A DNA stretch of 64,000 bases from Terebella lapidaria (taxonomy: Eukaryota > Annelida > Polychaeta > Terebellida > Terebellidae), in NCBI GenBank assembly GCA_949152475.1, contig CASCJZ010000009.1:662001-726000 (forward strand), in the 5' to 3' direction. How positions within the stretch are numbered: position 1 is the first letter of the stretch; each line of letters starts with the position of its first letter. The notes under the pieces are model-generated. The model did no database searches. It had not been told where the DNA came from and was given only the letters and a program-made list of their open reading frames with translations. Position numbers and translations under genes: made by a program. Shown one piece after another: positions 1 through 64,000 of the stretch.

Positions 1-1276
1 GCATATTCCTGTTGTTTCTCAAGGTCAAAGGTCAAGAATTACCGCCAAGGTCATTGAAAAACCAAAAAATTAAAAATCGTCATAACTCCACTTTCATTCC
101 ACCTGCACTTCCAAAATTGTCCACCTATTTTACTATGGCCAATTCTGCATATTTTGATGTATGTCCGACAGTGATTGAATCAAAATTGACGAATCAAACT
201 CCAGGTGAAATACATGGGGGTCAGGAATTTCGGATCCAAAGTTTAACACATTGCTGTGCAGTCAATTCTTGTGTGATTTTGACGAGATTCTCACAGAATA
301 TGTGCACAAAACATCCGCATAAACCTGTTGATTTGGAACATCATAGCTCTAAAACTGTTGTCATGGTAACGGAAAAATCGTTACTTGACAAATCACATGA
401 AAACCGTGATAGCATTGCTATACGAAATACACCACCTCACATTGCCTGCGACATAGAGCTTAGGACTTTAAATCCACAGACCCGTGTTCGAGTCTCTCTT
501 GAAACTATTTTTTTTTATCGCTTGCTTACACGATCAAGTATTTAATTCCAAATAACAAAACAACGCATTCATAATGTAGGTATTCAGCAAATAAATGTAC
601 CAGGAGTAATTTTCATAGTTTTCATGTCATCATACTTAACTATTTGTCGCTAAAAATATCACTTAACAGTGTTTCATTGGTTCCATCATGATCGTGTCTT
701 TTATGCATCATAGCGCATCCGTGTTAGCTCCATTCTATCAATAATACATACATCATTATATCGTTCCATCTCGGTTGCGTAGTAATACAGTATATCATAA
801 AAGTATCCAAATGCAGATCTCAAACAACATTTCTTTTGTTTTCTGACTCAGAGGTGTACAAGTGATATAACGAAGCCTAAAACTCTTGTCTCAATACAAT
901 CTGTGGCAAGCGACAGGCTCTTTTATATCAGAACTATCCTGGGTGACGAAACGGCGTAGAGATCAGCCCCATTCCCGGTTTTTAGCACTAATTTGCCGTA
1001 AAGGACCTGTTACAATACAACACAACTTGATGCTGTCAGCCCCGTTGGTGCAGTGCATAGAGCTCAGGACTTTGAATCCACAGACCCGGGTTCAACTCTC
1101 TCTCAAAACTTTTTTTTTCTCTCTAACTTACAGGATCATGTCTTTTATAGCATAACTGCACAATTTAATACATGTACAACTTACTTAACAGCAACTAGAA
1201 AAAACTATTCAAGTCTCTCTCAAAACGTTTTTTAGCTGGTTTATTATAGACTTCTTTTCAAGTTCATTACTTTATT
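1..1276. repeat. Partial L-type unit (right part)
   Basis: The window opens inside a 317-bp subrepeat; a DR1-like motif is at 22-34. A tRNA-like module near 450-500 has lost its A box through a 13-bp deletion relative to the copy at 27831, but keeps a perfect B box, GTTCGAGTC (486-494). A second tRNA-like module follows at 1046-1098 (A box TGGTGCAGTGC, B box GTTCAACTC). The first 830 bp or so are a close copy of 27381-28205. Confidence 0.85.
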
Positions 1277-3281
1277 TTGCCAAGTCCTAGCTCTTTGAGC
1301 GATTGCTTCATTTGTTTGTTTGTTTGTTTGTATGTTTGTCTGTCCGTCAGTTTGCACGATAGCGGGCGCAATTCTTGTCGGATTTTCATGAAATTTTGAC
1401 ACGACATGTGCAAGGATCTTCCACATAAGCCTTTCGTTTCTGAAGGTCAAAGGTCAAAAATTGACGTCAAGGTCGTTCAAAAACCAAAAAATTAAAAATC
1501 GTAGTAACTCCAGTTGTATTTTATCTGGAGGTTCGAGATTTATAGCATCGATTACTATGGCCAATTCTGCATCTTTGGATGTATGGCCGATAGCTGTTGA
1601 GTGAAAATTGACGATTTTGACTCCAGGTTAAATAGACGAGGGTCAGGAGTTTCTGGATCAAAAGTTTCATGCATTGCTGTGCAGTCAATTCTTGTCGGAT
1701 TCTTATGAAATTTGCACAGCACATGCACACCAGATGTCGGCATATCCCTGTCGTTTCTCAAGGTCAAAGGTCAAGAATTAACGACAAGGTCGTTGAAAAA
1801 CCAAAAAATTAAAGAAGGTCATAACTCCACTTTCATTCCACCTGCACTTGTAAAGGTGTCCACGTCTTTTATTATGGCCAATTCTGCATCTTTTGATGTA
1901 TGACCGACAGTGGTTGAATCAAAATTGACGATTTAAACTCAAGGTGAAATACATGGGGGTCAGGAATTTCGGATCCAAAGTTTAACACATTGCTGTGCAG
2001 TCGATTCTTGTGTGATTTTGACGAAATTCTCACATAATATGTGCACGGAATGTCCGCATAACCCTTTTGATTTGGAACATCATAGCTCTGAAACTGTTGT
2101 CACGGCAACAGAAAATCGTTACTGAAAAGCATTACATGAAAACGATAATAGCATTGCTATATGAAACACTCCGCTTCCCATTGCCAGCCACGTTAGTGCT
2201 GAGCGTAGAGTGTAGGACTTTGAATCCACAAACCCGGGTTCAATACTATCTCAAAACTATTTTTTTTTCTCCATTATGAGATCATGTATTGAATTCCAAA
2301 CAAGGAAACAAACATTCGTAGTGTACAAAATCAGCAAATATATATAGCAGCAGTAATCTTCGTCATTTCTATGTCATCACACTCAATTATTTCTTGGTAT
2401 ATATTTTTCCAAGTCATTTACAGTGTCTCATTGGTTCCATTATGATCATGTGTTTCATGCATCATAGCGCATCTGTGTTATCTCCTGAATATACAAAACT
2501 CGGTTGCGTAGTAATACAGTATATCATATATGTATCCAAATGCAGATCTCAAACAACATTTTGGTGGTTTTCTGACTCAGTGATGTACTAGTGATATAAC
2601 AAAGCCTAAAACTCTACTCTTAATACAGTCTGTGTCAAACGACAAGCCACTTTATATCAGAACTATTGGGGGTGATCAACCGGCGGAGGAAACCGGCCCC
2701 CTTCCCGGTTTTTAGCAGTAATTTGCCTTGAAGGACCTGTTACCATACATACACCATTTCAAGCTGTCGGTCATGTTGGTCTGGGCATAGAGCGTAAGAC
2801 TTTGAATCCACAGACCCGGGTTCAATACTATCTTAAAACTATTTTTTTTTCTCCATTAAAAGACCATGTATTCAATTCCAAACAACGAAACAACACATTC
2901 GTAGTGTACAAAATCAGCAAATAAATGTAGCACGAGTAATCTTTATCGTTATTATGTCATCATACTTAATTATTTCTCACTATGAATTCCTTAAAGTCAT
3001 TTAACAGTGTCTCATTGGTTCCATTATGATCGTGTCCTTCATGCATCATAATGCATCTGTGTTAAGTCCATTCTCGCATGATTTGTATTCACCGAGTGTC
3101 TCTATTCGTTTTGTTCACTTGTTGTCATTGTAATTTTTCATCTGTAACTTACAAGATCATGATCATGCTTTCAATTCTGAAGAATGTAGCAGCACAATTT
3201 AATATTATTACAGTATTATGATGCAAGGGTTTATAGACCAAAGCTGGTTTATAGACTTCTCTTCAAGTTCATAACTTTATT
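1277..3281. repeat. L-type unit, extended (2,005 bp), palindrome deleted
   Basis: The anchor runs straight into (GTTT)n without the 26-bp palindrome. Two 317-bp subrepeats follow, with DR1-like motifs at 1444-1456 and 1761-1773 and a CRE-like TGACGTCA at 1462-1469. An extra segment with a second tRNA-like module (about 2,775-2,825) makes the unit about 530 bp longer than a standard L. Confidence 0.88.
1444..1469 (+). promoter_or_regulatory. DR1-like plus CRE-like motif pair in L subrepeats
   Basis: AGGTCAAAGGTCA (1444-1456) is a perfect direct repeat with 1-bp spacing, the DR1 site of RXR/HNF4/COUP-TF-type nuclear receptors. TGACGTCA (1462-1469) is the palindromic CREB/ATF site. The pair recurs in other L units, for example 13996-14021; DR1-like copies alone occur at 22, 1761 and 14314. 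Motif matches only; function is not shown. Confidence 0.4.
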
Positions 3282-3574
3282 TTGCCAAGTCCTAGCTCTT
3301 TGAGCGATTGCTTCAGTTGTATGTTGCTCAGCAATCAAATATGTGTTCTGTCCGTCTGTTCACACGATAGCGGGCGCAATCCTTGTCGGAATGACATGAA
3401 ATTTTCAAAGAAGATGCGCATAAGACTCCTGCACAAGCCTATTGATTTTGAAGGTCATAGCTTAAAAACTGTTGTCTTGGCGACTGAAAAACCGTTACAT
3501 AACTATAACTATGGAGGCTGGAAAACCATAAAGTAACTGTTACATGGAATACACTTCTTCACACTGTCGGCAAC

Positions 3575-3653
3575 GTTGGTGCAGTGGATAGAGCGTAAGA
3601 CTTTGAATCCAAAGACCCGTGTTCAACCCTCCCTCAAAACTCTAATCTCTTTT
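3575..3653 (+). repeat. tRNA-Gln-like module with complete Pol III promoter (first module of S units)
   Basis: The A box TGGTGCAGTGG (3577-3587) matches TRGYNNARNGG. The B box GTTCAACCC (3621-3629) matches GWTCRANNC and lies 44 bp downstream, the normal tRNA spacing. Between them, GACTTTGAATCC equals the anticodon arm of tRNA-Gln(UUG) as I remember it. A TTTT terminator follows at 3650-3653, so a Pol III transcript of roughly 90 nt is possible. The T stem does not pair well, so it is a degenerate tRNA or SINE head, not a working tRNA. Equivalent modules start 295 bp after the anchor in S units at 4644, 5684, 6862, 7910, 10437, 11516, 17320, 21289, 22357, 31927, 34435, 35483, 36538, 37581, 38658, 39733, 40770, 41826, 42905, 52934, 54015, 55734, 56811, 57868 and 62166. 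At 6862 and 7910 the A box reads TGGTGCTGTGG, one base off. Confidence 0.75.
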
Positions 3654-5186
3654 ATCTCTAACTTAGTTTTTATACAGTCAGTTGCAGTGTTATTTCTAGT
3701 TTATAATGCACCTTTTACATTTGGAATAGATTGAAAACTCGCCGAGATATCAAAGTAGAAAGAGCAGTGGGGTGAATCTGATTCTCAATCCGTTTACACG
3801 CCAATAAGCTGTAGAACGATTACCCCCTGTGGACATGTCCCATTCTAAATACACACGCTCGGTTGCATAGCAATACAGTTTATCATATATGTATCCAGAT
3901 GCAGATCTCAAACAACATTTCAGTGGTTTTCTAACTCAGTGATGTACAAGTGATATAACAAAGCCTAAAACTCTAGTCTAAATACAGTCTGTGTCAAGCG
4001 ACAGGCTCCCTTATATTAAGACTGCTGGGGGTCACGAACCGGCCTCATTCCCGGTTTTTAGCAGTACATACAATAAATACACCACTTCACGCTGGTGGCC
4101 ACCTTGGTGCTGTGCATAGAGCTCAGGACTCTGAATCCACAGACCCCGGGTTCAACTCTCTCTCAAAACTTGTTTTTTCTCTCTAACTTACAGGATCATG
4201 TCTTTTATAGCATAACTGCACAATTTAATACATGTACGACTTACTTGACAGCAAACAGATAATTCAACAAAAAAAAACTATTCAAGTCTCTCTCAAAGCG
4301 ATTTTTAGCTGTTTTTTATAGACTTCTTTTCCAGTTCATTACTTTATTTTGCCAAGTCCTAGCTCTCTGAGCGATTGCTTCAGTTGTATGTTGCTCAGCG
4401 ATCAAATATGTGTTCTGTCCGTCTGTTCGCACGACAGCGGGCGCAATCCTTGTCGGAATGACATGAAATTTTCAAAGAAGATGCGCATAAGACTCCTGCA
4501 CAAGCCTATTGATTTTGAAGGTCATGGCTTAAAAACTGTTGTCTTGGCGACTGAAAAACCATTACATAACTATAACTATGGAGGCTGGAAAACCATAAAT
4601 TAACTGTTACATGAAATACACTACTTCACACTGTCGGCAACGTTGGTGCAGTGGATAGAGAGTAAGACTTTGAATCCAAAGACCCGTGTTCAACCCTCCC
4701 TCAAAACTCTAATCTCTTTTATCTCTAACTTACTTTTTATACAGTCAGTTGCAGTGTTATTTCTAGTTTATAATGCACCTTTTCTACATTTGGAATAAAT
4801 TGGAAACTCGCCGAGATATCAAAGTAGAAAGAGCAGTGGGGTGAATCTGATTCTCAATCCGTTCACACGCCAATAAGCTGTAGAAATGATTACCCCATGT
4901 GGACATGTCCCGTCCTAAATACACACGCTCGGTTGCATAGCAATACAGTATATCATATATGTATCCAGATGCAGATCTCAAACAACATTTCAGTGGTTTT
5001 CTAACTCAGTGATGTACAAGTGATATAACAAAGCCTAAAACTCTAGTCTAAATACAGTCTGTGTCAAGCCACAGGCTCCCTTATATTAGGACTGCTGGGG
5101 GTGACGAACCGGCAAAGGAACCGGCCCCATTTCCGGTTTTTAGCAGTACATACAATAAATACGCCACTTCCTTCTGTCGGCCACGT

Positions 5187-5256
5187 TGGTGCTGTGCATA
5201 GAGCTCAGGACTTTGAATCCACAGACCCGGGTTCAAATCTCTCTTGAAATTATTTT
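5187..5256 (+). repeat. tRNA-Gln-like module, second module of S units
   Basis: TGGTGCTGTGC (imperfect A box), then CAGGACTTTGAATCC (anticodon arm with TTG) and B box GTTCAAATC (5231-5239), then TTTT at 5253-5256. The stretch GTTCAAATCTC equals the T arm of tRNA-Gln as I recall it. This second class occurs once in nearly every S unit, with two alternative downstream flanks (CAAATCTCTCTTGAAATT or CAACTCTCTCTCAAAACT). Confidence 0.7.
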
Positions 5257-8200
5257 ATTTTTATTTTCAACTTACACAATCATGATCATGAATTTCGTTC
5301 TAAACAACATAACAACACAATTTAATAACTGTATCAATCTAGTGTAAAAGCTAGTGTATAGACTTCTTTTCCAGTTCATTACTTTATTTTGCCAAGTCCT
5401 AGCTCTCTGAGCGATTGCTTCAGTTGTATGTTGCTCAGCGATCAAATATGTGTTCTGTCCGTCTGTTCGCACGATAGCGGGCGCAATCCTTGTCGGAATG
5501 ACATGAAATTTACAAAGAAGATGCGCATAAGACTCCTGCACAAGCCTATTGATTTTGAAGGTCATAGCTTAAAAACTGTTGTCTTGGCGACTGAAAAACC
5601 GTTACATAACTATAACTATGGAGGCTGGAAAACCATAAAGTAACTGTTACATGGAATACACTTCTTCACACTGGCGGCAACGTTGGTGCAGTGGATAGAG
5701 CGTAAGACTTTGAATCCAAAGACCCGTGTTCAACCCTCCCTCAAAACTCTAATCTCTTTTATCTCTAACTTAGTTTTTATACAGTCAGTTGCAGTGTTAT
5801 TTCTAGTTTATAATGCACCTTTTACATTTGGAATAGATTGAAAACTCGCCGAGATATCAAAGTAGAAAGAGCAGTGTTATTTTTTTATGCACCAGGAGTT
5901 ATTTTCATAGTTTTCATGTCATACTTAACTATTTGTCGCTATAAATATCACTTAACAGTGTCTCATTGGTTCCATTATGATCGTGTCTTTTATGCGTCAT
6001 AGCGCATCCGTGTTAGCTCCATTCTATCAATAGTACATACATCATTATATCGTTCCATCTCGGTTGCGTAGTAATACAGTATATCATAAAAGTATCCAAA
6101 CGCAGATCTCAAACAACATTTCTTTTGTTTTCTGACTCAGAGGTGTACAAGTGATATAACGAAGCCTAAAACTCTTGTCTAAATACAATCTGTGGCAAGC
6201 GACAGGCTCTTTTATATCAGAACTATCCTGGGTGACGAAACGGCGTAGAGATCAGCCCCATTCCCGGTTTTTAGCAGTAATTTGCCTTCAAGGACCTGTT
6301 ACCATACATACACCACTTCATGCTGTCAGCCACGTTGGTGCTGTGCGTAGAGCTCAGGACTTTGAATCCACAGACCCGGGTTCAACTCTCTCTCAAAACT
6401 TGTTTTTTCTCTCTAACTTACAAGATCATGTCTTTTATAGCATAACTGCACAATTTAATACATGTACAACTTACTTAACAGCAACTAGAAAAAACTATTC
6501 AAGTCTCTCTCAAAACGTTTTTTAGCTGGTTTATTATAGACTTCTTTTCAAGTTCATTACTTTATTTTGCCAAGTCCTAGCTCTTTGAGCGATTGCTTCA
6601 GTTGTATGTTGCTCAGCGATCAAATATGTGTTATGGCCGTCTGTTCGCACGATAGCGGGCGCAATCCTTGTCGGAATGACATGAAATTTTCAAAGAAGAT
6701 GCGCATAAGACTCCTGCACAAGCCTATTGATTTTGAAGGTCATAGCTTAAAAACTGTTGTCTTGGCGACTGAAAAACCGTTACATAACTATAACTATGGA
6801 GGCTGGAAAACCATAAAGTAACTGTTACATGGAATACACTTCTTCACACTGTCGGCGACGTTGGTGCTGTGGATAGAGCGTAAGACTTTGAATCCAAAGA
6901 CCCGTGTTCAATCCTCCCTCAAAACTCTAATCTCTTTTATCTCTAACTTAGTTTTTATACAGTCAGTTGCAGTGTTATTTCTAGTTTATAATGCACCTTT
7001 TACATTTGGAATAGATTGAAAACTCGCCGAGATATCAAAGTAGAAACAGCAGTGGGGTGAATCTGATTCTCAATCCGTTCACACGCCAATAAGCTGTAGA
7101 AACGATTACCCCCTGTGGACATGTCCCGTCCTAAATACACACGCTCGGTTGCATAGCAATACAGTATATCATATATGTATCCAGATGCAGATCTCAAACA
7201 ACATTTCAGTGGTTTTCTAACTCAGTGATGTACAAGTGATATAACAAAGCCTAAAACTCTAGTCTAAATACAGTCTGTGTCAAGCCACAGGCTCCCTTAT
7301 ATTAGGACTGCTGGATCTGACGAACCGGCAAAGGAACCATCCCCATTCCCGGTTTTTAGCAGTAATTTGCCATAGAGGAACTGTCACAATACAACACAAC
7401 TTGAAGCTGTCGGCCACTTTGGTGCTGTGCGTAGAGCTCAGGACTTTGAATCCACAGACCCGGGTTCAAATCTGTCTTGAAATTAGTTTATTTTTATTTT
7501 CAACTTACACAATCATGATCATGAATTTCGTTCTAAACAACATAACAACACAAACTGTATTAAGCTAGTGTAAAAGGTAGTGTATAGACTTCTTTTCCAG
7601 TTCATTACTTTATTTTGCCAAGTCCTAGCTCTCTGAGCGATTGCTTCAGTTGTATGTTGCTCAGCGATCAAATATGTGTTATGGCCGTCTGTTCGCACGA
7701 TAGCGGGCGCAATCCTTGTCGGAATGACATGAAATTTTCAAAGAAGATGCGCATAAGACTCCTGCACAAGCCTATTGATTTTGAAGGTCATAGCTTAAAA
7801 ACTGTTGTCTTGGCGACTGAAAAACCGTTACATAACTATAACTATGGAGGCTGGAAAACCATAAAGTAACTGTTACATGGAATACACTTCTTCACACTGT
7901 CGGCGACGTTGGTGCTGTGGATAGAGCGTAAGACTTTGAATCCAAAGACCCGTGTTCAATCCTCCCTCAAAACTCTAATCTCTTTTATCTCTAACTTAGT
8001 TTTTATACAGTCAGTTGCAGTGTTATTTCTAGTTTATAATGCACCTTTTACATTTGGAATAGATTGAAAACTCGCCGAGATATCAAAGTAGAAACAGCAG
8101 TGGGGTGAATCTGATTCTCAATCCGTTCACACGCCAATAAGCTGTAGAAACGATTACCCCCTGTGGACATGTCCCGTCCTAAATACACACGCTCGGTTGC

Positions 8201-8662
8201 ATAGCAATACAGTATATCATATATGTATCCAGATGCAGATCTCAAACAACATTTCAGTGGTTTTCTAACTCAGTGATGTACAAGTGATATAACAAAGCCT
8301 AAAACTCTAGTCTAAATACAGTCTGTGTCAAGCCACAGGCTCCCTTATATTAGGACTGCTGGATCTGACGAACCGGCAAAGGAACCATCCCCATTCCCGG
8401 TTTTTAGCAGTAATTTGCCATAGAGGAACTGTCACAATACAACACAACTTGAAGCTGTCGGCCACTTTGGTGCTGTGCGTAGAGCTCAGGACTTTGAATC
8501 CACAGACCCGGGTTCAAATCTGTCTTGAAATTAGTTTATTTTTATTTTCAACTTACACAATCATGATCATGAATTTCGTTCTAAACAACATAACAACACA
8601 AACTGTATTAAGCTAGTGTAAAAGGTAGTGTATAGACTTCTTTTCCAGTTCATTACTTTATT

Positions 8663-10141
8663 TTGCCAAGTCCTAGCTCTCTGAGCGATTGCTTCATTAC
8701 TTGGCAAAATAAATTTTGCCAAGTATGTTGGTCAGTCATCTTGTTTGTTTGTTTGTTTGTTTGTTTGTTTGTATGTTTGTCTGTCCGTCAGTTTGCACGA
8801 TAACGGGCGCAATTCTTGTCGGATTTTCATGAAATTTTGACACAACATGTGCAAGGATCTTCCACATAAGCCTTTTGTTTCTGAAGGTCAAAGGTCAAAA
8901 ATTGACGTCAAGGTCGTTCAAAAACCAAAAAATTAAAAATCGTAATAACTCCAGTTATATTTTATCTGGAGTTTCGAGATTTCTAGCATCGATTACTATG
9001 GCCATTTCGGCATCTTTTGATGTATGGCCGACAGCTGTTGAGTGAAAATTGACGATTTTGACTCCAGGTTAAAAAGACGGGGGTCAGGAGTTTCTGGATC
9101 AAAAGTTTCATGCATTGCTGTGCAGTCAATTCTTGTCGGATTCTTATGAAATTTTCACAGCATATGCACACCAGATGTCGGCATATTCCTGTTGTTTCTC
9201 AAGGTCAAAAGTCAAGAATTAACGCCAAGGTCATTGAAAAACAAAAAAAATAAAAATGGCCATAACTCCACTTTCATTCCACCTGCACTTCCAAAAGTGT
9301 TAACGTCTTTTATTATGGTCAATTCTGCATTATTTGGTGTATGACCGACAGCAGTTGAATCAAAATTGACGATTTAAACTCCAGGTGAAATACATGGGGG
9401 TCAGGAAGTTCGGATCCAAAGTTTAACACATTGCTGTGCAGTCGATTCTTGTGTGATTTTGACGAAATTCTCACATAATATGTGCACGGAATGTCCGCAT
9501 AACCCTTTTGATTTGGAACATCATAGCTCTGAAACTGTTGTCACGGCAACAGAAAATCGTTACTGAAAAGCATTACATGAAAACGATAATAGCATTGCTA
9601 TATGAAACACTCCGCTTCACATCGCCAGCCACGTTAGTGCTGAGCGTAGAGCATAGGACTTTGAATCCACAGACCCGGGTTCAATACTATCTCAAAACTA
9701 TTTTTTTTTCTCCATTAAAAGATCATGTATTCAATTCCAAACAACGAAACAACACATTCGTAGTGTACAAAATCAGCAAATAAATGTAGCACGAGTAATC
9801 TTTATCGTTATTATGTCATCATACTTAATTATTTCTCACTATGAATTCCTTAAAGTCATTTAACATGTGTCTCATTGGTTCCATTATGATCGTGTCCTTC
9901 ATGCATCATAATGCATCTGTGTTAAGTCCATTCTGGCATGATTTGTATTCACCGAGTGTCTCTATTCGTTTTGTTCACTTGTTGTCATTGTAATTTTTCA
10001 TCTGTAACTTACAAGATCATGATCATGCTTTCAATTCTGAAGAATGTAGCAGCACAATTTAATATTATTACAGTATTATGATGCAAGGGTTTATAGACCA
10101 AAGCTGGATTATAGACTTCTCTTCAAGTTCATTACTTTATT
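8663..10141. repeat. L-type unit (1,479 bp)
   Basis: Standard layout with the palindrome at 8699-8724, a long (GTTT)n tract, a CRE-like TGACGTCA at 8903-8910, two 317-bp subrepeats, one tRNA-like module (B box GTTCAATAC) and the L tail containing ATGCATCATAATGCATCTG. Confidence 0.93.
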
Positions 10142-12302
10142 TTGCCAAGTCCTAGCTCTTTGAGCGATTGCTTCAGTTGTATGTTGCTCAGCGATCAAAT
10201 ATGTGTTCTGTCTGTCTGTTCGCACGACAGCGGGCGCAATCCTTGTCGGAATGACATGAAATTTTCAAAGAAGATGCGCATAAGACTCCTGCACAAGCCT
10301 ATTGATTTTGAAGGTCATAGCTTAAAAACTGTTGTCTTGGCGACTGAAAAACCGTTACATAACTATAACTATGGAGGCTGGAAAACTGTAAAGTAACTGT
10401 TACATGGAATACACTTCTTCACACTGTCGGCAACGTTGGTGCAGTGGATAGAGCGTAAGACTTTCAATCCAAAGACCCGTGTTCAACCCTCCCTCAAAAC
10501 TCTAATCTCTTTTATCTCTAACTTAGTTTTTATACAGTCAGTTGCAGTGTTATTTTTAGTTTATAATGCACCTTTTACATTTGGAATAAATTAAAAACTC
10601 GCCGAGATATCAAAGTAGAAAGAGCAGTGGGGGTGAATCTGATTCTCAATCCGTTCACACGCCAATAAGCTGTAGAAACGATTACCCTCTGTGGACATGT
10701 CCCGTCCTAAATACACACGCTCGGTTGCTTAGCAATACAGTATATCATATATGTATCCAGCTGCAGATCTCAAACAACATTTCAGTGGTTTTCTAACTCA
10801 GTGATGTACAAGTGATATAACAAAGCCTAAAACTCTAGTCTAAATACAGTCTGTGTCAAGCGACAGGCTCCCTTATATTAGGACTGCTGGAGGTGACGAA
10901 CCGGCAAAGGAACCGGCCCCATTCCCGGTTTTTAGCTATACATACAATAAATACACCACTTCACACTGTCGGCAACTTTGGTGCTGTGCATAGAGCTCAG
11001 GATTTTGAATCCACAGACCCGGGTTCAACTCTCTCTCAAAATTTTTTTTTTCTCTCTAACTTACAGGATCATGTCTTTTATAGCATAACTGCGCAATTTA
11101 ATACATGTACAACTTACTTAACAGCAACTATATAATTAAAAAAAGGAACTATTCAAGTCTCTCTCAAAACGTTTTTTAGCTGCATTATTATAGACTTCTT
11201 TTCAAGTTCATTACTTCATTTTGCCAAGTCCTAGCTCTTTGAGCGATTGCTTCAGTTGTATGTTGCTCAGCGATCAAATATGTGTTATGGCCGTCTGTTC
11301 GCACGATAGCGGGCGCAATCCTTGTCGGAATGACATGAAATTTTCAAAGAAGATGCGCATAAGACTCCTGCACAAGCCTATTGATTTTGAAGGTCATAGC
11401 TTGAAAACTGTTGTCTTGGCGACTGAAAAACCGTTACATAACTATAACTATGGAGGCTGGAAAACCATAAAGTAACTGTTACATGGAATACACTTCTTCA
11501 CAATGTCGGCAACGTTGGTGCAGTGGATAGAGCGTAAGACTTTGAATCCAAAGACCCGTGTTCAACCCTCCCTCAAAACTCTAATCTCTTTTATCTCTAA
11601 CTTAGTTTTTATACAGTCAGTTGCAGTGTTATTTCTAGTTTATAATGCACCTTTTACATTTGGAATAGATTGAAAACTCGCCGAGATATCAGAGTAGAAA
11701 GAGCAGTGGGGTGAATCTGATTCTCAATCCGTTCACACGCCAATAAGCTGTAGAAACGATTACCCCCTGCATGTGGACATGTCCCGTCCTAAATACACAC
11801 GCTCGGTTGCATAGTAATACAGTACATCATATATGTATCCAAATGCGGATCTCAAACAACATTTCAGTGGTTTTCTAACTTAGTGATGTACAAGTAATAT
11901 AACAAAGCCTAAAACTCTAGTCTAAATACAGTCTGTGTCAAGCGACAGGCTCCCTTATATCAGGACTGCTGGGTGTGACGAACCGGCAGAGGAACCGGCC
12001 CCATTCCCGGTTTTTAGCAGTACATACAATAAATACGCCACTTCCTGTTGTCGTCCACGTTGGTGCTATGCATAGAGCTCAGGACTTTAAATCCACAGAC
12101 CCGGGTTCAACTCTCTCTCAAAACTTGTTTTTTCTCTCTAACTTACAGGATCATGTCTTTTATAGCATTACTGCACAATTTGATACATGTACAATTTATT
12201 TAACAGCAACTAGATAATTTAAAAAAAAAAAAACTATTCAAGTCTCTCTCAGAACGTTTTTTAGCTGGTTTATAGACTTCTTTTCAAGTTCATGACTTTA
12301 TT
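10142..12302. repeat. Two tandem S units (10142, 11221)
   Basis: Lengths 1079 and 1082 bp. Both second tRNA-like modules carry the CTCTCTCAAAACTTG-type downstream flank that goes with the longer S units. The 11221 unit shares the TTATGGCCGTCTG variant with 6567 and 7615, linking non-adjacent units. Confidence 0.93.
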
Positions 12303-13781
12303 TTGCCAAGTCCTAGCTCTTTGAGCGATTGCTTCATTACTTGGCAAAATAAATTTTGCCAAGTATGTTGGTCAGTCATCTTGTTTGTTTGTTTGTTTGT
12401 TTGTTTGTTTGTATGTTTGTCTGTCCGTCCGTTCGGACGATAGCGGGTGCAATTCTTGTCGGATTTTCATGAAATTTTCACACAATATGCACAAGAAGCA
12501 TCCTCATAAGCCTTTCGTTTCTGAAGGTCGAAGGTCAAAAATTGACGTCAAGGTCGTTCAAAAACGAAAAAATTAAAAATCGCAATAACTCCCTTTATAT
12601 TTTATCTGGAGTTTCGAGATTTCTTGCATCGATTACTATGGCCAATTCTGCATCTTTTGATGTATGGCCGACAGCTGTTGAGTCAAAATTGACGATTTTG
12701 ACTCCAGGTTAAAAAGACGGGGGTCAGGAGTTTCTGGCTCAAAAGTTTCATGCATTGCTGTGCAGTCAATACTTGTCGGATTCTTATGAAATTTTCACAG
12801 CATATGCACACCAGATGTCGGCATATTCCTGTTGTTTCTCAAGGTCAAAAGTCAAGAATTAACGCCAAGGTCATTGAAAAACAAAAAAAATAAAAATGGC
12901 CATAACTCCACTTTCATTCCACCTGCACTTCCAAAAGTGTTCACGTCTTTTATTATGGTCAATTCTGCATCATTTGGTGTATGACCGACAGCAGTTGAAT
13001 CAAAATTGACGATTTAAACTCAGGGTGAAATACATGGGGGTCAGGAAGTTCGGATCCAAAGTTTAACACATTGCTGTGCAGTCGATTCTTGTGTGATTTT
13101 GACGAAATTCTCACATAATATGTGCACGGAATGTCCGCATAACCCTTTTGATTTGGAACATCATAGCTCTGAAACTGTTGTCACGGCAACAGAAAATCGT
13201 TACTGAAAAGCATTACATGAAAACGATAATAGCATTGCTATATGAAACACTCCGCTTCACATCGCCAGCCACGTTAGTGCTGAGCGTAGAGCGTAGGACT
13301 TTGAATCCACAGACCCGGGTTCAATACTATCTCAAAACTATTTTTTTTTTCTCCATTAAAAGATCATGTATTCAATTCCAAACAACGAAACAACACATTC
13401 GTAGTGTACAAAATCAGCAAATAAATGTAGCACGAGTAATCTTTATCGTTATTATGTCATCATATTTAATTATTTCTCACTAAGAATTCCTTAAAGTCAT
13501 TTAACAGTGTCTCATTGGTTCCATTATGATCGTGTCCTTCATGCATCATAATGCATCTGTGTTAAGTCCATTCTGGCATGATTTGTATTCACCGAGTGTC
13601 TCTATTCGTTTTGTTCACTTGTTGTCATTGTAATTTTTCATCTGTAACTTACAAGATCATGATCATGCTTTCAATTCTGAAGAATGCAGCAGCACAATTT
13701 AATATTATTACAGTATTATGATGCAAGGGTTTATAGACCAAAGCTGGTTTATAGACTTCTCTTCAAGTTCATTACTTTATT
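12303..13781. repeat. L-type unit (1,479 bp)
   Basis: Palindrome at 12339-12364. The DR1-like motif of its first subrepeat is altered (AGGTCGAAGGTCA); the adjacent TGACGTCA is intact. Confidence 0.93.
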
Positions 13782-13817
13782 TTGCCAAGTCCTAGCTCTT
13801 TGAGCGATTGCTTCATT

Positions 13818-13843
13818 ACTTGGCAAAATAAATTTTGCCAAGT
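13818..13843. repeat. 26-bp palindrome (hairpin) of L units
   Basis: Arms ACTTGGCAAAAT and ATTTTGCCAAGT are perfect complements with a 2-bp centre. The anchor just upstream (TTTATTTTGCCAAGT) is a further inverted copy. The palindrome sits at anchor +36 in 13 L units: 8699, 12339, 13818, 15289, 19561, 24912, 26911, 28720, 30198, 32713, 43685, 59316 and 62978. It is absent from the L units at 1277, 18102 and 23138 and from all S units. Confidence 0.9.
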
Positions 13844-13926
13844 ATGTTGGTCAGTCATCTTGTTTGTTTGTTTGTTTGTTTGTATGTTTGTCTGTCCGTC
13901 CGTTCGCACGATAGCGGGCGCAATTC

Positions 13927-14560
13927 TTGTCGGATTTTCATGAAATTTTGACACAACATGTGCAAGGATCTTCCTCATAAGCCTTTCGTTTCTGAAGGTC
14001 AAAGGTCAAAAATTGACGTCAAGGTCGTTCAAAAACCAAAAAATTAAAAATCGCAATAACTCCAATTATATTTTATCTGGAGTTTCGCGATTTCTTGCAT
14101 CGATCACTATGGCCAATTCTGCATCTTTTGATGTATGGCCGACAGCTGTTGCATCAAAATTGACGATTTTGACTCCAGGTTAAAAAGACGGGGGTCAGGA
14201 GTTTCTGGATCAAAAGTTTCATGCATTGCTGTGCAGTCAATTTTTGTCGGATTCTTATGAAATTTTGACAGCATATGCACACAGTATAACGGCACATTCC
14301 TGTTGTTTTCTCAAGGTCAAAGGTCAAGAATTAACGCCAAGGTCATTGAAAAACCACAAAATTAAAAATCGTCATAACTCCACTTTCATTCCACCTGCAC
14401 TTCCAAAAGTGTTCACGTCATTTACTATGGCCAATTCTGCATCATTTGGTGTATGACCGACAGCAGTTGGATCAAAATTGACGATTTAAACTCCAAGTGA
14501 AATACATGGGGGTCAGGAAGTTCGGATCCAAAGTTTAACACATTGCTGTGCAGTCAATTC
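13927..14560. repeat. 317-bp internal subrepeats of L units
   Basis: Two copies (13927-14243, 14244-14560) begin TTGTCGGATT, end GCTGTGCAGTCAATT and include ATGGCCAATTCTGCATC and GGGGGTCAGGA. A third start at 14561 leads into the tRNA-like part, and the matching position of S units (TTGTCGGAATGACATG) shows that S and L derive from the same monomer. Each copy carries one AGGTCAAAGGTCA-like motif. Confidence 0.88.
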
Positions 14561-14746
14561 TTGTGTGATTTTGACGAAATTCTCATATAATATGTGCACG
14601 GAATGTCCGCATAACCCTTTTGATTTGGAACATCATAGCTCTGAAACTGTTGTCACGGCAACAGAAAATCGTTACTGAAAAGCATTACATGAAAACGATA
14701 ATAGCATTGCTATATGAAACACTCCGCTTCACATCGCCAGCCACGT

Positions 14747-14820
14747 TAGTGCTGAGCGTAGAGCGTAGGACTTTGAATCCACAGACCCGGGTTCAATACT
14801 ATCTCAAAACTATTTTTTTT
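14747..14820 (+). repeat. tRNA-Gln-like module of L units
   Basis: The A box is decayed (TAGTGCTGAGC) but the anticodon arm (AGGACTTTGAATCC) and B box GTTCAATAC (14791-14799) are kept, followed by eight T from 14813. One such module is found in each L unit, 186 bp after the third 317-bp subrepeat begins. Confidence 0.65.
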
Positions 14821-15252
14821 TCTCCATTAAAAGATCATGTATTCAATTCCAAACAACGAAACAACACATTCGTAGTGTACAAAATCAGCAAATAAATGTA
14901 GCACGAGTAATCTTTATCGTTATTATGTCATCATACTTAATTATTTCTCACTATGAATTCCTTAAAGTCATTTAACAGTGTCTCATTGGTTCCATTATGA
15001 TCGTGTCCTTCATGCATCATAATGCATCTGTGTTAAGTCCATTCTGGCATGATTTGTATTCACCGAGTGTCTCTATTCGTTTTGTTCACTTGTTGTCATT
15101 GTAATTTTTCATCTGTAACTTACAAGATCATGATCATGCTTTCAATTCTGAAGAATGTAGCAGCACAATTTAATGTTATTACAGTGTTATGATGCTAGGG
15201 TTTATAGACCAAAGCTGGTTTATAGACTTCTCTTCAAGTTCATTACTTTATT

Positions 15253-17024
15253 TTGCCAAGTCCTAGCTCTTTGAGCGATTGCTTCATTACTTGGCAAAAT
15301 AAATTTTGCCAAGTATGTTGGTCAGTCATCTTGTTTGTTTGTTTGTTTGTTTGTATGTTTGTCTGTCCGTCAGTTTGCACGATAGCGGGCGCAATTCTTG
15401 TCGGATTTTCATGAAATTTTGAGACGACATGTGCAAGGACCTTCCACATAAGTCTTTCGTTTCTGAAGGTCAAAGGTCAAAAATTGACGTCAAGGTCGTT
15501 CAAAAACCCAAAAATTAAAAATCGTAGTAACTCCAGTTATATTTTATCTGGAGTTTCGAGATTTCTAGCATCGATTACTATGGCCAATTCTGCATCTTTT
15601 GATGTATGGCCGACAGCTGTTGAGTGAAAATTGACGATTTTGACTCCAGGTTAAATAGACGGGGGTCAGGAGTTTCTGGATCAAAAGTTTCATGCATTGC
15701 TGTGCAGTCAATTCTTGTCGGATTCTTATGAAATTTTCACAGCACATGCACACCAGATGTCGGCATATTCCTGTCGTTTCTCAAGGTCAAAGGTCAAGAA
15801 TTAACGACAAGGTCGTTGAAAAACCAAAAAATTAAAAATGGTCATAACTCCACTTTCATTCCACCTGCACTTCCAAAAGTGTCCACGTCTTTTATTATGG
15901 CCAATTCTGCATCTTTTGATGTATGACCGACAGCGGTTGAATCAAAATTGCCGATTTAAACTCCAGGTGAAATACATGGGGGTCAGGAATTTCGGATCCA
16001 AAGTTTAACACATTGCTGTGCAGTCGATGCTTGTGTGATTTTGACGAAATTCTCACATAATATGTGCACGGAATGTCCGCATAACCCTTTTGATTTGGAA
16101 CATCATAGCTCTGAAACTGTTGTCACGGCAACAGAAAATCGTTACTGAAAAGCATTACATGAAAACGATAATAGCATTGCTATATGAAACACTCTGCTTC
16201 ACATTGACAGCCACGTTAGTGCTGAGCGTAGAGTGTAGGACTTTGAATCCTCAAACCCGGGTTCAATACTATCTCAAAACAATTTTTTTTTCTCCATTAT
16301 GAGATCATGTATTCAATTCCAAACAAGGAAACAACACATTCGTAGTGTACAAATTCAGCAAATATATATGGCAGCAGTAATCTTCGTCATTTCTATGTCA
16401 TCACACTCAATTATTTCTTGGTATATATTTTTCCAAGTCATTTACAGTGTCTCATTGGTTCCATTATGATCATGTGTTTCATGCATCATAGCGCATCTGT
16501 GTTATCTCCTGAATATACAAAACTCAGTTGCGTAGTAATACAGTATATCATATATGTATCCAAATGCAGATCTCAAACAACATTTCGGTGGTTTTCTAAC
16601 TCAGTGATGTGCTAGTGATACAACAAAGCCTAAAACTTCACTCTTAATACAGTCTGTGTCAAACGACAGGCCACTTTATATCAGAACTATTGGGGGTGAT
16701 GAACCGGCGGAGGAAAACGGCCCCATTCCCGGTTTTGAGCAGTAATTTGCCATAGAGGAACTGTTACAATACAACACCACCTGATGCTGTCGGCCACTTT
16801 GGTGCAGTGGGTAGAGCTCAGGACTCTGAATCCACAGACCCCGGGTTCAACTCTCTCTCAAAACTTTTTTTTTCTCTCTAACTTACAGGATCATGTCTTT
16901 TATAACATAACTGTGCAATTTAATACATGTACAACTTACTTATTGATAAACTATTATAGTATGTATGAAGCATTTATAAACCAAAACTAGTTGATAGACT
17001 TCTCTTCAGTTTATTGACTTTATT
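15253..17024. repeat. L-type chimera (1,772 bp)
   Basis: It follows the L layout as far as the tRNA-like module near 16212, then passes through a variant tail (CTGAATATACAAAACTCAG) into the second half of an S-like unit with a tRNA-like module at 16800. Confidence 0.88.
16800..16873 (+). repeat. tRNA-Gln-like module, CTG anticodon form
   Basis: A perfect A box TGGTGCAGTGG (16800-16810), GGACTCTGAATCC with a CTG anticodon, and B box GTTCAACTC (16845-16853). A long T run at 16865-16873 would stop Pol III. Other CTG-type copies lie near 4103, 24640, 40255 and 61669. Confidence 0.7.
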
Positions 17025-18101
17025 TTGCCAAGTCCTAGCTCTTTGAGCGATTGCTTCAGTTGTATGTTGCTCAGCGATCAAATATGTGTTCTGTCCGTCT
17101 GTTCGCACGATAGCGGGCGCAATCCTTGTCGGAATGACATGAAATTTTCAAAGAAGATGCGCATAAAACTCCTGCACAAGCCTATTGATTTTGAAGATCA
17201 TAGCTCAAAAACTGTTGTCTTGGCGACTGAAAAACCGTTACATAACTATAACTATGGAGGCTGGAAAACCATAAAGTAACTGTTACATGGAATACACTTC
17301 TTCACACTGTCGGCAACGTTGGTGCAGTGGATAGAGCGTAAGACTTTGAATCCAAAGACCCGTGTTCAACCCTCCCTCAAAACTCTAATCTCTTTTATCT
17401 CTAACTTAGTTTTTATACAGTCAGTTGCAGTGTTATTTCTAGTTTATAATGCACCTTTTACATTTGGAATAGATTGAAAACTCGCCGAGATATCAAAGTA
17501 GAAAGAGCAGTGGGGTGAATCTGATTCTCAATCCGTTCACACGCCAATAAGCTGTAGAAACGATTACCCCCTGTGGACATGTCCCGTCCTAAATACACAC
17601 GCTCGGTTGCATAGCAATACAGTATATCATATATGTATCCAGATGCAGATCTCAAACAACATTTCAGTGGTATTCTAACTCAGTGATGTACAAGTGATAT
17701 AACAAAGCCTAAAACTCTAGTCTAAATACAGTCTGTGTCAAGCGACAGGCTCCCTTATATTAGGACTGCTGGGGGTGATGAACCGACCCCATTCCCGGTT
17801 TTTAGCAGTAAGTTGCCTTGAAGGACCTGTTACAATACATACACCACTCAACGCTGTCGGCCACGATGGTGCTGTGGATAGAGGTCAGGACTTTCAATCC
17901 ACAGACCCGGGTTCAACTCTCTCTCAAAATTTGTTTTTTTTTCTCTCTAACTTACCAGATCATGTCTTTTATAGCATAACTGCACAATTTAATACATGTA
18001 CAACTTACTTAACAGCAACTAGAAAAAAACTATTCAAGTCTCTCTCAAAACGTTTTTTAGCTGGTTTATTATAGACTTATTTTCAAGTTCATTACTTTAT
18101 T
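17025..18101. repeat. S unit (1,077 bp)
   Basis: Single S unit between L units, with its first tRNA-like module at 17320 and its second near 17865. Confidence 0.92.
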
Positions 18102-19524
18102 TTGCCAAGTCCTAGCTCTTTGAGCGATTGCTTCATTTGTTTGTTTGTTTGTTTGTATGTTTGTCTGTCCGTCTGTTATGACGATAGCGGGCGCAATTCT
18201 TGTCGCATTTTCATGAAATTTTCACACAATATGCGCAAGCAGCTTCCGCATAAGCCTTTCGTTTCTGAAGGTCAAAGGTCAAAAATTCACGCCAAGGTCA
18301 TTGAAAAACAAAAAAATTAAAAATCGTAATAACTCCAGTTATATTATATCTGGATTTTCGAGATTTCTTGCATCGATTACTATGGCCAATTCTGCATCTT
18401 TTGATGTATGGCCGACAGCTGTTGCATCAAAATTGACGATTTTGACTCCAGGTTAAAAAGACGGGGGTCAGGAGTTTCTGGATCAAAAGTTTCAAGCAAT
18501 GCTGTGCAGTAAATTTTTGTCGGATTCTTATGAAATTTTGACAGCATATGCACACAGTATAACGGCACATTCCTGTTGTTTCTCAAGGTCAAAGGTCAAG
18601 AATTATCGCCAAGGTCATTGAAAAACAAAAAAAAATAAAAATGGCCATAACTCCACTTTCATTCCACCTGCACTTCCAAAAGTGTTCACGTCTTTTACTA
18701 TGGCCAATTCTGCATCATTTGATGTATGACCGACAGCAGTTGAATCAAAATTGACGATTTAAACTCCAGGTGAAATACATGGGGGTCAGGAATTTCGGAT
18801 CCAAAGTTTAACACATTGCTGTGCGGTCGATTCTTGTGTGATTTTCACGAAATTCTCACATAATATGTGCACGGAATGTCCGCATAACCCTTTTGATTTG
18901 GAACATCATAGCTCTCAAACTGTTGTCACGGCAACAGAAAATCGTTACTGAAAAGCATTACATGAAAACGATAATAGCATTGCTATATGAAACACTCTGC
19001 TTCACATCGCCAGCCACGTTAGTGCTGAGCGTAGAGCGTAGGACTTTGAATCCACAGACCCGGGTTCAATACTATCTCAAAACTATTTTTTTTCTCCATT
19101 AAAAGATCATGTATTCAATTCCAAACAACGAAACAACACATTCGTAGTGTACAAAATCAGCAAATAAATGTAGCACGAGTAATCTTTATCGTTATTATGT
19201 CATCATACTTAATTATTTCTTACCATGAATTCCTTAAAGTCATTTAACAGTGTCTCATTGGTTCCATTATGATCGTGTCCTTCATGCATCATAATGCATC
19301 TGTGTTAAGTCCATTCTGGCATGATTTGTATTCACCGAGTGTCTCTATTCGTTTTGTTCACTTGTTGTCATTGTAATTTTTCATCTGTAACTTACAAGAT
19401 CATGATCATGCTTTCAGTTCTGAAGAATGTAGCAGCACAATTTAAAATTATTACAGTATTATGATGCAAGGGTTTATAGACCAAAGCTGGCTTATAGACT
19501 TCTCTTCAAGTTCATTACTTCATT
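18102..19524. repeat. L-type unit, palindrome deleted (1,423 bp)
   Basis: The anchor goes directly into (GTTT)n (GCTTCATTTGTTTG), the same deletion form as at 1277. The two 317-bp subrepeats, tRNA-like module and L tail are otherwise standard. Confidence 0.92.
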
Positions 19525-20993
19525 TTGCCAAGTCCTAGCTCTTTGAGCGATTGCTTCATTACTTGGCAAAATAAATTTTGCCAAGTATGTTGGTCAGTCA
19601 TCTTGTTTGTTTGTTTGTTTGTTTGTATGTTTGTCTGTCCGTCCGTTCGCACGATAGCGGGCGCAATTCTTGTCGGATTTTCATGAAATTTTGACACAAC
19701 ATGTGCAAGGATCTTCCTCATAAGCCTTTCGTTTCTGAAAGTCAAAGGTCAAAAATTGACGTCAAGGTCGTTCAAAAACCAAAAAATTTAAAATCGTAAT
19801 AAGTCCAGTTATATTTTATCTGGAGTTTCGAGATTTCTAGCCTCGAATACTATGGCCAATTCTGCATCTTTTGATGTATGGCCGACAGCTGTTGCATCAA
19901 AATTGACGATTTTGACTCCGGGTTAAAAAGACGGGGGTCAGGAGTTTCTGGATCAAAAGTTTCATGCATTGCTGTGCAGTCAATTTTTGTCGGATTCTTA
20001 TGAAATTTTGACAGCATATGCACACAGTATAACGGCACATTCCTGTTGTTTCTCAAGGTCAAAGGTCAAGAATTAACGCCAAGGTCATTGAAAAACCACA
20101 AAATTAAAAATCGTCATAACTCCACTCTCATTCCACCTGCACTTCCAAAAGTGTTCACGTCTTTTATTATGGCCAATTCTGCATCTTTTGATGTATGACC
20201 GACAGCGGTTGAATCAAAATTGACGATTTAAACTCCAGGTGAAATACATGGGGGTCAGGAAGTTCGGATCCAAAGTTTAACACATTGCTGTGCAGTCGAT
20301 TCTTGTGTGATTTTGACGAAATTCTCACATAATATGTGCACGGAATGTCCGCATAACCCTTTTGATTTGGAACATCATAGCTCTGAAACTGTTGTCACGG
20401 CAACAGAAAATCGTTACTGAAAAGCATTACATGAAAACGATAATAGCATTGCTATATGAAACACTCCGCTTCACATCGCCAGCCACGTTAGTGCTGAGCA
20501 TAGAGCGTAGGACTTTGAATCCACAGACCCGGGTTCAATACTATCTCAAAACTATTTTTTTTCTCCGTTAAAAGATCATGTATTCAATTCCAAACAACGA
20601 AACAACACATTCGTAGTGTACAAAATCAGCAAATAAATGTAGCACGAGTAATCTTTATCGTTATTATGTCATCATACTTAATTATTTCTCACTATGAATT
20701 CCTTAAAGTCATTTAACAGTGTCTCATTGGTTCCATTATGATCGTGTCCTTCATGCATCATAATGCATCTGTGTTAAGTCCATTCTGGCATGATTTGTAT
20801 TCACCGAGTGTCTCTATTCGTTTTGTTCACTTGTTGTCATTGTAATTTTTCATCTGTAACTTACAAGATCATGATCATGCTTTCAATTCTGAAGAATGTA
20901 GCAGCACAATTTAATATTATTACAGTATTATGATGCTAGGGTTTATAGACCAAAGCTGGTTTATAGACTTCTCTTCAAGTTCATTACTTTATT
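19525..20993. repeat. L-type unit (1,469 bp)
   Basis: Palindrome at 19561-19586. One DR1-like copy in the first subrepeat is altered (AAGTCAAAGGTCA) and the second is intact. Confidence 0.93.
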
Positions 20994-23137
20994 TTGCCAA
21001 GTCCTAGCTCTTTGAGCGATTGCTTCAGTTGTATGTTGCTCAGCGATCAAATATGTGTTCTGTCCGTCTGTTCGCACGATAGCGGGCACAATCCTTGTCG
21101 GAATGACATGAAATTTTCAAAGAAGATGCGCATAAGACTCCTGCACAAGCTTATTGATTTTGAAGGTCATAGCTTAAGAACTGTTGTCTTGGCGACTGAA
21201 AAACCGTTACATAACTATAACTATGGAGGCTGGAAAACCATAAAGTAACTGTTACATGGAATACACTCCTTCACACTGTCGGCAACGTTGGTGGAGTGGA
21301 TAGAGCGTAAGACTTTGAATCCAAAGACACGTGTTCAACCCTCCCTCAAAACTCTAATCTCTTTTATCTCTAAATTAGTTTTATACAGTCAGTTGCAGTG
21401 TTATTTCTAGTTTATAATGCACCTTTTACATTTGGAATAGATTGAAAACTCGCCGAGACATCAAAGTAGAAAGAGCAGTGGGGTGAATCTGATTCTCAAT
21501 CCGTTCACACGCCAATAAGCTGTAGAAACGATTACCCCCTGTGGACATGTCCTGTCCTAAATACACACGCTCGGTTGCATAGCAATACAGTATATCATAT
21601 ATGTATCCAGATGCAGATCTCAAACAACATTTCAGTGGTTTTCTAACTCAGTGATGTACAAGTGATATAACGAAGCCTAAAACTCTAGTCTAAATACAGT
21701 CTGTGTCAAGCCACAGGCTCCCTTATATTAGGACTGCTGGCGATGACGAACCGGCAAAGGAACGGGCCCCCTTCCCGGTTTTTAGCAGTACATACAATAA
21801 ATACACCCCTTCACACTGTCGGCAACTTTGGTGCTGTGCATAGAGCTCAGGACTTTGAATCCACGGACCCGGGTTCAACTCTCTCTCAAAACTTGTTTTT
21901 TTTCTCTCTAACTTACAGGATCATTTCTTTTATAGCATAACTGCACAATTTAATACATGTAGAACTTACTTAACAGCAACTAGAAAAAACTATTCAAGTC
22001 TCTCTCAAAACGGTTTTTAGCTGGTTTATTATAGACTTCTTTTCAAGTTCATTACTTTATTTTGCCAAGTCCTAGCTCTTTGAGCGATTGCTTCAGTTGT
22101 ATGTTGCTCAGCGATCAAATATGTGTTCTGTCCGTCTGTTCGCACGATAGCGGGCGCAATCCTTGTCGGAATGACATGAAATTTTCAAAGAAGATGCGCA
22201 TAAGACTCCTGCACAAGCCTATTGATTTTGAAGGTCATAGCTTAAAAACTGTTGTCTTGGCGACTGAAAAACCGTTACATAACTGTAACTATGGAGGCTG
22301 GAAAACCATAAAGTAACTGTTACATGGAATACACTTCTTCACACTGTCGGCAACGTTGGTGCAGTGGATAGAGCGTAAGACTTTGAATCCAAAGACCCGT
22401 GTTCAACCCTCCCTCAAAACTCTAATCTCTTTTATCTCTAACTTAGTTTTTATACAGTCAGTTGCAGTGTTATTTCTAGTTTATAATGCACCTTTCACAT
22501 TTGGAACAGATTGAAAACTCGCCGAGATATCAAAGTAGAAAGAGCAGTGGGGTGAATCTGATTCTCAATCCGTTCACACGCCAATAAGCTGTAGAAACGA
22601 TTGCCCCCTGTGGACATGTCCCGTCCTAAATACACACGCTCGGTTGCATAGTAATACAGTATATCATATATGTATCCAAATGCAGATCTCAAACAACATT
22701 TCAGTGGTTTTCTAACTCAGTGATGTACAAGTGATATAACAAAGCCTCAAACTCTAGTCTAAATACAGTCTGTGTCAAGCCACAGGCTCCCTTATATTAG
22801 GACTGCTGGGGGTGACGAAACGGCAAAGGAACCGGCCCCATTCCCGGTTTTTAGCAGTACATACAATAAATACACCACTTCACACTGTCGGCAACTTTGG
22901 TGCTGTGCATAGAGCTCAGGACATTGAATCCACAGACCCGGGTTCAACTCTCTCTCAAAACTTGTTTTTTTCTCTCTAACTTACAGGATCATGTCTTTTA
23001 TAGCATTACTGCACAATTTGATACATGTACAATTTACTTAACAGCAACTAGATCATTTAAAAAAAAAACTATTCAAGTCTCTCTCAGAACGTTTTTTAGC
23101 TGGTTTATAGACTTCTTTTCAAGTTCATGACTTTATT
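20994..23137. repeat. Two tandem S units (20994, 22062)
   Basis: Lengths 1068 and 1076 bp. The A box of the first module in unit 20994 reads TGGTGGAGTGG; that of 22062 is the perfect TGGTGCAGTGG. Confidence 0.93.
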
Positions 23138-24875
23138 TTGCCAAGTCCTAGCTCTTTGAGCGATTGCTTCATCTTGTTTGTTTGTTTGTTTGTTTGTATG
23201 TTTGTCTGTCCGTCAGTTTGCACGATAGCGGGCGCAATTCTTGTCGCATTTTCATGAAATTTTCACACAATATGCGCAAGGAGCATCCTCATAAGCCTTT
23301 CGTTTCTGAAGGTTAAAGGTCAAAAATTGACGTCAAGGTCGTTCAAAAACCAAAAAATTAAAAATCGCAATAACTCCTATTATAGTTTATCTGGAGTTTC
23401 GAGATTTTTCGCATCGATTACTGTGGCCAATTCTGCATCTTTTGATGTATGGCCGACATCTGTTGCGTCAAAATTGACGATTTTGTCTCCAGGTTAAAAA
23501 GACGGGGGTCAGGAGTTTCTGGATCAAAAGTTTCATGCATTGCTGTGCAGTCAATTTTTGTCGGATTCTTATGAAATTTGGACAGCATTTGCACACAGTA
23601 TAACGGCACATTCCGGTTGTTTCTCAAGGTCAAAGGTCAAGAATTAACGCCAAGGTCATTGAAAAACCACAAAATTAAAAATCGTCATAACTCCACTTTC
23701 ATTCCACCTGCACTTCCAAAAGTGTTCACGTCTTTTACTATGGCCAATTCTGCATCATTTGATGTATGACCGACAGCGATTGAGTCAAAATTGACGATTT
23801 AAACTCCAGGTGAAATAAACGGGGGTCAGGAATTTCGGATCCAAAGTTTAACACATTGCTGTGCGGTCGATTCTTGTGTGATTTTGACGAAATTCTCACA
23901 TAATATGTGCACGGAATGTCCGCATAACCCTTTTGATTTGGAACATCATAGCTCTCAAACTGTTGTCACGGCAACAGAAAATCGTTACTGAAAAGCATTA
24001 CATGAAAACGATAATAGCATTGCTATATGAAACACTCTGCTTCACATCGCCAGCCACGTTAGTGCTGAGCGTAGAGTGTAGGACTTTGAATCCACAAACC
24101 CGGGTTCAATACTATCTCAAAACTATTTTTTTTCTCCATTATGAGACCATGTATTCAATTCCAAACAAGGAAACAACACATTCGTAGTGTACAAATTCAG
24201 CAAATATAGATAGCAGCAGTAATCTTCGTCATTTCTATGTCATCACACTCAATTATTTCTTGGTATATATTTTTCCAAGTCATTTACAGTGTCTCATTGG
24301 TTCCATTATGATCATGTGTTTCATGCATCATAGCGCATCTGTGTTATCTCCTGAATATACAAAACTCGGTTGCGTAGTAATACAGTATATCATATATGTA
24401 TCCAAATGCAGATCTCAAACAACATTTTGGTGGTTTTCTGACTCAGTGATGTACTAGTGATATAACAAAGCCTAAAACTCTACTCTTAATACAGTCTGTG
24501 TCAAACGACAGGCCACTTTATATCAGAACTATTGGGGGTGATCAACCGGCGGAGGAAACCGGCCCCATTCCCGGTTTCTAGCAGTAACTTGCCATAGAGG
24601 AACTGTTACAATACAGCACAACTTGATGCTGTCGGCCACTTTGGTGCAGTAGGTAGAGCTCAGGACTCTGAATCCACAGACCCCGGGTTCAACTCTCTCT
24701 CAAAACTTGTTTTTTTTCTCTCTAACTTACAGGATCATGTCTTTTATAGCATAACTGCACAATTTAATACATGTACAACTTACTTAACAGCAACTAGAAA
24801 AAACTATTCAAGTCTCTCTCAAACCGTTTTTTAGCTGGTTTATTATAGGCTTCTTTTCAAGTTCATTACTTTATT
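23138..24875. repeat. L-type chimera, palindrome deleted (1,738 bp)
   Basis: The palindrome is lost through a second deletion form (GCTTCATCTTGTTTG) that differs from the one at 1277 and 18102. The tail is the same variant as in 15253 and ends in an S-like half with a CTG-type tRNA-like module near 24640. Confidence 0.88.
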
Positions 24876-26337
24876 TTGCCAAGTCCTAGCTCTTTGAGCG
24901 ATTGCTTCATTACTTGGCAAAATAAATTTTGCCAAGTATGTTGGTCAGTCATCTTGTTTGTTTGTATGTTTGTCTGTCCGTCCGTTCGGACGATAGCGGG
25001 CGCAATTCTTGTCGCATTTTCATGTAATTCTCACACAATATGCGCAGATATCATCCTCATAAGCCTTTCGTTTCTGAAGGTCGAAGGTCAAAAATTGACG
25101 CCAAGGTCATTGAAAAACCAAAAAATTAAAAATCGTAATAACTCCAAGTATATTTTATCTGGACTTTCGAGATTTCTTGCATCGATTACTATGGCCAATT
25201 CGGCATCTTTTGATGTATGGCCGACAGTTGTTGCATCAAAATTGACGATTTTGACTCCAGGTTAAAAAGACGGGGGTCAGGAGTTTCTGGATCAAAAGTT
25301 TCATGCATTGCTGTGCAGTCAATTCTTGTCGGATTCTTATGAAATTTTTCACAGCATATGCACACCAGACGTCGGCATATTCCTGTTGTTTCTCAAGGTC
25401 AAAAGTCAAGAATTAACGCCAATGTCATTGAAAAACAAAAAAAATAAAAATGGTCATAACTCCACTTTCATTCCACCTGCACTTCCAAAAGTGTTAACGT
25501 CTTTTATTATGGTCAATTCTGCATCATTTGGTGTATGACCGACAGCAGTTGAATCAAAATTGACGACTTAAACTCCAGGTGAAATACATGGGGGTCAGGA
25601 AGTTCGGATCCAAAGTTTAACACATTGCTGCTGTGCAGTCAATTCTTGTGTGATTTTGACGAAATTCTCACATAATATGTGCACGGAATGTCCGCATAAC
25701 CCTTTTGATTTGGAACATCATAGCTCTGAAACTGTTGTCACGGCAACAGAAAATCGTTACTGAAAAGCATTACATGAAAACGATAATAGCATTGCTAAAT
25801 GAAACACTCTGCTTCACATCGCCAGCCACGTTAGTGCTGAGCGTAGAGCGTAGGACTTTGAATCCACAGACCCGGGTTCAATACTATCTCAAAACTATTT
25901 TTTTTTCTCCATTAAAAGATCATGTATTCAATTCCAAACAACGAAACAACACATTCGTAGTGTACAAAATCAGCAAATAAACGTAGCACGAGTAATCTTT
26001 ATCGTTATTATGTCATCATACTTAATTATTTCTCACTATGAATTCCTTAAAGTCATTTAACAGTGTCTCATTGGTTCCATTATGATCGTGTCCTTCATGC
26101 ATCATAATGCATCTGTGTTAAGTCCATTCTGGCATGATTTGTATTCACCGAGTGTCTCTATTCGTTTTGTTCACTTGTTGTGATTGTAATTTTTCATCTG
26201 TAACTTACAAGATCATGATCATGCTTTCAATTCTGAAGAATGTAGCAGCACAATTTAATATTATTACAGTATTATGATGCAAGGGTTCATAGACCAAAGC
26301 TGGTTTATAGACTTCTCTTCAAGTTCATTACTTTATT
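24876..26337. repeat. L-type unit (1,462 bp)
   Basis: Palindrome at 24912-24937 with one of the shortest (GTTT)n tracts in the window. The CRE-like site has decayed to TGACGCCA. Confidence 0.93.
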
Positions 26338-26874
26338 TTGCCAAGTCCTAGCTCTTTGAGCGATTGCTTCAGTTGTATGTTGCTCAGCGATCAAATATGT
26401 GTTCTGTCCGTCTGTTCGCACGATAGCGGGCGCAATCCTTGTCGGAATGACATGAAATTTTCAAAGAAGATGCGCATAAGACTCCTGCACAAGCCTATTG
26501 ATTTTGAAGGTCATAGCTTAAAAACTATTGTCTTGGCGACTGAAAAACCGTTACATAACTATAACTATGGAGGCTGGAAAACCATAAAGTAACTGTTACA
26601 TGGAATACACTTCTTCACACTGTCGGCAACTTTGGTGCTGTGCATAGAGCTCAGGACTTTGAATCCACAGACCCGGGTTCAACTCTCTCTCAAAGCTTGT
26701 TTTTTCTCTCTAACTTACAAGATCATGTCTTTTATAACATAACTGTACAATTTAATACATGTACAACTTACTTAACAGCAAATGGATAATTTATAAAAAA
26801 GAACTATTCAAGTCTCTCTCAGAACGTTTTTTTAGCTAGTTTATAGACCTCTCTTCAAGATCATTAACTTTATT
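26338..26874. repeat. Half-length S unit (537 bp)
   Basis: The first half of an S unit is joined to the end of a second half. The sequence upstream of the tRNA-like module is that of the first module (CTTCACACTGTCGGCAAC), and from TTTGGTGCTGTGCATAGAGC onward it is that of the second. The two modules have recombined, removing about 540 bp. Confidence 0.9.
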
Positions 26875-28683
26875 TTGCCAAGTCCTAGCTCTCTGAGCGA
26901 TTGCTTCATTACTTGGCAAAATAAATTTTGCCAAGTATGTTGGTCAGTCATCTTGTTTGTTTGTTTGTTTGTATGTTTGTCTGTCCGTCCGTTCGCACGA
27001 TAGCGGGCGCAATTCTTGTCGGATTTTCATGAAATTTTGACACAACATGTGCAAGGATCTTCCTCATAAGCCTTTCGTTTCTGAAGGTCAAAGGTCGAAA
27101 ATTGACGTCAAGGTCGTTCAAAAACCAAAAAATTTAAAATCGTAATAACTCCAGTTATATTTTATCTGGACTTTCGAGATTTCTTGCATCGATTACTATG
27201 GCCAATTCTGCATCTTTTGATGTATGGCCGACAGCTGTTGCATCAAAATTGACGATTTTGACTCCAGGTTAAATAGACGGGGGTCAGGAGTTTCTGGATC
27301 AAAAGTTTCATGCATTGCTGTGCAGTCAATTTTTGTCGGATTCTTATGAAATTTTGACACCATATGCACACAGTATAACGGCATATTGCTGTTGTTTCTC
27401 AAGGTCAAAGGTCAAGAATTAACACCAAGGTCATTGAAAAACCACAAAATTAAAAATCGTCATAACTCCACTTTCATTCCACCTGCACTTCCAAAAGTGT
27501 TCACCTCTCTTACTATGGCCAATTCTGCATATTTTGATGTATGTCCGACAGTGATTGAATCAAAATTGACGAATCAAACTCCAGGTGAAATACATGGAGG
27601 TCAGGAATTTCGGATCCAAAGTTTAACACATTGCTGTGCAGTCAATTCTTGTGTGATTTTGACGAGATTCTCACAGTATATGTGCACAAAACATCCGCAT
27701 AACCCTGTTGATTTGGAACATCATAGCTCTAAAACTGTTGTCATGGTAACGGAAAAACCGTTACTTGACAAATCACATGAAAACCGTGATAGCATTGCTA
27801 TACGAAATACACGACCTCACATTGCCTGCGACGTTAGTGCTGTGCATAGAGCTTAGGACTTTAAATCCACAGACCCGTGTTCGAGTCTCTCTTGAAACTA
27901 TTTTTTTTTTTATCGCTTGCTTACACGATCATGTATTTAATTCCAAATAACAAAACAACGCATTCATAATGTATTTATTCAGCAAATAAATGTACCAGGA
28001 GTAATTTTCATAGTTTTCATGTCATCATACTTAACTATTTGTCACTAAAAATATCACTTAACAGTGTCTCATTGGTTCCATCATGATCGTGTCTTTTATG
28101 CATCATAGCGCATCCGTGTTAGCTCCATTCTATCAATAATACATACATCATTATATCGTTCCATCTCGGTTGCGTAGTAATACAGTATATCATAAAAGTA
28201 TCCAGATGCAGATCTCAAACAACATTTCAGTGGTTTTCTAACCCAGTGATGTACAAGTGATATAACAAAGCCTAAAACTCTAGTCTAAATACAGTCTGTG
28301 TCAAGCGACAGGCTCCCTTATATTAGGACTGCTGGGGGTGACGAGCCGGCAAAGGAACCGGCCCCATTCCCGGTTTTGAGCAGTAATTTGCCATAGAGGA
28401 ACTGTTACAATACAACACAACTTGACGCTGTCTGCCACGTTGGTGCTGTGCATAGAGCTCAGGACTTTGAATCCACAGACCCGGGTTCAACTCTCTCTCA
28501 AAACTTGTTTTTTCTCTCTAACTTACAGGATCATGTCTTTTATAGCATAACTGCACAATTTAATACATGTACGACTTACTTCACAGCAAACAGATAATTT
28601 AACAAAAAATAACTATTCAAGTCTCTCTCAAAACGTTTTCTAGCTTTTTTTTATAGACTTCTTTTCAAGTTCATTACTTTATT
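26875..28683. repeat. L-type chimera (1,809 bp)
   Basis: Palindrome at 26911-26936. After the second subrepeat it carries the variant module with B box GTTCGAGTC and a variant tail, then switches near 28205 to an S-like second half with a tRNA-like module near 28439. Its 27381-28205 part is the close relative of window positions 1-830. Confidence 0.88.
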
Positions 28684-31631
28684 TTGCCAAGTCCTAGCTC
28701 TTTGAGCGATTGCTTCATTACTTGGCAAAATAAATTTTGCCAAGTATGTTGGTCAGTCATCTTGTTTGTTTGTTTGTTTGTTTGTTTGTTTGTATGTTTG
28801 TCTGTCCGTCAGTTTGCACGATAGCGGGCGCAATTCTTGTAGGATTTTCATGAAATTTTCACACAATATGCGCAAGGAGCATCCCCATAAGCCTTTCGTT
28901 TCTGAAAGTCAAAGGTCAAAAATTGAAGTCAAGGTCGTTCAAAAACCAAAAAATTAAAAATCGTAATAACTCCAGTTATATTTCATTTGGACTTGCGAGG
29001 TTGCCTCTATCGTTCATTATGGCCAATTCTGCATCTTCTGATGTATGGCCGATAGCTGTGGAATCAAAATTGACGATTTGCACTCCAGGTTAAAAAGACG
29101 GGGGTCAGGAATTTCTGGATCAAAACTTTCATGCATTGCTGTGCAGTCATTTCTTGCCGGATTCTCATGAAATTTTGAACGCTTATTCACACAGGATGTC
29201 GGCATAATCCTGTTGTTTTTCAAGGTCAAAGGTCAAGAATTAACGCCAAGGTCATTGAAAAACAAAAAAATTAAAAATCGTCATAACTCCACTTTTATTC
29301 CACCTGCACTTTCAAAAGTGTTCAAGTCGTTTACTATGGCCAATTCTGCATCATTTGATGTATGACCGACAGCAGTTGAATCAAAATTGACGATTTAAAC
29401 TCCAGGTGAAATACATGGGGGTCAGGAAGTTCGGATCCAAAGTTTAACACATTGCTGTGCAGTCGATTCTTGTCTGATTTTGACGAAATGCTCACATAAT
29501 ATGTGCACGGAATGTCCGCATAACCCTTTTAATTTGGAACATCATAGCTCTCAAACTGTTGTCATGGCAACAGAAAATCGTTACTGAAAAGCATTACATG
29601 AAAACGATAATAGCATTGCTATATGAAACACTCCGCTTCACATCGCCAGCCACGTTAGTGCTGAGCGTAGAGCGTAGGACTTTGAATCCACAGACCCGGG
29701 TTCGATACTATCTCAAAACTATTTTTTTTTCTCCATTAAAAGATCATGTATTCAATTCCAAACAACGAAACAACACATTCGTAGTGTACAAAATCAGCAA
29801 ATAAATGTAGCACGAGTAATCTTTATCGTTATTATGTCATCATACTTAATTATTTCTCACTATGAATTCCTTAAAGTCATTTAACAGTGTCTCATTGGTT
29901 CCATTATGATCGTGTCCTTCATGCATCATAATGCATCTGTGTTAAGTCCATTCTGGCATGATTAGTATTAACCGAGTGTGTCTATTCGTTTTGTTCACTT
30001 GTTGTCATTGTAATTTTTCATCTGTAACTTACAAGATCATGATCATGCTTTCAATTCTGAAGAATGTAGCAGCACAATTTAATATTATTACAGTATTATG
30101 ATGCAAGGGTTTACAGACCAAAGCTGGTTTATAGACTTCTCTTCAAGTTCATAACTTTATTTTGCCAAGTCCTAGCTCTTTGAGCGATTGCTTCATTACT
30201 TGGCAAAATAAATTTTGCCAAGTATGTTGGTCAGTCATCTTGTTTGTTTGTTTGTTTGTTTGTATGTTTGTCTGTCCGTCCGTTCGCACGATAGCGGGCG
30301 CAATTCTTGTCGGATCTTCATGAAATTTTGACACAACATGTGCAAGGATCTTCCTCATAAGCCTTTTGTTTCTGAAGGTCAAAGGTCAAAAATTGACGTC
30401 AAGGTCGTTCAAAAACCAAAAAATTAAAAATCGCAATAACTCCAATTATATTTTTTCTTGAGTTTCGCGCTTTCTTGCTTCGATTACTATGGCCAATTCT
30501 GCATCTTTTGATGTATGGCCGACAGCTGTTGCATCAAAATTGACGATTTTGACTCCAGGTTAAAAAGACGGGGGTCAGGAGTTTCTGGATCAAAAGTTTC
30601 ATGCATTGCTGTGCAGTCAATTCTTGTCGGATTTTTATGAAATTTTCACAGCATATGCACACCAGATGTCGGCATATTCCTGTTGTTTCTCAAGGTCAAA
30701 AGTCAAGAATTAACGCCAAGGTCATTGAAAAACAAAAAAAATAAAAATGGCCATAACTCCACTTTCATTCCACCTGCACTTCCAAAAGTGTTCACGTCTT
30801 TTATTATGGTCAATTCTGCATCATTTGGTGTATGACCGACAGCAGTTGGATCAAAATTGACGATTTAAACTCCAAGTGAAATACATGGGGGTCAGGAAGT
30901 TCGGATCCAAAGTTTAACACATTGCTGTGCAGTCAATTCTTGTGTGATTTTGACGAAATTCTCATATAATATGTGCACGGAATGTCCGCATAACCCTTTT
31001 GATTTGGAACATCATAGCTCTGAAACTGTTGTCACGGCAACAGAAAATCGTTACTGAAAAGCATTACATGAAAACGATAATAGCATTGCTATATGAAACA
31101 CTCCGCTTCACATCGCCAGCCACGTTAGTGCTGAGCGTAGAGCGTAGGACTTTGAATCCACAGACCCGGGTTCAATACTGTCTCAAAACTATTTTTTTTT
31201 CTCCATTAAAAGATCATGTATTCAATTCCAAACAACGAAACAACACATTCGTAGTGTACAAAATCAGCAAATAAATGTAGCACGAGTAATCTTTATCGTT
31301 ATTATGTCATCATACTTAATTATTTCTCACTATGAATTCCTTAAAGTCATTTAACAGTGTCTCATTGGTTCCATTATGATCGTGTCCTTCATGCATCATA
31401 ATGCATCTGTGTTAAGTCCATTCTGGCATGATTTGTATTCACCGAGTGTCTCTATTCGTTTTGTTCACTTGTTGTCATTGTAATTTTTCATCTGTAACTT
31501 ACAAGATCATGATCATGCTTTCAATTCTGAAGAATGTAGCAGCACAATTTAATATTATTACAGTGTTATGATGCTAGGGTTTATAGACCAAAGCTGGTTT
31601 ATAGATTTCTCTTCAAGTTCATTACTTTATT
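28684..31631. repeat. Two tandem L-type units (28684, 30162)
   Basis: Lengths 1478 and 1470 bp, with palindromes at 28720 and 30198. The first subrepeat of 28684 is the most diverged in the window (for example CGTTCATTATGGCC, and TGAAGTCA in place of the CRE-like site). Confidence 0.92.
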
Positions 31632-32676
31632 TTGCCAAGTCCTAGCTCTTTGAGCGATTGCTTCAGTTGTATGTTGCTCAGCGATCAAATATGTGTTCTG
31701 TCTGTCTGTTCGCACGATAGCGGGCGCAATCCTTGTCGGAATGACATGAAATTTTCAAAGAAGATGCACATAAGACTCCTGCACAAGCCTATTGATTTTG
31801 AAGGTCATAGCTTAAAAACTGTTGTCTTGGCGACTGAAAAACCGGTACATAACTATAACTATGGAGGCTGGAAAACCATAAAGTAACTGCTACATGGAAT
31901 ACACTTCGTCACACTGTCGGGAACGTTGGTGCAGTGGATAGAGCGTAAGACTTTGAATCCAAAGACCCGTGTTCAACCCTCCCTCAAAACTCTAATCTCT
32001 TTTATCTCTAACTTAGTTTTTATACAGTCAGTTGCAGTGTTATTTCTAGTTTATAATGCACCTTTTACATTTGGAATAGATTGAAAACTCGCCGAGATAT
32101 CAAAGTAGAAAGAGCAGTGGGGTGAATCTGATTCTCAATCCGTTCACACGCCAATAAGCTGTAGAAACGATTACCCCCTGTGGACATGTCCCGTCCTAAA
32201 TACACACGCTCGGTTGCATAGCAATACAGTATATCATATATGTATCCAGATGCAGATCTCAAACAACATTTCAGTGGTTTACTAACTCAGTGATGTACAA
32301 GTGATATAACAAAGCCTAAAACTCTAGTCTAAATACAGTCTGTGTCAAGCGACAGGCTCCCTTATATTAAGATTGCTGGGGGCGACGAACCGGCAAAGGA
32401 ACCGGCCCCATTCCCGGTTTTTAGCAGTACATACAATAAATACATTGTACGCCACTTCCTGCTGTCGTCCACGTTGGGGCTGTGCATAGAGCTCAGGACT
32501 TTGAATCCACAGACCCGGGTTCAAATCTCTCTTGAAATTATTTAATTTTTATTTTCAACTTACACAATCATGATCATGAATTTCGTTCTAAACAACATAA
32601 CAACACAATTTAATAACTGTATCAAACTAGTGTAAAAGCTAGTGTATAGACTTCTTTTCCAGTTCATTACTTTATT
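31632..32676. repeat. S unit (1,045 bp)
   Basis: First tRNA-like module at 31927; the second, near 32473, has the short downstream flank (CAAATCTCTCTTGAAATT) typical of the 1,037-1,057-bp S units. Confidence 0.92.
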
Positions 32677-34139
32677 TTGCCAAGTCCTAGCTCTCTGAGC
32701 GATTGCTTCATTACTTGGCAAAATAAATTTTGCCAAGTATGTTGGTCAGTCATCTTGTTTGTTTGTTTGTATGTTTGTCTGTCCGTCCGTTCGCACGATA
32801 GCGGGCGCAATTCTTGTCGGATCTTCATGAAATTTTGACACAAAATGTGCAAGGATCTCCCTCATAAGCCTTTCGTTTCTGAAGGTCAAAGGTCAAAAAT
32901 TGACGTCAAGGTCGTTCAAAAACCAAAAAATTAAAAATCGTAGTAACTCCAGTTATATTTTATCTGGAGTTTCGAGATTTCTAGCATCGATTACTATGGC
33001 CAATTCTGCATCTTTTGATGTATGGCCGACAGCTGTTTAGTGAAAATTGACGATTTTGACTCCAGGTTAAATAGACGGGGGTCAGGAGTTTCTGGATCAA
33101 AAGTTTCATGCATTGCTGTGCAGTCAATTCTTGTCGGATTCTTATGAAATTTTCACAGCACATGCACACCAGATGTCGGCATATTCCTGTCGTTTCTCAA
33201 GGTCAAAGGTCAAGAACTAACGACAAGGTCGTTGAAAAACCAAAAAATTAAAAATGGTCATAACTCCACTTTCATTCCACCTGCACTTCCAAAAGTGTCC
33301 ACGTCTTTTATTATGGCCAATTCTGCATCTTTTGATGTATGACCGACAGCGGTTGAATCAAAATTGACGATTTAAACTCCAGGTGAAATACATGGGGGTC
33401 AGGAAGTTCGGATCCAAAGTTTAACACATTGCTGTGCAGTCGATTCTTGTGTGATTTTGACGAAATTCTCACATAATATGTGCACAGAATGTCCGCATAA
33501 CCCTTTTGATTTGGAACATCATAGCTCTCAAACTGTTGTCACGGCAACAGAAAATCGTTACTGAAAAGCATTACATGAAAACGATAATAGCATTGCTATG
33601 TGAAACACTCCGCTTCACATCGCCAGCCACGTTAGTGCTGAGCGTAGAGCGTAGGACTTTGAATCCACAGACCCGGGTTCAATACTATCTCAAAACTATT
33701 TTTTTTTTCTAAATTAAAAGATCATGTATTCAATTCCAAACAACGAAACAACACATTCGTAGTGTACAAAATCAGCAAATAAATGTAGCACGAGTAATCT
33801 TTATCGTTATTATGTCATCATACTTAATTATTTCTCACTATGAATTCCTTAAAGTCATTTAACAGTGTCTCATTGGTTCCATTATGATCGTGTAGTTCAT
33901 GCATCATAATGCATCTGTGTTAAGTCCATTCTGGCATGATTTGTATTCACCGAGTGTCTCTATTCGTTTTGTTCACTTGTTGTCATTGTAATTTTTCATC
34001 TGTAACTTACAAGATCATGATCATGCTTTCAATTCTGAAGAATGTAGCAGCACAATTTAATATTATTACAGTATTATGATGCAAGGGTTTATAGACCAAA
34101 GCTGGATTATAGACTTCTCTTCAAGTTCATTACTTTATT
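32677..34139. repeat. L-type unit (1,463 bp)
   Basis: Palindrome at 32713-32738 and a short (GTTT)n tract. The subrepeats and tail are standard. Confidence 0.93.
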
Positions 34140-37100
34140 TTGCCAAGTCCTAGCTCTTTGAGCGATTGCTTCAGTTGTATGTTGCTCAGCGATCAAATAT
34201 GTGTTCTGTCCGTCTGTTCGCACGATAGCGGGCGCAATCCTTGTCGGAATGACATGAAATTTTCAAAGAAGATGCGCATAAGACTCCTGCACAAGCCTAT
34301 TGATTTTGAAGATCATAGCTTAAAAACTGTTGTCTTGGCGACTGAAAAACCGTTACATAACTATAACTATGGAGGCTGGAAAACCATAAAGTAACTGTTA
34401 CATGGAATACACTTCTTCATACTGTCGGCAACGTTGGTGCAGTGGATAGAGCGTAAGACTTTGAATCCAAAGACCCGTGTTCAACCCTCCCTCAAAACTC
34501 TAATCTCTTTTATCTCTAACTTAGTTTTTATACAGTCAGTTGCAGTGTTATTTCTAGTTTATAATGCACCTTTTACATTTGGAATAGATTGAAAACTCGC
34601 CGAGATATCAAAGTAGAAAGAGCAGTGGGGTGAATCTGATTCTCAATCCGTTCACACGCCAATAAGCTGTAGAAACGATTACCCCCTGTGGACATGTCCC
34701 GTCCTAAATACACACGCTCGGTTGCATAGCAATACAGTATATCATATATGTATCCAGATGCAGATCTCAAACAACATTTCAGTGGTTTTCTAACTCAGTG
34801 ATGTACAAGTGATATAACAAAGCCTAAAACTCTAGTCTAAATACAGTCTGTGTCAAGCCACAGGCTCCCTTATATTAGGACTGCTGGATCTGACGAACCG
34901 GCAAAGGAACCATCCCCATTCCCGGTTTTTAGCAGTAATTTGCCATAGAGGAACTGTCACAATACAACACAACTTGAAGCTGTCGGCCACTTTGGTGCTG
35001 TGCGTAGAGCTCAGGACTTTGAATCCACAGACCCGGGTTCAAATCTGTCTTGAAATTAGTTTATTTTTATTTTCAACTTACACAATCATGATCATGAATT
35101 TCGTTCTAAACAACATAACAACACAAACTGTATTAAGCTAGTGTAAAAGGTAGTGTATAGACTTCTTTTCCAGTTCATTACTTTATTTTGCCAAGTCCTA
35201 GCTCTCTGAGCGATTGCTTCAGTTGTATGTTGCTCAGCGATCAAATATGTGTTCTGTCCGTCTGTTCGCACGATAGCGGGCGCAATCCTTGTCGGAATGA
35301 CATGAAATTTTCAAAGAAGATGCGCATAAGACTCCTGCACAAGCCTATTGATTTTGAAGATCATAGCTTAAAAACTGTTGTCTTGGCGACTGAAAAACCG
35401 TTACATAACTATAACTATGGAGGCTGGAAAACCATAAAGTAACTGTTACATGGAATACACTTCTTCATACTGTCGGCAACGTTGGTGCAGTGGATAGAGC
35501 GTAAGACTTTGAATCCAAAGACCCGTGTTCAACCCTCCCTCAAAACTCTAATCTCTTTTATCTCTAACTTAGTTTTTATACAGTCAGTTGCAGTGTTATT
35601 TCTAGTTTATAATGCACCTTTTACATTTGGAATAGATTGAAAACTCGCCGAGATATCAAAGTAGAAAGAGCAGTGGGGTGAATCTGATTCTCAATCCGTT
35701 CACACGCCAATAAGCTGTAGAAACCATTACCCCCTGTGGACATGTCCCATCCTAAATACACACGCTCGGTTGCATAGCAATACAGTATATCATATATGTA
35801 TCCAGATGCAGATCTCAAACAACATTTCAGTGGTTTTCTAACTCAGTGATGTACAAGTGATATAACAAAGCCTAAAACTCTAGTCTAAATACAGTCTGTG
35901 TCAAGCGACAGGCTCCCTTATATTAGGACTGCTGGGGGTGACGAACCAGCAAAGGAACCGGCCCCATTCCCGGTTTTTAGCAGTAATTTGCCATAAAGGA
36001 ACTGTCACAATACAACACAAATTGACGCTGTTGGCCACTTTGGTGCTGTGCGTAGAGGTCAGGACTTTGAATCCACAGACCCGGGTTCAAATCTCTCTTG
36101 AAATTAGTTTATTTTTATTTTCAACTTACACAATCATGATCATGAATTTCGTTCTAAACAACATAACAACACAATTTAATAACTGTATCAAGCTAGTGTA
36201 AAAGCTAGTGTGTAGACTTCTTTTCCAGTTCATTACTTTATTTTGCCAAGTCCTAGCTCTCTGAGCGATTGCTTCAGTTGTATGTTGCTCAGCGATCAAA
36301 TATGTGTTCTGTCCGTCTGTTCGCACGATAGCGGGCGCAATCCTTGTCGGAATGACATGAAATTTTCAAAGAAGATGCGCATAAGACTCCTGCTCAAGCC
36401 TATTGATTTTGAAGGTCATAGCTTAAAAACTGTTGTCTTGGCGACTGAGAAACCGTTACATAACTATAACTATGGAGGCTGGAAAACCATAAAGTAACTG
36501 TTACATGGAATACACTTCTTCACACTGTCGGCAACGTTGGTGCAGTGGATAGAGCATAAGACTTTGAATCCAAAGACCCGTGTTCAACCCTCCCTCAAAA
36601 CTCTAATCTCTTTTACCTCTAATTTACTTTTTATACAGTCGGTTGCAGTGTTATTTCTGGTTTATAATGCACCGTTTACATTTGGAATAGATTGAAAACT
36701 CGCCGAGATATCAAAGTAGAAAAAGCAGTGGGGTGAATCTGATTCTCAATCCGTTCACACGCCAATAAGCTGTAGAAACGATTACCCCCTGTGGACATGT
36801 CCCGTCCTAAATACACACGCTCGGTTGCATAGCAATACAGTATATCATATATGTATCCAGATGCAGATCTCAAACAACATTTCAGTGGTTTTCTAACTCA
36901 GTGATGTACAAGTGATATAACAAAGCCTAAAACTCTAGTCTAAATACAGTCTGTGTCAAGCGACAGGCTCCCTTATATTAGGACTGCTGGGGGTGATGAA
37001 CCGGCCCCATTCCCGGTTTTTAGCAGTAATTTGCCATAGAGGAACTGTCACAATACATCACAACTTGACGCTGTCGGCCACTTTGGTGCTGTGCGTAGAG

Positions 37101-40100
37101 CTCAGGACTTTGAATCCACAGACCCGGGTTCAAATCTCTCTTGAAATTAGTTTATTTTTATTTTCAACTTACACAATCATGATCATGAATTTCGTTCTAA
37201 ACAACATAACAACACAATTTCATAACTGTATCAAGCTAGTGTAAAAGCTAGTGTATAGACTTCTTTTCCAGTTCAATACTTTATTTTGCCAAGTCCTAGC
37301 TCTCTGAGCGATTGCTTCAGTTGTATGTTGCTCAGCGATCAAATATGTGTTCTGTCCGTCTGTTCGCACGATAGCGGGCGCAATCCTTGTCGGAATGACA
37401 TGAAATTTTCAAAGAAGATGCGCATAAGACTCCTGCACAAGCCTATTGATTTTGAAGGTCATAGCTTAAAAACTGTTGTCTTGGCGACTGAAAAACCGTT
37501 ATATAACTATAACTATGGAGGCTGGAAAACCATAAAGTAACTGTTACATGGAATACACTTCTTCACACTGTCGGCAACGTTGGTGCAGTGGATAGAGCGT
37601 AAGACTTTGAATCCAAAGACCCGTGTTCAACCCTCCCTCAAAACTCTAATCTCTTTTATCTCTAACTTAGTTTTTATACAGTCAGTTGCAGTGTTATTTC
37701 TAGTTTATAATGCACCTTTTACATTTGGAATAGATTGAAAACTCGCCGAGATATCAAAGTAGAAAGAGCAGTGGGGTGAATCTGATTCTCAATCCGTTCA
37801 CACGCCAATAAGCTGTAGAAACGATTACCCCCTGTGGACATGTCCCGTCCTAAATACACACGCTCGGTTGCATAGCAATACAGTATATCATATATGTACC
37901 CAGATGCAGATCTCAAACAACATTTCAGTGGTTTTCTAACTCAGTGATGTACAAGTGATATAACAAAGCCTAAAACTCTAGTCTAAATACAGTCTGTGTC
38001 AAGCCACAGGCTCCCTTATATTAGGACTGCTGGGGGTGACGAACCGGCAAAGGAACCGGCCCCATTCCCGGTTTTTAGCAGTACATACAATAAATACACC
38101 ACTTCACACTGTCGGCAACTTTGGTGCTGTGCATAGAGCTCAGGACATTGAATCCACAGACCCGGGTTCAACTCTCTCTCAAAACTTGTTTTTTTCTCTC
38201 CAACTTACAGGATAATGTCTTTTATAGCATAACTGCACAATTTAATACATGAACAACTTACTTAACAGCAACTAGATAATTTAAAAAAAAAACTATTCAA
38301 GTCTCTCTCAAAACGTTTTTTAGCTGGTGTATCGACTTCTTTTCAAGTTCTTTGACTTTATTTTGCCAAGTCCTAGCTCTTTGAGCGATTGCTTCAGTTG
38401 TATGTTGCTCAGCGATCAAATATGTGTTCTGTCCGTCTGTTCGCACGATAGCGGGCGCAATCCTTGTCGGAATGACATGAAATTTTCAAAGAAGATGCGC
38501 ATAAGACTCCTGCACAAGCCTATTGATTTTGAAGGTCATAGCTTAAAAACTGTTGTCTTGGCGACTGAAAAACCGTTATATAACTATAACTATGGAGGCT
38601 GGAAAACCATAAAGTAACTGTTACATGGAATACACTTCTTCACACTGTCGGCAACGTTGGTGCAGTGGATAGAGCGTAAGACTTTGAATCCAAAGACCCG
38701 TGTTCAACCCTCCCTCAAAACTCTAATCTCTTTTATCTCTAACTTAGTTTTTATACAGTCAGTTGCAGTGTTATTTCTAGTTTATAATGCACCTTTTACA
38801 TTTGGAATAGATTGAAAACTCGCCGAGATATCAAAGTAGAAAGAGCAGTGGGGTGAATCTGATTCTCAATCCGTTCACACGCCAATAAGCTGTAGGAACG
38901 ATTACCCCCTGTGGACATGTCCCGTCCTAAATACACACGCTCGGTTGCATAGCAATACAGTATATCATATATGTATCCAGATGCAGATCTCAAACAACAT
39001 TTCAGTGGTTTTCTAACTCAGTGATGTACAAGTGATATAACAAAGCCTCAAACTCTAGTCTAAATAAGTCTGTGTCAAGCCACAGGCTCCCTTATATTAG
39101 GACTGCTGGGGGTGACGAACCGGCAAAGGAACCGGCCCCATTCCCGGTTTTTAGCAGTACATACAATAAATACACCACTTCACACTGTCGGCAACTTTGG
39201 TGCTGTGCATAGAGCTCAGGACATTGAATCCACAGACCCGAGTTCAACTCACTCTCAAAACTTGTTTTTTTCTCTCTAACTTACAGGATCATGTCCTTTA
39301 TAGCATTACTGCACAATTTGATACATGTACAATTTACTTAACAGCAACTAGATCATTTAAAAAAAAAACTATTCAAGTCTCTCTCAGAACGTTTTTTAGC
39401 TGGTTTATAGACTTCTTTTCAAGTTCATGACTTTATTTTGCCAAGTCCTAGCTCTTTGAGCGATTGCTTCAGTTGTATGTTGCTCAGCGATCAAATATGT
39501 GTTCTGTCCGTCTGTTTGCACGATAGCGGGCGCAATCCTTGTCGGAATGAAATGAAATTTTCAAAGAAGATGCGCATAAGACTCCTGCACAAGCCTATTG
39601 ATTTTGAAGGTCATAGCTTAAAAACTGTTGTCTTGGCGACTGAAAAACCGATACATAACTATAACTATGGAGGCTGGAAAACCATAAAGTAACTGTTACA
39701 TGGAATACACTTCTTCACACTGTCGGCAACGTTGGTGCAGTGGATAGAGCGTAAGACTTTGAATCCAAAGACCCGTGTTCAACCCTCCCTCAAAACTCTA
39801 ATCTCTTTTATCTCTAACTTAGTTTTTATTCAGTCAGTTGCAGTGTTATTTCTAGTTTATAATGCACCTTTTACATTTGGAATAGATTGAAAACTCGCAG
39901 AGATAACAAAGTAGAAAGAGCAGTGGGGTGAATCTGATTCTCAATCCGTTCACACGCCAATAAGCTGTAGAAACGATTACCCCCTGTGGACATGTCCCGT
40001 CCTAAATACACACGCTCAGTTGCATAGCAATACAGTATATCATATATGTATCCAGATGCAGATCTCAAACAACATTTCAGTGGTTTTCTAACTCAGTGAT

Positions 40101-43100
40101 GTACAAGTGATATAACAAAGCCTAAAACTCTAGTCTAAATACAGTCTGTGTCAAGCGACAGGCTCCCTTATATTAGGACTGCTGGCGGTGACGAACTTTC
40201 CCGGTTTTCAGCAGTACATACAATAAATACACAACTTCACGCTGTCGGTCACGTTGGTGCTGTGCATAGAGCTCAGGACTCTGAATCAACAGACCCGGGT
40301 TCAACTCTCTCTCAAAACTTGTTTTTTCTCTCTAACTTACAGGATCATGTCTTTTATAGCATAACTGCACAATTTAGCAAATAGATAATTTATGAAGAAA
40401 AGAATTTTTCAATACTCTCTCAGAACGTTTTTTAGCTGGTTTATAGACTTCTCTTCAAGTTCATTAACTTTATTTTGCCAAGTCCTAGCTCTTTGAGCGA
40501 TTGCTTCAGTTGTATGTTGCTCAGCGATCAAATATGTGTTCTGTCCGTCTGTTCGCACGATAGCGGGCACAATCCTTGTCGGAATGACATGAAATTTTCA
40601 AAGAAGATGCGCAAAAGACTCCTGCACAAGCCTATTTATTTTGAAGGTCATAGCTTAAAAACTGTTGTCTTGGCGACTGAAAAACCGTTACATAACTATA
40701 ACTATGGAGGCTGGAAAACCATAAAGTAACTGTTACATGTAATACACTTCTTCAAACAGTTGGCAACGTTGGTGCAGTGGATAGAGCGTAAGACTTTGAA
40801 TCCAAAGACCCGTGTTCAACCCTCCCTCAAAACTCTAATCTCTTTTATCTCTAACCTAGTTTTTATACAGTCAGTTGCAGTGTTATTTCTAGTTTATAAT
40901 GCACCTTTTACATTTGGAATAGATTGAAAACTCGCCGAGATATCAAAGTAGAAAAAGCAGTGGGGTGAATCTGATTCTCAATCCGTTCACACGCCAATAA
41001 GCTGTAGAAACGATTACCCCCTGTGGACATGTCCCGTCCTAAATACACACGCTCGGTTGCATAGCAATACAGTATATCATATATGTATCCAGATGCAGAT
41101 CTCAAACAACATTTCAGTAGTTTTCTAACTCAGTGATGTACAAGTGATATAACAAAGCCTAAAACTCTAGTCTAAATACAGTCTGTGTCAAGCCACAGGC
41201 TCCCTTATATTAGGACTGCTGGGGGTGACGAACCGGCAAAGGAACCGGCCCCATTCCCGGTTTTTAGCAGTAACTTGCCATAGAGGACCTCTTACAATAC
41301 ATACATCATTTGATGCTGTCAGCCACTTTGGTGCTGTGCGTAGAGCTCAGGACTTTGAATTCACAGACCCGGGTTCAAATCTCTCTTGAAATTATTTTAT
41401 TTTTATTTTCAACTTACACAATCATGATCATGAATTTCGTTTTAAACAACATAACAACACAATTTAATAACTGTATCAAGCTAGTGTAAAAGCTAGTGTA
41501 TAGACTTCTTTTCCAGTTCATTACTTTATTTTGCCAAGTCCTAGCTCTCTGAGCGATTGCTTCAGTTGTATGTTGCTCAGCGATCAAATATGTGTTCTGT
41601 CCGTCTGTTCGCACGATAGCGGGCGCAATCCTTGTCGGAATGACATGAAATTTTCAAAGAAGATGCGCATAAGACTCCTGCACAAGCCTATTGATTTTGA
41701 AGGTCATAGCTTCAAAACTGTTGTCTTGGCGACTGAAAAACCGTTACATAACTATAACTATGGAGGCTGGAAAACCATAAAGTAACTGTTACATGGAATA
41801 CACTTCTTCACACTGTCGGCAACGTTGGTGCAGTGGATAGAGCGTAAGACTTTGAATCCAGAGACCCGTGTTCAACCCTCCCTCAAAACTCTAATCTCTT
41901 TTATCTCTAACTTAGTTTTTATACAGTCAGTTGCAGTGTTATTTCTAGTTTATAATGCACCTTTTACATTTGGAATAGATTGAAAACTCGCCGAGATATC
42001 AAAGTAGAAAGAGCAGTGGGGTGAATCTGATTCTCAATCCGTTCACACGCCAATAAGCTGTAGAAACGATTACCCCCTGTGGACATGTCCCGTCCTAAAT
42101 ACACACGCTCGGTTGCATAGCAATACAGTATATCATATATGTATCCAGATGCAGATCTCAAACAACATTTCAGTGGTTTTCTAACTCAGTGATGTACAAG
42201 TGATATAACAAAGCCTAAAACTCTAGTCTAAATACAGTCTGTGTCAAGCCACAAGCTCCCTTATATTAGGACTGCTGGGGGTGACGAACCGGCAAAGGAA
42301 CCGGCCCCATTCCCGGTTTTTAGCAGTACATACAATAAATACACCACTTCACACTGTCGGTCACGTTGTTGCTGTGCATAGAGTGTAGGACTTTGAATCC
42401 ACAGACCCGGGTTCAACTCCCTCTCGAAACTTGTTTTTTCTCTCTAACTTACAGGATCATGTCTTTTATAGCATTACTGCACAATTTGATACATGTACAA
42501 TTTACTTAACAGCAACTAGATAATTTTAAAAAAAGAACTATTCAAATCTCTCTCAAAACGTTTTTTAGCTGGTTTATTATAGACTTCTTTTCAAGTTCAT
42601 TACTTTATTTTGCCAAGTCCTAGCTCTTTGAGCGATTGCTTCAGTTGTATGTTGCTCAGCGATCATATATGTGTTCTGTCCGTCTGTTCGCACGATAGCG
42701 GGCGCAATCCTTGTCGGAATGACATGAAATTTTCAAAGAAGATGCGCATGAGACTCCTGCACAAGCCTATTGATTTTGAAGGTCATAGCTTAAAAACTGT
42801 TGTCTTGGCGACTGAAAAACCGTTACAAAACTATAACTATGGAGGCTGGAAAACCCTTAAGTAACTGTTACATGGAATGCACTTCTTCACACTGTCGGCA
42901 ACGTTGGTGCAGTGGATAGAGCGTAAGACTTTGAATCCGAAGACCCGTGTTCAACCCTCCCTCAAAACTCTAATCTCTTTTATCTCTAACTTAGTTTTTA
43001 TACAGTCAGTTGCAGTGTTATTGCTAGTTTATAATGCACCTTTTACATTTGGAATAGATTGAAAACTCGCCGAGATATCAAAGTAGAAAGAGCAGTGGGG

Positions 43101-43648
43101 TGAATCTGATTCTCAATCCGTTCACACGCCAATAAGCTGTAGAAACGATTACCCCCTGTGGACATGTCCCCTCCTAAATACACACGCTCGGTTGCATAGC
43201 AATACAGTATATCATATATGTACCCAGATGCAGATCTCAAACAACATTTCAGTGGTTTTCTAACTCAGTGATGTACAAGTGATATAACAAAGCCTAAAAC
43301 TCTAGTCTAAATACAGTCTGTGTCAAGCGACAGGCTCCTTTATATCAGGACTGCTGGGTGTGAGGAACCGACAGAGGAACCGGCCCCATTCCCGGTTTTT
43401 AGCAGTACATACAATAAATACACCACTTCAAGCTGTCGGTCACATTGGTGCTGTGCATAGAGTGTAGGACTTTGAATCCACAGACCCGGGTTCAAATCTG
43501 TCTTGAAACTGTTTTTATTTTTATTTTCAACTTACACAATCATGATCATGAATTTCGTTCTAAACAACATAACAACACAGTTTACTAACTGTATCAAGCT
43601 AGTGTAAAAGCTAGTGTATAGACTTCTTTTCCAGTTCATTACTTTATT
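34140..43648. repeat. Longest pure run: nine tandem S units
   Basis: Units start at 34140, 35188, 36243, 37286, 38363, 39438, 40475, 41531 and 42610, with lengths from 1037 to 1079 bp. First tRNA-like modules sit at 34435, 35483, 36538, 37581, 38658, 39733, 40770, 41826 and 42905, always 295 bp after the anchor. Units 34140 and 35188 share the private GAAGATCATAGC variant, and 37286 and 38363 share CGTTATATAACT; both patterns show neighbour-to-neighbour duplication. Unit 34140 also carries the GCTGGATCTGACG variant seen 27 kb away in 6567 and 7615. Confidence 0.95.
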
Positions 43649-44836
43649 TTGCCAAGTCCTAGCTCTCTGAGCGATTGCTTCATTACTTGGCAAAATAAAT
43701 TTTGCCAAGTATGTTGGTCAGTCATCTTGTTTGTTTGTTTGTTTGTTTGTATGTTTGTCTGTCCGTCTGTTATGACGATAGCGGGCGCAATTCTTGTCGC
43801 ATTTTCATGAAATTTTCACACAATATGCGTAAGCAGCTTCCGCATAAGCCTTTCGTTTCTGAAGGTCAAAGGTCAAAAATTGACGCCAAGGTCATTGAAA
43901 AACCAAAAAATTAAAAATCGTAATAACTCCAGTTATATTTTATCAGGACCTTCGAGATTTCTTGCATCGATTACTATGGCCAATTCGGCATCTTTTGATG
44001 TATGGCCGACAGCTGTTGCATCAAAATTGACGATTTTGACTCCAGGTTAAAAAGACGGGGGTCAGGAGTTTCTGGATCAAAAGTTTCATGCATTGCTGTG
44101 CAGTCAATTCTTGTCGGATTCTTATGAAATTTTCACAGCATATGCGCACCAGATGTCGGCATATTCCTGTTGTTTCACAAGGTCAAAAGTCAAGAATTAA
44201 CGCCAAGGTCATTGAAAAACAAAGAAAATAAAAATGGCCATAACTCCACTTTCATTCCACCTGCACTTCCAAAAGTGTTCACGTCTTTTATTATGGTCAA
44301 TTCTGCATCATTTGGTGTATGACCGACAGCAGTTGAATCAAAATTGACGATTTAAACTCCAGGTGAAATACATGGGGGTCAGGAAGTTCGGATCCAAAGT
44401 TTAACACATTGCTGTGCAGTCGATTCTTGTGTGATTTTCACGAAATTCTCACATAATATGTGCACGGAATGTCCGCATAACCCTTTTGATTTGGAACATC
44501 GTAGCTCTGAAACTGTTGTCACGGCAACAGAAAATCGTTACTGAAAAGCATTACATGAAAACGATAATAGCATTGCTATATGAAACACTCCGCTTCACAT
44601 CGCCAGCCACGTTAGTGCTGAGCGTAGAGCGTAGGACTTTGAATCCACAGACCCGGGTTCAATACTATCTCAAAACTGTTTTTTTTTCTCCATTAAAAGA
44701 TCATGTATTCAATTCCAAACAACGAAACAACACATTCGTAGTGTACAAAATCAGCAAATAAATGATCTTTATCGTTATTATATCATCATACTTAATTATT
44801 TCTCACTATGAATTCCTTAAAGTCATTTAACAGTGT
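43649..44836. repeat. L-type unit, left part, interrupted by the LINE
   Basis: Palindrome at 43685-43710, two subrepeats and a tRNA-like module near 44615; the unit stops at the LINE junction. It lacks 11 bp (TAGCACGAGTA) of the L tail near 44764. Confidence 0.92.
44832..44836. repeat. LINE target-site duplication, left copy
   Basis: AGTGT immediately before the element's 3' end. It is half of the 5-bp duplication; the pre-insertion sequence AACAGTGTCTCATTGG survives in other L units, for example at 14975. Confidence 0.75.
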
Positions 44837-45246
44837 AGTAGTAGTAATTTTATTCTGACACACAATAATCATATAAAAATGAACATTTACGATATAGAGT
44901 ACATTTTGAGCGCTATTTACAATATTCGATTCTGTTATTTAGTCAGCTTATGAAATTTCAACATACGATTAATGGTGAGTCATGGTAAATGCTAAAGCTT
45001 TCGCTGTGCACTCCACTCATTAGAGTGAAGTGTAGCAAACACCAAAAATTCCAAGTTATTATGAACATGATTTCCATATAATTTCATAACTAAATTATTA
45101 TGATAATATAACTTCCCTATACATATCATCCCTGTCCCCATACCGTTCCCTTCCCTTAACCCATACTGCTATTTTCATTTAATAATATTCTCAAAATGGC
45201 GTATGTACGTCTGGCACCAAAACAAGAACGAGGAATACTAGTACAT
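44837..45246 (-). other. LINE 3' UTR and terminus
   Basis: These 410 bp follow the ORF2 stop. An AATAAA on the minus strand (44853-44848) lies about 11 bp before the end, which is a short TACTACTACT run. CR1-group elements commonly end in a short repeated tail that the reverse transcriptase recognises. No ORF is present. Confidence 0.75.
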
Positions 45247-48234
45247 TCAATTACTATATAGTGTGAATAAATATTGTTTCAATTTTCTTTTAAAAACTTG
45301 TTTTGAGCGACTTTCTTTAATATCGGTTGGTAACTGTTGCCATGAATCAGGACCCCTCACAAAAAAACTTTTACCGTATACATTGGTTTTGAAAGCAAGA
45401 TGATGGGGATTATTTGATTGCCTTGTGTTATATGCATGAATTTCACTATTGCGGTCGTACATCGACTGGAGAGGGGGTGGAAGCAATTCCCTACTATATG
45501 CATACATAAACTGTAACAAATGATATGTAAATAGATCATATATCCTCAAAATTTTACTCTGCAGAAACAAAGCTAGTGTATGATCATTGTATCTAGCTTT
45601 ATGAATGGCCCGGAGTGATTTTTTCTGTAATATATTGAGTTGATCGAAGTATCGTTTAGCAGCGGTACCCCATAATAATATCCCATACGTAAGATGAGGG
45701 TGGACCATGCAGTAATATATTGTGGTGAGTAAATTAATTGAAAATGATCGCTTTAATGAATTCAATATATATAGCCCCGTCGTTATCTTTTTCCTGCACA
45801 TGCTGATATGAGGGCCCCATTCAAGATGTTTATCGACAATTATACCCAAAAATTTAGTTTCATTCACCGTGGAAATTACATCATTATTTAGGACTAATTG
45901 AAAGTTATATTGGCCGATATCGTGCCCTTTTCTGGAAAATAAAATGCTGTAAGTTTTACTCGTGTTTAATGATAGCTTGTTAGCTCTAAACCAGTCATTT
46001 AATGTTTGCAATTCGGTATTCATAGATAAGTACAATTGTTGAATATCCTTCGCGTGGCTAAATATTGTGGTGTCATCTGCAAATAGTATAGACTGTGAAC
46101 TGTTTAAGTTTTGGGGCAGGTCATTAGAGTATAGTATAAATAATAAAGGCCCAAGTACTGAGCCTTGTGGGACCCCGCATTTCATTATGTGTGTGTTTGA
46201 TTTATGATTATTTATTTGAACATACTGAAGCCTATCTTCTAAATAACTCTTGAACCACTCCAAGGCCACACCCCGTATACCATAATGTGCTAATTTCGCT
46301 AACAATATTTTGTGGTCAATAGTGTCAAAGGCCTTGGAGAGGTCCAAAAATACTGATAATACATATTCGTTGTTTTCAAATGCTTTCAATATATTGTAAT
46401 TTAATTCTGTTACTGCATTAATAGTGCTGTGGTTGGGACGAAACCCATACTGACTATTATATAATATTTTACTACTAGACAAAAAATTGTACAACCTTTT
46501 ATGCATTACTTTTTCAAGTAGTTTAGAAATACATGGTAGTAATGAAACTGGTCGATAATTTGAGAACAACTTTTTATCTTTGGATTTGTATAAAGGTATA
46601 ATTTTAGCTAATTTCATTTTGGATGGAACTTTACCAGTTTCTAAGGACTTATTGATAATAACTGTTAATGGTTTGATTATAGAGTTTTTGATTTGTTTTA
46701 ACAAAATTGAGGTTATACCGTCAAACCCAGAGCTTCGTTTATTTTTTAGTACAGTTATTAAATCTGATATTTCTTCTTCTGTTACGGGATACAAGTACAT
46801 TGATTTATTGTTTGGATTATTCGACATATATTCAGTGAACGAGTTTTTACTTTTTGGTATTTGGTCAGCCAATAATTTTCCTACATCAGTAAAATATTTA
46901 CAAAATTCGTTAGAAATTGTTTCGGCGTCAGATACATCACGTCCGTCAATATTGAATACATTAGATATTCCGTTACCAGTTTGTTTACGCCCCAGTAATT
47001 GATTCATAATGTCCCATGTTTTTCTCATGTCTCCTTTGTACTCATTTAATAAATCATTGTAGTAGGACTCTTTTAGTTGTTTTTTTAACTTATTATACAT
47101 ATTCCTCTGATTCAAGAATTTTTCATGGTCCTTGTTACACCTTGTTTTCAGATACTTTTTAAAAAGTTTGTCTCGTTTTCTCATGACTGATATCAGTTCA
47201 GGTGTAACCCATTTTTCACGAATAATGTATTTAGTGGGAATTTTTATTTCTTTTTCTGGGGCAAACATATCTACTGACTCCATCAGCACGTGCAGGAACG
47301 AATTATATGATTCATCAGTTGACATCTTATCTAGAAATGCCCATTGTATGCTATTGAGTCTATTTATTATTTTTACCACACTTTCATCGTCAAATGATCT
47401 ACACTTAATTCGACTGATCATTAATTTTTCTCGACTCGCCAAGTGGTCTATGAAAACGAAGACAGGGAAATGATCAGAAATACTGGTCTGCAATATTCCT
47501 GGTAAGACATGACTTCGACTCCCTAATTTTATATATATATTATCTATTAATGTGGCAGAACTTTGTGTAATTCTAGTGGGCTTAGTGATCACCGGTTTAT
47601 ATCCTTTACCCATAAAAGTTTCAAAAAGCTTAGATGTGTTGCCATGTTCATTCAATTTTATAAAATCAAAATTTTGATCAGTGCCTATTATTTTATCACA
47701 TGTGGCTTTTTCCAAAATTTCAAGAACTGCATCATATCGATCGATAGCTAATGCTTCACTAGTGTTAGGCACGCGGTAAATTTCTCCAATTATAGTTTTT
47801 CTAGCACATAAATTGACCTCGATGAAAACACTTTCAAATTCGTTCTCAACATGAACTGCTATATCGTTGCGTTCTATGAAGTGTATATCTTCATTGACAT
47901 AAATTGCAACACCCCCTCTCTTTGTTCGTGTACGGTTTCTGGTGATGAGTTTATATCCGTCGAGTTCAAACAATTTGCTATTAGCTTGGGTCAAAAATGT
48001 CTCGCACAACAGAATAAAGTCAAGTTTCTTTTTCCCGATGGTCATTTCACTCAGTAACATTTTCAAATCGTCAAATTTACCTGGCAAGCTTTGTATATTC
48101 AAATGCAAAATGCGCATATCTCTATTCCCCAAATTGCTTATGTTTACTGTTTCTGTAGGTGAGTAATACTGACAATTGTCATCAAGTAAATTATCTTCGA
48201 ATGTGCAACCCGCTGCGCTAGTGGTGGTATTCAT
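45247..48234 (-). CDS. LINE ORF2: APE endonuclease-reverse transcriptase
   Basis: A 995-aa polyprotein for target-primed reverse transcription. The APE-type endonuclease spans residues about 40-262, with LHLNIQS (N46), LLCETF (E78), GTDQNFD (184-190, a variant of the usual GDFN block), LIDNIY (229-234) and SDH (253-255). The reverse transcriptase spans about 540-802: KIIPLYKSKD, NYRPVSLLP, QYGFRPNHST, FLDLSKAFDTIDH (catalytic D631), GVPQGSVLGPLLF and FADD (718-721, catalytic D720 and D721), then LGIIVD in the thumb. The tail at 803-995 contains LTYGILLWG, HAYNTRQSN and GPDSWQQLP, typical of CR1/L2-like ORF2 C-termini, with no RNase H. All core catalytic residues are present. The frame stays open for 32 codons upstream of the ATG at 48234, to a stop at 48331-48333, but holds no other ATG, so a longer product from a non-AUG start or a splice cannot be excluded. 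Confidence 0.96.
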   Translation of the reverse strand: MNTTTSAAGCTFEDNLLDDNCQYYSPTETVNISNLGNRDMRILHLNIQSLPGKFDDLKMLLSEMTIGKKKLDFILLCETFLTQANSKLFELDGYKLITRNRTRTKRGGVAIYVNEDIHFIERNDIAVHVENEFESVFIEVNLCARKTIIGEIYRVPNTSEALAIDRYDAVLEILEKATCDKIIGTDQNFDFIKLNEHGNTSKLFETFMGKGYKPVITKPTRITQSSATLIDNIYIKLGSRSHVLPGILQTSISDHFPVFVFIDHLASREKLMISRIKCRSFDDESVVKIINRLNSIQWAFLDKMSTDESYNSFLHVLMESVDMFAPEKEIKIPTKYIIREKWVTPELISVMRKRDKLFKKYLKTRCNKDHEKFLNQRNMYNKLKKQLKESYYNDLLNEYKGDMRKTWDIMNQLLGRKQTGNGISNVFNIDGRDVSDAETISNEFCKYFTDVGKLLADQIPKSKNSFTEYMSNNPNNKSMYLYPVTEEEISDLITVLKNKRSSGFDGITSILLKQIKNSIIKPLTVIINKSLETGKVPSKMKLAKIIPLYKSKDKKLFSNYRPVSLLPCISKLLEKVMHKRLYNFLSSSKILYNSQYGFRPNHSTINAVTELNYNILKAFENNEYVLSVFLDLSKAFDTIDHKILLAKLAHYGIRGVALEWFKSYLEDRLQYVQINNHKSNTHIMKCGVPQGSVLGPLLFILYSNDLPQNLNSSQSILFADDTTIFSHAKDIQQLYLSMNTELQTLNDWFRANKLSLNTSKTYSILFSRKGHDIGQYNFQLVLNNDVISTVNETKFLGIIVDKHLEWGPHISMCRKKITTGLYILNSLKRSFSINLLTTIYYCMVHPHLTYGILLWGTAAKRYFDQLNILQKKSLRAIHKARYNDHTLALFLQSKILRIYDLFTYHLLQFMYAYSRELLPPPLQSMYDRNSEIHAYNTRQSNNPHHLAFKTNVYGKSFFVRGPDSWQQLPTDIKESRSKQVFKRKLKQYLFTLYSN

Positions 48235-48387
48235 CAGCGTTCGAAAATCGGAACCAGACGTCCATAAATGCTCTTGGCCAGTGCAACAAAAAACTTCCCC
48301 AGAAAATACTATAATACCAAGAAAAATTAATTAATATCATAATGATCGTGAACACTGTTGTTCAATATCACTCTGAGCGGAACAGAA

Positions 48388-49980
48388 TGTCTGCAGGTAT
48401 ACTGGCCTGCTCCTTTGTTAAATGTGCATAATTACAATAGTGCATGAGTTGTATTAATCATTTACAATTGTGAAGTATGTCGATCGATATGTCATGTATA
48501 CTCAGTCAGAAGCAATCATTAATATGTACATTATATCTTGAGACAAATCTGTGTAAGACGAAATATCTAACGGTATGACCCTTGAGTGATGTGCATAGTT
48601 ACAACCGTGCTTGAGCTAAGTTTAATATTCGAAAGTGAGAATTGTTCCGAGTCGATTTGAATATATGTACTCACTCAGAAGTAAAAATAATAATGTACAC
48701 TTTAACTGTGTGACATCAAATGCACAAGAAATAGACAATTAGTTGACAAGGAAGTTGTCATACTTAGTCGGACAATGGGAGACATATGCCATACTGGAGA
48801 CGTCAAGTATACAAAATGCAGTCGATAATCACGGATTACATCTGAGAAATAATCAGTCAACGTAAGTGCAGGTGTACCGATCTGGGCCTTTGTTTTTGTT
48901 GAAATAGACAATATTATGGGCCATTCAATAATATTAATAGTGATACAAATTTACTCGAAAGATCCTGAGTTGTACACCAACAAATTCCAGTCATATAATA
49001 ACAATTGTATTAGAGAAATATATTCCTTCCTATAATTTGACTCCAAACTCTCAGTCACACTAAGACAAACAGGTTGTTTCAAAAACATACATAAATTCTA
49101 GACATGTGGTAGCAATGCTATGCAGTGGAAAATAAAACTGTGGTATGCTGCATACATATATTTTATGCATACTAGTTGTACTAGTTGTACATGAACTGAA
49201 AGAGCCAATGAGAACTAAGTAAGCCAATGAGAACTGAGTAAACAAATGAGAACTGTTTTTGGGTTTGATGAATACATATATACTACTCATTCAAAATTGC
49301 TGTCCGGTAGTTCCTACTCGTACATTGTATTTCAAGTCAAGTCTGAGTACAACATGATGTCTAACGGTATACATCTTTGTGATATATGCATATTTACAAC
49401 TGTGCTTGAGCTGAGTGAAACATTGAAACAAGTCAATATGGTTTGAGATGATTTGATCAGTACATATGCACTCACTCAAAAGTAAACATAACTGTACCTA
49501 AAATTCAATGAAATACACATGTATGAAACAGATAATAGGTTCTTTGAAAAAAAAAAGTTGTTATATTTAATCGGATAACTGGAGATATATACTACACTGG
49601 ATGCATGGAGTATACAAAATACCGTGCATCATCACGGCGTGTATCTGAGAAATAAGTCTTGATCTGATCAGTACATATGCACTCACTCAGAAGTAAACAA
49701 AAACATTGCTTTTGTTGACATACATTTTTTCATGGACATTCAATATTATTTTAGTGATACTCGTTTGTTTGAGAGAATCTGAACTGTACATCTACAAGTC
49801 CCAATTACGCCATAGTTATTGTATTCGGAAATTTTTATTTCTATACCATTTTTATACTTTGACACAGAGTTCATCATATTCAGTCAATCAGGCTATTTCA
49901 ACATCATACATTAAATTCCAGACATGGAAACAATACTATACAGTGGCAATTATAACTGTGTTATATATATATGTATACTG
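48388..49980. repeat. Diverged tandem duplication of about 0.8 kb inside the LINE spacer
   Basis: CTAACGGTAT followed by similar sequence occurs at 48568 and 49361 (offset 793). The shared stretch runs on to a matching AATTC...GACATG segment near 49094 and 49914. A third, partial start (CTGCAGGTAT) is at 48391. Inside the second copy, GATCAGTACATATGCACTCA is repeated at 49455 and 49666. Confidence 0.7.
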
Positions 49981-50490
49981 AGTCATATATACATTACAGG
50001 CATAATAGTTCTCAATCAACATATCATAGAAATATAATTGACCAAACTCTAGTCAATTATGTACATTTGCCATCAATAGACATATGTGTGACAGGGGTAT
50101 CAGATGTTCATCATGTGAGAATATTGTATCAGTATACACAAAATGTAACATCCAAGATAAATTTTACTGACTATAAAACATTAATGTACTGTAATATGGT
50201 AATAATCCAATATTCTACTACATTTGACATCATGCTAAATGCTATGTTAACATTACATATCATAGCCAAGCCATGTATTGGAAATCTCACACACATGTAT
50301 TGGAAATCCCACAATATGTAATAAAGTTTAAATTGTTTTATACCAGTCAATGAATAGGTCCCCTGTAGTTGAATTTAGGGAGACAAATATGTACTTCATG
50401 AATATATGATATGTATATATGTACACACCTTTCCAATTTCTTTACTACAGCTAGATTTCCAACAAATTGTAGACATCAGATAACTGAATA

Positions 50491-50939
50491 ATACTTCCAC
50501 ATATTCAAGGAATATGTACACATGCTTATAAATTTGATAATGAATGTATGATTATATTCAGTGATCAGCTTCAACATATGTTTAGTTCTACACTGAAAAA
50601 TACTGACTAAATAATACTTCCACATATTCAAGGAATATGTACACATGCTTATAAATTTGATAATGAATGTATGATTATATTCAGTGATCAGCTTCAACAT
50701 ATGTTTAGTTCTACACTGAAAGATACTGACTAAATAATACTTCCACATATTCAAGGAATATGTATACATGCTTATAAATTTGATAATGAATGTATGATTA
50801 TATTCAGTGATCAGCTTCAACATATGTGTAGCTCTACATTCAATAATACTGACTGAATAATACTTCCACAGCTCATGAATTTGATAATAAATGTAAGATT
50901 GTATTTAGTGATCAGCTTCAACATATATTTAGCTCTACA
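50491..50939. repeat. 123-bp tandem repeat, three full copies and one partial
   Basis: Copies begin with ATACTTCCAC at 50491, 50614, 50737 and 50860. The spacing is exactly 123 bp. The first three copies differ at only a few positions; the fourth is shorter and diverged. Because 123 is divisible by three, one minus-strand frame stays open through the copies (41 residues per copy). Confidence 0.92.
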
Positions 50940-51111
50940 AAACATATATGTAGAAGTAACTCAGTACTGACATACATGGACAATGTGGATCTATGCACAG
51001 ACCCTATGTACAATATAGTTCCTTTTGAGGAATGTATCTTTCATGTACTTGATTTTTGCCATTAGCTAGTTCTGATTGATTCTGTTATGGAGTCATCTGA
51101 GGAATTAGTCA

Positions 51112-52221
51112 TCAGTTGGTATCCTCATACATGTCAAACATGGAGTGTGCAACTTTGCATACTGTGATTGAATGTTCAAACCTCCTTTTGCCAATGTGTT
51201 TGAAGTCAGAGTGACAGTTTCTGGTCACAACATACATCATGTTATTTATGTTGTTGTCTCTCATGTATTTCAACACATGCAAACCAATACCAAAATCACC
51301 ATCTGAGGTGAAGTTATCATGGTCATTATATCTGAAGGCATACATTAGGTGGTTAGCTGCAGCAACTACTGGGTCACTTTGTAGTGAACTCAGAACTTTG
51401 GCTACATCTTTGCTAGATTTTACTGGTGCTACATAACCACAGAAGGTGCTGCCCCCATCAGTAACCGGTTCACCTTTCACACAAGTGATTGGAGCCTTGT
51501 CAACTGGTGGACAGAATGATGGTTCCTGGTATTTTGTTACTAGTTCACCTTTGAGATACATCTTATCACCTTTGAGTGTAGCTTTGTTATTTTTCTCTTT
51601 TTTATAGCCCAGGTATGTTGGCAATACATAGTCTTTGCGTTCTCTTTGTTTTGCTGTTAACTGTTGAGTCATGAAGTAGCTTGTTCCCTTCAACTGAGCA
51701 CAGCAGTTGAGTACACGTTCGCGTTCTTTTGCAATGGGGAGTTTGACCAACATCGCTCTGGATCTGTTAGAAGTACGGGTTCCCACTCTGTGAGCCACTG
51801 GGATATATATGTCGTCACGTATTCCCAGGACGTTTTTGAAGAATGCTTTTGTTATGGCTGGGCCGTCTTCTGCATCGACTTCTCTGTAGTCAGCATTCTG
51901 TGGATCGAACGTGATTATCACATTTTCCTTCATTGAGTGGGCCTTCAAGTCGTCAAGTTCGTCCCGCGTGGTTTTCAGGACCTTTTCGTTTTTTTCTATC
52001 TTGGCTGTTAGCAATCGAACTTGATCGTGCAAAGTGTCTAACTTTTCAGTGACGTCACACTCACTTTTATCGTTCTGCTCGAGGGTTGACACACGGTCTT
52101 CCAGGTCGTCAACACGCTCGTTCAGCCCTGCAGTGTCGGCTTTTATAGAAACCAGCATATCCCATAGACCCTGTGGTACCCCTTCGGGAATATCCAGTAT
52201 TTTTTGCTTTCTTGGAGGCAT
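51112..52221 (-). CDS. LINE ORF1 protein: coiled coil, RRM-like region and IMPACT/YigZ-like C-terminal domain
   Basis: A 369-aa protein, the first ORF of the LINE. Residues about 22-97 form a heptad-rich coiled coil (ERVDDLEDRVSTLE at 35-48), expected to make the protein trimerise or multimerise. Residues about 98-175 look like the RRM-like nucleic-acid-binding region of L1-type ORF1 proteins (ENVIITF, then IPVAHRVGTR, then AMLVKLPIAKERERV). Residues about 180-235 are basic and LTAKQRER-containing, like the ORF1 C-terminal domain. Residues about 249-358 are unexpected: GEPVTDGGSTFCGYVAPV at 250-267, VVAAANHLMYAFRY at 285-298, SDGDFGIGLHVLKYM at 306-320 and GKRRFEHSITVCK at 344-356 follow the order and spacing of the IMPACT/YigZ (UPF0029) fold. 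The family's WYGG signature is absent (TRNCHSDF instead), so the domain may keep the fold but not the ancestral surface. The start ATG at 52221 has A at -3. By family the protein should bind LINE RNA; the role of the extra domain is unknown. Confidence 0.9.
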   Translation of the reverse strand: MPPRKQKILDIPEGVPQGLWDMLVSIKADTAGLNERVDDLEDRVSTLEQNDKSECDVTEKLDTLHDQVRLLTAKIEKNEKVLKTTRDELDDLKAHSMKENVIITFDPQNADYREVDAEDGPAITKAFFKNVLGIRDDIYIPVAHRVGTRTSNRSRAMLVKLPIAKERERVLNCCAQLKGTSYFMTQQLTAKQRERKDYVLPTYLGYKKEKNNKATLKGDKMYLKGELVTKYQEPSFCPPVDKAPITCVKGEPVTDGGSTFCGYVAPVKSSKDVAKVLSSLQSDPVVAAANHLMYAFRYNDHDNFTSDGDFGIGLHVLKYMRDNNINNMMYVVTRNCHSDFKHIGKRRFEHSITVCKVAHSMFDMYEDTN

Positions 52222-52362
52222 ATTGTTTCGTTAATATATGTAATCCACTCAAATGTATCACTTACAGTGCTTGGTTCACCAGTATATGCCGTTTAACTCT
52301 ATATTTTTCTAATTTATCTGGAGAGTGAATTTGTGCATCTAGCTAGGCCGCCATTTTACCGG
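52222..52362 (-). promoter_or_regulatory. LINE 5' leader with YY1-like motif
   Basis: The 141-bp leader starts CCGGTAAAATGGCGGCC. The minus-strand motif AAAATGGCGGC (52357-52347) matches the YY1 consensus, as does the motif near the first bases of human L1. The same bases form a tiny upstream reading frame, ATG GCG GCC TAG. The motif is seen in the sequence; its use as a start-site positioner is inferred from L1. Confidence 0.5.
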
Positions 52363-52367
52363 AGTGT
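52363..52367. repeat. LINE target-site duplication, right copy
   Basis: AGTGT directly after the element's 5' end (ACCGG). From here to the next unit anchor is 276 bp, the same as in the uninterrupted unit at 13782. Confidence 0.75.
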
Positions 52368-52638
52368 CTCATTGGTTCCATTATGATCGTGTCCTTCATG
52401 CATCATAATGCATCTGTGTTAAGTCCATTCTGGCATGATTTGTATTCACCGAGTGTCTCTATTCGTTTTGTTCACTTGTTGTGATTGTAATTTTTCATCT
52501 GTAACTTACAAGATCATGATCATGCTTTCAATTCTGAAGAATGTAGCAGCACAATTTAATATTATTACAGTATTATGATGCACGGGTTTATAGACCAAAG
52601 CTGGTTTATAGACTTCTCTTCAAGTTCATAACTTTATT
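52368..52638. repeat. L-type unit, right part, after the LINE
   Basis: This is the last 271 bp of the interrupted L unit, from CTCATTGG to the next anchor. Its TTGTTGTGATTG variant is shared with the L unit at 24876, not with most others. Confidence 0.92.
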
Positions 52639-53719
52639 TTGCCAAGTCCTAGCTCTTTGAGCGATTACTTCAGTTGTATGTTGCTCAGCGATCAAATATG
52701 TGTTCTGTCCGTCTGTTCGCACGATAGCGGGCGCAATCCTTGTCGGAATGACATGAAATTCTCAAAGAAGATGCGCATAAGACTCCTGCATAAGCCTATT
52801 GATTTTGAAGGTCATAGCTTAAAAACTGTTGTCTTGGCGACTGAAAAACCGTTACATAACTATAACTATGGAGGCTGGAAAACCATAAAGTAACTGCTAC
52901 ATGCAATACACTTCTTCACACTGTCGGCAACGTTGGTGCAGTGGATAGAGCGTAAGACTTTAAATCCAAAGACCCGTGTTCAACCCTCCCTCAAAACTCT
53001 AAACTCTTTTATCTCTAACTTAGTTTTTTCTAGAGTCAGTAGCAGTGTTATTTCTAGTTTATAATGCACCTTTTACATTTGGAATAGATTGAAAATTCGC
53101 CGAGATATCAAAGTAGAAAGAGCAGTGGGGTGAATCTGATTCTCAATCCGTTCACACGCCAATAAGCTGTAGAAACGATTACCCCCTGTGGACATGTCCC
53201 GTCCTAAATACACACGCTCGGTTGCATTGTAATTCAGTATATCATATATGTATCCAGATGCAGATCTCAAACAACATTTCAGTGGTTTTCTAACTCAGTG
53301 ATGTACAAGTGATATAACAAAGCCTAAAACTCTAGTCTAAATACAGTCTGTGTCAAGCGACAGGCTCCCTTATATTAGGACTGCTGGCGATGACGAACCG
53401 GCAAAGGAACCGGCCCCCTTCCCGGTTTTTAGCAGTACATACAATAAATACACCCCTTCACACTGTCGGCAACTTTGGTGCTGTGCATAGAGCTCAGGAC
53501 TTTGAATCCACAGACCCGGGTTCAACTCTCTCTCAAAACTTGTTTTTTCTCTCTAACTTACAGGATCATGTCTTTTATAGCATAACTGCACAATTTAATA
53601 CATGTACGACTTACTTGACAGCAAACAGATAATTTAACAAAAAATAACTATTCAAGTCTCTCTCAAAACGTTTTTTAGCTGTTTTTTTATAGACTTCTTT
53701 TCAAGTTCATTACTTTATT
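52639..53719. repeat. S unit (1,081 bp)
   Basis: First module at 52934, second near 53477. Small private changes (ATTGTAATTCAG, TTAGTTTTTTCTAGAG) mark it as more diverged than most S units. Confidence 0.92.
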
Positions 53720-55438
53720 TTGCCAAGTCCTAGCTCTTTGAGCGATTGCTTCAGTTGTATGTTGCTCAGCGATCAAATATGTGTTCTGTCCGTCTGTTCG
53801 CACGATAGCGGGCACAATCCTTGTCGGAATGACATGAAATTTTCAAAGAAGATGCGCAAAAGACTCCTGCACCATCCTTTTGATTTTGAAGGTCATAGCT
53901 TAAAAACTGTTGTCTTGGCGACTGAAAAACCGTTACATAACTATAACTATGGAGGCTGGAAAACCATAAAGTAACTGTTACATGGAATACACTTCTTCAC
54001 ACTGTCGGCAACGTTGGTGCAGTGGATAGAGTGTAAGACTTTGAATCCAAAGACCCGTGTTCAACCCTCCCTCAAAACTCTAATCTCTTTTATCTCTAAC
54101 TTAGTTTTTATACAGCCAGTTGCAGTGTTATTTCTAGTTTATAATGCACCTTTTACATTTGGAATAGATTGAAAACTCGCCCAGATATCAAAGTGGAAAG
54201 AGCAGTGTTATTTTTTTATGCACCAGGAGTTATTTTTATAGTTTTCATGTCATACTTAACTATTTGTCGCTATAAATATCACTTAACAGTGTCTCATTGG
54301 TTCCATTATGATCGTGTCTTTTATGCGTCATAGCGCATCCGTGTTAGCTCCATTCTAGCAATAATACATACATCATTATATCGTTCCATCTCGGTTGCGT
54401 AGTAATACAGTATATCATAAAAGTATCCAAACGCAGATCTCAAACAACATTTCTTTTGTTTTCTGACTCAGAGGTGTACAAGTGATATAACGAAGCCTAA
54501 AACTCTTGTCTAAATACAATCTGTGGCAAGCGACAGGCTCTTTTATATCAGAACTATTGGGGGTGATCAACCGGCGGAGGAAACCGGCCCCCTTCCCGGT
54601 TTTTAGCAGTAATTTGCCGTAGAGGAACTGTTACAATACAACACAACTTGATGCTGTCGGCCACTTTGGTGCAGTGGGTAGAGCGTAAGACTTTGAATCC
54701 AAAGACCCGTGTTCAACCCTCCCTCAAAACTCTAATCTCTTTTATCTCTAACTTAGTTTTTATACAGTCAGTTGCAGTGTTATTTCTAGTTTATAATGCA
54801 CCTTTTACATTTGGAATACATTGAAAACTCGCCGAGATATCAAAGTAGAAAGAGCAGTGGGGTGAATCTGATTCTCAATCCGTTCACACGCCAATAAGCT
54901 GTAGAAACGATTACCCCCTGTGGACATGTCCCGTCCTAAATACACACGCTCGGTTGCATAGCAATACAGTATATCATATATGTATCCAGATGCAGATCTC
55001 AAACAACATTTCAGTGGTTTTCTAACTCAGTGATGTACAAGTGATATAACAAAGCCTAAAACTCTAGTCTAAATACAGTCTGTGTCAAGCGACAGGCTCC
55101 CTTATATTAGGACTGCTGGGGGCGACGAACCGGCCCCATTCCCGGTTTTTAGCAGTACATACAATAAATACACCACTTCACACTGTCGGCAACTTTGGTG
55201 CTGTGCATAGAGCTCAGGACTTTGAATCCACGGACCCGGGTTCAACTCTCTCTCAAAACTTGTTTTTTTTCTCTCTATCTTACAGGATCATGTCTTTTAT
55301 ACCATAACTGCACAATTTAATACATGTACAACTTACTTAACAGCAACTAGATAATTTAAAACAAAGAACTATTCAAGTCTCTCTCAGAACGTTTTTTAGC
55401 TGGTTTGTAGATATCTGTTCAAGTTCATTGACTTTATT
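53720..55438. repeat. Chimeric S unit (1,719 bp) with three tRNA-like modules
   Basis: Modules lie at 54015, about 54668 and about 55198. Near 54206 the S sequence switches to the variant segment at the same junction as in the 5389 unit. At 54668-54690 the upstream side is second-module type (CGGCCACTTTGG) and the downstream side first-module type (GCGTAAGACTTTGAATCCAA), so this junction is inside the module. Confidence 0.9.
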
Positions 55439-58400
55439 TTGCCAAGTCCTAGCTCTTTGAGCGATTGCTTCAGTTGTATGTTGCTCAGCGATCAAATATG
55501 TGTTCTGTCCGTCTGTTCGCACGATAGCGGGCGCAATCCTTGTCGGAATGACATGAAATTTTCACAGAAGATGCGCATAAGACTTCTGCACAATCCTATT
55601 GATTTTGAAGGTCATAGCTTAAAACCTGTTGTCTTGGCGACTGAAAAACCGTTACATAACTATTACTATGGAGGCTGGAAAACCATAAAGTAACTGTTAC
55701 ATGGAATACACTTCTTCACACTGTCGGCAACGTTGGTGCAGTGGATAGAGCGTAAGACTTTGAATCCAAAGACCCGTGTTCAACCCTCCCTCAAAACTCT
55801 AAACTCTTTTATCTCTAATTTAGTTTTTATACAGTCAGTTGCAGTGTTATTTCTAGTTTATAATGCACCTTTTACATTTGGAATAGATTGAAAACTCGCC
55901 GAGATATCAAAGTAGAAAGAGCAGTGGGGTGAATCTGATTCTCAATCCGTTCACACGCCAATAAGCTGTAGAAACGATTACCCCCTGTGGACATGTCCCG
56001 TCCTAAATACACACGCTCGGTTGCATATCAATACAGTATATCATATATGTATCCAGATGCAGATCTCAAACAACATTTCAGTGGTTTTCTAACTCAGTGA
56101 TGTACAAGTGATATAACAAAGCCTAAAACTCTAGTCTAAATACAGTCTGTGTCAAGCCACAGGCTCCCTTATATTAGGACTGCTGGGGGTGACGAACCGG
56201 CAAAGGAAACGGCCCCCTTCCCGGATCCCCATTCCTGGTTTTTAGCAGTAATTTCCCTTGAAGGACCTGTTACAATATACACACCACTTCAAGCTGTCGA
56301 TCACGTTGGTGCTGTGCATGGAGTGTATTACTTTGAATCCACAGACCCGGGTTCAAATCTCTCTTGAAACTAGTTTTATTTGTATTTTTATTTTCAACTT
56401 ACACAATCATGATCATGAATTTCGTTCTAAACAACATAACAACACAATTTACTAACTCTATGAAGCTAGTGTAAAAGCTAGTGTATAGACTTCTTTTCAA
56501 GTTCATTACTTTATTTTGCCAAGTCCTAGCTCTTTGAGCGATTGCTTCGGTTGTATGTTGCTCAGCGATCAAATATGTGTTCTGTCCGTCTGTTTGCACG
56601 ATAGCGGGCGCAATCCTTGTCATGAAATGACATGAAATTTTCACAGAAGCTGCGCATAAGACTTCTGCACAAGCCTATTGATTTTGAAGGTCATAGCTTA
56701 AAAACTGTTGTCTTGGCGACTGAAAAACCGTTACATAACTATAACTATGGAGGCTGGAAAACCATAAAGTAACTGTTACATGGAATACACTTCTTCACAC
56801 TGGCGGCAACGTTGGTGCAGTGGATAGAGCGTAAGACTTTGAATCCAAAGACCCGTGTTCAACCCTCCCTCAAAACTCTAATCTCTTTTATCTCTAACTT
56901 AGTTTTTATGCAGTCAGTTGCAGTGTTATTTCTAGTTTATAATGCACCTTTTACATTTGGAATAGATTGAAAACTCGCCGAGATATCAAAGTAGAAAGAG
57001 CAGTGGGGTGAATCTGATTCTCAATCCGTTCACACGCCAATAAGCTGTAGAAACGATCACCCCCTGTGGACATGTCCCGTCCTAAATACACACGCTCGGT
57101 TGCATAGCAATACAGTATATCATATATGTATCCAGATGCAGATCTCAAACAACATTTCAGTGGTTTTCTAACTCAGTGATGTACAAGTGATATAACAAAG
57201 CCTAAAACTCTAGTCTAAATACAGTCTGTGTCAAGCAACAGGCTCCCTTATATTAGGACTGCTGGGGGTGACGAGCCGGCAAAGGAACTGGCCCCATTCC
57301 TGGTTTTTAGCAGTAATTTGCCATAGAGGAACTGTCACAATACAACACAACTTGACGCTGTCGGCCACTTTGGTGCTGTGTGTAGAGCTCATTACTTTGT
57401 ATCCACAGACCCGGGTTCAAATCTCTCTTGAAATTATTTTATTTTTATTTTCAACTTACACAATCATGATCATGAATTTCGTTCTAAACAACATAACAAC
57501 ACAATTTAATAACTGTATCAAGCTAGTCTAAAAGCTAGTGTATAGACTTCTTTTCCAGTTCATTACTTTATTTTGCCAAGTCCTAGCTCTCTGAGCGATT
57601 GCTTCAGTTGTATGTTGCTCAGCGATCAAATATGTGTTCTGTCCGTCTGTTCGCACGATAGCGGGCGCAATCCTTGTCGGAATGACATGAAATTTTCACA
57701 GAAGATGCGCATAAGACTTCTGCACAATCCTATTGATTTTGAAGGTCATAGCTTAAAACCTGTTGTCTTGGCGACTGAAAAACCGTTACATAACTATTAC
57801 TATGGAGGCTGGAAAACCATAAAGTAACTGTTACATGGAATACACTTCTTCACACTGTCGGCAACGTTGGTGCAGTGGATAGAGCGTAAGACTTTGAATC
57901 CAAAGACCCGTGTTCAACCCTCCCTCAAAACTCTAAACTCTTTTATCTCTAATTTAGTTTTTATACAGTCAGTTGCAGTGTTATTTCTAGTTTATAATGC
58001 ACCTTTTACATTTGGAATAGATTGAAAACTCGCCGAGATATCAAAGTAGAAAGAGCAGTGGGGTGAATCTGATTCTCAATCCGTTCACACGCCAATAAGC
58101 TGTAGAAACGATTACCCCCTGTGGACATGTCCCGTCCTAAATACACACGCTCGGTTGCATAGCAATACAGTATATCATATATGTATCCAGATGCAGATCT
58201 CAAACAACATTTCAGTGGTTTTCTAACTCAGTGATGTACAAGTGATATAACAAAGCCTAAAACTCTAGTCTAAATACAGTCTGTGTCAAGCCACAGGCTC
58301 CCTTATATTAGGACTGCTGGGGGTGACGAACCGGCAAAGGAAACGGCCCCCTTCCCGGATCCCCATTCCTGGTTTTTAGCAGTAATTTCCCTTGAAGGAC

Positions 58401-59279
58401 CTGTTACAATATACACACCACTTCAAGCTGTCGATCACGTTGGTGCTGTGCATGGAGTGTATTACTTTGAATCCACAGACCCGGGTTCAATACTCTCTCA
58501 AAACTTTTTTTTTCTCCCTTATAAGATCATGTATTTAATTCCAAACAACAAAACAACACAATCGTGTCGTACAAACTCAGCAAATAAAAGTAGCAGGAGT
58601 AATCTTCATTGTTTCAATGTCATCACACTTAATTATTTCTCACTATGTATTCCTTAAATCATTTACAGTGTCTCATTGGTTCCATTATGATCATGTTTTT
58701 CATGCATCATAGCGCATCTCTGTTAACTCCTAAATATACCAGTACACACTCTGTTGCGTATTAATACAGTATATCATATATGTATCCAAATGCAGGTCTC
58801 AAACAACATATCGGTGGTTTTCTGACTCAGTGATGTACTAGTGATATAACAAAGCCTAAAACTCTACTCTTAATACAGTCTGTGTCAAACAACAGGCCAC
58901 TTTATATCAGAACTATTGGGGGTGATGAACCCGCGGCCCATTCCCGGTTTTTAGCAGTAATTTGCCGTGAAAGACCTTTTGCAATACATACACCACTTGA
59001 CGCTGTGGGCCAGGTTGGTGCTGTGCATAGAGCTCAGGACTTTCAATCCACAGACCCAGGTTCAAGTCTCTCTTGAAACTTTTTTTTCTTCTAATTTTTA
59101 ACTTACAGAATCATGATCATGCATTTAATTATAAACAACATAACAACACAATCAGTAAATGTACAATTCAGTTAACGACAAATAAATAATTAAAAAAATA
59201 TATATTACAGTATTATGATGCAGGGGTTTATAGACCAAAGCTATTTTATAGACCTCTCTTCAAGATCATTAACTTTATT
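55439..59279. repeat. Duplicated S dimer ending in a chimera (55439, 56516, 57573)
   Basis: Units 55439 and 57573, 2,134 bp apart, share private variants (CACAATCCTATTGATTTTG, AACTATTACTATGG). The second halves after 56149 and 58283 share the rare CTTCCCGGATCCCCATTCC. The 57573 unit leaves the S pattern inside its second tRNA-like module (about 58490) and continues with an L-like tail and a further module near 59018. Confidence 0.9.
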
Positions 59280-60749
59280 TTGCCAAGTCCTAGCTCTTTG
59301 AGCGATTGCTTCATTACTTGGCAAAATAAATTTTGCCAAGTATGTTGGTCAGTCATCTTGTTTGTTTGTTTGTTTGTTTGTATGTTTGTCTGTCCGTCAG
59401 TTTGCACGATAGCGGGCGCAATTCTTGTCGGATTTTCATAAAATTTTGACAAAACATGTGCAAGGATCTTCCACATAAGCCTTTCGTTTCTGAAGGTCGA
59501 AGGTCAAAAATTGACGTCAAGGTCGTTCAAAAACCAAAAAATTAAAAATCGTAGTAACTCCAGTTATATTTTATCTGGAGTTTCGAGATTTCTAGCATCG
59601 ATTACTATGGCCAATTCTGCATCTTTTGATGTATGGCCGACAGCTGTTGAGTGAAAATTGACGATTTTGACTCCAGGTTAAATAGACGGGGGTCAGGAGT
59701 TTCTGGATCAAAAGTTTCATGCATTGCTGTGCAGTCAATTCTTGTCGGATTCTTATGAAATTTTCACAGCACATGCACACCAGATGTCGGCATATTCCTG
59801 TCGTTTCTCAAGGTCAAAGGTCAAGAATTAACGACAAAATCGTTGAAAAACCAAAAAATTAAAAATGGTCATAACTCCACTTTCATTCCACCTGCACTTC
59901 CAAAAGTGTCCACGTCTTTTATCATGGCCAATTCTGCATCTTTTGATGTATGACCGACAGCGGTTGAATCAAAATTGACGATTTAAACTCCAGGTGAAAT
60001 ACATGGGGGTCAGGAAGTTCGGATCCAAAGTTTAACACATTGCTGTGCAGTCGATTCTTGTGTGATTTTGACGAAATTCTCACATAATATGTGCACGGAA
60101 TTTCCGCATAATCCTTTTGATTTAGAACATCATAGCTCTGAAACTGTTGTCACGGCAACAGAAAATCGTTACTGAAAAGCATTACATGAAAACGATAATA
60201 GCATTGCTATATGAAACACTCCACTTCACATCGCCAGCCACGTTAGTGCTGAGCGTAGAGCGTAGGACTTTGAATCCACAGACCCGGGTTCAATACTATC
60301 TCAAAACTATTTTTTTTTCTCCATTAAAAGATCATGTATTCAATTCCAAACAACGAAACAACACATTCGTAGTATACAAAATCAGCAAATAAATGTAGCA
60401 CGAGTAATCTTTATCGTTATTATGTCATCATACTTAATTATTTCTCACTATGAATTCCTTAAAGTCATTTAACAGTGTCTCATTGGTTCCATTATGATCG
60501 TGTCCTTCATGCATCATAATGCATCTGTGTTAAGTCCATTCTGGCATGATTTGTATTCACCGAGTGTCTCTATTCGTTTTGTTCACTTGTTGTCATTGTA
60601 ATTTTTCATCTGTAACTTACAAAATCATGATCATGCTTTCAATTCTGAAGAATGTAGCAGCACAATTTAATATTATTACAGTATTATGATGCAAGGGTTC
60701 ATAGACCAAAGCTGGTTTATAGACTTCTCTTCAAGTTCATTACTTTATT
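59280..60749. repeat. L-type unit (1,470 bp)
   Basis: Palindrome at 59316-59341. It shares the changed AACGACAAAATCG with the partial L unit at the window end, suggesting a close relationship. Confidence 0.93.
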
Positions 60750-62941
60750 TTGCCAAGTCCTAGCTCTTTGAGCGATTGCTTCAGTTGTATGTTGCTCAGC
60801 GATCAAATATGTGTTCTGTCTGTCTGTTTGCACGATAACGGGCGCAATCCTTGTCGGAATGACGTAAAATTTTCAAAGAAGATGCGCATAAGACTCCTGC
60901 ATAAGCCTATTGATTTTCATGGTCATAGCTTAAAAACTGTTGTCTTGGCGATTGAAAAACCGTTACATAGCTATAACTATGGAGGCTGGAAAACTATAAA
61001 GTAACTGTTACATGAAATACACCGTTTCATAATGTTGGCAGCGTTGGTGCTGTGCATAGAGCTTAAGACTTTAAATCAACAGACCCGTGTTCGAGTCTCT
61101 CTTGAAACTATTTTTTTTCATCACTTACTTACACGATCATGATCATGTATTTAAGTCCAAATAACAAAACAACGCATTCGTAATGAACAATTCAGCAAAT
61201 AAATGTAGCAGGAGTGATTTTCATAGTTTTCATGTCATCATAATTTATTATTTCTCGCTAAAAATATCATTTAACAGTGTCTCATTGGTTCCATTATGAT
61301 CGGTTTTTTTATGCATCATAGCGCAACTGTGTTAGCTCCATTCTGTCATTAATACATATATCATTATATCGTTCCATCCTGAATATACTCACTCGGTTGC
61401 GTAGTAATACAGTATATCATATATATATCCAAATGCAGATCTCAAACAACATTTCGGTGGTTTTCTAACTCAGTGATGTGCTAGTGATACAACAAAGCCT
61501 AAAACTTCATTCTTAATACAGTCTGTGTCAAACGCCAGGCTACTTTATATCAGAACTATTGGGGGTGATCAACCGGCGGAGGAAACCGGCCCCCTTCCCG
61601 GTTTTTAGCAGTAATTTGCCATAGAGGAACTGTTACAATACAACACAACTTGAGGCTGTCGGCCACTTTGGTGCAGTGGGTAGAGATCAGGACTCTGAAT
61701 CCACAGACCCGGGTTCAAATCTCTCTTGAAATTATTTTATTTTTATTTTCAACTTACACAATCATGATCATGAATTTCGTTCTAAACAACATAACAACAC
61801 ACTTTAATAACTGTATCAAGCTAGTGTAAAAGCTAGTGTATAGACTTCTTTTCCAGTTCATTACTTTATTTTGCCAAGTCCTAGCTCTCTGAGCGATTGC
61901 TTCAGTTGTATGTTGCTCAGCAATCAAATATGTGTTCTGTCCGTCTGTTCGCACGACAGCGGGCGCAATCCTTGTCGGAATGACATGAAATTTTCAAAGA
62001 AGATGCGCATAAGACTCCTGCACAAGCCTATTGATTTTGAAGGTCATAGCTTAAAAACTGTTGTCTTGGCGACTGAAAAACCGTTACATAACTATAACTA
62101 TGGAGGCTGGAAAACCGTAAAATAACTGTTACATGGAATACACTTCTTCACACTGTCGGCAACGTTGGTGCAGTGGATAGAGCGTAAGAATTCGAATCCA
62201 AAGACCCGTGTTCAACCCATCCCTCAAAAGTCTAATCTCTTTTATCTCTATCTTAGTTTTTATACAGTCAGTTGCAGTGTTATTTCTAGTTTATAATGCA
62301 CCTTTTACATTTGGAATAGATTGAAAACTCGCCGAGATATCAAAGTAGAAAGAGCAGTGGGGTGAATCTGATTCTCAATCCGTTCACACGCCAATAAGCT
62401 GTAGAAACGATTACTCCCTGTGGACATGTCGTCCCGTCCTGTGGTCCCGTCCTAAATACACACGCTCGGTTGCATAGCAATACAGTATATCATATATGTA
62501 TCCAGATGCAGATCTCAAACAACATTTCAGTGGTTTTCTAACTCAGTGATGTACAAGTGATATGACAAAGCCTAAAACTCTTGTCTAAATACAGTCTGTG
62601 TCAAGCGACAGGCTCCCTTATATTAGGACTGCTGGCGGTGACGAACCGGCAAAGGAACCGGCCCCATTCCCGGTTCTTAGCAGTAATTTGCCATAGTGGA
62701 ACTGTCACAATACAACACAACTTGACGCTGTCGGCCATTTGGCGCTGTGCGTAGAGCTCAGGACTTTGAATCCACAGACCCGGGTTCAAATCTCTCTTGA
62801 AATTATTTTATTTTTATTTTCAACTTACACAATCATGATCATGAATTTCGTTCTAAACAACATAACAACACAATTTAATAACTGTATCAAGCTAGTGTAA
62901 AAGCTAGTGTATAGACTTCTTTTCCAGTTCATTACTTTATT
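60750..62941. repeat. Two S units, the first chimeric (60750, 61871)
   Basis: Lengths 1121 and 1071 bp. In 60750 the first tRNA-like module is replaced by the variant with B box GTTCGAGTC (near 61090), followed by the variant tail and a CTG-type module near 61669. Unit 61871 has a small local duplication of GTCCCGTCCT near 62429-62450. Confidence 0.91.
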
Positions 62942-64000
62942 TTGCCAAGTCCTAGCTCTCTGAGCGATTGCTTCATTACTTGGCAAAATAAATTTTGCCA
63001 AGTATGTTGGTCAGTCATCTTGTTTGTTTGTTTGTTTGTTTGTTTGTTTGTATGTTTGTCTGTCCGTCAGTTTGCACGATAGCGGGCGCAATTCTTGTCG
63101 GATTTTTATGAAATTTTGACAAAACATGTGCAAGGATCTTCCACATGAGCCTTTCGTTTCTGAAGGTCAAAGGTCAAAAATTGACGTCAAGGTCGTTCAA
63201 AAACCAAAAAATTAAAAATCGTAGTAACTCCAGTTATATTTTATCTGGAGTTTCGAGATTTCTAGCATCGATTACTATGGCCAATTCTGCATCTTTTGAT
63301 GTATGGCCGACAGCTGTTGAGTGAAAATTGACGATTTTGACTCCAGGTTAAATAGACGGGGGTCAGGAGTTTCTGGATCAAAAGTTTCATGCATTGCTGT
63401 GCAGTCAATTCTTGTCGGATTCTTATGAAATTTTCACAGCACATGCACACCAGATGTCGGCATATTCTTTTCGTTTCTCAAGGTCAAACGTCAAGAATTA
63501 ACGACAAAATCGTTGAAAAACCAAAAAATTAAAAATGGTCATAACTCCACTTTCATTCCACCTGCACTTCCAAAAGTGTTCACGTCTTTTACTATGGCCA
63601 ATTCTGCATCATTTGATGTATGACCGACAGCGGTTGAGTCAAAATCGACGATTTAAACTCCAGGTGAAATAAATGGGGGTCAGGAATTTCGGATCCAAAG
63701 TTTAACACATTGCTGTGCGGTCGATTCTTGTGTGATTTTGACGAAATTCTCACATAATATTTGCACGGAATGTCCGCATAACCCTTTTGATTTGGAACAT
63801 CATAGCTCTGAAACTGTTGTCACGGCAACAGAAAATCGTTACTGAAAAGCATTACATGAAAACGATAATAGCATTGCTATATGAAACACTCCGCTTCACA
63901 TCGCCAGCCACGTTAGTGCTGAGCGTAGAGCGTAGGACTTTGAATCCACAGACCCGGGTTCAATACTATCTCAAAACTATTTTTTTTCTCCGTTAAAAGA
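62942..64000. repeat. L-type unit, cut by the window end
   Basis: Palindrome at 62978-63003, two subrepeats and a tRNA-like module near 63917. The window ends in the L tail, so the array continues beyond it. Confidence 0.92.

Follow-up and report, generated by a model that had tools for sequence, protein, structure and literature searches.

A LINE of Terebella lapidaria with a predicted L1-type ORF1 protein that carries a C-terminal UPF0029 (IMPACT/YigZ-like) domain

Results

The LINE and its copies

The window, that is, the whole stretch of 64,000 nucleotides analysed here, carries on its minus strand a LINE with two long open reading frames and the following parts.

44835..52363, minus: whole LINE, 7,529 bases, with ends set by near-identical copies
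52222..52363, minus: 5' UTR, 142 bases, from copy comparison
51112..52221, minus: ORF1, 369 aa, predicted coiled coil-RRM-CTD-UPF0029 (ORF list, Pfam, AlphaFold2, Foldseek)
51931..52173, minus: predicted coiled coil, ORF1 residues 17-97 (model helices 17-49 and 54-97; weak matches to Pfam coiled-coil families)
51505..51930, minus: predicted L1-type RRM and CTD, ORF1 residues 98-239 (Foldseek to LINE-1 ORF1p and AlphaFold2 model)
51115..51474, minus: UPF0029 (IMPACT/YigZ-like) domain, ORF1 residues 250-369 (Pfam, phmmer, profile, model, Foldseek)
48235..51111, minus: spacer between ORF1 and ORF2, 2,877 bases, which includes a tandem array of a 123-bp unit (50483-50870)
45247..48234, minus: ORF2, 995 aa, endonuclease and reverse transcriptase (Pfam, PDB search)
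47395..48234, minus: APE-type endonuclease part of ORF2 (invariant residues in alignment)
45838..46566, minus: reverse transcriptase domain, ORF2 residues 557-799 (Pfam RVT_1)
44835..45246, minus: 3' UTR and (TAC)n tail, from copy comparison, the tail about 410 bases 3' of ORF2

The identity of the element as a LINE is firm. ORF2 contains a non-LTR reverse transcriptase, which matches Pfam RVT_1 at 1.5e-40, and LINE-1 ORF2 chains head the PDB search at 1.7e-19. Pfam endonuclease models gave no match to ORF2; the APE-type endonuclease is recognised from residues E78, D186, N188, D254 and H255, which are invariant in all six aligned rows (two of them near-identical) and which we take to be the catalytic positions of endonucleases of this type. 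Moreover, dispersed copies have common ends and a 3' tail, and there is no sign of LTRs, the first and last 600 bases of the element having no common exact word longer than 10 bases.

The ORF1 frame runs from ATG to TGA over 369 codons with no internal stop, and the 762-Mb genome holds nine full-length ORF1 copies at about 100% protein identity. ORF2 follows ORF1 in each of the nine, at equal spacing in eight and with 49 additional bases in one; a stop interrupts ORF2 in a single copy (C4). Two more full-length copies of ORF2 (C2:44788888 and C5:19042619) are without a full ORF1 among the matches listed. Over the 5' UTR and ORF1 (1,252 nt), seven of eight fetched copies, the window copy included, are identical and the eighth has three differences, and all eight ORF2 loci fetched are identical across 3,395 nt. 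With respect to the termini, the 142 bases before the ORF1 ATG are common to the window copy and six of seven others, with divergence beyond, and in the seventh (L008) a single mismatch to the window copy lies closer to the ATG. At the 3' end, GAATAAAAT is followed by the (TAC)n tail, beyond which the flanks differ in all seven copies. Given these differing flanks, the copies are separate and very recent insertions, and the window LINE is a complete element that was apparently very recently active. When target-site duplications were sought in six copies, a plausible 9-bp repeat abutting both ends was seen in one (L002/L010), and the other five gave matches of 4-8 bp only.

Several further observations concern the surrounding sequence. 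The tandem array in the window spacer comprises 3.2 copies of the 123-bp unit within 2.9 kb, and spacers in other lineages measure about 0.5 to 3 kb. A search of the window with Rfam gave nothing at gathering scores. A search for the haemocyanin family PF14830, run without a positive control, gave no match either. An 84-aa frame is repeated four times, at window positions 52639, 53720, 55439 and 57573, with a tRNA-like stretch less than 50 bases behind each; together these presumably represent a SINE.

The ORF1 protein and its UPF0029 domain

The original prediction, which rested on five landmark strings, all of them present in the ORF1 translation, held that a LINE ORF1 protein is fused to an IMPACT/YigZ-like domain, and the present analysis bears this out by sequence and by fold. 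Neither of the two results that would have spoken against it, namely a lack of any significant PF01205 match or a predicted fold different from that of YigZ and IMPACT, was obtained. Pfam PF01205 (UPF0029) matches ORF1 residues 257-348 (window 51178-51453) with E 8.7e-11 and 42.2 bits, above the curated cut-off of 27 bits, and the C-terminal 131 aa alone score 45.1 bits. Among PDB sequences, phmmer retrieves 6bqi_A (Protein IMPACT homolog, titled Yih1 in Foldseek) at 1e-07, and a profile built from 25 ORF1 relatives matches the same chain at 3.2e-19. An AlphaFold2 model of ORF1 built on these 25 relatives has a mean pLDDT of 87.3 and a pTM of 0.72, with UPF0029 blocks at 88-98. In a Foldseek search with the whole model, the human LINE-1 ORF1p structures 2ykq_A (trimer, 4.6e-07), 2ldy (7.1e-04) and 2w7a (2.5e-02) are retrieved along with three proteins with the ancient-domain fold, namely Yih1 6bqi (6.6e-07, a loose superposition with rmsd 9.1 and TM 0.25/0.35), TT1547 2cve (9.3e-06, rmsd 3.7, TM 0.25/0.46) and YigZ 1vi7 (2.7e-04, a tighter rmsd of 2.6, TM 0.28/0.49). 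The Foldseek table gives no residue ranges, and the RRM-CTD was placed with the help of the AlphaFold2 model; in our reading of this model and of the Pfam positions, the LINE-1 ORF1p matches would cover the front of ORF1 and the Yih1, TT1547 and YigZ matches its tail.

No Pfam LINE-1 ORF1 model is among the 14 families listed for ORF1 at E<=10, so that the assignment of the RRM and CTD rests on the predicted fold; on that fold, with its putative coiled coil, RRM and CTD, ORF1 is a Type II (L1-type) protein. The predicted order of these three parts is that of human LINE-1 ORF1p (PDB 2ykq, 2yko; Type II), from which the window LINE differs in its (TAC)n tail and its UPF0029 domain. Human LINE-1 has a poly(A) tail, and we know of no UPF0029 domain in its ORF1p.

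The window domain has in common with IMPACT/Yih1 (PDB 6bqi) the so-called ancient domain, and among solved proteins Yih1 is nearest to it by sequence, ahead of the long bacterial YigZ; YigZ (PDB 1vi7) and TT1547 (2cve) match it in fold and more weakly in sequence. Both the profile score and the YigZ/Yih1 fold place it in UPF0029, but in place of the canonical DDGE and RWxxG motifs the window's clade has S-D-x-D and R-x-C. The protein as a whole does not belong with YigZ proper, since its score with the whole-protein model NCBIfam TIGR00257 is 17.4 bits, where the cut-off is 167.95. Neither does it have the build of IMPACT: no RWD domain is among the families listed for the window ORF1 at E<=10, nor among the 25 of 28 families listed for the 25-member ORF1 alignment. 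Yih1, by comparison, carries an RWD domain (PMC4503747) and stands outside any retrotransposon.

Conservation across ORF1 lineages

Forty divergent ORF1 loci were fetched, hand-picked from the ORF1 matches in the genome, and 48 ORF1-bearing loci were reduced to 25 lineages by a 90% identity cut (among the loci removed is L054, the frame of which stops before UPF0029). PF01205 is matched at E<=0.01 in all 25 lineages, which are less than 90% identical to each other, so that the similarity to UPF0029 is beyond chance. Downstream on the same strand, ORF2 is present, at least in part, in 19 of 20 divergent 9-kb loci. The combination of domains could in principle be an artefact of chance similarity, chimeric assembly or a host gene lying beside a LINE; since UPF0029 recurs in 25/25 lineages and the copies on several contigs have one common start and end and are linked to ORF2, the likelihood of such an artefact is negligible.

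In the 25-member alignment, 13 of the 19 invariant ORF1 columns fall within UPF0029, although fewer invariant columns are to be expected in the coiled coil because two rows (L043, L056) start late. Among 113 ORF1 matches in the genome, 74 are unbroken from residue <=110 to >=330, and 11 stop short of UPF0029; for four of these 11, UPF0029 or the remainder is found as a separate piece, and the other seven, with no second piece listed, may be broken or may be without the domain. Across 16 divergent pairs, identity is 53-82% for UPF0029, 52-77% for the RRM and 57-78% for the CTD, the UPF0029 value being equal to or higher than both others in eight pairs, between or level with them in five and lower than both in three. 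The dN/dS of UPF0029 is 0.11-0.17 in those divergent pairs that have a finite dS (the dS values of divergent pairs are either 1.7-2.5, that is, near saturation, or infinite), and 0.14, 0.51, 0.61 and 1.22 in close pairs with few changes. Because of this near-saturated or infinite dS and the few changes in close pairs, the main argument for selection on UPF0029 is that the domain is conserved from lineage to lineage, and some of this retention could be structural.

For 15 loci, the trees built from ORF2, from the RRM-CTD and from UPF0029 agree on three groups (L006/L017/L020, L028-L031/L035 and L032/L036). Two loci stand apart from this pattern: L033 and L034 have a far-off ORF2 (branch 1.76) and an ORF1 that lies within the rest, suggesting that LINE lineages have swapped ORF1. 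At another locus, L026, two tandem copies of ORF1 lie 3 kb apart, with no ORF2 match within 9 kb.

A remodelled site in UPF0029

For comparison with the window's clade we assembled 16 canonical UPF0029 domains (13 of this genome, two from Paracoccaceae and that of Yih1), leaving the long bacterial YigZ and TT1547 out of the motif count. The residues A, H, D, D, G, E, V, R, W, G, G and R are present in 16/16 of this set, with DDGE, RW and the second G of RWxxG constant and the intervening letters variable. Five residues, H291, D307, R334, G344 and R347, are invariant both in the window's clade (25/25) and in the canonical set (16/16). Elsewhere in the motif, S replaces the first D and D replaces the E (25/25 each), and RWxxG has lost its W and its second G, both of which Yih1 retains. 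The conserved site has thus been remodelled in the window's clade from D-D-G-E...R-W-x-x-G...G..R to S-D-x-D...R-x-C...H-I-G..R.

The persistence of H, D, R and R in all 16 canonical domains and all 25 members of the window's clade would suit a pocket, in which case UPF0029 in ORF1 might keep an activity of the ancient domain on a small molecule, a nucleotide or modified RNA. We regard such an activity as rather unlikely: the clade has exchanged D for S and E for D and has dropped the W and second G, the long YigZ and TT1547, which stand outside the 16-domain count, are without the last R and the W of the canonical motif, and no substrate is known. A zinc site formed by C336, H342, H350 and C355 was also considered and dropped, since H350 and C355 are found in 21 of 25 members each, and H is common at both H positions in canonical domains too (9/16 and 8/16).

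With respect to charge, the 25 domains have a mean net value of -0.6, and unspecific RNA binding is therefore unlikely. This near-neutral charge argues against simple RNA binding, and UPF0029 in these proteins does not look like a charge-driven nucleic-acid clamp.

Other ORF1 builds with UPF0029 in the same genome

Searching the genome with PF01205 produced 381 candidates, of which 150 were scored; all 150 are above the cut-off, with scores of up to 99 bits. None of the 113 matches to the window-type ORF1 overlaps these 150, and the window's clade is therefore additional to them. In 70 of the 150, a single match spans UPF0029 and a divergent RRM-CTD ORF1, and in four more it takes in part of such an ORF1; 33 are joined to PHD and/or esterase domains, and 43 are without an assigned build. 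The 70 RRM-CTD-UPF0029 frames would be LINE proteins by virtue of their homology to ORF1. In three loci (L074/L061/L075), an RRM-CTD region related to that of the window (hhalign 97.3%, 2e-11) is followed by a canonical UPF0029 and a P/Q-rich end.

In the PHD/esterase type, exemplified by L057/L059, an open frame of 632 codons encodes a PHD finger (1.6e-04, under its cut-off), UPF0029 (95.8 bits) and a GDSL esterase (5.6e-09, above its cut-off), behind which a cysteine-rich knuckle can be made out by eye; an overlapping frame with an endonuclease (1.4e-06, above its cut-off) follows. When the genome was searched with this ORF1, 76 of 616 candidates were scored and fell into 69 clusters. Among those with both domains, UPF0029 stands before the esterase in 20 and behind it in 13, five of the 13 being complete PHD-esterase-UPF frames; in 15 of the 69 an esterase is seen without UPF0029, part of these being fragments.

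Thus, at least four ORF1 builds carry UPF0029: coiled coil-RRM-CTD-UPF, divergent RRM-CTD-UPF with a P/Q-rich tail, PHD-UPF-esterase and PHD-esterase-UPF. The domain is a shuffled module of LINE ORF1s and is not confined to one element.

These builds also bear on whether UPF0029 could be a mere structural cap with no ligand, which would make the ORF1p trimer more stable at its C-terminal end. Its position behind the CTD, modelled with high confidence, would fit such a cap, but the PHD/esterase ORF1s have the domain before or behind the esterase with no RRM match seen, and several of its invariant residues are polar; we consider this explanation improbable.

Two other kinds of UPF0029 locus were noticed. 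At G000:C16:17908475-17931453, three UPF0029 frames recur at a regular spacing of 11.3 kb, perhaps as a tandem array of an element, and L067 and L068 hold UPF0029 pieces in frames of less than 100 codons that are possibly exons of host genes.

Origin of the domain

In a tree of 43 UPF0029 domains, from which L066 was left out, the window's clade forms one group (n=25, support 100/100), the PHD type another (97/91) and L061/L069/L070/L071 a third (100/100). A single clade of the window's, PHD-type and divergent RRM-CTD domains has support of 17/5, a value that neither establishes nor rejects it. It is possible either that UPF0029 was captured once and later shuffled, or that it was captured several times. 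The donor of the window domain is likely to have been eukaryotic; this is put no higher than likely because short YigZ-family proteins of Paracoccaceae, too, reach about 41% identity to the UPF0029 domain of a related LINE of the PHD type (L057). No relatives were confirmed in viral contigs. In a search of the genome for a host IMPACT gene as donor, none of the seven RWD matches lies, by eye, near a listed PF01205 match.

The genes of these Paracoccaceae proteins (L072, L073) are of the YigZ type, stand alone and lie on plasmids.

Discussion

The CR1/L2 ORF1 proteins (PMC4120745; ZfL2-1 in PMC3905857) contain PHD and GDSL esterase modules such as those found here in L057/L059, which likewise stand before an ORF2 with an endonuclease but have UPF0029 added between or behind these modules. 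In Table 1 of PMC4120745, where the ORF1 domains of 448 Jockey-superfamily elements are set out, UPF0029 is not among the domains given. As the original prediction had supposed, we found no description of a UPF0029/YigZ/IMPACT domain in a retrotransposon ORF1 in a library of 5.39 million open-licence papers; a Repbase or Dfam entry may exist.

What the domain does in IMPACT and YigZ gives limited guidance. According to PMC7140605, it occurs in eukaryotes as well as prokaryotes and has no known function, and its partners have been termed elusive (PMC4503747). IMPACT is an inhibitor of GCN2 (PMC7140605), and the original prediction accordingly envisaged action on translation or stress control by way of GCN1 and GCN2. 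More generally, UPF0029 might tether ORF1p to ribosomes, to GCN1/GCN2 or to another branch of eIF2alpha-kinase signalling, as a consequence of which translation of the LINE would continue under stress. The GCN1/GCN2 part of this proposal fares poorly. In yeast, the RWD of Yih1 alone inhibits Gcn2 (PMC7140605), and mutations in helix H3 of this RWD lower the binding of Gcn1 (PMC4503747); because no RWD is among the families listed for the window ORF1 or its 25-member alignment, the GCN1/GCN2 route would be without its binding part, and the likelihood that UPF0029 acts as a GCN1 decoy is lowered. A role in the stress response is kept as a rival because mouse LINE-1 ORF1p is reported to affect eIF2alpha phosphorylation in another manner: it engages PRKRA, and phosphorylation is moderately down in HeLa cells, but the change in phospho-eIF2alpha in mouse testes is not significant (PMC10289378). 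On balance, we think it quite unlikely that hijacking of translation or stress control explains the domain.

The explanation that we favour, and consider probable, is that this apparently recently active LINE encodes an L1-type, RNA-packaging ORF1p in which the C-terminal UPF0029 gives the RNP a recognition module with a specific ligand. The ORF1p trimer would display three UPF0029 domains beside the RRM-CTD head, and each could bind that ligand as part of the ORF1p RNP. The most likely ligand would be a structured RNA or one of the ends of the LINE RNA; a translation-machinery protein is a less likely candidate.

The presence of UPF0029 in LINEs provides a new means of studying a domain that has no known job as yet. 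In particular, the identical and apparently recently mobile copies constitute a natural functional test, in which single-residue changes in UPF0029 could be combined with a retrotransposition read-out. Furthermore, UPF0029 extends the catalogue of ORF1 modules (PMC4120745), and its presence suggests that translation regulators are a source of domains for LINE ORF1s. In a broader and more tentative proposal, which we regard as plausible but short of probable, UPF0029 is one more ORF1 module of LINEs beside RRM, CCHC, PHD and esterase, has been widely shuffled among at least four ORF1 builds and kept by selection, and the ancient domain is at heart a recognition domain linked to RNPs or translation. 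If this is true, a job common to these ORF1s would reveal that same role for the ancient domain in IMPACT and YigZ.
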